Below are positions 1-64,000 of a stretch of DNA of 64,000 nt, one piece after another. The notes beneath the pieces were generated by a model that was not told the origin of the DNA, did no database searches, and was given only the letters and a program-made list of their open reading frames with translations. The translations under genes and the position numbers were made by a program. This stretch comes from Aphelenchoides besseyi (Eukaryota > Nematoda > Chromadorea > Rhabditida > Aphelenchoididae): the NCBI GenBank assembly GCA_024699855.1, contig JAMPIQ010000003.1, forward strand, positions 186,001 through 250,000, read 5' to 3'. Every line of letters begins with the position of its first letter. The stretch's first letter is position 1.

Positions 1-1950
1 GATTTCACCGCGAATGTTGGGCGTAGTACCGGAAGAAAAGAACGATGATGAGGTGATAATGGGAATAAACCGAAACTAACTTGCTACTTTTAGCTGAACG
101 TTCTATCGCCTTCGCTCTTCAGTCTTCACAACGAAGGTACCGGATTGGAAAACTTGACTTCTCTATCGACGTTGTTGAGCGGAATGCCGAGTCGCGACCA
201 GCAGATGTGGTTGGATTTGATCATGGAGGCGTCGGGAGTAAACGATCAGAAAACGAGGATCGAAAAGGTACGTGGGTTTAATTGGAGAGTTGAAGCAAAA
301 GATTAGGAAGTGGACGAAGCAGTTCAGCAGCGCGAAGAACACAAAAACCGAACCGAATTCTTAGATCCGGGAAGTTTGAAAGACAAGAACGGAGTCCCGT
401 TATACTTCACGAAAGAGAACGTAACGAAGATCGGTGGTGAATTCGAGGCCCGCAAAGCCGTGACTTTTGAGAAACTTCAATTGATGTACACCAAAGATCA
501 AGTAACAAAAGTGCTGTGGTCATTAAGGAAACTTTTCAGTTACGCGAATTGAATCGAACGGGATATGTGGAGCTGAACAACGAGCAATTGCATCACTTGT
601 ATGGGCCACAATCACCCTACAACAACAGTGAAGCTTTGGCACGATTCACAAAAAGGCGAAATCTCACAATTCACGAGCACATTGAAAAAGACGTGAAAAC
701 TTTATCGGAAGTTGAGAATTTTCAAGTCAGACAAAAGGATATCGTCTTGTCGCCCATTCTTTTTACCTCAATTGTTTTGGCTCCAACTTTGGCATCACAA
801 CCGATTGTTCTTTCACCTGTGAGTTCGAATTCAAAGAGCTGATGGCTCATATTTTAGATTCTATTCTCGCCATTGATACTTTCGCCTGCGGTCTTTGGCG
901 CTGTAATTTTGAGGTTTGATTTAGGTATCTATAGGACTAAGCAGTTCGTTTAGTCCATGGATGTTTGTGCCGTTGGTTCTCAGCCCTCGAGTTTTGGGAG
1001 CGTAAGTTCGAAACATTTAACCTTCAGGATTCGCTTTTCAGTTTGGTTTTGTCGCCTTTCGTTTTTGCGCCAATCATCTTAACTCCGTTGGCTTTGCATC
1101 CCGCAATCTTGAGTCCCGGTTTATTTAATCCAGTGGGTGAATGGGTGCTCGATTAGCTCGTAAACTGAGATTGCAGCTTATTTTATCGCCCCTCGTTCTT
1201 GTCCCGTTCATTCTATCACCACAAGTCTTCACGCCACGTGAGTTCGCCTTCCGAGTTTGATCTCGACTTCGATTTAGTGATTTTGTCCCCTTTGGCGCTG
1301 TCGTAAGTTTTCTATTGGAATATTTTTTCCGTGAAATTCGTTTAAAATTCATGCTCGTTACAAAAACCAACGCAAACATTTCGTAATTGACTAACATTGT
1401 TCCAAAACACTTCAAAATTTCGTGATTTTTGTTTACTGATCCTTGGCATCAACAAAATTAGAAAAACAGTTATGGCTGACCGGGGAATAAGTTTTTCTGA
1501 TTAATGATTACACAAAAATTAGTCAGCTCGACAAGACGCGTCGATTGAGCAGCATATTCTTGCGAGAATACGGAATATTTGAACTCGTGGGGCTCGCAGG
1601 TACCTTTGAAGACTTGAAGCCCATAACTTCCTGGGGAGTGGTTTCTTGGTAAAGCAGATTTTTATCAATGTAATTTCAGGCCGATTATACTGAACCCCGT
1701 GAGTGAACAGTTCATTCGAAAACTTACGCTTTTGATTTCAGTTGGTGGGTAGTCCACTGATTCTGTCGCCTTTTGTTTTGAGCCCGATCGTTGCGTCGCC
1801 GCAGGCTCTGGGGGCACTGATATTGAGTCCGTATGCTCTCAGGTTTGACCGTACTTAGTCAAACGACTAAATCCTCTGACTTTCAGTCCTGTTTTGTTCA
1901 GCCCACTGATTGTCTTCTCGGTGATTTTGTCGCCTTCATGGTTAAGCTAA
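1..1950 (+). CDS. MLT-10-like moulting cycle protein, copy A (5' part outside window)
   Basis: This gene belongs to the nematode-specific MLT-10 family (Pfam Moulting_cycle), secreted proteins linked to cuticle moulting. Visible exons start at residue motif [12 protein letters not shown] (bases 1-52). They continue with [12 protein letters not shown] and the [12 protein letters not shown] block (94-266), the [14 protein letters not shown] block (from 307), and [17 protein letters not shown] to [10 protein letters not shown] (519-770). After that, tiny exons encode a tail of repeated LSP-type hydrophobic units (ILSP, VLAP, ILTP). The last exon ends VILSPSWLS with stop TAA at 1948-1950, the same ending as copies B and C. 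Introns are mostly about 40 bases; one of about 370 bases lies near 1308-1679. The signal peptide and first domain lie left of the window. Family assignment is confident; individual tail exon borders are approximate. Confidence 0.85.
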
Positions 1951-2561
1951 TGATTTTGTTGTTCCAATTAATAAAAGAAACTTTTCGCAACATTTCGTGC
2001 AGAAAGAAACATGTTAATTGGATTAGAACAACAAACAGACGATGAAATACAAACTACGAAGACGCGAGATGTTAACACGATTCGAACTCAAAGAGCAACA
2101 ATACGGTAGTCAATGAGGAAGGTAATCAAGCGAGAAATTTTGGATACTTAGTAGTAGTGAGCGCAACGGATCATAAAAACCCAAACGCCCATTTTGGCGG
2201 AAAAGCGAATTTTATGGTCGTGGTAAAACAAAATGAGCCGGGAAGCTTAATTCGATGGGTGTGGAAAGGGCGGGACCGGAGAGTCCTCACATCAATCGAC
2301 AAGTCGTTGATTTGCATAGTCTACGGGATTGGGGCGGTCTTCCACTTACACTGCACGGATCGGTTTTCAACATCGGCGCCGTTTTTTCGAGCTATCAATG
2401 CGCCCCTTTAGCCGGAATCACGACACCATTCAAGTTCTTTAGCGATCAATTTCTCCGACATAGTGAAAGTAAACAGTCCGCCCAGTTGATTCTCCCGGCT
2501 GAGGGACATGTGTTGAATTGTTGTGTTTGAACTCATTTGTCAAACGTTTTACGACGTCCGA
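1951..2561. other. Intergenic region between MLT-10-like copies A and B
   Basis: It holds the 3' end of copy A, with an AATAAA signal near 1970, and presumably the promoter of copy B. Short open frames here have no ATG, no splice logic and no recognisable domain, so I see no gene. Confidence 0.5.
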
Positions 2562-5500
2562 ATGTTTCTTCTGCGAATTGTCGTGCTCGCTCTTCTGCAC
2601 TTGTGGGTCGATGGATTCGTGCCGTCGGCCGAATGGAGTGCGAAGAAAGTGGATATTGGCGACAAAGATGCCTTGCAAATGTACCAGAAGTGGGTGGACA
2701 CAGGACTAAGTTCGATTATGGCGGCAGTGGCAAACAAAAAGTGAGTTCGAGAGATGAAGTTCGTGCATTCAGGTTTCATTGTAGAATCAAAAAAAATCGA
2801 AGCTCCGTGGCCAACAAGTTCGGAAAATGTTCGAACGAAGCGGACACGGTGCCGAAACAGGCGCGTTGCGTCTCCAAACTTCTACGCAATCAGATCGTCG
2901 AAACCAAGTATCATCGAGTAAGAGCAAAATGGGAAGCGTGAGAACGGAACTGTTTCAGGGACAATCACGTCGAATAGAACAATACGGCTATCGAAGCCGA
3001 GAGGACGGTTGGACGGGAGCATTCAAGCAATCGCGACGCAAACGCAACATTGATAATCGTCCACGCACGGCGTCGAGTTATGACCTTCGCGACGCATCAC
3101 AAGGTCGTTTGACGCCATTGGGCGGCATTGCGAAGTTGATTTTGGAGTCGGTTTTGGCGAAAAAAAACAAAACCGAAGCCCCACGGTACGTCCAACGATT
3201 GACCTTAATTTGCATGAAGGCGATGAATCTCATCGACGCTATCTCTTTCACATTACGTTAATTCGATTTCAGATGGCAAAGCACAGTGCAACGCTTGAAA
3301 TCGGCGGGCGAACGGCGGCGAAAGATGCGCAAAGAAGTGGAAGAAAGTAGTCGGGAGTCGATTGATCAGTTGGCTATGCGTGGAATGCGAAAGATGATGC
3401 CAAAGGACGGGATCGATGTACTTTCTCGCGAAGAAAAAACGTCTGCTAATCGAATGTTTGCAGGTCGAAGAGCTGACAAGTGATCCGAAACGAATGGAGA
3501 AGTTTATCATGGAGTCGAGAAATAAACCGAACAAGAAACCGGTAGAGAAAGTGATGGACCTGTTGCGTGATGGAATGAAGTTGGGTTATTCGTTGGCCGG
3601 CAAGAACACTTCCGACTTTGAGAAACGATCGATGAAAGTCATTTCGCCGCGTTTCTTCGGTTTGGTGCCGGAGGAAAAGGAAAATGAAGATGAGGCTGGT
3701 GATTTGGGAGGTAGAGAGAGGAGTCAATGAGCGTTTTCAGATCGATTTGCTATCACCGTCGCTGTTCAGTTTGCATAACGAAGGAAAAGGAACGGAGAAT
3801 CTGACCAGTTTGCACAATCTGTTGCGCGGTATGCCGATGCACGATCAGCAGGTTTGGTTGGATTTGATCATGGAGTCGGCGGGAGTGAATGAGGAATCGG
3901 ATAAACTGGAAAAGGTGTGTGCATGTGGCCATCAATTAATCGATTTTGTTTACAGGAATTGGCCGAAGATGAAGAGAAAAAGGAGAACCGCAAGGTCTTG
4001 GACCGATTGCCCATTATGGAAAGCGGACGTTTGATTGACGACTCGGGAACTCCGCTTTATTTCGAGAAACGAAATGCAACGGAAATCGGTGGTCGTGTTG
4101 AGGAGAGAAAGCTAGAAACTTTCGAGAAACTTCAAAGCATGTACACACCTGAACAAGTGAGGTTGATTCAACTTATCACTAAACATTGTCTTTTAGCTTA
4201 GTGAAATGAACAAAACCGGATATTCTTTTCTAACACCCGAACAAATGTTTCATCTCTACGGTCCACATTCACCGTACAACAACACCGAGAGTTTGAACAG
4301 ATTTCTCAACATGAATCAAACTCTAATGCACGATTATGTTGAAGAAGACATTCACGCCTTATCCGAAGTGGATAAGTTCAACATCCGACAAAAGGATATT
4401 GTGTTGTCTCCCGTAGGTCTAAACATTGCTTTCTTGTTCTATTTGTCTTTAGATTTCGTTCACATGGCTGGTTATGGTGCCTGTCTTGGCTTCTCAACCG
4501 TTGGTCTTGAGTCCCGGTAAGTCCAAGTTGTTAGTCATTGATTGATCGCTTTTGTTTAGTCATTTTTTCACCTGTGAGTTTCTTTTTGTTTACATCCGAT
4601 TTTATTTGTTCGCTTAGTTGGGGTACGATACAATGTAAAAACTTTTACGAGTGTTTGTGCGGATTTGTGCTGCGAGAGTAATAAGAGAAATCTTTGAAAA
4701 CATACAACCTGTCTAGTAAAAGAAAAAAGGAGTTTATTAAATTGTAAACGTGCGAAAAGGTTTGAATTCGTTCGAGAGGGTATTGATCGAGCGCGGAGGT
4801 CCTTTTATAGAGTTTCGTTCAATGGGAAGAGGAGGGTTAGAAATGCGGTCCATAAATTAACGGAGAGGTTTTAAGTGGATGCAATTTCACGTTTCATGGG
4901 TTGTCTACAAACGTCAATTGCATCAATCGGGAGAAAGATTTGGATCCACGGCTATAAGAAAATTGAAACCAAAAACCGCCGTGCAACGGACACTATTCGC
5001 TTGCATAAAAGATGTTTTGAATCGCACTAGAGGTTGGAAACGAATAGCGCAAGTTCGGCAATGACCAACAACTAAATTCGCGATGTCAAGACGACTGTCA
5101 AAGAACAATAGGATCAAACAAGCTCTCGGACGAAGGGATTGTTGGAAAAACACAGAGGATCAAAAGATAATTCTAATGGACAATGCATGAGAAAAAAGTT
5201 TATTTCCGATCTCCGACTTGCTGTCGAAAATGTTGTTTTTGATTATGAAGAAAAGGTGTTGGTCGTTGCGCGATAAAGAATTCTTCTTAAAGATTTGCCC
5301 GTCTTTCTCCGAAAATTGACACGGCGTCATTTGTACCGATCGTTAACGGGCCCATTCTTTCGTTTAGAGGCAAAATGACGCGCGTCTGTTTATTCTGCTG
5401 TCCGTTGGTCATTTGTTGCGGTTTTGCCCGGCAGGAAAATATTGATCGTTGTTCAAGTGCGGTCGTTGTTCAGCCGTTTTCGATATGTGTAATCCGTTCA

Positions 5501-6649
5501 TATTGGTAACGAAGCGATTAAGAGCCAACGAGGTCAAATGGCAACATTGCATAACCGATCTTTTCGGTGCACAGATTCGAGCAATTGATCCTTCTCAAGT
5601 GCTGTTAAAATCGCTTTTCACTTGTAACGTTTCGAACAAAGTTTTCGAGTCAACTGAACGCTCGTTTCGGTCGATCTATGAAGTCGGCTTGTGTGGTAAT
5701 GTAAATACAAATGAAGGCGGATTTCCGGTATTTTTTCCTTTTTATTGTACTCCATTAGTGACTTTTGCTTTGTGTTTAGTTGGTTCTCAGCCCTTCTGTT
5801 TTTGGGGCCGTCGTTCTTTCGCCTTGGATGTTCGTGCCCTTAGGTGAGTTCGAAATCATAGAGTTTGATCGACTTTGTCTTTTAAGTTTTGGCTCCTCGG
5901 TTTGTTTTCATTCAACAGTTCGATTCAACTTCTCTTGCAGTGTTCTCGGTAGTTTGATTTTGTCGCCTTTCATCTTCTCACCGGTAAGCTTACTAGTCTA
6001 GAGTTGAACTTAAAATTCTGCTTTCAGATCATTTTGACTCCGGCAAGTTCTTTACATCGAATCTTAACTCAAAATCTTTTAGTTGGCTTTGCATCCTGCA
6101 ATTCTGAGGTTTGCTTTTGGAGATTCAAAATTGTCTAATTGGTTTTTCTTTTAGTCCCGGAGTTTTCAATCCCGTAAGTCGGACAATCGGGTGGTTTGGC
6201 CAATCGATTCGTTTAGTTGATTCTCTCACCTTCTGTTTTGACTCCATTGATTTTGAGGTAAAAAGTCGATTGTTTTTGTTAATCATTTCGATTCTAGTCC
6301 TCAAGTGTTCACACCAAGTGAGTTGTTTTCGACTGTGCATTTAACTTGTTTTAGTCATTTTGTCGCCGCTCTGTCTTGATCCAATTATACTTAATCCGGT
6401 GAATGAGCAGTTCATTCGGAAACTTACGGTTTTGATTTCAGTTGGCCGGTAGTCCACTGATTCTGTCGCCTTTTGTGTTGAGCCCGATTCTTGCGTCACC
6501 GCAATTCCTAGGCGGTCTGATCCTGAGTCCCTATGCATTGAGGTTGGTGGCCAATAGGTCGATCGAATCCGAAGTTTTCTTTCAGTCCGGTCATTTTATC
6601 ACCACTCACGGCCTTCGCCGCCGTCCTATCACCCTCATGGCTATCATGA
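2562..6649 (+). CDS. MLT-10-like moulting cycle protein, copy B (interrupted)
   Basis: The ATG at 2562 opens a signal peptide (MFLLRIVVLALLHLWVDGF), followed by [19 protein letters not shown], the Cys-containing FGKCSNEADTVPKQARC block, LTPLGGIAKLILESVL and ISPRFFGLVPEE. Next come [13 protein letters not shown] with WLDLIMESAGVN, and LHLYGPHSPYNN up to [12 protein letters not shown]. All match copies A and C in order. The LSP-repeat tail starts near 4400, is interrupted at 4622-5775 by unrelated sequence, and resumes at about 5780 in micro-exons to VLSPSWLS and a TGA at 6647-6649. Whether the two halves are spliced into one mRNA cannot be told. The tail start at 5774-5950 is identical to copy C, so the 3' half may have been replaced by conversion. 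AATAAA lies near 6750. Confidence 0.8.
4622..5775 (+). other. 1.15 kb block inserted in the repeat tail of copy B
   Basis: In copy C, the exon encoding VIFSP is joined by a short intron directly to the exon beginning LVLSPSVFG. In copy B the same two exons are separated by this extra block. The 8-base string TTAGTTGG occurs at 4614-4621 and again at 5776-5783, either as a target duplication or simply as the shared intron-acceptor context. No terminal inverted repeat was found. An open stretch at about 5449-5727 ends in CCG followed by a GTATTT donor, and would splice in phase 0 to the downstream LSP exon at 5780. A short ATG frame at 5375 begins with a hydrophobic Cys-rich stretch but stops after about 44 codons. 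No family is recognised. Confidence 0.5.
5774..5950 (+). repeat. 177-base tract identical to 9276-9452
   Basis: Every base of this tract matches 9276-9452 in copy C. It spans the acceptor, the whole exon encoding [21 protein letters not shown], the complete following intron and the first bases of the next exon. The flanking exons of the two genes are clearly diverged. Identity through an intron points to recent gene conversion or local duplication. Confidence 0.9.
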
Positions 6650-7257
6650 ACACACGCGCGAAGAACATTCAAAACAAGAAGATTAACTGAAAACCAAAGA
6701 TCCTCCACTGAAAATTTCTGTGCTTTTAAAAACGAAAACTTCTTTCTCGTGTAATAAACCTAATAAACCGAACAGACCGATGGATAAAAGTTCCGATTGA
6801 TGCAAAATCGCGTTAGGTTTTTCGAGAGTAAAACGTAAGAAATCGCGCGGTTTGGGGCTGACGCATTGATTAACCTCATTAGCAATCGCGCGTGGATTAA
6901 GAATCGGGAAAGTTTGAGAAGTTGTCATAGCGCGAAGGGTGGCAACATACAAAAGTCGTGCAATGATCACGCCCACACTATAAAAAAAACTTGCAACCGA
7001 AAAAAACACGCCCACGAAAACTTTCGCTGTTGATCCCCGACGGTCATAAATCTTTTCAACACAATTTCCGTCTCCACGATTTGAAATTCCAAAAAGATCT
7101 CCGCCCAGTTTATTGGATGAAGGTCGAAATGACACTTCCTCAAAATTCTCGACTTGCTCCGCCTTTTAATTTCGCTTTTGTCTTCTCGGACTGTAACCAG
7201 AAGTAATCAGTCATGGTCGTTGGGTTCGCACGTTTTCATACGCTCAGTTTTCAGGAG
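6650..7257. other. Intergenic region between copies B and C
   Basis: It contains the 3' end of copy B (AATAAA near 6750) and the upstream region of copy C. A TTTTCAG immediately before 7254 could be a trans-splice acceptor for copy C. No coding stretch is supported. Confidence 0.5.
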
Positions 7258-10065
7258 ATGATTCTGAGGTTATTGGTGTTGTGGTGCTGCGTTGTCTACG
7301 CCGAGATTCACGGTGATCTGCCATTGCAGGCAACGCGTGGAATCGACGAGAAGGCAACTCGAATATCGGTAAGCGATGGTGCCACTTTGGACATCTACCA
7401 GAAGTGGGTAGACACGGGACTGAGCTCGTTGATGGCGGCGGTTGCTAACAAAAGGTCCGTGATTTGAGAGTTCTTTGTGATATTGTTGCTTTAGACTGAA
7501 GAGACATCGACGAAATGTGATTACCAAGTTTGGAGAATGCTCGAGAGTTGCGGACTCGGTGCCCTTGCAAGCGCGTTGTGTTTCCAAATTGCTGAAGAAT
7601 CAGATTCACAGTGATGCCGATGAACCGAAGAAACAAGTGAGTAATTGGCGCATAGTTCAGTTCCCAATCTTTAGATTCAACGGTTGAGTCGTTACGGCAA
7701 AAAGGACTCAAAGGACTGGACCGGAGCTTTTCGAATGAGAGCGAAACGTGAAAGTCGAATAGTCAAAACGAACTACGATTTGCACTCAACTAAAGAGCTT
7801 CTGAGTCCGTTGGGCGGTGTAGCAAAGTTCCTGATGGAATCGGTTTTGGCTGCGAAGAACAAAACAAAAGTTGTGCCGTGAGTAGAGATTTTGGGTTTAG
7901 ACTTTTCAAGTTTGAGCTTTCAGTTGGCAACAAACGGTTTCAAAGTTGAAAGAGAACGGTGCAAAGAAACGTAAGATGCGCAAAGAGTTGGAGGACGAAA
8001 GTGAGGAGTCGAATGATCAAATGGCTTTTCGTGGATTGCGCAAACATCTGATGAAACAGGAACAAGGAGACATCGATGTGAGTTCTAAGATTGGTAGCCG
8101 ACTACGATGATTTTCAGGCCGATGAGTTGTTTGATGATCCAAAGAAAATCACGGAGATGATCAAAAAAGTCTCAAAGAAGAAGAACAAGAAACCGTTGGA
8201 GAAGCTGCTGCAATTGGTCAGAGATGGTGTGAAGTTGGGTTACAGTTTGAGTGGTCAGAATACGACTAACTTCGAGAACAAAACGATGAAACTGATTTCG
8301 CCACGTTTCTTGGGAGTTGTTCCCGAAGAACAAAACGACGACGAGGTTTGTTGGAGCTCGAAAGCGTTGGATTGACGAACGATTTGCAGGTCGACTTTCT
8401 CTCGCCCTCACTTTTCAGTTTGCATAACGAAGGAAGTGGACTGGAGAATCTGACGAGTCTGCCCAATCTACTACGAGATATGACCCTGCACGATCAACAA
8501 CATTGGTTGAATTTGATTATGGAAGCTGCCGGAGTTAACGACGAAAGTGAAAAGTTAGAGAAGGTGAGTGCACGGTCAGTGGGTTTGCTCAACTTTGCGT
8601 TTAAGGACGTCAAAGAAGTGCAAAAGTCGAAACAACGACGAATAACCACACCGGGAGACATGATCGATGACGACGGAGTCCCGATTTATTTTACAAAAGA
8701 AAACGCAACAAAAATTGGTGGGAGTTTCGAAGAGCGAAAAATCAAAACTTTTGAAATCTTGCACAAATCCTATACGAAAGAACAGGTAAGCTGATGTCTA
8801 TTGATTGATTGTTCGGCTATTTAGCTTCGTGAAATGAACACTACTGGCTATGCAATGCTACGGAAAGATCAGATGGATTTGCTTTATGGTAAACGTGAGT
8901 TTCCATCTTTGTCACTGGTCCATTCGGTTCTTAAGATTCACCCTACAACAACACCGACAAATTGAAATCGTTCAAGAAAATGAGCGAAGAACAAATGCAC
9001 GACTACGTGGAGAAGGACATTCATTCTTTGTCTGAAATCGACAAGTTCAACATCCGACAAAAAGATATCGTTTTGAGTCCGGTGAGTTTACGGTTCATTG
9101 CTTGTGTCTATCTTTAAGTTTAGATCGCTTTCACGTGGTTAGTTTTGGTTCCAGGTTTGGCATCACAGCCGTTGATTTTGAGTCCCGGTAGGTTACGACC
9201 ATTTGTTTAGTTAATGCATTTCGTTTAGTCATTTTCTCACCGGTATGTCATGAGTTGGTTAGTGTTTGAAATTTCGTTTAGTTGGTTCTCAGCCCTTCTG
9301 TTTTTGGGGCCGTCGTTCTTTCGCCTTGGATGTTCGTGCCCTTAGGTGAGTTCGAAATCATAGAGTTTGATCGACTTTGTCTTTTAAGTTTTGGCTCCTC
9401 GGTTTGTTTTCATTCAACAGTTCGATTCAACTTCTCTTGCAGTGTTCTCGGTGCCTTGATTCTATCGCCCTTCATTCTCTCTCCGGTCATCTTAACTCCG
9501 GCAGGTTGAAATACGATGAAGTCAATCTGTTGATTTTTAGCTTGTTTTGCATCCTGGAGTTTTGAGTCCTGGAGTCTTGAATCCCCTCATTTTGTCGCCG
9601 TTGGTTTTGGTTCCGCTGATTTTATCACCACAAGTCTTCACGCCAAGTAAGTTCAGTTGGAAGGCGGTTAATCAACGGTTTCAGTTATCTTGTCGCCGCT
9701 TGTTCTCAGTCCCGTAGGTTTCGAGTTAATAGTTATACTAAACGTTTCGTTAAAAAGTTCATCCTTAATCCAGTCGTCGGAAGTCCATTGGTTAGTCTTT
9801 GGCGTTGTAATGGACATGAAATTTATTTTCAGATTCTGTCGCCTTTTGTGTTGAGCCCAATTATCGGCAGTCCTAATGCGTTAGGTGCACTGATATTGAG
9901 TCCGTATGCTCTCAGGTTTGACCGTAGTTAACGAATGAATTAATCTACCGCCTTGCAGTCCGGTGTTGTTCTCACCACTTATTGGTAGGTTTCAAGTTGG
10001 GGGAGTTTTACAATGACCGCTTTTCAGCTTTTGCTGCAATCCTCTCACCGTCGTGGTTATCGTAA
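7258..10065 (+). CDS. MLT-10-like moulting cycle protein, copy C (complete)
   Basis: This is the one copy that looks complete and uninterrupted. The ATG at 7258 encodes a signal peptide ([17 protein letters not shown]), then [19 protein letters not shown] (exon 1 ends 7454). Later exons carry the [12 protein letters not shown] block, [16 protein letters not shown] (7684-7879), [51 protein letters not shown] and [12 protein letters not shown] (to about 9080). The tail is a run of micro-exons encoding LSP and LTP hydrophobic repeats, ending [10 protein letters not shown] with TAA at 10063-10065. It has one extra intron relative to copies A and B, inside the YGKHSPYNN block near 8890-8936. The product is expected to be secreted and act at the cuticle or hypodermis during moults. 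AATAAA lies near 10073. Confidence 0.87.
9276..9452 (+). repeat. 177-base tract identical to 5774-5950
   Basis: This is the copy C partner of the identical tract in copy B, covering an LSP-repeat exon and its downstream intron. In copy C the surrounding exon order is regular, so copy C is the more likely donor. Confidence 0.9.
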
Positions 10066-10106
10066 TGAAACTAATAAATTTTGCCTAATATTATTTTAAT
10101 AAAAGT

Positions 10107-10621
10107 TTATTTCATGGCTTCGGCCGGTGCATCCGGCGATTGTGGTTTTGATTCCGATGTAATTATGACCTGGATTAGCGGCGTTTCCTGGTTTTTGTTG
10201 CTTTGTGATTCTCTATCATTGATCTAAAAAAAATTGAAATTAAAGGATTGAGAAATGAACTCACATTCAGTTTGATGGGCAACGCACAGCAAAGAGCCCA
10301 AAGAATGACAAAGATTACAAGAGCGACGCTAAATTTGATTAGTTCGGATGTTGAGATAGAACTTACATTCCGCTAGTAACCGATCCCAAGAGCTCGCTTT
10401 CTTCTCGGGACATTGAAATGTATCAATCAAGTGGTTGATATGAAACCAGTGTCTGTTAATGTTGAGAAGAAAATGAGTGATTTCAAGATGCAAGTTTGCT
10501 CCCTAACTGTGACTCACTTGAACGACTAGGAAGTTATAATTGGCTGCTCCTTTGACTTCAAGCTTGTAATCATCGCATGTTTTGACACAGATCGTAAGAT
10601 CGGAAGCCCATGAACATCCTA
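10107..10621 (-). pseudogene. Small type I membrane protein gene, incomplete or decayed
   Basis: Read on the minus strand, a Cys-containing extracellular exon (CSWASDLTICVKTCDDYKLEV, within 10516-10619) is followed by an exon with two further Cys/His-rich segments. Then comes a strongly hydrophobic membrane segment (VALVIFVILWALCCALPI, within 10274-10337) and a polar cytoplasmic tail ending SPDAPAEAMK with TAA at 10107-10109. Three introns of about 35 to 50 bases with GT-AG borders are visible. The junction between the first two exons does not preserve phase with any available splice pair. No exon with an ATG and signal peptide was found upstream, so this is either a pseudogene or has a missed exon. 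The family is not recognised. Confidence 0.4.
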
Positions 10622-11141
10622 AAATGTATCCTTTTGATTTCTTCACTAGTTAATCTATCGGTTTGATAGCTTTAAATAGAAAGCAATACGGAGAGTAACT
10701 GACGACTGGCGGTCAATTGCTTTTGCCGAATTCAGTTCTTTTAAACCTAATTGAAGGTTTCATTAGTTAGAAATCGATAGAAAGAGAGATTCGGGAATAA
10801 AGATGGAAATTGAGTTACCGAAGTTATTTGGTTTGTGAGTTTATCATCTTCTTGCGGAGACTTTGGCACAAGATCAACGGAATCTGTTGATAAACGCAGC
10901 TAATGACTCGAGAGCTAATTTACGGATTGATCAGAAAACTAATGAGTTGAAGTTTTCTTTTTGTTCTCAGAGCTTTCGAGTTGATCGCCGGAACGTCTAT
11001 TTTTGGTCGCGAATTTCGCAATCTGCTTTCGAAACTCCCGAGCGAAAGAGCCGACGGGGCGGAGATATTTCGAAACTTTCGGGGTGCAGCGGCCGCTTAA
11101 AAGCCTGTGGTTTCTGAGCTGGAACTTCAGATTTCATCACG
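10622..11141. other. Upstream region of rps-27
   Basis: No supported gene is seen. A TTCAG at about 11126-11130, a few bases before the rps-27 ATG, could be a trans-splice acceptor. Confidence 0.4.
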
Positions 11142-11477
11142 ATGCCTTTAGCCGTCGATCTTCTGCACTCCGATGGGGAATCGGAGCGTCGATGTCACAA
11201 ACAAAAACGTTTGGTCCCGACTCCGAATAGTTTTTTCATGGACGTTAAATGTCCGAGTTGCTTCACGATTTCAACGTTGTTCTCCCACGCCCAAACGGTT
11301 GTTCGTTGCCGTGGATGTTTCGGAGGTTAGTTAACGATCATGTTGAGTTTGATTTTCGTGTTTGCAGCTTTGAATCAGCCCACTGGTCAGTTTGAACGAA
11401 AGAAAAGAACTCAAGAGTTTTCAGGTGGCAAAACACGTCTCGTCGATGGTTGTTCTTTTCGACGGAAACCCAACTGA
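11142..11477 (+). CDS. rps-27: 40S ribosomal protein S27 (eS27)
   Basis: The gene encodes a zinc-binding protein of the small ribosomal subunit. Exons at 11142-11325, 11368-11385 and 11425-11477 join to exactly 84 residues, the usual eS27 length. The start MPLAVDLLH, the basic [10 protein letters not shown] segment and [11 protein letters not shown] are family hallmarks. The zinc-finger cysteines lie in VKCPSC (first pair) and RCRGC (second pair). The end [17 protein letters not shown] is also typical. Both introns are GT-AG and about 40 bases long. An AATAAA is at about 11511. Codon use is strongly biased, as expected for a highly expressed gene. Confidence 0.95.
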
Positions 11478-11699
11478 ACGTTTCGAGTTGTTTGTACGAT
11501 AGTTGTCTGTAGAATAAACGGAACTTGAGTTTAATGTGATGTAGATGGACAATAGATTTTACACTTGCATAAAAACAAGTTTGCATTAAAATTTGCATAT
11601 TGTCGACTTCCGGTTGAGATTTTCGAAGTTTCGTCACTTGGCCTTGTGTCGCTAGCTCCGTCCAGTTTCTTCTGACCCACGTACTGACTTTTGCTCATT

Positions 11700-12947
11700 A
11701 TGATTATAGAACTGGATTATTTGATCCTTTTCTTTATACTCACTTCTGTTGTTGTTGCTGACTCTTGTTTTACGGCTGGTGGAAGTGACACCACGTGAGT
11801 TTGTGAATCGTTTGTTTCTACTCGGCTTTCAGGGTCCTTGATCCAACTTGCGCCGGTGGCTCTGTCATTTTGGCTGTCGAGAAGGACAAGCCGTTGGTTG
11901 TCAACTTCAAGGAAGAACAAAGAACTGGAGGTCAAACGCAAATGTGAGTTCAAAGGCGCAAACTGAACTGAACGTTTTTGCATTTTCAGTTTGAACTTTC
12001 TTTTTGGTGGCTGTTTGGTGAACGCGACGTACCAACCCGTTGTATCTCCTCCAACTTTCTTGATTAGTCGGTATTTGATTCGTACTCTTAATTACTGTTT
12101 TAGACGAAAAAACTCTCGATCTTCCCACTACGTTTACCGTTCAATCCGACAAAATTACTGCGAAAGGAGCAAACAAGGCGGTCGATGTTTCGTGTCTGGC
12201 ACAGATTGAACCCGCTGGCGATGATTCTGGACGTTCGAAGATCGTTGTGAACTACTCGGCAACTGACCCTCCGCATGCGAAGGGCTTCAGTGTCGTTTAC
12301 GTGGGTTTCTTTTCAGGAATCAATCATTCCGTTTGTTTGTTTCAGAACGCACCGATCTTTGTGCCGAAGGAAACGGAGCCGTGGTACGAATCTACTTGGT
12401 TTATGATCTGCTATTGTGTGGTGTATGTGAAAAAAGTCGAAGCTCAAACATTTGTGACTTTTAGTGGAGGGGTTCTCGCACTTGCCTTATTGGTGGGCAT
12501 TGTTTGCTTGCTCTATCAATGCATCAACCTTCGTCAAAAACGCAAAGCAAAGGAATTGAACGTCGTGGCGGGTCAAGATGCTGCTCCTGAAGTTGTGTCA
12601 CCGCATACTCCAGCGGGCCAAAACAATACACTAGGAGTTCAAGTCGTCGCAGATAAAAAAACGGACGGACGCGCCTTGGCAAAATCAGTTACTGCCCAGG
12701 ACAGTTTTTTAAAGCCCCGCCAAATTACTATGGACGAGAAAGCTGTAAGTGTTGGTCTGTAAGAAGGAGATCAATTAAAATTTCTAGCATTTTATTCATG
12801 ACAACAATTTGAAGTGTGGTAAGGACGATTATCCTACCGTAAGTCCAAGAGCGGTTGCATTTTATTGCTGTTTAGATGGAGGGCATTCAAAGTGATTGGA
12901 CTTCCAAGAACGAAGGAAAGGCCGAAACTGCAAAGGAAAAGATTTAG
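11700..12947 (+). CDS. Type I single-pass membrane protein, family not recognised
   Basis: The ATG at 11700 opens a hydrophobic signal peptide (LDYLILFFILTSVVVAD), followed by an extracellular region of about 190 residues with scattered Cys (DPTCAGGSVILAVEK, FGGCLVNATYQ, VDVSCLAQIEP) and N-glycosylation motifs. One membrane helix follows (VLALALLVGIVCLLYQCI, near 12472-12525), then a basic and polar cytoplasmic tail. Two further exons extend the tail: the donor after GCT near 12745 joins an exon encoding HFIHDNNLKCGKDDYPT, and that joins a last exon ending TAKEKI with TAG at 12945-12947. The fourth exon needs a weak GTCGGT donor near 12067 to keep frame. The layout resembles the small membrane genes near 10.1 and 32.4 kb, but I see no clear homology. 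Function is unknown. Confidence 0.65.
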
Positions 12948-13122
12948 ACACCAAACGAAAAAAAGATTGAGGTAAGAGCAGTTGAGTTTTCATTACTGGA
13001 GAAGCTTGCAGTTTTGCTTTCACTAATTTTTGCTTCTCTCCCCATTTTTTGCTGAATTTCTTTGTCCCATTTTTCCGATGCGAAGATTCGATAAACCTCC
13101 GTTTTGAGCTTGTGCTTTTGAT

Positions 13123-13479
13123 TTACAGTCGGTGAAAATATGGTTTCAATACCCCGAGTTGAGGCCTGTGAACGCTGATAGTCGTCAAAAACGTGTGACA
13201 GCCATACGATGTCATATCACTGGTCGGTCCAGTTTCTTCATAACAAGACGCGTTGCCAACCGTGGCGTATTCTCCAAACTGATTCTGAAGAACTTTCAAC
13301 ACGCAACAAGTAATGAAAGGATTTTCTGTCGAACAATTAACGTGGCTATCAAATACGATTGATGACGATGCGTTGTGTCGTCTATACGATTCATCATCAT
13401 AACAGCGAATAGCGCGGACATCACTTCCAAGTAGAAAGCACAAAGCAAACAGAATACCGATTGTCCTCAACATTTTCAT
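13123..13479 (-). CDS. Small secreted cysteine-rich protein, possibly Ly6/three-finger-like
   Basis: The ATG at 13479 (an alternative in-frame ATG is at 13533) starts a clear signal peptide (MLRTIGILFALCFLLGSDVRA). The mature start IRCYDDESY resembles the LxCY opening of Ly6-type domains. About six Cys follow, including NCSTENPFITCC and NASCYEE, with two N-x-S/T glycosylation motifs and a late YGC. The C-terminal CC-x-D-x-CN signature of typical nematode Ly6 proteins is missing, so the protein may be truncated or have a further exon. The gene sits 160 bases downstream of a second gene of similar type in the same orientation. Confidence 0.55.
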   Translation of the reverse strand: MKMLRTIGILFALCFLLGSDVRAIRCYDDESYRRHNASSSIVFDSHVNCSTENPFITCCVLKVLQNQFGEYATVGNASCYEETGPTSDMTSYGCHTFLTTISVHRPQLGVLKPYFHRL

Positions 13480-13642
13480 CAAACTGCTCTTCAAGTTTCC
13501 ATCCGAGAAGCGTATGGTGATTAAAATGCACATCTTCAGGTATACTCATTGATAATCAACCAACGTTTCGAAAAAACCGTTTCAATTAAAATGCAATTTC
13601 GTTTATTTTGGATAACAAAAACTCGGAAGATTACTTTGGCAA

Positions 13643-13906
13643 TCATCGTTTGTTGCAGAATTCAGTGCTAAAAACACAATTAGAGTAACAGATAGGTCTC
13701 TGTTTGTCTTACTTGCAACGACAAGAAATTATGCTTCCTCCGATGTTATTGCAACCAAAATCAAATCGTGCTCTGCAACAACCATACCTCTCAATCATTC
13801 TCGTTCGTTGTAATATTTGAATAACCAGCGCAGCAGAAAGGATAAAAAGCTTCGAAGTCTGCGCAATCTTCTGTTGCAAGAAATACAATGATAGTAACTT
13901 CGCCAT
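13643..13906 (-). CDS. Small Ly6-like cysteine-rich protein
   Basis: Two exons (13712-13906 and 13643-13667) join through a 44-base GT-AG intron. The second exon changes the end to CRCNTEFCNKR with TGA at 13643-13645. That CxCN...CN ending, preceded by YGCCRARFDFGC, is the C-terminal hallmark of Ly6/three-finger proteins. The N-terminus (MAKLLSLYFLQQ...LFILSAALVIQIL) is hydrophobic but a poor signal peptide, and the expected early CY motif is absent. The annotated start may therefore be internal to a longer gene, or the copy may be truncated. It is a probable tandem relative of the gene at 13123-13479. Confidence 0.5.
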
Positions 13907-14645
13907 CCTTTATAGTACGTACACCAGAATAATAACCGAGAGTTCAGACAACTGGGAAACACAAAAATAAGAAGAAAAGAAAATTGCGAACAAAATGACG
14001 AGGATTCCCAACAGAATTAGAATTCATCACAAACGATAATGTGAGTTGTCTTCTGACTCGAAAATGCTGACAACTATGGTGACCATTTCAATGAAAAAGC
14101 AACCTAATCTAAGCGATCAATACACATAGTTCAACGCCACGACTATGAGCATAACATTAATTCAAGTAGAAATGTGATGATCGTTGAAGTCTGTGGATTG
14201 AAGTTCTTGTCTAAACTGCTCATCTCGACTATGAAAACCACTATGCAGCGTTGATTACACGGAATATAAATCAATGCTCCCAATGACTACGAAGAAAATC
14301 ACGCTAAATCACAAATAAATAACGAAATAACGGTCATAAGTGGTTAACAAAAGCGAATTTAACATCCTACGAATAGCATCCACGTAACTTTGAATACTCA
14401 GACATACGACTACCAGACGTTGGTTAGCATGTTCTAAGCGTCAATCAACCTTCATTTTGAAACACAATTAAACTAATGAAGCAATTGGCTTATCAATAAC
14501 ATACAGTCATACAAGAACAAAATAAAAAATAAAAGCGTTTGTAAAGCCGCTGTGTGGAAAATAGTTTTTTCACGAGTAATAAACAAAATGTTCTGATGAA
14601 ACGGTCATAAATTTGTGACCACGTTGATTAGGCGGAATAGACTAT
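13907..14645. other. AT-rich intergenic region
   Basis: I see no open frame with splice logic, no RNA gene and no repeat in this stretch. It runs up to the duplicated tRNA-Pro block. Confidence 0.4.
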
Positions 14646-14846
14646 CTGGTTATTTTGAGCTGCAAAGATGACTATAAGAATACAGACTATTAAAACACTC
14701 ATACTCGACTTATCTGCCTCTAAACAGCAAAAAGTATTGGGCTCGGCCGGGAATCGAACCCGGAGCCTCTCGCACCCAAAGCGAGAATCATGCCATTAGA
14801 CCACCAAGCCGACAATCGAAATCGCAAATACGTCGAAGTAATCGCC
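14646..14846 (-). repeat. 201-base inverted duplicate of 41071-41271 containing tRNA-Pro
   Basis: The reverse complement of this interval matches 41071-41271 over its full 201 bases, including about 36 bases before and about 93 bases after the tRNA. Homology fades quickly outside these limits. This looks like a recent dispersal of a tRNA gene with its flanks. Confidence 0.9.
14739..14810 (-). tRNA. tRNA-Pro (UGG)
   Basis: The 72-base minus-strand sequence folds as a standard cloverleaf. Acceptor arm GGCTTGG pairs with CCGAGCC, the anticodon stem CTCGC/GCGAG encloses the loop TTTGGGT (anticodon TGG), and the T arm has GGGTTCGATTCCC. A-box and B-box promoter elements are intact. Confidence 0.95.
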
Positions 14847-15068
14847 GCGATAGGTCCACTTGCGCGCAATCTTCTCCTCGTGTGAGTGGACGGAGCGAGA
14901 GTATCCAAAGTAACGAGACATTTTGATATCTGAGAGACAAACTTCTACTTGGTCAGCAACATTCTCTGAGCAAAGTTAGCATTTTGCGGGCTCATCGTAC
15001 AAACACTTTTGCTCTCATTCTTCGTTGTGTCAAGTTCTCAATCAGTTGCTTGTTTTGGGGCTTTCGAA

Positions 15069-15500
15069 ATGTTTCGTCTTTTTGTCGCGGTTCTCCTCTT
15101 CGCTATCATTGACACGATCAAAGTAGTATTGTCATAGGATGTGAAAGAAAAGAAGGTGACAAGTACATAAATTAGTATGTGTGGACAACATTCAATTTGA
15201 CTGACTGTTTGTTGTTTCAGTAAAAATTACATACTCGTAAAACCAGACACTACTTGTAAGAATTTTGTTACCATTTGCATCGTTTGTATTTGTCTAGTCT
15301 TGCCAGATCTGTTGCCGATGGCATTTACGGTTACATTGGATAGTCAGTTTTGTTCTTCGCCTTCTAATCTCGTTTCTATTGCAAAAAGAAGCGCAAGGAA
15401 GCCGGTGGTGACGCGAAGTCGAATGAAGAGACCGCGGAGATGTGCAGTACAATCGAAATGATCGTTGGAGTCACATTCGTATCGTTGATTTCGATTAAGT
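15069..15500 (+). pseudogene. Decayed paralogue of the small membrane protein at 32361-32709
   Basis: A start MFRLFVAVLLFAIIDTIKV reads into an in-frame TAG. After an intron, a membrane-like segment (SVLFFAF) carries two more stops, then continues as FYCKKKRKEAGGDAKSNEE and TAEMCSTIEMIVG. The last part matches the tail of the intact minus-strand gene at 32361-32709 (KRRNEAGGEVESSEETAETCDTIEV). Several stop codons and the shared tail make a pseudogene the simplest reading. Exon limits are approximate. Confidence 0.55.
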
Positions 15501-15826
15501 GAAATTAACTTGAGGTGCTTTAAACGACTCTTATATACAGGAACTGGTTAAGTGGAAATTGTGATTACCAAAAAACACGTGATTATTACTACCGTGCTGT
15601 CTCGGTCCAATGCAAATGTCATTCCCAGTCATCTTTAGTGGTTTATTGAGATTAACATAGAAACTGAGAGCTCTGAAGAATGCCCATTTCCGCAATTATA
15701 AAAACGATCAAACAGCATAAACTTGAGAGCAAAAAACAAAAAGCTCAAATCTGAATGCAGGCACTAAAATTAATGTGATACGACTGTCTCAAGAAATAAG
15801 CGTGTCATTCATAGTTTTTATTCAAA
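15501..15826. other. Intergenic region
   Basis: No gene is seen. It includes the downstream region of elp-5, whose minus-strand AATAAA lies near 15815. Confidence 0.4.
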
Positions 15827-16835
15827 TCAAATCATTAAGTCCTCATCGGGATCACTATCGTCCAAGTCGTCCCCTTGATCGGGTGTGTAAATGATTTGAC
15901 CGCCGGCACGAATCTTCTTTCCAGCTCCGATGTTCAATGAGACCAAACCTAAAGGCAAAGTTGATTGCAATGGAATTCTGAAGTTACCTTCTTCATTTTG
16001 CGCGTGAGTAAACGGCAACTTTGTTGAACGTTTCGCTTTCTGTTCCTCGGCACTCAAATTGAGTCCCATGTCGAAGGTTGTCTTTGGTAATGAGTCTTGA
16101 GGTCCGTTGGCTTGTGTCTCTTCAATTTGGAATTTGGGCAGTTGATAAGCTTGAGCGTGAATGCACAGAGTGGTCGGATCGATTGTAAACTCTTCGGTCT
16201 GCAACTCTTGTGTTGGATCAAAACTCGAAAGAAAACAAACCGTTTGACCGTAAGCTCCGTCTTTCTTTTCGGTTTTGGTTTCGCAAATCGTCTTTCCATT
16301 CTTAACGCGTAATCGAAGAACATTGGAACAAACGTAATGCAAACGAGCGACCTTTTCAGATAAATCGAAACGTTCAAACAGTCGAGTTATCACCGGGCAG
16401 AAAGCTGTAAATCTGCATCGATAATCAAGTTCAAGTTAAGCTTACTGGACAACTGATGCAAAATTCGAGCAGTTTTGTCGAGGCCCAAAAACTGGACAAG
16501 AACATCCGAATTGCTCACAAAAATCACTTGTTTCATGTTTTTAATCTCCGGCTCAACAATCTCAACCAATCGATCCAACGCGTCGATCTGAACGCTCAGA
16601 ATCCGAACGCCGTCGATTCTAAACCATTGACTTATCTCAAACTTGGCAGCCAAACTCACGATGCTCGTTGGAACCATCGCTGTAATTCCCGCGTATCCGC
16701 AAAAGTTCCGACCACTAGAAATGAAAACTGTTGACTTTGAAGACGTTTCAACGTCGCTAACACCACTGGAGTTCCGTTGAGTCCGACGGTCGGTTCTTGG
16801 ACCAAAGTCACGCCTCGCAACGGCAAATTTTCCAT
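15827..16835 (-). CDS. elp-5: Elongator complex protein 5
   Basis: ELP5 is a RecA-fold subunit of the ELP4-5-6 subcomplex of Elongator, which modifies wobble uridines in tRNA. Exons at 16660-16835, 16446-16618 and 15827-16404 join in frame to 308 residues, the normal family length. The ATG at 16835 begins MENLPLRGVTLVQE, aligning with the start of animal ELP5. Near the C-terminus, the motif LNLSAEEQKAKRSTKLPF and the acidic end IYTPDQGDDLDDSDPDEDL match the conserved ELP5 tail (YEPD...DDLD..DPDDDL). The gene lies 133 bases downstream of the STRIP stop on the same strand, a spacing typical of nematode operons with SL2 trans-splicing. Confidence 0.88.
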
Positions 16836-16968
16836 CAAAACCAAGCAGGTTAGTCTTGGATTTGTTTCATAGCAAAGTAATCACTCGCATTGAACACAAT
16901 CAGTCCCACTACTCGATCGATAAATAAGAGTTTATTTCAAATTTACAAACAAAGAAAATTCAAAAATT

Positions 16969-19900
16969 TCAGCTCATAGTAACCATTTGCTCCAATTCAT
17001 CCGTGGGTTTGATCACGGCATCCCAATCGACGGGATTGCGGAAAACAGCGTCTTCCAACCACTTCTCGTAGTTGCGTCGGAAGTGAACCGAAAACTCGGG
17101 AGTTTCGGAGAGCAACGAAGTTGCCGAATTGTCCACAGGCTCAAACTCCGACAAATCCAATTCGTCATCGTATTCCTGTTCCTGCTCCTCTTCTTGTTCC
17201 GACTGTTCATTCTCGTTCTCTTCGGCGAACTGCGATCCGTTCGACATCTTATCTTTTGGATCGTTTACTGAAACAATCGTTTAGTTCAGTTGCCAGTCGA
17301 GTACTCACTCAACGTCAGTTCGGGATACAAATCACCGTAACGGCGTGAGTTGAATCGTTCGATTGCACTTTTTAGATCGCGCTCCTCCATCTGGAAGTCC
17401 CACGATTTGCATCGGGTCTCGTTGGCGAAGGCCCAATCGTCGTTGAGACGATGACGCACTTTCATGTAAATGGACGAGATCACGTCCATATTCGTTCTCC
17501 GCCATTGCCGACCCAAATAACGAGCTTGCATTTTCAGCAGCTTCAACGCGTAGAATTGAAAGATGCCCTGAAAAGGTCGAAATGAATTGATCAACTCAGT
17601 CAACGTCACCAATCGAATTTTCAAACATCGTTTCAGAATCGGCGCCGACTTGAACACCACCAACATCATTGTCCGCGAGTGTTTGTTCTTCGTGAGTTTA
17701 TTTAGAATTCGCAGCAAATTCACAGACGAGAAGACGTTCCGCCACAGGAAATACGATTGATTGTGCGCCTCTTCGGCGATGTTCTCTGCACTTAGAATCG
17801 GCCATTGTCCTGCAAAACACTTCAAATTGTTCTGGTGCGGATTCTTAACTTACGTTCATGAGTTGCAAACCAAACCACAGCTTTGGGATAACAGAGTGGA
17901 GCCAACTCATTTTTGGACTGAAAGTATTTAGCCATATTCTGATCCAGAAACTTCAAAATCAACGGCAAACAATTCGTCAAGACCAACTGTTGAGCCAAGT
18001 TCTCGAACTGATAGATGTGAGTTAGACGAAACAATTTCAACAAGTTGATCAACACGGCGGTTGTTGCTTTCACGATGATTTCTTTGTGTCTGTTGATGTC
18101 GATGGCCAAACGAACGGCCTCTTCCAAAACGTTGTGTGTCGAAGAACAAACATCCAAATTCAACGAACTCGAAAGCATATCCGCCGCATCCGAGTGCTTA
18201 CTCAATACATCCGATAGAATGATTGCCGATTCCATTTTGGCTTTTGGAGCGGGAATGGCGGCCAACAAAACTTTCAGGAAACAAATCGAATCGGTTGGCA
18301 AAGTCGGAACCATGTGCACGTAGAGATTCTCGGCCGGAGACTCCGTCACTTGTTCCCGATGCGAAAAAGGAAACTTGTTGAGAAGTCGTTCGCGTTCAAT
18401 CTAAACATCGCAAACCAATCGAGAAGAAAAGCATTGACTTACCTCCAAGTCGCCGGTAGATGTGTAAAGATGTCGGCGAAGAGCGTTGACGGATTGCAAA
18501 ACAGGAGGCGGAAACCCAAAAAGACTTTTGCCATCACCCGGCAGTTTGTAACCGTAGAACTTTAGACGTTCATTTTCGATGAACTGTTCAATCTCCGACT
18601 CGCGAACTTTTGACGTCCACGGCAGCGACGATGGAATGGGAGAATGAGCCAATGGAGTTGACGGATCGTCTTCTTCCTCTTTAATCGGATGTTCTTCAGC
18701 AGCTGCTGCACCGTCTGGAAGATCGCCCTGTGGTTGCGAATCGTTCAAAACCAACGACGAGGCTTCTTCGTCATCCAACGGCTCATCATCGATGTCCAAT
18801 GGCAATGGCGGTGGAAGCGGTGCAACCGACGAAGAATCATCGCCGGAAAGAGCCGTCAACGCTTGTTGTCGATTGAAAGCACCGCGATTCGCATTCAGAC
18901 GTCCACGCGAATTTTCAGCGCCTCCGAAACGTCGTGTTTTACGAGTAGACGGTTCGGCAGCAGCTTCCGAAGCGGTGGAAAAGTTGGTGGCACGCATTTT
19001 GGCTGCAGTCTGAAAACACGACGACTGTAAACCACGAGAGTAAAATCTAACTTACGGTGACAGTGTCTTCGATGGGCGGCAACCCAGCGGTTTGACGTTT
19101 CTTCGCTTTCTCTTCTTTCATTTGCTGCCTGAAGCCAAAGAAACTGTTTGCTCACTTATCGATTTAAACTCACATGTCACCACAAGACGCCAACATCACT
19201 TTCCAAATTAACAACATCACTTTCTTAATTGGAATACGAGTACACGAGCCGCGAATGAATGGTGGGACCAAATCGAAAAGGAACGAAAGAAGCGGTTTGT
19301 CGATGCACTCAATCGGTTCACCTGCAATTCGACGATCATTTCACGCAAACTCAAGAATGTAACTCACGTAACTCGCGAATGAATTGCTGTTGAAGTTGTT
19401 CGAGACGTGAAGCCGAGTAGTCGGAGACGTGAGTGCACTTGGCCAATACTTCGGAACGTCGAATTGACTCAACCATGTGATACAAACACGACAAAACGGC
19501 TCGAATCATCTCGTTCTCGGCCATCGTTGCCGTTTTCTTCGGTCTTTCAGCGCCATCAGTCGACGACAATGATCGAGTGTTCGAGTGCGTGGAAAGCGCC
19601 GATGGATTGCGATCATTGCCGTAAATTTGATCCAAATAAGCTTGTCGCTCTTCCGTCGCGTCGTTAGCTTCCAGAAGCAGAACTTCGCAAAGCGTCTGAA
19701 GCTCCAAAACATCTTTCAAACCTATCGACTTCACTTACCCTGAAAACTCCAGCTTCGTAGGCCAAATACGCGTTGCAGGCCGCTTGCAGAAGACAAAAGT
19801 TTTCCAAAAAATCACCATTAGATCGCAGATTTCGTCGAGCCTCGTCCATACAGTCCGTTACGACCTCGGAATGCGGTGATTCCAAATCCAAATAAGCGCC

Positions 19901-20822
19901 CTAAACTTCGATAGTCACCTCTCAAAAGTAGAAGCCACTAACCTGCAGAATGTACAGGAGAGTTCGGGCCGCTTCCAATCGATCGTGAGCAGATGACATC
20001 TCCAGGTATTGAATGATGTCGGCCAGAACCGCTTGTTTCTCCGCCTTCGCTAACCCAATCCAAACGGTAGACATCTTCTTCTGCTGCAGAAACTGCTGAT
20101 ACGAATCGCCGTTGGCAGTCCACTCGTTCAGTTCGGCGTAAGAATACAACTCGGCCAATTCGGAAGCGAACGTGTCGCAGTCCGCGTACTTGAAGTTAAT
20201 GTCGCCCATTTCGTTTCGAAACGACTAAAAAGCAAATCAAAACAAAAAACAAGAACTTACTCCCGCTTCAAAGGACAAGTTTGTTAAGTTCGAGGATAAC
20301 TGCCGCAGTTTGGGCAAATGAGCGGATCGTCGTTGAGCCAATGAGCTTTCGCAAAGCTGGAAAACATAATTGAAAGCACGAATCCGATCACCGAACCTCC
20401 GACTCTTCTTGCGGAGCAAACGAACTGATTCCCAAATTCGGCCGTTGAAGTTGCCGAGTCACCGGTTGGTGTGTGTTTTCGGTTTCGCTCAGCGAAAGGG
20501 CCGTTGGCTCACTGCTCAACTGCACGTCCACCTTCGAGATCGGCGCCTCGTTTCCATAGACTGCAAACAAATTTAATCAGCAAAACGATCTTTGAAGCCC
20601 AGTAGAAATGAAGGGGACAAGGTTGCTTTTTGTTTCTAAACGTCCGAGTTGGCTTTTCACAAGTGGCCAACCAATAATTAGTTCCTTCACAAGCCACTAA
20701 TCATCGTAAAAAGTCGAAACGAAGACAACTTTTCCATTACAACAGATACCCCGCGCAATTATCGTTCGATGGAGAAACTCACTGTTATTCGCAAATTGCG
20801 GTCGAACTTGCCGTTGTTCCAT
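16969..20822 (-). CDS. farl-11: Striatin-interacting protein STRIP/FAR11 homologue
   Basis: STRIP proteins are core subunits of the STRIPAK phosphatase-kinase complex, with roles in ER and Golgi organisation and Hippo signalling. More than ten short-intron exons are visible. The ATG at 20822 (MEQRQVRPQFANN) splices after 20783 to an exon encoding YGNEAPISKVDVQ. The N1221 domain begins NFKYADCDTFASELAELYSY (about 20209-20130) and continues to MIRAVLSCLYHMVESI. A low-complexity acidic and Pro-rich linker lies at 18640-18800. The C-terminal DUF3402 domain has FSSVNLLRILNKLTKNKHSR and KMQARYLGRQWRRTNMDV (17450-17720). The end is an acidic Glu/Gln run followed by WLEDAVFRNPVDWDAVI and a TGA at 16969. 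No frame disruption was found. It is likely the middle gene of an operon. Confidence 0.9.
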
Positions 20823-21051
20823 GTAGACTCGACGTTTACGCCAAATAACCTCCGACCATCCTTCGACATCCGGTGCTGCTATCGAGCGTTGCGACGTAAC
20901 GCCAAAGAACGAAAACTTTCCCGGTCGAGAGTTCGTTCGTTGGTTTTGAAGCTCAAAGAAACAACGAAGAGGTTTTAGAATCAACTGAATTTATTTGGAC
21001 ACAAAAAAGCTACAGACGCACACGGAACCTAAACGACACGAGAAGACCTCT
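20823..21051 (-). promoter_or_regulatory. Inter-cistronic spacer with poly(A) signal and possible trans-splice acceptor
   Basis: On the minus strand, AATAAA is followed at once by TTCAG near 20984-20995, about 60 bases after the stop of the ATP synthase gene. A poly(A) signal next to an acceptor is what is expected at a nematode operon junction. The 5' leader to the STRIP ATG would be about 160 bases. Inference only. Confidence 0.45.
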
Positions 21052-21592
21052 CTACCAGTGATAGACGTTCTTCTTGATCTCCCAATAGCGATGCTGTTTG
21101 ACGAACCAGTTGAGGAACGAGAAGGCGAAAATGAAACGAAAGATGGTCTTCACGACCGGCGCGTACACAGGTCCCGAATAAAATTTGTTGTGAACACGCC
21201 AAATCTGACGCATAAACTCGTTGTAGAAGGCGCCGATCGTCTTTTCGCGACGTCCGATCCACGCCGGCAACTCGGCCACTTTCACGTTCATCAATTTGGT
21301 GTCCGCTGAAAACGGAGGACGTTCAGAAAAAGAACAGGACAACTCACGTTTTCCGTAATAGCGCCAATGACAATACGGACCGTGGACCTTTGGATTCCAG
21401 CGCTTGTCAAAGAGTCCGATTTCGGTACGATGAATGACGCGATTGTAGAAGTAGACGCCCAGACGTTCGAAGGCGCGCGAAATCGGCGTGAAGATCAAAT
21501 CCGGAACCCATGGCGTCAATTTGGTGCCTGGAAAAACGAGGACGTCGACGTGAATCCGCAAAAAACTTACCTGGTGGCGGCGGACGAAACAT
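21052..21592 (-). CDS. Mitochondrial ATP synthase subunit f
   Basis: This is the Fo membrane-stalk subunit f (ATP5MF type) of mitochondrial ATP synthase, which sits in the inner membrane. Exons 21571-21592, 21348-21527 and 21052-21305 join to 151 residues. MFRPPPPG at the start, PISRAFERLGVYFYNRVIH, HGPYCHWRYYGK and VAELPAWIGRREKT agree closely with the nematode orthologue (C. elegans R53.4). One C-terminal membrane helix (IFRFIFAFSFLNWFV) is followed by a short tail ending KKNVYHW. The gene is divergent from RMI1, with about 180 bases between the two ATGs, so a shared promoter region is likely. It is probably the first gene of the operon with farl-11 and elp-5. Confidence 0.93.
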
Positions 21593-21772
21593 TTTCGCTT
21601 TTTGGACGTTTAACTTTAACAGAAATCACGGGAAACCAAAACGTCGCGACAGCGAAAAGCGAGAGCCCCGAGCGCGACGCAGCGAAAAGCGTGTACGTGC
21701 AAGTGAGTGCCGGGAATTCGAACGCCAATTTCGCGTCCATTTTCTCTTCGTTTTTTCGTTTCTTTGCGTTTA

Positions 21773-23537
21773 ATGGACGAAAAATTTGGCCAAATTCTCC
21801 GCGCGAATTTTCTTGCGCATCACGTCGACGTGCGTCTCGAGTGGCTCGTTGCGGCCGTCGACTTTTGCCGTCAAAAACAAGTGAGTTGAAGCGAAAGCCA
21901 TCGGGACTTGTGATTCGAATGCTTTCAGATTTCGGACGATCAGATCGCAGCTCACGTCTTCTACGAATGGTTGAATTCCGATCTCCGACTCACGACCCTC
22001 AGCTTCTTCCAACCGTCGGATCACGTTCTGACTCAGCGGATTGTTCTTCAGGTACGGAAATTCAACGTTTCCCATCAGTTCGCTTCAGGTGCTTTCGATT
22101 GTCGACATCTCACGACCATCACGGCAACCGTCTCAGAACGGCGATTTGGACGTGCAGACAAGTCATGAGACAGTGTCTACCGAGGAACTTCAACTGCCCC
22201 ATAATCGTATGTTCAAAATGAGGTTGACGGACGAGAAGAACAAAATCTGGGCCATTGAGCACCGGCCAATCCCCGGCATGTCGGCCGTTCGGCCGGGATG
22301 CAAAGTAAGTGAGATGTTCTGTCGTTTGACTTTGGTCTTTAGCTTTTGATTCGCTCGAACGTTCGTGTTCACAAAAAAACTTTGCTGATGACCGAACAGA
22401 ACATTCAAATTCTTGGCGGTTCAGTTAGGGAAATTGCTGTGTCTGAAGCTGAAACAGAATCTAGACCTGCTGTGAAGCAGAAAGCTCAAGCTAAAGAAGT
22501 ATTACACACCCAACAGCCAACTTCCTCACGTCTCGACCCGGCAGTTTGCTTTTCAGCAGCAATGAAGCAACGAAAACCGAAAGCTCGTACGACGGTGAGA
22601 TTTTTTCAAAAGGAATGTTTTTGATTCGAATCTTAGGAAACACAAATGGTGACCGTGGAACCGAAACGTCCACTTACCACGGCCACTCAGCCGCTATTAA
22701 CTGAATACTATCCGGCTGCATCGCAGATACGAAACAAAGAAAATGAGCGTCCGGAAGTGATCAAAAAGTTCAAGCAACTGAAAATGATGAGCATCAAGAA
22801 GGCGCTAAACTTTGTTAAGCATCGTATCAACAAGTACACATTTACAATCGTTGTAAGTTTTTGATTTCTATTATTTATAAATTGGGGGATCTTAGCTGTA
22901 GAAAATTCAAGACTAAGAGTAGGAGTCCTTTTAGTTGCTTCCAAATCCAAAGTCTCCCGATCCTTGAGCTTCAATTATTCGGGTAGGTTTAATTGAAGAC
23001 TTCAAAATGGTTTGATTGGGTGTTGGTGACTTTTTTGCTGTTGTTTAAGTGTTCAGTTAAGTTGCTGGGCTTTTAAGTTTAAGCTCCGTTTATTCTCTTC
23101 TTTAGTAGAACATCAATCCACTAGCAGCCACTAATCAACCGCCAACTTTCAGGGACGTGTGAAGAGCATTTTGGAGAAATTGCACATCACGGACGATCAA
23201 TGGACACTTCGGATTTTGTTGGCCGACGAGTCCGGCGACGAACTTGATTGCCGATTCGATGCGAAGTTCTTAGACGAAATGGTCGGAATTACGGCCAAGG
23301 AAGCTTTGGTAAACTTCAAAAGTGAATGACGTCTTTCAAGCGCGGTTGCAGGAGATCAAACAAAGCAAAAACAGAATACGCCAAATCGAAGGTCAAGAGA
23401 AGTTGCGAATGGTGGACGCGAATCTTCGACGATCGGATTTGGTCTTCGACGTTGAATTCCACTCCCAACTAACGCCGGTCATTAGGCGCATGGAAACGTT
23501 AGCAGATCGACTTTTGAGTTCCGATGAAGACGAATAA
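21773..23537 (+). CDS. rmh-1: RecQ-mediated genome instability protein 1 (RMI1) homologue
   Basis: RMI1 is the OB-fold partner of BLM helicase and topoisomerase III in dissolving double Holliday junctions. The ATG at 21773 starts MDEKFGQILRANFLAHHVDV, a helical N-terminal region. The OB-fold core follows: MFKMRLTDEKNKIWAIEHRP, then a PGCKLLIRSNVRVHKKTLLM segment and NIQILGGSV (22200-22425). A polar linker is followed by a second OB-fold (VKSILEKLHITDDQWTLRIL and FLDEMVGITAKEAL, 23157-23309) and a charged tail ending LLSSDEDE with TAA at 23535. The intron between the linker and second OB exon is unusually long here, about 300 bases. The symbol is by analogy with the C. elegans RMI1 homologues. 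Its 3' end is convergent with FPPS, 48 bases apart. Confidence 0.82.
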
Positions 23538-23585
23538 TTTCCCATTTTCAATCAATTTATTAAGATAATAAATAAGTGAATTTTC

Positions 23586-24793
23586 TCAGTTTTTGCGGCC
23601 CTGTAACGTCCGCACAACATCGGCCAGAACGGGTCGAATTTCGGCCGTTTGAACGCGTTGAACTTCGACATTCAGTTGGTTCACTTGTCGTTCTTCGAAG
23701 CGACGAAACTGTTCGGACAACTTCATCTCTTGCATCGCCGCCAACGCCTTGCGACTCCCCTCTTTGTTGCCGTAGTTCTCCGTAAACTGTCGAGCCAACT
23801 TCTCGTCAACCTTCCGCTCTCTGATCATCTGCATCGCCGCACACGAAAACCACGTGCACTTGCCGTCGGCCAAATCTGTAGAGTTTTTGCCCGTGACTGT
23901 CGAGTCGCCAAAACAGTCCAGAAAGTCGTCCTACAAAACATAGAAGATTGATCAATGCAGATGGAAACTGACTTGTGCTTGGAAAAGATACCCAATTCGA
24001 TGGGTGAGCTCCGTCAACGTTTCGTAACCCAAACGATCGGCCAAATGGAAACCGATGCGAATCGGAAGTGTGTAGGAATAGTGAGCGGTTTTGTGGCTAA
24101 CCAACTGTTCATAACGTTCCCAATTGCAGTCCTCGATTCCCGCGGTTCGACAATCCAAATTCTGACCGGTCACCGTGATCATTTTGGTCTGAAACAACGA
24201 CCATCAGTTTTAGCTGTCAAGGAATCAAATAAGCTCCATATGATTACTTACATCGTGGATTTCTTCGAGAACTTTGTGTTGTTTCGGATGCCCGCACATT
24301 TCGCTGCGAATCACTTCGAAGGCCGCCAAATCCAACTGAAGACCGTGATTGATGGCCTGCAGTCCCACGCCCGGCTGAACGCTCTAATTAGATCGTGTGT
24401 GTTGAGCGAAAACCAACCATCTTGTACCAACAAGCTTTTCCGCGTCGCATCTCACTGCCGTCCATCACGTCATCGAGGACAAGGAAAAAGGATTGCAACT
24501 GGAAAGCGCGAATCAACGTCGTGCGTCTCGCAACTTACGAACTCCAATGACGTCGCGATTTTGGCCGCCGACTGCAAGTCGCAATCGGAAGCGTTCGGAC
24601 GCAACGCACGAAACGTGTCCACGGCCAAAACAGAACGCGCGAACTTGCCGTTCCCCATGCAATGGTCCAAAAGACGCTCCAAATGCGCGCTTTCTTTTTC
24701 GCGCTCACGCCCGCGCAAATTTCGACAAAAACGTCCACCGATGTTGCGAGCCAGCGGTCCAAAAATCGATTGAATGAGCGCACGACTGGACAT
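23586..24793 (-). CDS. fdps-1: Farnesyl pyrophosphate synthase
   Basis: The enzyme condenses dimethylallyl and isopentenyl pyrophosphates to farnesyl pyrophosphate in the mevalonate pathway. The ATG at 24793 follows directly on TTTTTCAG, a probable trans-splice acceptor. After a basic N-terminus come [14 protein letters not shown] and the first Asp-rich motif [16 protein letters not shown] (24430-24480). [20 protein letters not shown] follows, and then the second Asp-rich motif [17 protein letters not shown] (23890-23960 across an intron). The protein ends VRTLQGRKN at 23586. Both DDxxD magnesium-binding motifs are intact. Introns are all short. The 3' UTR overlaps that of RMI1, with AATAAA signals for both strands within 23550-23575. 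Confidence 0.92.
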
Positions 24794-24864
24794 CTGAAAA
24801 AGTCGAGTGGTCACTTGAAGTCAAGTGGGTCGGTAATTGTTGTTAAGGAGAGGAATTAGCTGCG

Positions 24865-27091
24865 ATGGGTAGTTGGTGTTCAGTCCGATCAACACATTAC
24901 CGAGCGATTTCATTTTCCAATCAAAAGTCAACTGGAAATGAACGGTCAAAGAAAGTCGCCGTATTCGACGTTGACTCGAATTCTTCAACAACGGTAATCC
25001 GCCAGAAGCTCCCAAACTTAAATGGAGAATCTTTTAGACAAAAAGTCAGATTCCAACAGTTCGCCTCCGTTTTGCTGCCGATTGCATTTTGCGCGTTTCT
25101 GATTGTGATATGCGTGGTCGCCACATTGGCGATTTTGACCGACGGATTCACGTTGTGCGCCGAGAAGCAAAATGATTCGTGGACAACGGACGTTTGTGTG
25201 TCCGATGAGTGTATTCGGAAGGCGTTTTATCTCGTTGATCGTTTGGATCGAAGTGTTGATTTCTGCGAGGACTTTCAACGTTTTGCGTGCGGCAAATTCA
25301 AAGCCCATCGACGAGCCGACACCTTCGCTGAGCAACTCAAAGGTAAGTGATAACAAAGGAGATGACGTGGTTGTTGTAGACCAACTGGAACAACGTCCTC
25401 GGCATGCATCCTCCATTCTCTTCGACTTCTACGACTCTTGTATCGACGTTGATCAGCAGGTTCGTTTTGAAGCGTATTCTAGAGGCTTCTTGCGCTTTCA
25501 GGGTATTCAACCGTTTCATCTGTTTGTCTCGAAGTTGGGCGGTTGGCCATTGCTTCAGAATGCGCAGTTCAACGTCGCAAACTTCGATTTTGCGGCCTTA
25601 GATCGACAACTCACGTTCTTTAGTATCCCAACACTTTTGGACGTCATGGACGCCGAGATTCGCGCTCCCGCGTTTCTCCTGTCGACGCATCGACGTCAAA
25701 AATTGGACGATTTTTTCGTACGCATTTTGGCCGAATTCGACGTGGACGAGAAGTTAGCGTCTGAGGCGGTGGAAGAGGCTCTCGACTGCGAATCCCAACT
25801 CATGAACGGACCCAAAGAAGTGGAGACGTTGCGGTTGAGCGAATTGACGCGACGTTACAATTCAATCGATTGGACAAAATTCTTCGATGGGGATCCGCAA
25901 ATCCGCGTCGACTCGGCGCATTTGGATCGTCTTCTGATGCAAACGAACAAAAATGGAAGGTGAGCGAAAGGAGTTCGGAAGCCCACTCACGACGTCTTTT
26001 AGTGCGTTGGCAAACTACGTTTGGCTGAAGACCTTGTTCGCCGTGAGTCCCCACCTGCCGTCGAAGTTTCGAGTTCATCGAGATCGTTTGGACTCAAAAT
26101 TCGAAGCGCGTTGGCGTTTGTGTGTCGACGACCTCGAAAACCTGTTGACAACGCCGTTAATCGAATTCGCTTTCCAACAAATTGAAAACTCGGATGTTCG
26201 CAGCGAAACGATCGGAACGGCAAAGAGACAAATCGCCGCACAGATTCGCAAATGGCAGTGGCTGGACGCAGCGACGCGACAGATTCTCCTTCAAAATCTT
26301 CACAATTTACGTGTGATCGTGAACGTGGAGGCCGAAATGCGTGGCTTCTTCCGGGATGTACGTTTGGATCGAGCTGCGTACTTCGACAACGTCCTCATGC
26401 TTAAGTCTCGACAAAGAAGCGCCGACGTCGATGGAAAAAAGCTGCTTTTGAGTAAAAACGCGATTTTGGATTTCGAGACGAAAAAAATCGGTGAGTCGAG
26501 AAAAGGTTTCGATTTGAGAGCTTTCAGTCTATGGTCCAACTGCCCTACGCACACTCATTGAAAAGCCGAAAGCTGTGCAGTTGATAGAGATCAGGAAGGC
26601 GCTCTTCGAGTTCCTTCTAAGTCCACGTATGTTTGTGCTCTTGACTATCAAATTCTATTGACTTCAGAGTCTAATAAGCAGTTTAAACCGGAGGTACAAT
26701 CGATTCTCAACGCTAAGTTTTCCTGCTTCGCGCGCTCGCAAACGCAAATCTTCAACCTTTTGGCTTTGGAATCTGCCGAAGAAGTGAGTTTCCAATTGCT
26801 CGTCGATTGGACTTCTTTCAGCAATCGCACGAGAAGCTTCCCGGACTCTCCGACTTCAACACCGACCAACTTCTTTACGTGTTCTACGGAGCTGTAAGCA
26901 GTTACACGGAAACCAAAATAATTTGTTTTTAGAGCAATTGCGATGAGGAAACAAGGTAGAAACCAACCTGTCGAGTTAAGATCTGAAATTACAGTGTGAA
27001 TCAAATTTTGAAGAATTTGGATCATTTCGCGGAAACGTTTCATTGTCCCGTCGGCAGTCCAATGAATCCACGTGACAAGTGCGCGACGTGA
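24865..27091 (+). CDS. Neprilysin-like (M13) type II membrane protein without zinc-binding motif
   Basis: The architecture is that of M13 endopeptidases: a cytoplasmic N-terminus, a membrane helix (FASVLLPIAFCAFLIVICVV, about residues 68-87) and an ectodomain starting CVSDECIRKAFYLVDRLDRS with VDFCEDFQRFACGKF. N-lobe motifs such as LGGWPLL follow, and the C-terminus ends CPVGSPMNPRDKCAT with TGA at 27089-27091. The segment equivalent to the catalytic HExxH region reads VYGPTALRTLIEKPKAV (about 26530-26580). The later ExxAD region is also absent, being replaced by LALESAEEQSHEKLPGL. All zinc ligands are therefore lost while the frame stays open over at least ten exons. This suggests a catalytically inactive, possibly regulatory or binding protein rather than a decayed gene. 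Confidence 0.82.
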
Positions 27092-27199
27092 AAAGAAACA
27101 ATCCGAACCAAAAGTGACGGTCAAAATGGAAACGAGCCGCAACAGAATAAAGTTTTTTATTTACTGTACAATTAGGAATGACTAGAGAGAAGAGACCCG

Positions 27200-28684
27200 T
27201 TAGTTAAAGTTGAATTCCATTTGATATTTGGAAAGAATCCAATAGACTCCAACGCCCAGAATCGCAACTCCCGCCGCCGCCAACGGCAAGTTTGTGCGTT
27301 GAATTGTGTTGGCGGGTGGGATTCGCTGCAGTTTTCCTTCCCGTTCGCATAGCTGTTCGTAGTCGCGTAGAAACTTCCCTGAAATCCACAATTGAATTCT
27401 CATGGTTTCGTTTGTCACCTTGAATCAACTGCGGTCGATAGTCGTTGAAGAGGCTTTGCGCTCGGGCCAGAACATAATCCAAATCGACGCTTTTCGGGAC
27501 ATGATTTAGCATGTGATGCAGAATAGGCATATCGCACTCGGCGCTCATCAGTTCGCCGCGTCGATGTTCGACCAACGCCGCCGAAACATAAATCGGCATC
27601 AGCGGATGTGAAGCCAAAAAAAGATCGAAACAACGGCATATCTAAGAACAAGCTCCAATACTCTTGAATCCAAACGTACATGTTCGTAGGAGTCTAGAGC
27701 ATGCGAAAACCACGTCAATGGCCACGACAATGCGAAGAGGGTACCCAGCTCAGCGTTTCTCATGTGTCTCTCCAATTCGGGATCCGACTTCCACAGGATC
27801 ACGTACAGAAACCGCAGTTCTCGCAACGCAGATTCTTCCAACGACTTGGTTAAGTAGTTGCAGAAGGTGCCACGTTCTACTAGCAGTCGACCGACCTGTT
27901 TCGCTCTTTCCACGTCCATCGCTAACATCAACGTCAAACAAACGTCGTGAAAACCTGAAGACAAATAAAAATACAGAAGAAAGGACTCACCTTGGTAGTA
28001 TCGGAAATTCCCGTTCAAGCTCAACAGCTCCACGATCATCGGAGTCAAGTCGGCTTGCAGCTGCAGACGTTCGGCTTCGTCGATGTTCGGCGGGAAGCGT
28101 GCCAACGTCCGATGCACATCCAACTCGACCTGATTCCACTCGACGTGCTTCTGGAGTTCTTCGAGAGAAGGCGACGAAGACTGAAAATTCTCAAGACTCA
28201 AAAACCTCTTTCGCAACTCACCGGCAACTCGGAACTCGTGTTCACGTCATCGGTGGAGAGCGACGAGCGTGCGGAATCGTAGATTTCACTTTCCGAGCCA
28301 CAATTCGAATGCAAACGCGTCGGAATACTCAAATTCGACGTCCACGTCGATTTGGACCTCACGTCGAGATGGTCGGCCGCCGGCAGATTGGCGGCGAGAA
28401 GCGGCCAGATTTCACGGCGATAATCGTCACGCAACAAACCGCCGGATTTGGCGTATTTTTGATAACGCAAAAGCGCTTCGCCGCTTCGTGATCCTGAGTC
28501 GATCATTTCGGCGATCTTCTTCGCCTTCGTCTCCAACTGACGTTCTTTGGCAGTGGCAATATAGTCAACGGGCGGTTTCCGGGTTCCATTTCGAAAGTCC
28601 ACGGAATTCAACATCTGGAAAAAGAGGAGGAAATCAAAAACATTCCAAACTTACTTGGATGTCTTCGCTCGAGTACGACGGCAT
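27200..28684 (-). CDS. tbc-20: TBC1D20-like Rab GTPase-activating protein
   Basis: TBC1D20 stimulates GTP hydrolysis by Rab1/Rab18 at the ER and Golgi. The ATG at 28684 (MPSYSSEDIQ) splices at the phase-0 donor near 28655 to MLNSVDFRNG. The TBC domain begins GGLLRDDYRREIWPLLAANL. It contains the arginine-finger segment WNQVELDVHRTLARFPP and the glutamine-finger segment NFRYYQGESFLLYFY. Later come ELERHMRNAELGTLFALSWP, SHPLMPIYVSAALVEHR and a C-terminal membrane anchor (LAAAGVAILGVGVYWIL) ending FNFN with TAA at 27200. Both catalytic fingers are intact. A Ser/Asp-rich insertion (about 28220-28330) precedes the arginine finger. The symbol is by orthology with the animal family. Its 3' end faces that of the M13-like gene, about 110 bases apart. 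Confidence 0.88.
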
Positions 28685-28859
28685 GTGAACGTCCACGCTT
28701 TGCAAATTTTTTGGACGTTTTGGACCAAAAAAGGCAGACGCTCAATTTATGTGCACAAAGGGGAGCGTCCATCGATTTTTGGTTTGCGTGCGAGATTCCC
28801 AACCAACTTCTAGAGGTTACGGTTTCCCGCAAACGCTGTGGTCATTCTTACTTTTGCGA

Positions 28860-29660
28860 AGTCTTGGATTGTTGTTTGCGTGTGATCTGATCACTTTTTA
28901 TGTTTATTGTCGTTAACAAAGAAAGTGAAAACGACGAGCTGGAAATCATTTTCGATCAAAAAGAAGCGCGGATTCCCGCTATTGATCGACACCTGCTTGC
29001 CAGTGCTTTTGTTGTTGTTGCGCGAAATCGCACAATTGGACCGCCCATTCCGACGCAAATGGCGAAAAGACTCACGATTACGCTCATGATTTATACAAGC
29101 CGATCAATCGCGCTCTCCGTCTCGACCGTCGCGAACGTCTTTTTTGTTCCAACTTTCAACGTCGACTTTCGGTTTTAGTTTCCGCGCATCCGCCAACTTC
29201 CACGGCAGATTTCTGTTGGTCTTCGCGTGAACATCCAAAACGAATTCCCGAAATCCATGGTGAAGACGGTGCGAGATTCCCGGAATCGTCGTTCAATCGG
29301 TTTTGACCAACGATTTTTGCTGTCTCTGAACGTTCGATTATCATTTTTCCAACGTGCGCGCAAATTTTGTTTTCGTCTCGTGATTTCTGACCGGAGACGT
29401 CGATCGATCATTTCGGCCAACTACGTGGTTTTTGAACGTGACTATGAAAACTCGAACGGGAGTTCAAAAATCGTTGGGGAAACGTTTGCGTTCCACTCGA
29501 AACGCGTGTTCCCTGCAAATCCGCCGCTTATGTGAAGGATCCGCGCTTTCTCGAAGATCAGTTGTTTTTGCTTGTCACAAACAATCAACGTCACCTTTGA
29601 ACTGCGCACGTAAAAGTTCAGTGGGAGCTCCAAGCAGCGGGCTAATGAAGTGATTATTGA
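28860..29660 (+). other. Possible decayed or unresolved plus-strand coding region
   Basis: Several protein-like stretches occur in different plus frames: a hydrophobic run (FPLLIDTCLPVLLLLLREI) near 28970, a basic stretch (DLYKPINRALRLDRRERLF) near 29090, and an end KDPRFLEDQLFLLVTNNQRH with TGA near 29600. I could not join them with convincing splice sites and do not recognise a family. It may be an unresolved gene or a pseudogene upstream of the SLC26 gene. Confidence 0.3.
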
Positions 29661-29736
29661 ACGCGAGTGATTAGTCAGTTGCGGCCCGCAATCGCTTTCG
29701 CACTTTTCCCGTTCGAATTCGCTTTTTCAGATTCCC

Positions 29737-32195
29737 ATGTCCGGAGCTCACCGGAAGCGATTGGACTCGTGGAGTGCGCAGCCCAAAGACATTCAGTTTT
29801 TGCAGTCAGAAAACATTCCGCTATGGAGGTTGGGTTTCGACTTCGGTTCATTGACTTCGATTTTTAGGAAAATCACGAGACGATATGCACGGCCCTTCAC
29901 ATCGCTTTACGCCTTTCGAGACGCCACCATCGGCTTTCTTCCCGTCATCGACTGGCTACCACGCTATTCAGTCAAACGTCAACTGTACGGTGATGCTATT
30001 GGTGGAATTATGTTCGCAAGTGAGTTTCTATCCAATCATTCTAAGTTGCCGTTCAGTTGCCAACATACCTCAGGCTCTCGCCTACTCACTTCTCGCCGGA
30101 ATTCCTCCGATCAGTGGTTTGTATTCAATGTTGTTAGCTTCTGCTGTTTATCCACTTTTTTCAACTTTTCCTCACGGCGGTCCAGGTATTCAACTTTACG
30201 AGTGTAATTCTCATTCAGCTCTTCAGGTCCATTCTCGATTATTGAGTTGATGAGTGGAGCAACGGCCGAAGAAATAATGGAACTTTATCACTCTAATGCG
30301 ACTACTCACAGTCCCGAATTACTACAACAAGTAACACCTTCAACAATCGTATCGACATTGACATTCACGATCGGTGTTATTTACATCATCTGCGGAATCA
30401 TTAGAGTTCACTTTCTGGCCGAATACTTTTCGGAGCCACTAGTTAGCGGTTTCATTGTTGGTGGTGTATTTCACATTTTCATCGGGCAACTGGATGCAAT
30501 CATGGGAGTTCAAAAAAAGAAGAATACGGGATTCGGTTATCTGCTTCGTGATCTTCGCGCTCTGTACGTTTTGGCACCGCAAACAAACCTGTGGACCTTG
30601 GGAGCTGCGGGCTGTGGTTTCTTGTTCCTTGTCTTCGGAAAGTTCATTTTGCATCCACAGATTGAACGATGTTTTCCGAATCGGAAGATCATCATACCGT
30701 ACGAGTTGATTTTGGTTTGTCTTCATTGTTTTTTCGTTGACCGCGCGTGTTCAGGTGATTGCAGCAACTGCACTCTCCGATTTTCTCAAATTTGACACGA
30801 ACTTTCAAATCAGAACCATCGGACCGATTCCTCGCGAACTGCCAACTCCCGCATTGCCCAAATTCTTTCTCATCGAACATCTCGTTTATGATGCTTTGGC
30901 GTTAGCCATCATTCAGGTAACTGACAATTGCAGTTTGGAGAACTTATAAGTTTTAGTCGGCAATGCATTTGTCCGTAGCGAAAGTGATGTCCATTCGTAA
31001 AGGTTATCACGTAAACGACAATCAGGAACTGTACGCTCTGGGCACCACACTACTGACTTCCGGCTTTTTTCCTGTCTTTCCAACGGCCACCAGTTTAACT
31101 GGACCAGCATTTATGGACGAGTGCGGAGTGACTAGTCAGGTTGAGAAGAATGAAAAGCTGCGTGATGCTCAGTTTTTGATTCCAGATCTCAAATGTGGTT
31201 GCTGGAATCGCGGTCTTGGCGGTGGTTGTTGCCATCGGTCCGCTCTTGCATTTCTTACCAATGGTGAGCTCTAAACACCTCATTTCATGTGCGGTTTAGT
31301 GTATCTTGGCGGTGATTGTAATTCTTCCGTTGCGGGTTTTGTTGCGCGGATTCTTGGATTTGCCGCGATTTTGGCGCCAATCCACGTGGGACTTCGTGAG
31401 TTTCGACTTCAACGCTCAACCAACTTTTGTAGTGCGTTTGGATTGTGACTTTCGTTGCAACGGTTAGCACGGACGTGATTGGCGGTTTGGGAATCGGAAT
31501 TGCCTTTCAGTTGTTCACAATTGTTGCTCGAACTCAAGGGTAAGAGTTTTTGTTGGATTCGAAAAGAATCTAAAGATTTGAAGGTTACATTCAGTTTGTT
31601 GTTTTAGGCCACGATGGAACGCTCGATACACAAAATGTGCCGAATACATGGACGTGAGTTTGTTGCTGTTGATTCCAGAGACTAGTAGGCTTTGTAGGTC
31701 TGTGTCTTCCAGTTCGAAAGCATGTTACTGTTTACCAACGGAGAGCGTTTCAAGAAAGCAGTTCGACAGGTTTTCGGTCGTTGGAACTCCGAATCGCAGA
31801 ACGTGAATTCAAGTTCCGCGATTGACCAATTACTTTGGAAATTTTCAGCGTTCCCGAATCTTTATTTTCGATTGCTCGTCCATTAGTGAAGTCGATTCCG
31901 TGGGAATGAAATGTTTCGCGCAAATTCTAAGTGAACTACGCAAAACCGACTGTTTAGTTTACTTCGTCAAACCCTGTGGTGAGTTCTTGTCGTCAAAATA
32001 AGTTCACGATTTGCAGATCAAATCGTTCGCAATCTCAAACACTCAGGAGCATTAGTCAAAGGTCGCTACATCTTTTCGTCCGTGAAAGAAGCCGTGGACG
32101 AGGCGATGACACCGCGAAAGTCGCTGAGTGTGATGCACTCTTCCAGTCACAACTATCGCACGTTAAACAACAACATTTCACTTAGTGGTCTTTGA
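29737..32195 (+). CDS. SLC26 family anion transporter (sulfate permease)
   Basis: SLC26 proteins exchange sulfate, chloride, bicarbonate or oxalate across the plasma membrane. The ATG at 29737 follows TTTTTCAG by a few bases. The first exon ends near 29828 and splices to RYARPFTSLYAFRDATIGFL. Signature segments are DAIGGIMFA, VANIPQALAYSLLAGIPPIS and GLYSMLLASAVYPLFSTFPH, then PFSIIELMSGATAEEI, EPLVSGFIVGGVFHIF, FFPVFPTATSLTGPAFM and STDVIGGLGIGIAFQLF. A C-terminal STAS domain has RIFIFDCSSISEVDSVGMKC (about 31852-31905), and the protein ends NISLSGL with TGA at 32193-32195. About a dozen short introns are present and no disruption was found. Substrate cannot be inferred. AATAAAG follows at 32202. 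Confidence 0.9.
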
Positions 32196-32360
32196 GTCAC
32201 AATAAAGTAACCTTTATTCATGGTTATCTTTTCTAATCGACAAAAACTGATCGGTCTTTTCAACATTAAAACCGTCGGCTCATCGCCGTTCAAAGGAATC
32301 AAAACTTAAATGACATAGTTTACTTGCACTTCACACAAACACAACAAAAAAGACATTGAT

Positions 32361-32709
32361 TCAAACGGTAACTTCGATAGTGTCGCAAGTCTCCGCGGTC
32401 TCTTCACTCGACTCCACTTCACCACCGGCTTCGTTGCGACGTTTTCTGAAGCTCGAAACAATGAGAGAACTGTGCAATCAACTCACATCAAAAAGACAGC
32501 AGTTACACTGCCTGCGACAGAACTAGAAAAACAGATGCAGCAAATAACAATTATGAGAATAACTAAGCCAGTGTTACTGAAATGCCAAAAGTTAACCATC
32601 GTTATTGCTTCACTTACCTTCCGCCTTTTTTATCGTCATCATCGCCACCGCAAACAACAGTGCCGATCATGATTGCCAATAGAAGAGAATGGAAGAACAC
32701 ACGAGGCAT
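32361..32709 (-). CDS. Small membrane protein (signal peptide, one helix, acidic tail)
   Basis: Three exons are joined by GT-AG introns. The ATG at 32709 encodes a signal peptide (FFHSLLLAIMIGTVVCGG) followed by an Asp/Lys-rich stretch. Exon 2 encodes a membrane helix (NTGLVILIIVICCICFSSSV), and exon 3 a polar tail KRRNEAGGEVESSEETAETC ending DTIEVTV with TGA at 32361-32363. The protein is about 80 residues long. The tail closely matches the pseudogene at 15069-15500, so this is a small gene family. No known domain is recognised; secretion or membrane location is inferred only from hydrophobicity. Confidence 0.6.
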
Positions 32710-32968
32710 TTCGAGGGCAAAAGAACGAGCAGCTGAGTGGAATTCGACACAACACAAAATGACGAAAAAAGTTTGTTACAACATTTTTCTGTTTGCTGAA
32801 TTGCTAATTCCTAAATCTCTGAATTGCTAATTTCTGAACCTTTGAATTTGCATATTGAAAGGTCAGACGTTGTCTGGGAAAAGCTCCGAGCTGCTGCAGA
32901 CTTGAATTCAACGAAAATCGTATCTTCGAAGTTTCAAATCTTGTTCAAATTCAGCAAGTGATCTCTAA

Positions 32969-33284
32969 CAAGGAGTGCTTGTCATCGATCCCCGCTGTAA
33001 TTTGACGTCGTTGGTATCAATCGACGCGTCTCGATGAGCTGAGCATTACTGTATAAGTTATTTTTGCTCAATCGTAGAACCGGCCAAGTTATTGGCCAAA
33101 AACCAAAAATAAAAAAATCGCTAAAATCGTACTATCGATCATGCTGATTATCGTGGTGAAGACCGTTTCTTTTTATCGCGCTTCATTCTGGAGATATTGG
33201 CCGTTTTATTTGGCCTCAAACTTTTTTGAGTTATGGTCCGGTCGTTTTCAATTGAAAATGTGAGCAGCGGTGGCCGAGTGGTTA
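32969..33284 (+). repeat. Left terminal inverted repeat of Tc5-like element
   Basis: 316 bases, reverse complement of 38682-38997. The inner end carries GGCCGAGTGGTTA, an A-box-like sequence as in tRNA-Ser genes. Confidence 0.9.
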
Positions 33285-33332
33285 GTGGCTAGCGACTCCA
33301 AGTGGGTCGTTTGTTCGACTCTCTCCGCGGTC
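33264..33332 (+). other. tRNA-Ser-like sequence at the inner edge of the left TIR
   Basis: GCAGCGGTGGCCGAGTGGTTA looks like the 5' half of a tRNA-Ser with a perfect A box. A B-box-like TGTTCGACTCTC follows about 45 bases later, and a CCGCGGTC end only partly pairs with the start. The right TIR carries the 5' half only. It is probably a tRNA-derived relic rather than a functional tRNA. Confidence 0.45.
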
Positions 33333-33570
33333 GGTATTATCTTTTGTTTGGTTTTTACAAAACACGGTTTCTCTTCAAAAAACTCACAACAGAAATTCGT
33401 TTTAATCAAAAATTTCCTTTGAAAATCAAGGGCTCGAAACAAGGGAAAATCGGGTTTCACAGGGGGGAGTACGTGCAAAAATTTCAGAATTGAAAATTCA
33501 CTTTTCATCAACAAAAAGTGAAGGAATTTGTTTAATTCTTTAAAAATTTTTGTTTTAGTATTTAATGTCA

Positions 33571-36500
33571 CATTCCCGCGTTCGTCTTTCTCCTGAACGG
33601 TCGGTCCATACCACCGCCCCGTTCAAACGACGTGGAAGTCTCCGGGCCAAACCGTTGCTGGACCCCGGATGGCCTCCAGGCCAAATGCTAAACAGAGGCG
33701 GAGGCGGCAACGGCGTCAAGAAGAACTTCAAATCTGCACGTTCAACGCACGGTCCATCGCAACCGAAAACCGACTCGCCGCTCTCACTGAAGAACTACGT
33801 CACATCCGCTTCGATCTCATTGGCCTCAGCGAAACACATCGATCAGGCACATCGCGCACCGAACTCGACTTTAACCCGTCCTCTCCATTGATCTTCTACA
33901 ACTCTGGGCGAACAGACAACCAAAGAACACACACGGGAGTCGGCTTCATTGTCACCTCGGGACTCGACCAACACACAAGCAGCGTGGAAAATGTTTCCGA
34001 TCGAATCATGCAAATCACCTTTACGTTCCCGTCTGGTCAAACAATGCGAGTGACTCAAGTGTATGCTCCGTGTCAGGACGACGACTACGACCAATTTCTC
34101 GACCAATTGCACACCGCCGTCATCAGCAGTAACTACACCTATGACATTGTGATCGGGGACTTCAATGCACGAGTTGGCAACGACAATCCCGCACAACAAC
34201 ACATCGGCCCGTACTGCAGAGGAGCTCGAAATGTCCGAGGACAAGCGATGGCCAACTTTGCCGAAGCCGAGAACCTGTACGTGCTCAACTCGTTCTTCAA
34301 GAAACCCGACCACCGTCGATGGACTCACCGATCCCCGAACGGCTCAACGCTGGCAGAACTCGACTATGTCCTTGCTCGAAAACGAAAGAACATCAGCGAC
34401 GTCCACGTACTCAGTCAATTCAACTCGGGCAGCGACCATCGTCTCCTACGCACAAGAATCCGCGTCACGAAGATAAAACGAGGCCCGCCACGTCCGCGTC
34501 AACTGCCACCAGACTACGACGAACTTGCACTTAAAACAAGCCTTCTCTGCGACCCAACAATCGTCAACTCAAACACCCAAGATCGGGGTCAGAAGCAATG
34601 GCGAACAATCCGAGCAGCCCTGAAGAACGCCGCTCAACGAGCCGAAGTAAGATGGAAGCTCCTGCCGCGCATCTCCGCTCAAACAACCGATCTCTTACGC
34701 CAAAGACGCGAATGCAAATTTGGACTCTCATCTCCGCACCTGCAACCAACAGCACGAGCTCTAATCACATATGCCGAGCTTTGCAAGCAAGCCCGACGGT
34801 CACTCCAAGCCGACCTTCACAACCACCAAATCCGAGTCCTCGAACGGGCACTGAAAACACGGCCGACTGAAACGCGGGCGAGTCGAGCTCGTCCACAAAC
34901 GTCAAGTCATTACCCAACTCCGGCGAGCAGATGGAACGATTACGAACACCACGACAGAAACAGCAAACACAGCCGCAGCCTTCTACTCAGAACTCTACAC
35001 GTCGATCGATGGCCCATTTCAATTCACGCACAACTCACCTCTCGTCCAACCAATCACAGGGCAAGAACTCCGCGCCGCCGCCTCTCGCATCCGCGGTAAC
35101 ACATCTGCAGAAACCGATGGCATTCGCTCAAAAGCCGCAAAATATGGAACGGACATCCTGGTGATAAACTCGCAACAGCAGTGAACAAAATGGTCGAAGA
35201 GAGCAATGTAGCACCCGACTTCGCTCATGCCTCCACGATACTCCTACACAAAAAAGGTGACCGGATGGACATCGCCAACTACCGACCAATCTCGCTTCTT
35301 CCAACTCTCTACAAGGTCGTCACCCGTGCTCTGACCCAAAGAGTTGAAGCCGCAGCTCGTCAACACCTTCCGGTCGAACAAGCAGGCTTCCGGCGCAACT
35401 ACTCAACAACCGATCACATTCAAGCAATCAACCAGCTCATCGAGAAATCACACGAATACAGCACACCAATCTGCCTCATGTTCGTCGACTTCAAGAAAGC
35501 ATTTGATTCAGTTGAGTTCCGAAGCATCTGGAGTGCGTTGGAGCGCTATGGAGTGGACACGGACACAATCGCCATCATCAAAGCACTCTACGCCGCCGGG
35601 ACCGCTTCCATCACTATTGGCCGCTCAACCGCCGAGTTCCAAGTCCAGCGAGGTGTTCGCCAAGGAGACACACTTTCGCCACTCATCTTCGTCCTCTGCT
35701 TACAACTCGCAATCGATCAAGTCCAATGGCCAAATGACGGACTCGACATCAACGGCTGCCCACTTCGCTACCTCGCCTACGCCGACGACGTTGTCCTCAT
35801 CGACCGGGACCCAATCGCTCTTCAACAAACAACGCAAGCTCTCGTGGACGCATGCGCAACCGTCGGGCTGCAAATCAACACAAAGAAAACCGAATGGATG
35901 GCAAGCAACCGAGGCAATCAGGCCCAAAGCACAGTGATCACAGTCAATGGGAGCACGATCAAAAGAACGAACGAATTCGTGTACCTGGGGCAACTCATCC
36001 AAATACCCCGCGACCATGGGCGAGAAATTGGGCGACGAATCGGTGCAGCATGGGGCAGCTTTGGTCGGGCACGAACGCTTCTCACCAACAAATCAACCTC
36101 CATCTCGATCAAACGACGCTACTTCCAAATGGTGATTCTCCCAACGCTCCTTTACGCATCCGAGACATGGGCCCTCACAAAGACGAACCTCATCCGCCTT
36201 CTCCGCACTCAAAGAGCGATGGAAAGGCGAATGCTCGGGTTTCGGTTGAGAGATGGGAAGTCGTCAGCATGGATTCGAAGCATCACGAAGCTCCCAGACG
36301 TTGTCGTTGCAGCGCGAAAACGCAAATGGCGGTTCGCCCAGAAAGTTCTCAACCGGAGCGACAATCGATGGACAGAGCGACTTACACAGTGGACACCAAC
36401 AACTCAACGCCCACTCGGACGACCACGCACCCGGTGGGAAGACGACCTACGGAAGCACGTTGGCCAGCACTACGCCTCCGCTGACCGCCGATGGATCGAA

Positions 36501-36671
36501 GCCGCAAGAGACACAAGGCGATGGAGTCGAGCCGAACGGTCGTACACCCGGCCGCTGAAGTTCCGCCGACGACCGCATGCCGCCTCCGCCAACCTCACCG
36601 CGACGTTGAGTGGTTAACCCCACTCTTCATTCTTGTTCATCTGTCGCTGAGCGTGAATAAAACAAACAAAC
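33571..36671 (+). mobile_element. RTE-type non-LTR retrotransposon (LINE)
   Basis: The element is flanked by the 11-base target duplication ATTTAATGTCA (33560-33570 and 36672-36682). It carries one EN-RT coding region and ends in AATAAAACAAACAAAC, a short repeat-like tail typical of RTE elements. At about 3.1 kb with a precise duplication, it looks like a complete insertion into the Tc5-like transposon. Confidence 0.9.
33669..36617 (+). pseudogene. RTE endonuclease-reverse transcriptase, two frameshifts
   Basis: The N-terminal apurinic-type endonuclease shows CTFNARSIATENRL, LIGLSETHRSG, VIGDFNARVG and SGSDHRLL (33720-34445). The reverse transcriptase shows YRPISLLPTLYKVV, FVDFKKAFDSVEF, QRGVRQGDTLSPLIF and the catalytic LAYADDVVLID (35280-35810). 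The C-terminal RPRTRWEDDLRKHVG is typical of RTE. A single-base shift near 34870 (after LKTRPT) and another near 35161 break the frame between the two domains. Otherwise the protein is complete and ends with TAA at 36615-36617. The element is GC-richer than its surroundings. It is related to, but diverged from, the minus-strand LINE at 48.6-51.6 kb. Confidence 0.88.
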
Positions 36672-36712
36672 ATTTAATGTCAAGTAAATTAAGTATATTT
36701 TTTAAAAAATAG

Positions 36713-38564
36713 CTACCAATGTACGTGGTAGTCGACAAAGAAATGGCGAAAACACAGATTCTGTTCGCAATAGCTGCAGATAAGAAGTGATGAAGATTCG
36801 CAGTTTTCGCGATCGCATGTCAAATTGCCGTTAAAACAGTATTGAACAGGGTGTTGAAATTGTTCCGTCGCTTCGCCGTCATCGTAGCCTGCTTGTCTCC
36901 ACGAGTGTCGGCGGAAATCGTAAAATCGCGGAGCAGAAAACTGATTATGAGTTAGTGACATCAGTTTGATTGCGTTGTCGCGTTGATACATCATCGTTTC
37001 GGTGTTGAACAGAATCGCATGGTCGTGGATTTTGCGGACAAAATTCTTCCACATTCGGAAAAAGAAGACGTCTAGAGGCTGCGCCAAGTAGATGACGTGC
37101 TTCGGAATTATTCGAATGTTGATTTGTCAATCTCTTGGTCGAACGGAGTTGACCGCGTCTTCATTACGAAAGCCAACCCACGAATCCAAAATGAAGATTG
37201 CGTTGTTTGGCATGAACGGGAACGCGCATTCATCCAAGAACTTCTTCATTGTTTCTAGATTCATGATAGAACTTCGCCCCGAAGCCACGACCATGTTGCG
37301 GCAATCATTTTCTGGCTGCAAAAAGATGGTTAGGTCATAAGAAACGAGTGGACTTACCCGTTGCGCAAAGTGTCTGACGTTCGGACCGAAAACACCATTT
37401 GGCTCTTTCAATTGCATAAACAGTCGCCGGTGAAGTGTTTTGTCCATTGAGACCAACGGCACAACGGTAAAGGAATGGGTCATCGCACTGGTTGAACTTG
37501 TGCGTCCATACACTTGTCGTTGCCCACGATCGGCGAGTCCACGTCCCGAATAAAATTCCAACTGACATCCGCAGTGGTCGGCATTGAAGACAGAGCTCGC
37601 AGGAATACGAAGACGTTGAACTTCTTCCCGAATTTGGGCGACGAAATTTTGAGCGGTTGCCGAGTGCTGTTCTTCGGTGTTTTGCGACGCGCGAGTCACA
37701 AACTTTGTAATTTTCCTGTCTACGATTCCAAAACGTCGTTTGAAACGGTCGCACCACGAACGAGATGCTCTGAACGCAATTGGTTCCATCAACTCGTCGT
37801 TTGATTTCGCAGCAAAACGGCGCAAATCGTGCGATCGGATGACTTTATGATCGTTTTTAGCCTCCTGGTACTTTGCGTATGTCGCTGTTTCAATTTCGAG
37901 TAGAGCTCGTCTTCGCGTTTCTAATTCCGTTTCATTTCGCAACCATTGAGTTTTGAATCTGAAAGACTCATAAAATGAAGTAATTGCACATAACTTACAT
38001 TTTGAAACGCCTCCAAGCCGTTTCGCTGTCGAGAAATCGATAGCGACGTTGAACAGCCGACTTGGATCGATAGCTTGCAACATTTGCAGGAACAGGGTGA
38101 TTGCCCTCAACTTTGCAGTAGAAACGAACGGCTGCCTTCGTTTGATCGATTGTAATTTCACGACCGCCGATAGTGTAATGATGTACGAGCGGTTCAGAAA
38201 CCTCTTCTTCATCGGATCCATCACGAAACTCCAAATCCACTGTCGCTCCACTATCTTCGTCATCCGAACCCGGCGAGCCCAAATACTCATTTTCTTCAAC
38301 GTCCATTTCATCGGCGCCAGCGACTGTCTCGATCAAACTTGCAAGTCGGGAAGCAAGTCGACGTTCCATACGATTAGCATTGCTAGTCGATACATCAGAT
38401 GGAGTTTCAAACTTCTCGACCAAAAGTCGAATCACCACATTTGCGTCGATCATTTTTGTCGAATGGGTCAAAAACGAAAGTTTCGATTTTGAAGCACGAA
38501 GGGCCGTAGTAACAACTCTCCGCCCGCCGAATTTTGTTGTGATCGTTGGCAGCCAGACGGTCAT
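36713..38564 (-). pseudogene. Tc5-like transposase with one internal TGA
   Basis: The ATG at 38564 starts an exon with an acidic stretch and a basic SKSAVQRRYRFLDSETAWRR segment. A 41-base intron near 37960-38000 leads to the CENP-B/Tc5-type DNA-binding part (FRASRSWCDRFKRRFGI). The DDE domain follows, with SSVFNADHCGCQLEFYSGRG (first Asp), MTHSFTVVPLVSMDK and, after a 42-base in-frame intron (37316-37357), NNAIFILDSWVGF (second Asp). A TGA at 37127-37129 interrupts the frame after NSVRPRD. The same frame then continues through IIPKHVIYLAQPLDVFFFRM to the stop at 36713. Apart from this one codon the protein is complete, so loss of function is recent or the stop is an assembly error. Confidence 0.85.
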
Positions 38565-38681
38565 TTAATACTCAAGTGCCAATCGAGACAAATGAAAAAA
38601 GTAAACGCAAAAGTCTGGTTGGCTTACGCAACAACATCTCCTTCCTTTACACCGTCTGGTTCCCTTACTTACACTGCTTCT

Positions 38682-38997
38682 TAACCACTCGGCCACCGCT
38701 GCTCACATTTTCAATTGAAAACGACCGGACCATAACTCAAAAAAGTTTGAGGCCAAATAAAACGGCCAATATCTCCAGAATGAAGCGCGATAAAAAGAAA
38801 CGGTCTTCACCACGATAATCAGCATGATCGATAGTACGATTTTAGCGATTTTTTTATTTTTGGTTTTTGGCCAATAACTTGGCCGGTTCTACGATTGAGC
38901 AAAAATAACTTATACAGTAATGCTCAGCTCATCGAGACGCGTCGATTGATACCAACGACGTCAAATTACAGCGGGGATCGATGACAAGCACTCCTTG
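38682..38997 (-). repeat. Right terminal inverted repeat of Tc5-like element
   Basis: 316 bases, reverse complement of 32969-33284, followed by the TAA duplication at 38998-39000. Confidence 0.9.
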
Positions 38998-39600
38998 TAA
39001 GAACTACTATCTCTTCTTATTTTTATCCAACAATTTAGCAATCAATCATTTTTGCTATTCTGTCCTTCAAACTTGTGTTCAAACACTCTGCAATCTCAGT
39101 TTTATTTCCGAAGCTTTAAAATACTTATTAGACGTTTGGATCATAGGTTCAAAGGTTTCTTGCTACGTAAATCTTTATCTAGGAGACATTTGGCAACGAA
39201 AACCGTTTTCCGTCATGCGCACATTCATTGGTCAGAAACTGCGTAGCTTTTGATGTTTATGAGTAAGTGAATATTGTCGTGGAAAAGCAATTGTTTTCAG
39301 GGATTTCTTTCACTTTTTTGACCGTAACCAAAAAAAAGCGCCGTCTGTTTACAAGAAGAGATTAAGAAAACGATCAGCGTCATTTTTTGTCCTTATTTTA
39401 TTTATGATCGGATAATTTATTGATTTTTGATCGCACGAGAACTTTGTCAGTTAATTACAAGGCTATTCAACGGAATAATGCAAAGATGTAAACTTCAATG
39501 TTTGTTTCGTTGATTGTCGAGAGCACAATCAAAGCAGCAAGTGAACTCCATATTAAGAGATGACGAAAAAACTAGGTAACGTATCGCCCACCATCGTGTA

Positions 39601-40782
39601 CAATAGCGAGCAAAAATCTGGACACTTTTTTCTTATAAGAAATTTCTTTCGGTTTCCCATTGTTTGTTATTTATTTACTGCAATGGCTCCAAGAGTTAAA
39701 GCTAGTCTACAAATCGAGCAGTTGATTCTAAAATTGCGAGATGTTGACGAGCTGACATTCGAAGAAATTGGAAATCGCGTATCAATGGGCAAAAGTGCCG
39801 TCCGGAAAGTTTACGTACGTGCCAAGAAGCCGGTGAATGATGAAAAACGTGGACGACCACGTAAGACATCGCCGAGGTTAGTTTTAAACTTCTACTATTG
39901 TTCATTGCGTTTAGAACCGACCGTAAACTTGTGCGTGTTTAAAAAAAAAACCCGAAATTATCAGCATCCGAAGTCGCCACAGAAGCCGGCATCTCGCCAA
40001 TTCAAGTTCACACAGTTCGAAGGCGCTTATCAGAAGTTGGATTACATGGTCGAATCGCTGCCAAGAAGCCGTTCATCTCTGAAATCAACAAGAAGAAACG
40101 ACTGGCTTTTGCCCGAGAACATGCGCAATGGACGATCGACGACTAGAAGAAAGTTATTTGGAGCGACGAATCAAAGTCCAATCTGTGCAATTCCGATGGT
40201 ATTCGTTACGTCCGTCGTCCGTCCGACACTCGATTTGATCCGAAGTACACTATTGGTACGGTAAAACACGGCGGTGGTAATATCATGGTCTGGGCTGTTT
40301 TAGTCCGAAAGGGTTGGGTCCGTTGTTTCAAATTGACGGTATCATGGATCAATTCAAGTACAAGAATATCTTGGAAATTATCATGTTACCTTGGGCACAA
40401 CAAAAAGGGACTCCGGGATGGGTTTTTCAACACGACAATGATCCCAAACATACCGCCAAATCGGTCAAAAAATTTCTCGAGTCAAAGAAAGTGAAAGTTT
40501 TACCGTGGCCGGCTCAGTCTCCGGACCTCAACCCCATTGAGAATCTTTGGTCAAAAGTCCAAGAAGGTCTCCGTGGTAAAAAGTTCAAAAAACGGGAAGA
40601 ACTTTTCGCTGAACTTTCGTATCAATGGTCTCAAATCCCCACCTCTTTTCTTACCAAACTGATCGAATCAATGACCGATTTCATTAGTTTATTTAAACAC
40701 TCTCGACTGTTAATGTCGTTTCTTCCATTGTAATCATATGCGTTAATATTCCGCTAAGTGTATTTGACTTTTTCTTCTATTG
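39601..40782 (+). mobile_element. Decayed Tc1-like transposon
   Basis: A plus-strand Tc1 transposase occupies most of this 1.2 kb interval. The ends can be paired as weak inverted repeats (CAATAG...AAAA.TC....ACACTT on the left, its complement on the right). A TA is present at the left boundary; the right flank has TT then TA. Boundaries are therefore tentative. Confidence 0.65.
39679..40733 (+). pseudogene. Tc1-type transposase, DD34E class, disrupted
   Basis: From the ATG at 39679, a helix-turn-helix region reads VDELTFEEIGNRVSMGKSAV and GRPRKTSPR, followed by a 39-base intron to about 39913. The catalytic core has WSDESKFNLCNSDGIRYVRR (first Asp), VFQHDNDPKHTAKSVKKFL (second Asp) and WPAQSPDLNPIENLWSKV (Glu). 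Disruptions are a frameshift at the A10 run near 39935, a TAG at 40144-40146 where the family has Trp, and a lost base near 40290 in the MVWGCFSPKG motif. It is therefore inactive as assembled. Confidence 0.85.
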
Positions 40783-41070
40783 TTTATTCATGATAGCTCT
40801 AATTTCAAAGTATGCAATTGTGGCCAAAGACATGCAGTGGTCTATTTATTCTTGAGATGTTCTGGTCGACAATTGGAAGGTTCTTTGGACGATTAATTCT
40901 TTTCTTTGATTAATAGGAATTTAATTTCTGCTGCATAGCCATCATCTCAGTTGGGCTCTCAGTCATTTTAATTAAAAATATTTTCGTCAAGTTGAAGCTA
41001 TATAAGTGTTTACATGGTTTAGATTTCTTGGATTTTGGTAGTTACGGATGGTAAGTTATGGACTTATCGG
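40783..41070. other. Intergenic region
   Basis: No gene, repeat or RNA feature is seen here. Confidence 0.4.
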
Positions 41071-41271
41071 GGCGATTACTTCGACGTATTTGCGATTTCG
41101 ATTGTCGGCTTGGTGGTCTAATGGCATGATTCTCGCTTTGGGTGCGAGAGGCTCCGGGTTCGATTCCCGGCCGAGCCCAATACTTTTTGCTGTTTAGAGG
41201 CAGATAAGTCGAGTATGAGTATTTTAATAGTCTGTATTCTTATAGTCATCTTTGCAGCTCAAAATAACCAG
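41071..41271 (+). repeat. 201-base inverted duplicate of 14646-14846
   Basis: This is the plus-strand partner of the block near 14.7 kb, identical over 201 bases and carrying tRNA-Pro and its flanks. Confidence 0.9.
41107..41178 (+). tRNA. tRNA-Pro (UGG)
   Basis: Identical in sequence to the gene at 14739-14810: cloverleaf with acceptor GGCTTGG/CCGAGCC, loop TTTGGGT and anticodon TGG, with intact A and B boxes. Confidence 0.95.
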
Positions 41272-41797
41272 TGTAAGAAATCGTCGTTGATTTTGACTTC
41301 TTTCGAAGCGAGTTTCTCAACTCTCTCAAACTTGGGTAAATAAACCTCATAAAATTACAACACGATGTGCAAATTCACGAAAATACAAATTAATTTAACG
41401 AGGATGAAAAAACAACAAAAAAAGTATTTCAAGATTAAGGCGAGATACGAACACAGTTTGGATTGAGGAGTTTAGGACGGAACGGGGAAACAAGTCAAAA
41501 TAACGGCCGTTAGGTCGATTGCAAAACGAAAAGATTGAATTGAAAAGGTGGCAAAACGGAAACATGCGGCGAACGATGGGCGTCGATTGCCATCGACTCG
41601 ATAGAACTGAAAGGAAAACCACGACACAATCGTAACCGGCCAAAGTCTTAGATCTTTGGGAAAAAAAGAGTGAACGAACGGCGGTGAAATAGAACGACTT
41701 GTGGTGTCTGCATTCGCGCGTCCTTTTCCTTAATGTTTTCCTCGTCTTGCGCGACAAAGTGATTGTAAAAATTTATAGAGATTTGCTAGTTATTTTA
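41272..41797. other. Unassigned region
   Basis: An open minus-strand frame (about 41395-41757) has no domain, poor composition and no clear ATG; I do not call it a gene. No repeat is recognised. Confidence 0.35.
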
Positions 41798-41832
41798 ATT
41801 GCATACGAACTTCGAGTGTTTTGGAACTTCAG

Positions 41833-42050
41833 ATTCAGGGAGAGACAATCGATCTAATTCGCTACTCAAAGAAACACGTGAAGAAGCCCTTAAGGTTGTT
41901 AATGCCGAAGAGACGGATAATTACTTTCACAATAGGTATATTATTTCTATTCAAGGAATATTTGATACGTTCAAACAAGTTGGAGACTACAAAAAAGTGA
42001 AGTCAATCATATCGTTAATAAAAAGGAATATCAAACTAGAAGGTTACTAG
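41833..42050 (+). other. Possible terminal exon of an unknown gene
   Basis: After a good acceptor (GAACTTCAG, ending near 41832), an open exon of about 70 codons reads a charged sequence (LLKETREEALKVVNAEETDN, GIFDTFKQVGDYKKVKS) and ends LEGY with TAG at 42048-42050. No upstream exon with an ATG was found. The family is unknown. Confidence 0.3.
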
Positions 42051-42097
42051 AGTGCTGGTTTTTAAACTGAACACTTCTAGAAATAAAATTTACAACA

Positions 42098-42261
42098 ATG
42101 AACGAGAGTATCGAGTATCAATTTGTTTTTGACCGTGTTGTAAGCAGTCGCCGGCAAGTAAGTTCATTCTCCAATGTTGTGTATTTCCTAAGTTGCAGTC
42201 GGGCGGTTGTATAGATGCCAAATGTGGATCTAAAAGAAAAACGAAAGCAACTGTTGATTAA
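42098..42261 (+). CDS. Putative 40-residue spliced small protein
   Basis: The ATG at 42098 starts exon 1 (20 codons, MNESIEYQFVFDRVVSSRRQ). A perfect phase-0 intron, GTAAGTTC to AGTTGCAG (42158-42198, 41 bases), leads to exon 2 (42199-42261), a Gly/Cys then Lys-rich tail ending TKATVD. The clean intron in a short frame is the main evidence. No homology is recognised and there is no signal peptide. Confidence 0.35.
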
Positions 42262-42534
42262 ATTTACTTGTCGACATAAAACGTTCATTTGACACTATGA
42301 ATATCACATGGCTTTTCAGTTGGAAGAACAAGTGAGCAGTTAACAAGGATCAAATCGAAGAGAACCGAGTGACTTTATTTGTCGATATTATTTCCAGATG
42401 CCGCCTTTTTTACTCTTTTGTGACTTCGCAAGAGAAAACACAAAACCAGTTGCTACGGTCATTTTTCTTATCAACAAAAATTGTCTCCCTCACTAATGAA
42501 TGATTCATGGCTCGTAATGCTAACAAGAACTTCT

Positions 42535-43052
42535 GGGTCTTTTGCTGTAGTCCCCCCCCCCTTTCCTTCCCTTTCCCCCCTCCCCCCTTCCTTCGCAAAA
42601 GGCGAACACTTTTACGAACGTCAAGATATCTTAACCGGTTATATTTTGTATTTGTTTTAATTTTGGTTTTCAAAATGGAGCAACTTCGTAATTGGACGTT
42701 GAAAAACGTGTACGAAGCGATTAGTAAACCAGATGAGCAGTTCTTGGAATTCTTGGGCGAACTCAACGTAATGAAATGGAATCCGAAATGTTCGAGAGAC
42801 GAAAGACACAAGATGCAAATGTGAATGGCGCGTCGAGCACGAGATCGGCGATGACGAAGACGACGAAAATGATGGCGATGCTGTGGAACGCGATATACGA
42901 TTGCGCGAGGAGTTATAGATACAAATTAAATACAATTGTTGTTATTGCTGAAAAATAAACTTGTTGTTAACTTAAAAGAAGAACTCCTGAGGGGGTAGGG
43001 CTACAGCAAAACATGCAACTGAGGGGGCGGGGGGGCCTACAGCAAAAGACCC
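42535..43052 (+). mobile_element. 518-base GC-rich non-autonomous element (MITE), Merlin/hAT-like TSD
   Basis: The ends GGGTCTTTTGCTGTAG and CTACAGCAAAAGACCC are inverted repeats, each followed inward by runs of C or G. Adjacent 8-base direct repeats (GAACTTCT at 42527-42534 and AAACTTCT at 43053-43060, one mismatch) look like a target duplication. Inside, an ATG at 42675 opens a 49-codon frame (RNWTLKNVYEAISKPDEQFL), which could be the N-terminal remnant of an ISXO2/Merlin-type transposase. That assignment is tentative. Confidence 0.65.
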
Positions 43053-43336
43053 AAACTTCTCATCGATTGTTAAGAGACATTTGGAACAAACATCAAAATA
43101 CGAAACACAAAGTTGCAATCATCGTCTAGAAAATGGGCAGGACTTGTTCGCGTAAAACAATAAAATTGATGTTTTGGCTGTTCCTAATTTTTTATCTTTA
43201 ATGGTACAATGGTCGTGCAACAGTTTCTTTATTCTATAATGTTGAAGTGTTAGATTGGAAGGTAAAGTTCAGTTAAATTGACAACTTTGAAGTTTATCCA
43301 CATTCAACTAGTACTTGAAAGAAAGTTTATTCGACA

Positions 43337-44365
43337 TTAAAACGGTCCGGGAGGATTCTTTTTCAGATAAGACAACAGTTGCGGGAGCCCATAGATTCGG
43401 TCATTGTGAGCTTTGAGTGTTGGATAGGCAGCCATAGTGGTGGGATCGAAGTTGAAGAATGTTTTGATAGTTCCTGAAAACATAAATGTATTTTTTGAGG
43501 TGTTTGAGTGACTTGCCAGCGACGTAGAAATCAACCCACGAAACACCACTTTTGACGAAGAATCCCGATCCAACATCGTCCAAAATTTTCTCCAATTTTG
43601 GCCCGTAGCTTTGGATTGCGGGCAAGAAGTCTTCGGTGTGGAGTTTGTTCTAAAAAAGTTGACTGAGCACTTTCAATCTCTCACTTTATCTCCCGGAAAA
43701 ACGCCGATGGTCACTTGCATCCATTTGGTTGTCTTTTCGACCAACTCGTGAAACAGCTCGGCGTGTTGATCCAACTGTGCAGCTTCAATTTCGTTCTTTC
43801 CGTTCAAATTGAATTTGTGTGCTAAATAGCGATAGATGGACATGCTCTGTGTGAGGTTTTGGTTTCCAATTTGCAGCAAAGGCACTTGTCCGTTCGGATA
43901 TGCTAAAAGACGTTTAGTTATTCGAAGTGATAACTCACTCGACTTGATCTTCGGCCATTGAGTTTTCGGTTCGATTTGAAAGTCGGTGAACGGAATCTCT
44001 CTGTACGTGAACATCATTCTCGCCGGTTCTCCACGAAATCGAAATTGGAAGTAGTGGAGAACGTATTTCGGAAGTTTCCTGCATACTCACGATAAAGATT
44101 AGTGATTCGAGACTTACGGTTTCACTGGGGTTCTTTTCTGCGGCTTCTTTTTTGGCTTTCTTCTCGGGTGTTTTCGGGCTTTGTGCTTGGCAGTCGAAGG
44201 CGTACAGTATCCACAAGTACGTTGACAGTTGGCCTCCAAAGTTGCGGCCAAATTCACTGACTTACAGTATGGTTGTGTTCGACTACAAGTATCCAGTTTG
44301 TCTCTACACTGCGACTGAACGATATAAACGCTCAGAAAGAAGACAGTGGGTTTGAGCCAAAACAT
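43337..44365 (-). CDS. Secreted ShKT domain-glutathione S-transferase fusion
   Basis: The ATG at 44365 encodes a signal peptide (FWLKPTVFFLSVYIVQS), then a six-Cys ShKT domain (CRDKLDTCSRTQPYC to CQRTCGYC, about residues 20-57) and a Lys/Arg/Pro-rich linker. The exon ends AAA-CC at a GTAAGT donor (44118). After a short intron the next exon completes the codon and continues in frame as KLPKYVLHYFQFRFRGEPAR, the start of a sigma-type GST with the catalytic Tyr. The N-domain has YPNGQVPLLQIGNQ and TQSMSIYRYLA (glutathione site). The helical C-domain includes KLEKILDDVGSGFFVKSGVS and WVDFYVA and ends LKKNPPGPF at 43337. One intron has a GC donor (near 43517). The protein is about 285 residues, with no disruption. 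A secreted GST joined to ShKT is unusual; alternative promoters making a plain GST cannot be excluded. Confidence 0.82.
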
Positions 44366-45396
44366 TATCCTAATGAGTTTGAATACCTGGAAACTTAAAT
44401 ACACATAACTTGTGCTTTATTGTGCATCAAATTTACAGCTAAACAAACTTCTTGCTGCACAAATGTGAATAATCAAAGTTCGATTCTGTTTAAATGAACC
44501 CGACGTTTCTGGTGCGCTTCTTTCAATCTCATCAATTCAAACAGTTACAAATAAACCGAAGATGATTTAAATGGTGAAATGTCATCAAAAAGACTGCTAC
44601 CACCACTTGGTTGTAGACAACCTGCGAGTAATTGTTGTTTCCAATCGAGCCAGTTTTCGACCAAAAAGTCTTGGAGTTTTAATTTCCAGTCGAACACCAA
44701 TCGTAGGCCACCACGTGTTGTGCGGTCGGACGGCAAAAAACGCGATTTGTTTTTGTTGATCGAAGTTTTTTCAATCGAACGACTTTGCCAGGAACTTTGT
44801 TGAATTGCGGTTGATAAGTTTCCTATTTGAATGCTTATTTGATGCGATAGAAGCTCAGATTGTTGCTATGCAGTTTGAAAGAAATGCAGTTGATGGCCGC
44901 TGATTTCATGCGCTAATTGCTTAACCATGTGCTTTTGTTTACGCAGATGTTGATTATGCAAAACAACGACGAAGGAAAGTTGCCGTTGAATTGAAATCAA
45001 ATTTATCGTTGTTCAATTGACGATAAGAATGTAAAGTCGATGTAAACAAATGTTGGGTCTTCTAATCAATTAACAACTATCTTACAATAAAGAACGAAGC
45101 TCAAACAAAAAAATAAAAAGAATAAAATTTAAGTCGAAGAAGTGAAAGTTAAACGCAGCAAACCGTTTTATTGATCGCCATATGAACGCATATGTCGAGA
45201 GACCCGACGAAGTTGGACTTTTTCTGCTATATTGGTTTGTAACGAAAATTTTGTCTGATTGCGCAATGCATTTTCTAAAATTGAAACGAAAGAAATTGAC
45301 CGGTCGATTGAAAATTAAACAAAGTGTCAAATTCGATTTATTGGATCTGCTGTTTCTCGACATCGTTACTCCTGTTTCCTTGACTAATTTCGTCAA
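44366..45396. other. Intergenic region with unassigned open frames
   Basis: Overlapping short frames exist on both strands at 44545-44803. A minus-strand stretch (KLKLQDFLVENWLDWKQQLL) looks protein-like but has no start or splice context. A plus-strand ATG frame (44579-44803) has no domain. Neither is strong enough to call. Confidence 0.3.
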
Positions 45397-45929
45397 ATGG
45401 GCCTCACTCGTGAACAAGTGCGATTCTGCTTTTCAACGAATATCGTCTCCGTCACTCGCCCGCCAAAGCCGCCGCCATGACCAACTTGGCACATGGAGCG
45501 CGAACAACCACCGAGAGGACGGCATGTCGATGGTTCAAAAAGTTCGACGATGGACTTGAGGATTTGGCCGATCAACCACGAACAGGACGTCCGCCAACGG
45601 TTCATCAAGCGACTATTCTCGACACTGTGGCCAATCGACCTGCGCAATCAACTCGCGAATTAACTATTGGTTGTTCTGCAATGGCCGTATGGAGGACATT
45701 GAGACGAATGGGCAAACAATTCTTTATGTCTACAATCACTAATGGTTACTCTCGTCTAGGTCTCTGGCATCGACGAGGACGCCGATTCAACGACGTCGAT
45801 CATGTCCGCCGGCCCCTGAACTCGTTCTTCGCCTCCCGTCATCACTCATTCTACTCGCGCGGAATCACCCAATTGCCTGAACGGTGGCGGCGAACTATCA
45901 ACGCACACGGTGACTATTTTTTGTCCTGA
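45397..45929 (+). pseudogene. Mariner transposase deletion derivative
   Basis: MGLTREQVRFCF starts at 45397. After a frameshift near 45430 the frame reads LRHSPAKAAAMTNLAHG, CRWFKKFDDGLEDLADQPRT, GRPPTV and RRMGK, the helix-turn-helix (HTH_48) half of a mariner transposase. The text then jumps to the C-terminal signature (FASRHHSFYSRGITQLPERW, ending GDYFLS with TGA at 45927-45929). The whole catalytic core between is missing. It is an internally deleted copy and cannot be functional. Confidence 0.75.
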
Positions 45930-46635
45930 TCCCTTGCGATCCCCGCGCGATTTCCCCAATCAGGACGCCACAATTCTCCCACTGCTCGCTGCCGCCGCAC
46001 AGCGCTTGTCTGAAATCTACTTTTGCTCCTCGACGCTCCCGGCGATTGATGTATTGTTAACTGCTTCTTATAATAAACTCTTCTTCTCTCACGACAGAAC
46101 ATTTTTAATGCTCGGTTAACAGATAATAAAGACCTCTAACCTACAACGGGAACCATACTTAGGACAGTGGCAGCTGAACAGTCAAACTTTATTCACACAC
46201 TTCCAACCGACCGGCCAATTTCTTTTATTCCAAATTTAGGTCATCCATGACGCGATCAGACATATTTTCGTTACAACCCAATAAAATGGAATTTCGAATG
46301 TGTTCGACAAAACGATGAAGCAATAAATCCAAATTTTTCGAACTTTGATTATTGTATTTGAATTTGCACGATGTAAAAACATTACTGTGGCCTTTCTTGA
46401 CTGTTCTTATTAGTAAGAATAGTTATTCTTTCAAGTTTTGAAATATTGCTACCGAGAACGTTTGTCTTCATCTTTTAAACTCCTCTTAGCTATTGAATAG
46501 TGAGTGATATTTATTTTGTCTTGAATAATATTTGGTGGTCTAAGTATGGGAAACAAGTTTGATTGTTACATTTATTTTTAAATCCAATACTATTGCAGCT
46601 TCTTAGCATTGATGTTCTTAAAGTAGCCGTGACAA
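45930..46635. other. Unassigned region
   Basis: The first 150 bases are GC-rich and may be the 3' flank of the mariner derivative. The rest is AT-rich. No gene is supported. Confidence 0.35.
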
Positions 46636-46819
46636 ACAGTGCAGGAATTTTGCAAAATTTGTTTCAAGACATTTGATACGTATGCGATTTTACCTGATTT
46701 GACCTATTTGGCTTTTTGTTCGCAGCTTCTTAGCTGCTCATTTTCATTTCATTTATTTTCGTTCTTGTTTGCGTGATTGGCGGCTGCTCCGTCTTTACGT
46801 CGGCGTCGGGGAAATACGA
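46636..46819 (+). repeat. Left arm of a 184-base inverted repeat pair
   Basis: The reverse complement of 53075-53258 matches this interval over 184 bases without visible differences. It begins ACAGTGCAGGAATTTTGC and ends GGGGAAATACGA. The two arms enclose about 6.3 kb that includes a mariner element and a LINE. No target duplication was found outside the arms. Confidence 0.88.
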
Positions 46820-46880
46820 AAACCAGGTAACTCGTGCATTATTGTGCGTTTTTTGCTAATAAAAAAATTTATCCACTCTA

Positions 46881-48260
46881 CAGGGTGGTTAAAAATGAAC
46901 TCCCACTTTTTTCCCGAAAAAAAATTTTTGAAATGAAAAATCGGTCTGTTTTCATTTCGAGATCACAATTTATTAACAGTAATGAGTTCATCGGATTTCC
47001 ACTTGTCCCCCTTGTCGATCCAGGCAGGTTTGAAGTCGCCGATGATAGTTGGCCATGACTCGTTCGCGCATTGGTCGATCTTGTCTTAATTGGTCGGCGA
47101 CTTCAACAATTGCCGTCCTCAACTCGTCGAGCGTTCTGGGACGCTGATCCGTGTTGAATATTCGGCCTTTCATGTAAGCCCAAAGCCAGAAATCACATGG
47201 TGTGAGATCTGGAGATCGAGGTGGCCAAGCCGCGGGTGATGGATGGGCACGGGTTCCTCTTCCAATCCACCGCCCCGGGAATTCACGATCGAGCAAAGTC
47301 AGAACGTTGTTCCCAATATGACACGGGGCGCCATCTTGTTGGAACAAGATGTTGTGAAAATTGGGCCAACCCCTAAGGGTTGGCAGGATCTTGTTAACCA
47401 GGGTTTGTTCCAACGACTGGGAGTTGATTCCCCGTTGACCGGCTGATGGTTCCCAAAAAATTGGGCCAATCACGCCTTCAATGCCAACGCCCATCCACAC
47501 CGTCACTTTCGGGGAGGGAAAACGACAGGTATCGAACCAATGCGGGTTGGAATCTGCCCACATGATCCAATCGTGCCGATTCACACCCCCATCCAAATGA
47601 AAGTGGGCTTCATCGGTGAATAACAAGTTATTCAACCGATCCGGATCAGCCGCCAGACGCATCAACTCGTCTCGGGCAAAATTCATTCGCGTGGCGGGAT
47701 CTGGAGCGTCGAGAGCGTGTGCCATCTGAAGATGGTAGGGACGCATCTTCAGGTCTTCTTTGAGGATAAGCTGGAGTGTGCTTCGTGACATCTGAGTGGT
47801 TGGCTCGTCTTCTCCATCACCACTGGGTCCAATAACGAACGGATTGCGCCTCGTTGAAAGATGAGGGTTGGCCGCGAACGCTTCTCGAACATCTTCAATT
47901 GCTTCTGCGTTTCGAACACGCCTAAAGGGCAATGAAAAAAAAAAGCAAAACTCGAACTCACTTGGACTTGTGCATACCGCGCTCGCCGTGCACTGAACCA
48001 GTGGCGTAGAAGTTTTCCACCCATTTTTGGATGGTTTTGCGATCGGGGTTACGAGCATCATCATCTCCGGCATCGCGACGAATTCGTTTGACAAACTTGA
48101 CGTAACAGTACGCCTCCTCAATGAACACACCAACAAACTTCGCTTTTTCTTGAGCACTGTAGCCCATAACGATTTAACAAAACTAACCGATTTTTCCAAT
48201 TTTTCATTTCAAAAATTTTTTTTTCGGGAAAAAAGTGGGAGTTCATTTTTAACCACCCTG
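46881..48260 (-). mobile_element. Mariner-superfamily transposon, apparently intact
   Basis: The 1,380-base element has terminal inverted repeats of about 59 bases beginning CAGGGTGGTTAAAAATGAAC. These are nearly identical at both ends, with a TA duplication at 46879-46880 and 48261-48262. The only gene inside is an unbroken transposase on the minus strand. Confidence 0.92.
46988..48167 (-). CDS. Mariner/IS630-type transposase, full length
   Basis: Two exons (47962-48167 and 46988-47921) join through a 40-base GT-AG intron to 379 residues with no stop or shift. The N-terminus has a helix-turn-helix (RKTIQKWVENFYATGSVHGE). The catalytic acidic residues lie in LLFTDEAHFHLDGGVNRHDW, NILFQQDGAPCHIGNNV and WPPRSPDLTPCDFWLWAYMK. 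The third residue is Asp, about 46 positions after the second, so this is a DDD-type member rather than a Tc1 DDE. The end is RRLQTCLDRQGGQVEIR. The intact frame and near-identical TIRs suggest recent activity. Confidence 0.9.
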
Positions 48261-48277
48261 TAGATATTAAAAACAAT

Positions 48278-48424
48278 TTATTCTTCATCATCTGCAGAAT
48301 CCCAGTCTTCAAATTCTTCTTCAAAAATCGCGTCCGCTGAATTTTCTAGCGGTAACTCGTCGTAATCTACTGGTTCAAGTGATCGTTGGACTTTTACAAC
48401 TCGATCATTGAGCAACCTTTTTCA
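48278..48424 (-). pseudogene. Acidic C-terminal protein fragment, possibly of a transposase
   Basis: The minus-strand frame reads LLNDRVVKVQRSLEPVDYDE, then an acidic tail EEEFEDWDSADDEE with TAA at 48278-48280, immediately beyond the mariner right end. Acidic tails of this kind end pogo/Tigger-like transposases. No upstream catalytic part is present, so this is only a fragment. Confidence 0.35.
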
Positions 48425-48559
48425 TTTCCACGTGACTTGTGTTTTCGTTCGATCATCTGTCCGCTAGAACGCGAAAAAGATTCCTCGATTCTTTCGATAA
48501 TCCTCGTGCCATCACTTTCACACAAATTATTGTAATTTGAATTAAATTTGAATTTATTC

Positions 48560-51500
48560 CAAGCTCAACAGATAAATGAACAATAAGTGTGCAAGTAAAA
48601 TTCTGTGTTGGTGGAGATCGGCTGTCAGTTCGTCTTCGCCGTCGTCTTTTCTGTTCGTTGTCATCGTGGGTTAACAAACATCTTTTTGAGCTGTTACCAT
48701 CGATCGGAGTTGCTCGCCACGGATGTCCATTCTCGGAGTTGGGAGACCTTGTGGTAGCCGGTGTGCTTGCGGATCTCATCTTCCCATCGAGTTTTCGGGC
48801 GCCCATCTCCGAATCTTCTTTTGGTTTGTGGGGTCCATGTTGTCAGGCTTTGGGTCCACCGGTTGTCATTTCGTTGAAAGAGCCGCCCTGCGAATTGCCA
48901 TTTACGTTTCCGGGCAGCTGAAACAACGTCCGTTAGTAATGTTATGCTTCGAACCTACGCCGCCGGTTTCTTGTCCCGCAGTTTCACTCCGATCATTCGC
49001 CGTTCCATGGCCTTTTGTGTTCTTGCCAGACGCTCCATTTCGGTTTTCGTGAGTGCATAGGACTCACAACTGTAGAGTAGTTGAGCCAAGATGCACTGGT
49101 TGAAGAAGCGTCGTTTCAATTGGTTAGCGACATTCTTGTCTGTCAGGAACACTTTCATCTTGCCGAAAGTTGACCATGCTGCTCCAATGCGTCGACCAAT
49201 GTTCTTGCTGTGCGTTCTCGGGAAGTGGATAAGTTGGCCAAGGTAGTTGAAGCATTTGACTCGTTCGATCGTTTCGCCGTCGAGAGTAATGTCGACGGTG
49301 GCGTGTTCGTTGTTTCGGTATACGTTCATCCATTTTGTTTTGGCCGGGTTGACTTGGAGCCAACGGTTGCGCACCTGCTCGCGAGTTTGTTGACCATCGT
49401 TTCGAGTTGTTTCGGATGGTGGGCGATGAGTGCAATGTCGTCGGCGTACGCAAGCCATCGGAGTTGCCGGTTGTCGATGTTCAGTCCTTCGTTCGGGCTC
49501 CAGTTGATTTGATCGATGGAGTGCTGGAGGACGAGGATGAATATGAGAGGCGAGAGTGAATCGCCTTGTCTCACGCCTCGTTGGATGTTGAACTCGGCGT
49601 TTTCGTTTCCGATTTTCAGTGACGACCTTCCGGCAGCGTAGAGCGTCTTGATCATTGCTCTTGTGTCTCCATCGACTCCATAGTGCTCGAGGGCTGCCCA
49701 TATTGCGTCGAACTCTACCGTGTCGAACGCTTTCTTGAAATCCACGAACAGAAGCGCTGCGGCTTGATGGTATTCGTAGCATTTTTCGATGATCATGTTG
49801 ATGGAGTGGATGTGGTCGATAGTAGAGAACGAATGACGAAAACCGGCTTGTTCCGGCGGTAGATGTTCAGCCACGGCTTCTTCAACTCGGCTAGTGATTG
49901 CACGAGTGATAGCCTTGTACATAGTGGGCAGTAGACTGATCGGGCGGTAGTTCGAAATGTCGTAGCGATCACCGGACTTGAAGAGGGGTATGGTCGCGAC
50001 ATGAGCAAAGTCGGACGGCACAAACCCAGTTTCGACCATTCGGTTGAACAGCGATGCAATCTGGGAGGCAACGATTTCCATCGAGTACTTCGTGGCTTTG
50101 GAACGGATGCCGTCAATTCCCGGGGCTGTATTACCTTTGATCCGTTTGGCTGCTTTTGTAAGTTCGTCACTGGAAAGAGGACGGGCCAGCGGGGTTTTGT
50201 GTTCGTACTTGAACTCACCGTTTGTAGCCGCATAGAGTGTTGAGTAAAACGATGCGGCCACGTTTGCTGCGCTTTTCGTTGTTGTGGTGAGCGTACCGTC
50301 CGGTTTCCGAAGTTGCGTCATCACTTGCCGTTGAGTAGTTATTTCGAAGCGGCCTCTTTTAAGTCGGTTACGCTCAATCGCTCGTTCGAAAACCGCAATG
50401 TGGTGGCGGTGCAGATCGTCGCGAAATGACCAGCGAACGGCTTTGTTCAGTACTCGAAACGCGACTAGAGCCATCGGTGAACCATCGAGTCCGAATTTTG
50501 CGTCTCTTCGTTGCTGGAGGAGCGTGCGTGTTCGATCTGAAACACGAGAGATTGGTTTCCATCGTGTCTCCGCAAAATTAGCCGCGTCTTGTAGAGCAGT
50601 TCTGAGTTTGCGCCATTCAGTCTCAATTGCCGTTCTTGTTGTTCGTTCCTCGGTGTTCGGATGTGCGACCACTGGATTCAGGGCTAGTCGGACTTTGAGC
50701 GGGACCTCAGCGTAGTCTGCCGGCAGTTGACGGGTACGGCGTTTCGATCGTTTGACGGGACCCATTTTGAAATCGGCACGTACGAGTCGGTGGTCGGAGT
50801 TGCCATTGAACTTGTTGATTGCTTGTACGTTGGTAATGGTTGGTAGTTTTCGCACCAAAAAGTAGTCAATTTCAGCTTTGAGATTGAGCCCTTCCGAATG
50901 TCATGTCCATCTTCGCGTTCGCGGTTTTCGCAAGAACGAGTTAGCGATGTAGAAACGTTCCGATTGCGCAAAGTCGCTCATCGCTTTGCCTCGTGCGTTG
51001 CGTGTTCCCATGCATTGACGGCCAACAAATTGTTGAGCGGGTTGGTCGTTGCCGATCTTCGCGTTCCAGTCACCCATGATCACGTCGTGCTGGTACCGTC
51101 GAGAGTGAGCTACGGCGGTGCGGAGGTCGTCGAGAAACAATTCGAAAGCATCTTCATCGTTCTGTTTGTTGCCAGTTGTTGCAGGAGCGTAGATTTGGGT
51201 GATTCTGACGAGTTGACCGTTGAGAAGGCGGAGATCGATTTGAGCGATGCGGTCGGTCGGGAAGCGCGTGGCAACGACCAGCCGGTCGATGTGATCGGGC
51301 ACCAAAAAACCGACACCCGCGAACGTTGCGCCGGTTGTTTCGCTGCCTGAGTGGTAGAAGTGGATCCCACTGTCGTTTCTGTGTACATGCAAGACGCCGC
51401 GTCGTCTGGTTGATGAGAGGCCAACGATGTCGACAGAGATGTTCGGCAGTTCCGCTTCCAGGGCGGTGAGACGGTCTTCCGTGGCGATGCTTCGGCAGTT

Positions 51501-51640
51501 GAAGGTAGCGATTCGTACCGATTCTTTGGATAGACGACGATGTCGGTGACGGTGACATTGTCGATAATTGGCAGATGACATTGGTGGATGCCTGACCGGG
51601 GCCCGCCACGGTTTGTCCCGGGGCACGCAATCAATCGTAG
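48560..51640 (-). mobile_element. Second RTE-type LINE, degraded
   Basis: A minus-strand EN-RT element of about 3.1 kb. The 3' end is near 48560, with an AATAAATTCAAATT tail. It is clearly diverged from the LINE at 33.6 kb but has the same domain order. No target duplication was found, so the limits are approximate. Confidence 0.8.
48740..51626 (-). pseudogene. RTE endonuclease-reverse transcriptase with frameshifts
   Basis: The endonuclease half (51530-50901) has VRIATFNCRSIATEDRL, VDIVGLSSTRRRG, VIMGDWNAKIGND and the end RKPRTRRWT. A shift near 50900 leads to FNGNSDHRLVRADF, and then the RT: YRPISLLPTMYKAITRA, FVDFKKAFDTVEFDA, QRGVRQGDSLSPLIF and LAYADDIALIAH. A second shift near 49380 leads to NPAKTKWMNVYRNNE and YLGQLIHFPRTHSKNIGRRI. 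A third, near 48950, leads to the C-terminal RPKTRWEDEIRKHTGYHKV. All catalytic motifs survive, but three shifts make it inactive as assembled. Confidence 0.82.
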
Positions 51641-52763
51641 AAAAAGAAAAAATTGGAGCGAAAAAAGCACCCGACCTCTCGCTAGCTGTCCGATTTCGCG
51701 TGTGTTATTGTAATTATGGTGTAATATAGAAAGAATTGTGCGTAGACGAAAAGTGTGGAGTGGGCTACAAGGAACAATCGAATAGATGAAAGATTTTGAG
51801 ACACTTACTAAAACTTTTGTTTTGGTCGATACGAAATACAAGTGCAATGAAAATTTTCGATGAGCGACGTGGTCATTCTATGGCTTGTTTTTTCTAGATC
51901 ATCTAGAAACTTTTTTTATAACAAGTTTTTCAAGAGTATTCCGTAAGCAGGGCTTTCTCGTTCGATAGCTATTCGATCACCAGAAAGACTCGCGGCTTTG
52001 CCGCTCGCTTTCTTTACTTGTGTTTTGTGTGGGTTAAACTTGCGGCTTTGTCGCATGCTTACTTGTAAACAATAACAAAAAATTCAACAATTAACCGGTA
52101 AAAGGCACTGAAATCAAGAAATCAGAAACTTGAAATTACATCGATCGTATCTCTGCGAATAGCTGTTTTGGAGACATGTATTAAATACCGATGTAACGCT
52201 CATTAGTTGAGTTTTCTAGAATTCTAATATGCGTCTGTCAAAGCACGACAAAAAATTACAACAACTACCTCTCGATTCGCACTGAAACCGAAAAAATCTG
52301 TAATCTCACATCATATTGGTTCGAATATCTATCTTCGAGTTGCGTATTATATACTGTTGTAACGCTCATTAGATGAGCTTTCTGGATTGCTAATATACAT
52401 ATTAGAGAAACATCTTAACAACCAAAATATGTGAACCCGCATTTGGAGCAAAAATGAACAGAAAATTTCTACCAAAGTTAATAACTTCATTGTAATTATT
52501 TTATATGCTGTCATATATTGCATGTCGATGAGCCCTACTGATGCGCACAACGCTATGTTCTTTCAAGGCAATCGGCTCAAGTTTCGATATGGTTTGATCA
52601 GAAAAACCGATTTCAGTGTTAATTTCAAGTCAAAAATTTACTCAGTAAAAGTTAGTATCTTGCAAACAAATGTCAAATACGTACTCTCCATACTCAAATC
52701 TATAAGTTGAAAACCTTTGTTTTTGCTCAAACTTTCAAAAGCGTCACCCCATCACCATCACCA
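51641..52763. other. Non-coding region with short tandem-like repeats
   Basis: A motif containing GCGGCTTTG(C/T)CGC followed by TTTACTTGT-like sequence occurs twice within about 51984-52070. A longer unit containing TGTAACGCTCATTAG occurs at about 52192 and 52358 (period 166). No gene is supported. Confidence 0.4.
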
Positions 52764-53037
52764 TCATTGCCGATTAGTTAGGGGAACAGGCAGATTCAAA
52801 TGTTCACATTCCGTAATTGCGTTAATAATGAGGTCTGTTGGTGGTAATTCGAGGTAATGATTGGATAAATTGTTCATTATATCCCAATTCTTCAGCCACT
52901 GTAGTACGACAAGAGTATCAAGTTCGAAATGCCGGTTCATTTTTCCTTTTCAGATTTACCTCGCAAGCCGGACACAAGCCTTTGTATTTGATAGGATAAG
53001 ACATCAAATTAGCTGAATTGAAGATTATAACACCCAT
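52764..53037 (-). CDS. Putative small spliced protein, unknown family
   Basis: The ATG at 53037 starts MGVIIFNSANLMSYPIKYKG with a CPAC pair. A GTAAAT donor leads through an intron of about 60 bases to an exon reading WLKNWDIMNNLSNHYLELPP and ending PVPLTNRQ with TGA at 52764. The exon 1 and 2 phases agree. It lies just inside the right arm of the 184-base inverted repeat and may be part of the element those arms bound. The family is unknown. Confidence 0.35.
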
Positions 53038-53074
53038 AATTTAAAATTTATATCTTACCAAATAACCAAATCGC

Positions 53075-53258
53075 TCGTATTTCCCCGACGCCGACGTAAA
53101 GACGGAGCAGCCGCCAATCACGCAAACAAGAACGAAAATAAATGAAATGAAAATGAGCAGCTAAGAAGCTGCGAACAAAAAGCCAAATAGGTCAAATCAG
53201 GTAAAATCGCATACGTATCAAATGTCTTGAAACAAATTTTGCAAAATTCCTGCACTGT
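53075..53258 (-). repeat. Right arm of the 184-base inverted repeat pair
   Basis: Reverse complement of 46636-46819 over 184 bases. Confidence 0.88.
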
Positions 53259-53988
53259 GTTAGAATTGATTTATTAGAACAATTAAACACATAAAAGGGG
53301 GGTCGGGGAGCAAAAATGTGGAAAAACGGAAACAACTACGAATAGGCCTAAGAAGGTGAGAAAAAAAGGGAGTGACCGCCGTTTTATCTCGCCACTGCAA
53401 GGGGGCGGAGTCGCCGGGGTTGGTTCTGGCGACTCGCGTCCTTGCAGTCGCGACAACTGTTTGTCACGCCTACTTTAAAATTCACGATTTTAATGCTGTT
53501 GATGTAATCAAATATTCGTGTCCAGATGACAAATTTTAGTTCTCAATTTAGCTTTGAAGTTTGTACTCTAATTGTTATGAAATAATCTTGAAATATTTTT
53601 GTTCATGAAACTCATTTTTTATCAACAATTTCATCATACAATCAACATAATCGAACAAATTTAAAACAAGATCGACGCTTTTTGGTTGTGTGGGCCCAGT
53701 AATCGAACTTATTGGAATCCAATTCTTCTTTTGCAAAATCAAAAGTGTGTTGATTGTATATTAGCGAATCGGTCATACGAATAGCAGTCATGTAGCGATA
53801 ATACTGTGCAAATGTGATCTTTTGTTGTTTTCATTCTTTAATTCAATTCCACATCTTCCTTTTCATGTAGGAAAATAAAGCGGAAACAACATACTTTCAG
53901 CATGTTTCTCAAACGTTTTGATGCTCTTGAACTCTTTTTCTCGTTGGCTAATGGCCGATTTTTCCGCTGTGGTATTTCGTTGTTCGAA
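53259..53988. other. Unassigned region
   Basis: A GC-rich stretch at about 53290-53475 is followed by AT-rich sequence. No gene or recognised repeat is seen. Confidence 0.35.
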
Positions 53989-54585
53989 CTAAGCACAATA
54001 CTGCTGCGACTTTGTTACATTTGCAAGGTTAAAGGGTCGCTTGCCAACATTGTTTACATCGAATAGCAAACGAATTTTTGGAGGATCTTCTTCTTTTTGC
54101 CTAGCTTTGTCATTAACCTCTTTCTTGACTTCAGACATTGTTTTGAAACTGTGATAGCAGAGATTCACTTGATAAAGTATTTGATCGGTGTTACGCATTA
54201 CCCGCTCATCGCAGCCTCTATTAGCGCTCATGTTCAACCTTTCTTGTATCGACTCTTCATTGTCCAAAATGAACAACTGAGCATACGATGGTCTTTCGTT
54301 TAAATCGGGAAGTGATACCAAATTCACAGTATGATAAATTTGTCCTTGAATTCGATAAGCAAATGGCAATGTGCTTTGATCCAAAATCCGAGCTTTCATT
54401 GATGCAAATGCAAAAGAATTGTTGTAGTTTTGCGGCTTCTCGTGAAACAGTTTACTGTCAGTTTTCGCAACATTACACTTTTTCTTTTTCGATTGCGGCT
54501 TTGCCAACAGATCATATAACTCAACTGGATAACCATCGAATGCGTTCTTCAATTCGATCTTTCCAAACGAACAACATTTACTCAA
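53989..54585 (-). pseudogene. Truncated Helitron Rep-helicase N-terminal fragment
   Basis: The 198-codon minus-strand frame resembles the pre-Rep region of the plus-strand Helitron downstream. Shared features include YNNSFAFASMKARI (YNNAFRFASTVTEE in the other copy), IQGQIYHTVNLVSLPDLNER (RQHGDLYHLINLSALP) and a Tyr/Phe-rich QVNLCYHSFKTM segment. The sequences are diverged, so this is a separate and older insertion. No Rep or helicase motifs follow. It lies head to head with the large Helitron. Confidence 0.7.
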
Positions 54586-55198
54586 ACTTTATTTTTGGGT
54601 ATTCACAATGTGTTCTCCTTTGAAAAGTTTTTCATTATAATGTTTGCATTCCAAAGACAAATCACCACAGAAGAAAGGCAACCCCACGCTATTTCAAAAT
54701 GAGCAGGGCTCCGCCCTCTGCGAAATATTTCGAAATCGTCTGCGCACCCGCCCTCTGCGTTTCTTTCGAAATCTTCTGCGCTCCCGCCTTCGGCGTCAAC
54801 CGGCGATCAGGTACCGTATGCCGCGAGCCCTTCACTCGGGTCACAGGCAACTGAGCCGTTCTGAATTGAAAACTAAAAAGAGGAAGCGTTTTATGCTCCG
54901 CCCCGAGCACAATCCAATGGCCGCGTGCCCGCCAATGATTCAGGTTTGCCTTCAATCACGTGAATTTTGTACTCCCAACCCGAGGGACGTTTGCTTGATA
55001 TCCCCTCACTAATAGGAGAAAGTTTGTCATCATGTCCCATTTGGCCCAGTATCTCAAGAACGAATAAAGCTTATCACGTAAAAAAAATCAGTGAATGCGC
55101 ACCATGAGAAATAGCTGATTTGATAAATATTTGTTGTAAATTTAATTAAAATTTATAAAGTTATTGAAATTTTACTAAAACCTAGAAAATATGTCCAA
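54586..55198. other. Spacer with a GC-rich imperfect repeat
   Basis: At about 54706-54790 a unit of about 37 bases (GCCCTCTGCG...TTTCGAAATC.TCTGCG) is repeated twice, with a partial third copy. The rest shows no gene. Confidence 0.4.
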
Positions 55199-55269
55199 GC
55201 GCCCGTGGTGTAGAGGCAAAACGGTAGCATTGGATCAGGGGGACGCAGGTTCGATCCCGAGTCGCGTCA
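55199..55269 (+). other. tRNA-like sequence with pol III A and B boxes
   Basis: TGGTGTAGAGG fits the A box and GGTTCGATCC the B box at normal tRNA spacing. The acceptor and anticodon stems do not pair properly, so this is a tRNA pseudogene or the head of a SINE. Confidence 0.45.
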
Positions 55270-55793
55270 TACAATTCTTTCTGTTGTTGGACGATAAACA
55301 TTGACATCTGTAATGACTACAATTAATCGATTTTTAATTTAATCTAATTTCTGCAATTTATTTTTCTATTCGTTCAAAATTTTGTTTAAATTTTGTCCAA
55401 AGGTCTTCTATTTGAATGTTTCTTAATCGATGTTATTTTTGCGCAATTTCTCTGACGTCTTTTCCGCCCGACAGTTGAACTGCTCACACAACAACCAGTT
55501 TCTACCAGTCCGTTTCGTCGGATCGGCTGACTAGCCAAACGGTTCAGTTTCTTTCAATCGAATGCCATCACTTCAGTTTGAAATGCAAATTACATACGAT
55601 TATATAATTGAAACTGCTGTTAGAAGCAAACATAGTAATGAAAATATAATACGATATATGATGAAATCAATTGCTATGAATGCGAAGAGTTTGATAATTC
55701 AAGAATGTTCAGTGATTACAAGCAAAACGTGACTGATCGACGCTAATACCAAATAACGAAATTAAACGTTGAATAACAACCCTAATATTTTAC
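55270..55793. other. AT-rich region upstream of the Helitron genes
   Basis: No gene is seen. It may include the 5' end of the Helitron, which I could not define. Confidence 0.35.
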
Positions 55794-57464
55794 TTGCGTT
55801 CGTGTAACTTGCGTGTCGTCTATATTTCGTTCGTGGCGCGAAAACACTCAATTCATGTACTAATCTATATGCTTTCAGTACAACCAATTGAAAAACGAAG
55901 AATGATACGTTTTGCGACGATCATCAAGGATAGAAGAAAGGTAAGTTTTAGCGCTTCCGAGCGCAAGATACTTCTTCCCATTTTGAAATGTGACAGTGCT
56001 GAGTTCTACTCCACTGTAAGACATAAATTTGGAAAGAAAAACTCTTGCGGGCTTCAACAGCCGATCGGTCTTAGTCAACCCCAAGAGTTGCACCTCGAAA
56101 ACTGTAAGAACTTCTGTTTTCAACAGTCATCGGTGCCCCGCCCGGTACATCAGAGTTGCGTTGAGCCTCACAAAGGTTCCGCTTCTCAATACGATGGATC
56201 CGAGGCAAATGGTTTCAGGTTCGATTTGAACATTTATCGTCGATTACAAGGTGGAGGTAGAAAGAAACAAACTAAACGAGGTCGACCTCGCAATACTAAC
56301 TCAAATACCGAAACCAATAAAGGTAACCAAAGGAATGATGAAACTTTGAAAGAAGTAAGTAATCATAACAAACGAAAATTAATCGACGAAATCTCAAATG
56401 AATTTGAAACCAACAGTTCGGGCCGAACAGAAACCGAACAAACGAATCAAAACGCAAACACTGTATTGTTGATGGAAGTTGATGAACTAAATAACGAAAC
56501 TAACGAATTCGAACAAATTTTTGAAGCAATGGAAATTGAGAAAAACGTTGAGTTGATGAACGACAATCACAACAATCATCACGCTCCATTGGTTCGACTA
56601 CCATTAACTCCGAGAATTGTTATGGACACGCGATTTGAGACACACTGTCCAATTAGTAATTTTTCGTCAATTCTTAACCAATACCTTACTATCTTTCCGA
56701 ACTATTTTGAAGATATGAAAGACGAACACAACAAAATTGACGTTGAAATACTAACTTTGGCGCTGATGCGTCTGATTTCCACAGACAACAGACTGATTTC
56801 GTTAATTTCACCTATTTACTTCGATACCGAGATTAACCAAATAGCTCGAAATGAAATCATGAAATACATGGTTGTTCTGCCGCCAGTTATTCCGCAACAA
56901 AATGAAATGTTTCATATTGTAATTCCCATTTATCATGAAGTACATTTTACCGTTGCAATTGCGCACGGTTATTACAATTCGAAGATAATTGACGTAGAAT
57001 ACATTGACTCATATCACAAAGCGCAGTGTAAATATTTCACTGAAGAAATCAAACGAATTGTTGAGACGGTCTACAAACGAACAAACTTTATCTCTGAACG
57101 CGTTAAGCCAATTATCAAGTTTAGTAGCATGAGCACACAAACTGACCAGCAGCAATACGATGATTCATCAAACTGTGCGGCCTTTGTGTTTTCTAACGTT
57201 AAGATGTGGCTTACACGTTCGACGACTAATGCATCAAATACGTTCATCAAACTTTCCGAATCGGGTTTGCAAAAAAGAAAACAACTCATTGGATTTCTTG
57301 ACCCACTATTTACATACGGTCCGGAAACTGCAATCAATGAAGAAAACCAATTGGTCACAAATAACGATTTTGAATTGTTTAATGAATACCAACCAATCAC
57401 GACTAATCAAACTGTATCGTCTGTCGTTTCTAATGAAATCGAAAACGAAAAAAAAACGACGTAA
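55794..57464 (+). CDS. Ulp1/C48-type cysteine protease domain protein of the Helitron
   Basis: The frame is open from 55794 to 57464; usable ATGs lie near 55869 and 55902. The N-terminal half is low-complexity and basic (GGGRKKQTKRGRPRNTN, an AT-hook-like motif), then acidic. The C-terminal half is protease-like: a His in IPIYHEVHFTVAIAHG (near 56943), an Asp in VEYIDSYHKAQ (near 57005) and a Cys in QQYDDSSNCAAFVFSNVK (near 57170). Order and spacing match the His-Asp-Cys triad of Ulp1/SENP peptidases, although the usual Trp after His is Phe. The frame ends at an A9 run beyond which the Rep-helicase frame continues, so the two may originally have been one polyprotein. Confidence 0.6.
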   Translation: MRSCNLRVVYISFVARKHSIHVLIYMLSVQPIEKRRMIRFATIIKDRRKVSFSASERKILLPILKCDSAEFYSTVRHKFGKKNSCGLQQPIGLSQPQELHLENCKNFCFQQSSVPRPVHQSCVEPHKGSASQYDGSEANGFRFDLNIYRRLQGGGRKKQTKRGRPRNTNSNTETNKGNQRNDETLKEVSNHNKRKLIDEISNEFETNSSGRTETEQTNQNANTVLLMEVDELNNETNEFEQIFEAMEIEKNVELMNDNHNNHHAPLVRLPLTPRIVMDTRFETHCPISNFSSILNQYLTIFPNYFEDMKDEHNKIDVEILTLALMRLISTDNRLISLISPIYFDTEINQIARNEIMKYMVVLPPVIPQQNEMFHIVIPIYHEVHFTVAIAHGYYNSKIIDVEYIDSYHKAQCKYFTEEIKRIVETVYKRTNFISERVKPIIKFSSMSTQTDQQQYDDSSNCAAFVFSNVKMWLTRSTTNASNTFIKLSESGLQKRKQLIGFLDPLFTYGPETAINEENQLVTNNDFELFNEYQPITTNQTVSSVVSNEIENEKKTT

Positions 57465-60400
57465 TGCTGAACGTAAACGTGAAAGCCGAGTTGCCGAATC
57501 GCAATACAAACGTAGAAAACGATTGGCACAAGTAAGACAACATGCTATTAGCAAAAGAGGAAAGGAAACTGCAGCCGAACGAAATGCACGTCAAATTCGA
57601 AACTCATTAAGTCAGATTGTTGTTCGTTTAAATGAAACTGATGATAAACGTAATACACGTCGAGCAAAAATTCGTCAGTCACAATCACAACGACGCACAA
57701 ACGAAACACCACGTACAAGCGCTCGTCGACGTATACAAAATTCGGTATCACAAACTCGCTTACGTAAATGTGAAAGGAATGAAAGTCGTAACAAACGAAT
57801 TAGTCAACAAAAAAAACTGAAACGTTGTGAGCATTTGCTGATTGAAAATACTGAGTTAATCGAAGAAGATTACTTGGGCCCGATGAGTATAGAATGCACC
57901 AATTGTAAAGCCAAACACTTTGCTGATGAAACCCGGTCAAAAGATGGAACTTTTGCAAATTGTTGTTCAAACAGTGCTTTTCTAATTAGTAATGATGTTT
58001 ACCCAACAGAATTGCGTGAACTAATTACGGATAAGTACAAAGAATCAAAACATTTTAAAGAAAATATTCGTTCTTATAATAACGCTTTTCGCTTTGCATC
58101 TACGGTCACTGAAGAAGTTCGTCCGAGAGGATTGGGCCCTCAAGTGTATCGACAACACGGGGATTTATATCATTTAATCAATTTGTCAGCTTTACCACAG
58201 CAATCGAGTATGGAAACTTACGGTCAACGTTACATGATCGAAACGGACGCAGCCACAGGCATTCGCGTTGTTGAAACACCTAATTTGAACTCCGATCTTT
58301 TAACAAAAATTGACCTTATCTTACGAGCAAACAATCACTTTTGTCAAGCTTATCAAATGTTAAAAGATCAAATGGAAGAAGAAAAAAAGATTCGCTCAAC
58401 AAAACAACACTGAAATCCGGACGTTAAAATTGTTATTTTCGATCAAAAGAAACACCGATCAACGTCGATTTAACATGCCACGAACTAACGAAGTAGCTGA
58501 AGTCTATGTAGAAGGGCCAAACGGTGAAATACCGCCAGCGTACATTGTACTTAATCAAAAAGATGGAAGATTAAAGCAGTTAAGTCCCATCGACGAATCA
58601 ACAGAAGCTTTGTTATTTCCCTTATTTTTCCCAATGGGTATTTCCAAATGGAATTCCGAAATGAAAGATAAAAACAATAAAACGGTTACACTGAGCAAAT
58701 ATGCAATGTACCAACTCTCGATTCGCGATGACACACCAAACAACTTCTCTGCGTTGAAATATGGTGGAAAATTGTTCCAAGAGTACATCGTGGGTACTTA
58801 CATTCGTGTAGATTACTCGCGACTTCTGTACATAAATTACCATGTAAACAAAAAAAATCGCCATAAACTACGAAGACTTGAACGACTATTTGAGAGAAAA
58901 GGCTATTGAGAAAGGCGCAGAAGTTGGAAAAGTAATTGTTTTACCATCAAGTTACACTGGCAGCCCACGATACATGTCTGAAGCATATAACGATGCAATG
59001 AGTTTAGTCGCTCGTTTTGGCAAGCCAGATCTATTCATCACATCAACGTGTAATCCAAAATGGCGCGAAATCACAGAGAATCTGTTGCCGGGTCAATTAC
59101 CGTCTGATCGTCCAGAGTGTAGTGGCACGTGTTTTCCGTTTGAAATACCGACGCATAATTGATGACATTAAAAATTCGCAACTTTTTGGCAAAGTCGATT
59201 GCTACGTCGGTACTATCGAATTTCAGAAACGCGGATTGCCGCATGTACATCTTCTTTTCACACTCAATAAAATCACCAAATTAGACGATTGGAAAAAAAT
59301 TGATAAGGTTATTCGTGCAGAAATACCCCTTCCAATTACAGAACCCAAACTTTACAAAACCGTAACAACCAATAACCTTCACTCCTGTTTTAAGCAAGTT
59401 AAAAGTACGAATAGAAAAATCTTCATGCCCTGTTGTTCTGAAGAAAATCAACGGGTGTAATAAGAATTTTCCTTTTGCTTTTCAAGATCAAACCGAACAC
59501 GGTAACGGAGGTAAAACAAAATACAGAAGACGAGACAATGGTAACCAATTCCACACATTAGATGGTCAAATTTTAACGAATCAACACGTTGTTCCTTACT
59601 CACCACAACTTTCAATGCGTTACAACTGTCACATAAACGTCGAGCATGTCGCCGATATTGAGGCCGTTAAATATTTACACAAGTACGTCTTTAAAGGACC
59701 GGACGTTGCTATGATTGAGAAAGAGTTTATAACGGAAACTAACCAAAACAAAAAAGTTTTGCATTACGACGAAGTTGACACCTTTAAGAAATGCAGATAC
59801 TTAAGCGCACCAGAATCCGTATGGCGTCTTTTCGGTTATGAAATCGTGATCAAGTCCTTAGCGGTTGAAAGACTCGATATCCACGAATTCAATCAACAAA
59901 AAGTGTATTTGGGAAGAGAAGCAACTGCCGAACAAATGACAAAAGCAAAAGATAAGAAAATATCAAAACTTATGGCTTTCTTTGAGCTGAACAAAGAAAA
60001 TGCAAAATTAAACTTGCCATCAAAAGACTTTCGGTATAACCTGCTGTATAGCGATGTTCCTGAACATTACGTTTGGCAAGCAAAAAACATGAAATGGTCG
60101 CCACGAGTAAATTCAACGTTAAGAACAACAGGCAGAATTTACACAATTTCTCCGAAAAAACTCAGAGCTCTTCCACTTACGTTTACTACTTTTAAACATC
60201 GGTTTCACCAAAAAGTTTCGAAGATTTACGAAGATTGAGTGATGGCACAATCTGCCCAACTTTCAAATTAGCATGTTTAGGACTTGGATTAATCGAGGAC
60301 GACAAGGAGTACTTTTAACGCGATGCAAGAAGCCGTTTTGTTCAAAATGCCGTCAGCACTTCGATTCCTATTTGCTATGCTGCTAATTCACTGCCAACCA

Positions 60401-62066
60401 ACAAATCCATTAGCAATTTACGACGAATTCAAAGAAGCTTTAGCTCAAGATTATATTTATCAGTATAAGAATGAGTCATTGGCGATAAAATTATCGTATA
60501 GAGAACTCTCCGATCTTTTACAAAGAAATGGCGTAGACTTTTCGAAATTTGATATGCCTGACGCTGAAGATGTTGATCCTACAACCTTACCAACAAATCC
60601 AAGTATACTTCTTCAACCTCAAGCAAATCAAAGTTTTGAATTAACACCCGTTGAATGTGAAAAGAAAGGAGAAGAAATGTATCAGCAACTAAACACTGAA
60701 AAACGTAAAATTTTTGACGCAATTTACCAAGCAGTAATAACAAATCAACCTGATACATTTCCTAAAACTAATTGCTACTTCGTGGATGGGCCAGGTGGCA
60801 CCGGTAAAACATTTCTGTACCGAGCATTGTATTATGCATTGAAAGGTCAAAACAAAAAAATCAAGGCAATGGCATTTACAGGAATAGCAGCAAGTTTGCT
60901 TCCAAAAAGGTCGAACGATTCATGACACTTTTAAATTTGGATTGAATATTGACGACGACACACCACATCAAACATTGAAAAGAAAACAAAACTGGCTAAC
61001 GAACTTAAAGAGACTGATGTTTTCATTGGTGATGAAGCTTCGATGATATCCAAATACATGTTACAGGCGATCGATCGAACTCTGCGCGACTTAACTAATT
61101 TGCCAACGATTCCATTTGGCGGTAAAGTGATTTTGCTGGGTGGAGATTTTCGGCAAACACTACCAATAAAAGAAGAAGTTACGGCCGATCAAATGATTAG
61201 TCTTTGTTTGAAAGCAAGTCCTTTATGGTTGAAATTTCAAAAATTCGCTTTGACCGAAAATCTCCGTGCCGGAGTTAATCAACACCAATTTGCCCAAGAA
61301 ATTCTCGCAATAGGCGACGGCAGAAGCAATGATGTTAAAAGCACAATTGAAATCCCAGCTCAATGTCTTTTTAACGATGATCTGTTAACAGAGACATTTG
61401 AAAAGAACATTAACGATAACAATTTTAACATCATTATGAACCGCGCAATTCTTGCTACGACAAACATCGAAGTTGACCGTTTGAATGAAAAGGCTTTAAG
61501 CATGATCGAAGGGATTGAATCTCACTACAGATCCGTCGATACGATTAGAGAAGCACACAACAATGCCAAACATAAATACATGACAGAGTTACTTCATAAA
61601 ATTGATCCAAAAGGAGCACCGAAACATCTTTTACGTCTCAAACGTAATTCAATCGTCATGCTATTAAGAAATCTCGATGTAAGCAATGGTTTGTGTAACG
61701 GAAACGCGTTTACGTATATTGGAATGTAAAAGTTTCGTACTTAAATGTGCAGTTCTCAGTGGTGACGCTAAAGGTACTGAAATACTACTTCCCCGAATAA
61801 CAATTGAATGTACAAAACCACTGGCCATTCCTTTCTATCGTAAACAATTCCCGATACGGTTAGCTTTTGCAATTACTGTCAACAAATCACAGGGTCAAAC
61901 GTTTGATAGAATTGGATTAGACTTAACAAACAAAGAATGTTTTAGCCATGGACAGATGTACGTTGCTCTTTCAAGAGTTTCATGTTGGAGCAATGTTAAA
62001 GTGAAACTATCTGATGCAAAACAAACACGAACCACAAACATTGTGTATCAGAAAGTTCTTGACTGA
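57465..62066 (+). pseudogene. Helitron Rep-PIF1-type helicase, multiple single-base shifts
   Basis: A basic region leads to a CTNCKAKHF zinc-ribbon-like motif and FNMPRTNEVAEVYVEG. The Rep nuclease follows with PSSYTGSPRYMSEAYNDAM, GKPDLFITSTCNPKW and the HUH motif EFQKRGLPHVHLLF (59220-59258). The helicase has CYFVDGPGGTGKTFLYRA (Walker A, 60775-60825), VFIGDEASMISKYM (Walker B), GGDFRQTLPI and the terminal FAITVNKSQGQTFDRIGLDL with QMYVALSRV. It ends KVLD with TGA at 62064-62066. Single-base shifts are needed near 57450 (A9), 58415, 58855 (A8), 59118, 59453, 60236, 60318, 60915, 60980 and 61706. All motifs are preserved. Confidence 0.85.
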
Positions 62067-62269
62067 CCTCAATTAACACAAACTTATCGTCTTTACTCGC
62101 AGTTTCTCCTATTTTTGATCAAATAAAAGATTGTTTGAACATTTAAGAAAGATCAAAAAATAGGGTTGAATTTACGCTTTAGGGTTTTTTACGCGGTTCT
62201 TCCCTTAAAAAAAAGAACCACCCATTCAAAGTTGGTCGCCTTGGCGTTGGCGAATGGGCTTTTCACTAA

Positions 62270-62505
62270 GAACCAACTAAATTGAGTAATGTTGCAGTAA
62301 TTCTAATTACTCAATAAACTGCCAAGTCATCAACACAACTCTAACAACATTTTATTCTCGAACATCACTACAGAAAACCACACACACACAATACCCGGGA
62401 GCCGCGGTAGCGGCGACCAGCCTCTGGTGGTAACCAAAGAAAACAATCAAAAATTTATTGATTCAAAAGCTTTACAATGGCCCTGTTCGGCAGTGCGTCA
62501 CGTGG
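62270..62505. other. Region between Helitron end and RPA-like gene
   Basis: It contains a short CA run, a GC-rich patch near 62395-62420 and the minus-strand AATAAA of the next gene near 62455. No gene is seen. Confidence 0.4.
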
Positions 62506-62938
62506 TTATTTGGTAGACTGGAAAAAATTTGAGTAATGCATTGTAATCACTTACAACAAAAGTAAGTTCAACTTCGCCGCAAATGAACGACGAGGATGCG
62601 TTGTAGAAGAAGACGATGGCGTCGTCCCGCAAACGACTAATGTTGAAGAATGTGTAGACCTAAGGCACAAATAGCAAACGATTGAAAACGCCCAAGTCAC
62701 CTTGTTCGCCTCGAACGAATCCAATGCGTAATCGGCGAACGTGTCGAAGAATAGCATTTCCATTTGCTGATCGCTGCTAGTAATTCCGGTCAAGCGGACG
62801 GTCGCCTTCTTTCCCTTCCCATCGTATTTCAACGATCAACTCCAGACTTTGATCGTCAGACGCCTGAAACAAATCGCGGGGTGTCGCCGCCGCCGGTTGT
62901 CAAACTCACGGAACTTTTTCATATTTTGAATCGGACAT
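62506..62938 (-). pseudogene. Single OB-fold, RPA1-like protein with one in-frame TGA
   Basis: Exons 62910-62938 and 62703-62863, plus two shorter 3' exons, give about 115 codons: MSDSKYEKVP, then RLTIKVWS, then a TGA at 62836-62838. In the same frame follow KYDGKGKKATVRLTGITS, MEMLFFDTFADYALDSFEAN, KVYTFFNISRLRDDA and GEVELTFVSTK, with a stop at 62506. This pattern resembles the first DNA-binding OB-fold of RPA70. No alternative splice removes the TGA. RPA-like genes occur in some Helitrons, but this one lies outside the putative 3' end on the opposite strand, so a host origin is equally possible. Confidence 0.5.
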
Positions 62939-62953
62939 TGCAGATTTTGACCA

Positions 62954-63616
62954 ATGACAACTGAAAACGGTAAGCAAGTATGATAAGAGCAAGGCTCGAT
63001 TTTCAGTATTCGAATTGCTGTACGAGTGTTTGGAGTATCGCGAAACCCGCTACAATGTGGCGGCAATTTCGAAAGCACGGGCCAAACTCGCCCTTAAACT
63101 TCATTCGGATAAAAGCGGAGAAGGTGGTGAGAATGTGGAAAAGTCGGCACGAACAATGGAGAACGAGGAACTCGTCAAGCGAATCAATGCGACCGTGCAG
63201 ATGATAAAAGACATGAACGCGCAAAAGTTTGAACGGTGGGAAAACAAAAGTTCAACGTACAATGTGTGTTTAGAGATTATGCCAAATGGATTGCCAAAAA
63301 TCATCGCCCTTCAACCCGAAAAGCAACCAAACCGGCGTCGTCTCGATGCAACAGGCGAGTGGAGAGGAAGAGAGAGAGAGAGAAATTTGTTTATAGATTC
63401 CAATGTCAATTGCAAGACTACGAGTTTGCTTGCGCTGTGCTGAACAATGACGGTCGCGGAATGAATCCGTTGGGGCTGGCGTTTGCCAAACTCGTGCACG
63501 CCAAAGCGAACGAAGCCAATCGCTACATGGGCACAATTCCGGTGAAACGCGTCAAAATATTGTCACAAAGCATTCGGTTTCGGCAATGTATAACGAAGGC
63601 AATAAAGTATTTTTAA
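62954..63616 (+). CDS. J-domain-like protein with HSD in place of HPD
   Basis: Four exons (62954-62969, 63007-63235, 63274-63354, 63397-63616) join in frame to 181 residues. ENVFELLYECLEYRETRYN, ISKARAKLALKLHSDKSGEG and VKRINATVQMIKDMNAQKFE follow the J-domain pattern of three helices. The HPD tripeptide needed to stimulate Hsp70 is HSD, so chaperone stimulation is doubtful. The remainder (DYAKWIAKNHRPSTRKATKP and a Cys/His-poor end MNPLGLAFAKLVHAKANEAN) is not recognised. The last intron uses a GC donor (63355) and contains a GA run. The ATG is 15 bases from the divergent RPA-like ATG. Confidence 0.65.
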
Positions 63617-63849
63617 ATGTTTGAGGGGGCAATGATTGTGTGCGGAATGCGCAACCGTCGATATAACCAATACGTGAAACCGAACGTCCAAACAAACATG
63701 TAGAGAATGAAAAGAATGATTATTAGGCCTGAAAAGTCCTCCTCGGTTTCCTCTTCGTCCCACGTAAGAACGGGCGGTTGTTCGAGGGCGGAATGCATGG
63801 CGAATGAATGGTCATTGTTGTTGTCGCACTTATATACCCGCTCAAACAT
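63613..63849 (-). CDS. Small single-pass membrane protein
   Basis: The ATG at 63849 opens 78 residues without introns. There is a polar, acidic N-terminal half (LEQPPVLTWDEEETEEDFSG), one membrane helix (LIIILFILYMFVWTFGFTYW) and a short basic tail ending RIPHTIIAPSNI. A second in-frame Met, before HSALEQPP, is a possible start. Its stop codon overlaps the last bases of the J-domain-like gene on the other strand by four bases. The function is unknown. Confidence 0.55.
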   Translation of the reverse strand: MFERVYKCDNNNDHSFAMHSALEQPPVLTWDEEETEEDFSGLIIILFILYMFVWTFGFTYWLYRRLRIPHTIIAPSNI

Positions 63850-64000
63850 TGAGATCCGTGAAGATACGCCGATCGCGATCGATAGAGATCACTTGATCGA
63901 ATTCGGCCAATATAACCAGCTCGACACGCGGAGCCGCAATGGGCGTGGCGAAGCGTAAGTGTATGCTGGTGGAGCCGGTGCGCACGAGTTCGAAACCGTC
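63850..64000 (+). other. Possible 5' end of a further plus-strand gene
   Basis: An open frame crosses the window edge from an ATG at about 63938 (MGVAKRKCMLVEPVRTSSKP). A GTAAGT donor-like string within it makes the reading uncertain. Too short to classify. Confidence 0.25.

Follow-up and report, generated by a model that had tools for sequence, protein, structure and literature searches.

GSTs are usually treated as intracellular enzymes. The secreted GST of Onchocerca has been called exceptional in the GST superfamily, and in the available part of its description this sigma-class GST1 carries, besides its signal peptide, an N-terminal extension of 25 aa that is said not to be found in other GSTs (PMC6939172). 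ShKT domains are known from another set of nematode enzymes, the haem peroxidases MLT-7 and SKPO, where the domain is N-terminal (PMC13273113), and tyrosinases. In Bursaphelenchus xylophilus, the partners of ShK in 96 transcripts are given as metallopeptidases, haem peroxidase, tyrosinase, EGF, CUB "and others" (PMC10857297). The portions of these reports available to us (PMC13273113, PMC6409789, PMC10857297) do not name a GST as a partner of ShKT.

The DNA analyzed here (the window) is a 64,000-nucleotide stretch of a contig of Aphelenchoides besseyi, and it holds a minus-strand gene that joins these two themes. Like Onchocerca GST1 (OvGST1a/b, OoGST1), its product is a sigma-class enzyme with an N-terminal extension ahead of the GST, and where Onchocerca GST1 has a signal peptide it has a hydrophobic start that resembles one; the extension in Onchocerca is 25 aa long and is drawn as disordered, whereas here it consists of a six-Cys ShKT domain and a 33-aa linker. 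In the text available on Onchocerca GST1, six N-glycosylation sites are predicted, against one sequon in the window protein (PMC6939172). With the nematode cytosolic sigma GSTs of known structure (4q5f from Ascaris, 2on7 from Necator, 1zl9 from C. elegans) the window protein shares the whole GST domain, the catalytic Tyr and the fold, but those proteins begin at the GST and ours has about 86 residues in front of it. The likeness to MLT-7, SKPO and the tyrosinases would be that of a secreted enzyme of oxidative chemistry bearing an ShKT domain, as far as the accessible parts of those papers describe them (PMC13273113, PMC6409789, PMC10857297); the enzyme class is different. An earlier note on this DNA had proposed that a secreted, ShKT-tethered GST would be a new architecture. 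We found no description of an ShKT-GST fusion in the open-licence PMC literature, so that the putative ShKT tether does stand as undescribed; secreted sigma GSTs as such, on the other hand, are already known from Onchocerca, going by what is available of that report (PMC6939172). As far as searched, then, the protein is a combination of known parts that lacks a published description, although the architecture is visible in databases.

In our gene model the gene is intact and in frame, and its 876-nt coding sequence, from the ATG at 44365 to the stop codon ending at 43337, specifies a 291-aa protein (Table 1). The coordinates and the anatomy agree with those in the earlier note, which had recognized a signal peptide, a six-Cys ShKT domain and a basic linker on one exon. 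It had also read this exon as ending at a GTAAGT donor and the next as completing a split codon and starting the GST, and the gene model bears this out: the exon 1/exon 2 junction is in phase 2, the codon is split CC/G, and the reading resumes in exon 2 at KLPKYVLHYFQFRFRGEPAR, which is the usual start of a GST. The four introns measure 39, 36, 35 and 43 nt; three are GT-AG and intron 4 is GC-AG. An AATAAA lies 5 nt beyond the stop codon. Upstream of the ATG is the sequence TTTCCAG, which could be a trans-splice acceptor. Around the gene we noted a C-rich low-complexity tract about 750 bp past its 3' end (window 42551-42593) and, next to the gene on the plus strand at window 45414-45929, an open frame that matches the Mos1-type (mariner) transposase HTH domain with 27.8 bits against a cut-off of 24.1.

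Table 1. Features of the ShKT-GST gene (positions in the window) and its paralogues (positions on the genome contigs C2 and C3)
Feature	Position	Strand	Basis
Whole ShKT-GST coding region, 5 exons, 291 aa	43337..44365	minus	Gene model, Pfam, deposited P0001
Exon 1, with signal-peptide-like start, ShKT domain and basic linker; GTAAGT donor, phase 2	44118..44365	minus	Gene model
Signal-peptide-like segment, residues 1-19 (MFWLKPTVFFLSVYIVQSQ)	44309..44365	minus	Hydropathy, best 8-residue mean 2.52
ShKT domain, Cys20 to Cys54, six Cys	44204..44308	minus	Pfam 22.8 bits; genome match C3:230204-230311 = window 44204-44311
Basic, Pro-rich linker, 33 residues, the final ones on exon 2	44118..44203	minus	Composition: 15 Lys/Arg, 0 Asp/Glu
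Intron 1, 39 nt, phase 2, GT-AG	44079..44117	minus	Gene model
Exon 2: linker end, GST start, catalytic Tyr92	43939..44078	minus	Gene model, structure alignment
Exon 3: remainder of GST N-domain (Gln148-Ser149 motif), beginning of C-domain	43685..43902	minus	Gene model
Exon 4: GST C-domain with SWVDFYVA; GC donor at end	43517..43649	minus	Gene model; conservation in relatives
Exon 5: GST end and stop	43337..43473	minus	Gene model
L054, ShKT-GST paralogue	C2:435495-436505		Genome matches
L055, ShKT-GST paralogue	C3, 3812.4-3811.3 kb	minus	Genome matches
L056, ShKT-GST paralogue	C3, 8823.3-8822.4 kb	minus	Genome matches

The gene is already represented in the databases, by a "hypothetical protein" of A. 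besseyi (P0001, M3Y96_00971600). P0001 aligns over its full length with the window protein except that it lacks ten residues (VSWVDFYVAG) at the exon 4/5 boundary, having been modeled with a different donor for intron 4 (window 43516-43474). Since relatives retain SWVDFYVA in the alignment, we prefer the GC-donor model of this intron to the deposited one.

Are the ShKT domain and the GST really parts of one protein? Three other A. besseyi loci (L054, L055 and L056) have the same order of parts, and at all four fusion loci of this genome a phase-2 intron separates the linker from the GST. The earlier note had named a separate start codon used only for the GST as an observation that would count against fusion. 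None is visible in exon 2, and the stretch from the preceding stop to the first GST strand contains an in-frame ATG at 0/4 fusion loci versus 10/13 other GST loci; of the three exceptions among the latter, two lack one, and at the third, L060, the script did not find the motif but inspection likewise shows no ATG. An ShKT match within 300 bp upstream of a GST on the same strand occurs four times against 0.005 expected, an estimate based on 79 ShKT matches in 47.4 Mb and 19 GST loci (one fragment and one small-contig duplicate included) that assumes an even spread of ShKT genes, which in fact cluster. The other possibility is that gene prediction has joined an adjacent ShKT-peptide gene to a cytosolic GST gene. 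The introns are indeed very short, and the deposited models are predictions, of which P0001 itself deviates at intron 4; but a layout and junction phase common to four diverged loci, relatives in three species and a GST with no in-frame ATG of its own make this extremely improbable, and we rejected it on the paralogues, the relatives and the start codons. These same features uphold the in-frame fusion behind a signal-peptide-like segment that the earlier note had proposed, and from the sequence ShKT and GST almost certainly form one fused protein. A 33-nt "intron" that the aligner proposed in the L055 linker was dropped; the frame is open across it and a deposited relative, P0013, keeps the stretch.

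Retention of intron 1 would bring in an in-frame stop and, by translation of the gene model, give an 83-aa product, as expected of the transcripts ending after the ShKT exon that the earlier note had counted against fusion. It raises the alternative that the gene has two products, a secreted ShKT peptide from the unspliced and the fusion from the spliced transcript. That the retained intron, of 39 nt only, runs straight into a stop is in line with this. However, wherever a GTAAG or GTGAG donor stands at a phase-2 junction such a stop arises automatically, and so it is no sign of use, and the sequence scan found no AATAAA in intron 1 or in exon 2. Two products are thus very unlikely, and the fusion remains our reading of the gene.

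In the spliced protein Pfam ShK (PF01549) matches residues 19-54 with 22.8 bits, a score that barely exceeds the cut-off of 20.9. The six Cys are invariant across the nine rows of alignment A2, and the complete six-Cys pattern is present in 12 of 14 fusion rows. By hydropathy only, a hydrophobic stretch precedes the first ShKT Cys in 12/12 rows measured (8-residue mean 2.5-4.0, the window protein having the lowest). According to the part of PMC4974336 available to us, a Lys-Tyr dyad is required for potassium-channel block by ShK-type peptides. A Lys-Tyr or Lys-Phe pair is absent from all 12 complete ShKT domains, and a channel-toxin role is for lack of the Lys-Tyr pair not favored.

The linker that follows is basic in most of the family: in 11 of 12 fusion rows it has 20-45 residues, 10-22 of them Lys/Arg. 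The linker of P0015 from A. bicaudatus, in contrast, has 87 residues and is Pro-rich and uncharged, with no Lys/Arg at all. It is hence the spacer that is conserved and not its charge, and tethering by charge cannot be general. The basic linkers also suggest an alternative in which the protein is a proprotein, cleaved within the linker so that the ShKT peptide and the secreted GST are released separately. Dibasic Lys/Arg-Arg sites do occur in 7/12 complete linkers, two of them in that of the window protein, but the furin-type Arg-X-Lys/Arg-Arg is absent from 11/12, and P0002, P0003, P0006 and P0015 have no dibasic site, the last having no basic residue to cleave at. We consider cleavage unlikely and continue to read the protein as one secreted fusion.

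The GST half is complete. Pfam finds GST_N at residues 89-157 (30.5 bits; cut-off 20.9) and GST_C_3 at residues 202-285 (45.3 bits; cut-off 21.6). Among solved structures, those of nematode GSTs come closest, with 4q5f (1.2e-32) as the best match and 2on7 (6.8e-31), 1zl9 and 1tw9 also among the nearest; haematopoietic prostaglandin D synthases rank after them. We take these nearest entries to be sigma-type; one entry, 2ws2, is titled nu-class. In sigma-class GSTs the catalytic residue is a Tyr that closes the first strand, and a Gln-Ser pair forms the glutathione motif. Tyr92 of the window protein aligns with Tyr8 of 2on7 (chain position 8), and Gln148-Ser149 is found as well, so that domains, Tyr92, Gln148-Ser149 and nearest relatives of nematode sigma type all mark a sigma-class enzyme. 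The sole N-glycosylation sequon, at Asn145, adjoins the Gln-Ser motif. For the structure of the family we used the AlphaFold model of a relative, P0002 (18 sequences; 346 aa), whose 51-aa start is probably wrong. Its mean pLDDT is 78.7; most of the GST lies above 90, whereas the ShKT region is of low confidence at about 50-60. Foldseek places the model on the Ascaris GST 4q5f with a TM-score of 0.94 by target length. Judging from these residues and domains, the window protein is probably an active GST. In one family member, P0003, which comes from another A. besseyi assembly, His stands in for the catalytic Tyr and there are further changes nearby (LHHFQSGSCGEAAR), so that it may be inactive or mis-sequenced. 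In view of this His, activity need not be a property of every member, and the Asn145 sequon so close to the glutathione motif also counts against it.

Thirteen deposited proteins have an N-terminal ShKT domain followed by a GST, which is the combination the earlier note had suggested seeking in one nematode protein. P0001-P0009 come from A. besseyi or A. fujianensis, P0013 from A. besseyi, P0014 from A. fujianensis, and P0011 and P0015 from A. bicaudatus. For P0004, PF01549 and GST domains both appear in the precomputed annotation. As annotated, the ShKT domain is complete in 11 of the 13 (10 of the 12 measured, plus P0001, whose ShKT is the window's own); the final three Cys are missing from P0011 and the final one from P0014. 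In set A3, made up of 12 fusions and 6 plain GSTs, ShK was matched in 12 of the 18 members. Two of the fusions, P0002 and P0003, are automatically named "Hematopoietic prostaglandin D synthase". P0011 is annotated as a single protein with a partial ShKT, a GST and a C-terminal PF10853; the PF10853 tail may be an adjacent gene merged by prediction.

A maximum-likelihood tree, rooted at the midpoint only, was built from 31 GST domains, 14 of fusion rows and 17 others (P0011 was trimmed, L062 is partial, and L061 and P0020 were left out). A single branch sets all 14 fusion rows apart from the rest; its support of 89/88 is below the usual 95/80 mark, and it recurs in 90% of 200 bootstrap trees. 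The plain GSTs nearest to them, P0010, P0016 and P0017, are from the same genus and share with them a 17-row branch supported at 99/96; unlike the fusions they have only 205-215 aa and no ShKT or signal peptide. Both A. besseyi and A. fujianensis are represented in each of three fusion subgroups, and A. bicaudatus in two. Because the fusion rows group together, a single fusion in an Aphelenchoides ancestor before the species split, with duplication afterwards, would be the simplest account. GST-domain Cys were also compared, the fusions averaging 0.43 and the other GSTs 1.29 (p 0.006 by a plain rank test on rows that are related). Given this kinship, and since the sister GSTs without ShKT have 1, 0 and 0 Cys, the depletion is not independent evidence, and we dropped it as a sign of secretion.

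Outside Aphelenchoides, no ShKT-GST was found in protein searches that required shared 5-residue words, two of them at a 1e-20 cut-off, and no Bursaphelenchus GST was among the matches listed. The weakest of these searches (cut-off 1e-20) recovered eight fusions plus a fragment of 125 aa, while several of the rows used as its query went unrecovered. PF01549 is likewise absent from the annotated Pfam lists of P0021-P0032.

Other GST genes of the A. besseyi genome have unusual starts too: the three exceptions named above look like an extended GST of another sort. The sigma GST of L060 (G000:C3:6458300-6460800, minus strand) has no ATG at the GST start and has a Ser/Thr-rich open reading upstream that begins MLLQSIILFSILFVDA, which is signal-peptide-like. 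The second gene of L057, at about 7374.0-7374.8 kb of G000:C3 (plus strand), is also a sigma GST with no start ATG and a Ser/Thr-rich open reading upstream. The two pair in the tree at 100/99, and extended or secreted GSTs of a second type, one that lacks ShKT, may be what they represent. The third case is the minus-strand gene of L057 (G000:C3, about 7375.7-7375.0 kb), where the GST exon likewise shows no in-frame ATG ahead of its first strand and no N-terminal extension was identified.

What might such a protein do? The reading that on balance seems best is that of a secreted sigma-class GST held near the worm surface or its secretions by the ShKT domain and linker. Its parts differ in strength. 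That the protein is secreted is very probable from its sequence: the putative signal peptide would direct it to the secretory pathway, where the ShKT domain, with its six conserved Cys, would fold as a small disulfide-bonded module, joined by the flexible, mostly basic linker seen in the sequence to the complete GST. That ShKT and linker act as a tether is a possibility to which we give a little under even chances, and one that we infer by analogy with the ShKT-bearing peroxidases and tyrosinases of nematodes. If they do, ShKT and polycationic linker would retain the enzyme, as a dimer, on extracellular material that is acidic or rich in glycans, candidate sites being the worm cuticle or surface coat, the gland or gut lining, and plant or fungal cell walls. 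There the GST would conjugate or isomerize reactive electrophiles and lipid peroxides, using extracellular glutathione. Fusion would have taken place once, in the Aphelenchoides ancestor, and the later duplications would have made the family.

The same chemistry could instead be carried out free in the host, by a gland-secreted enzyme that lowers the defence oxylipins, isothiocyanates or peroxides of plants or fungi and is not tethered to the worm. The fusion is also present in A. fujianensis and A. bicaudatus, which are not known as specialised rice parasites, and this counts against such a role, which we regard as rather unlikely. Expansion of the ShKT-GST family in Aphelenchoides speaks for it, as do, in the parts of the reports available, the synthesis of prostaglandin D2 by the secreted Onchocerca sigma GST (PMC6939172) and the response of Bursaphelenchus ShK-domain genes to hydrogen peroxide (PMC10857297).

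Returning to the tethered enzyme, we tentatively propose, as an idea less likely than not, a genus-level Aphelenchoides enzyme family descended from one fusion, in which the ShKT tag and spacer anchor an extracellular GST and host electrophiles and oxylipins are detoxified or remodelled in the apoplast or at the worm surface before they reach the worm's cells. If this is true, GSTs would join peroxidases and tyrosinases as redox enzymes addressed by ShKT. The fusions would also be a second, independently built type of secreted GST, this one with a folded tag, and would illustrate by what route detoxification can be relocated to the cell exterior in a lineage of nematodes. They would offer a clean test of a non-toxin function of ShKT. 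Finally, the name "Hematopoietic prostaglandin D synthase" that P0002 and P0003 received automatically, and others like it, would be seen to conceal an enzyme that is predicted to be secreted.
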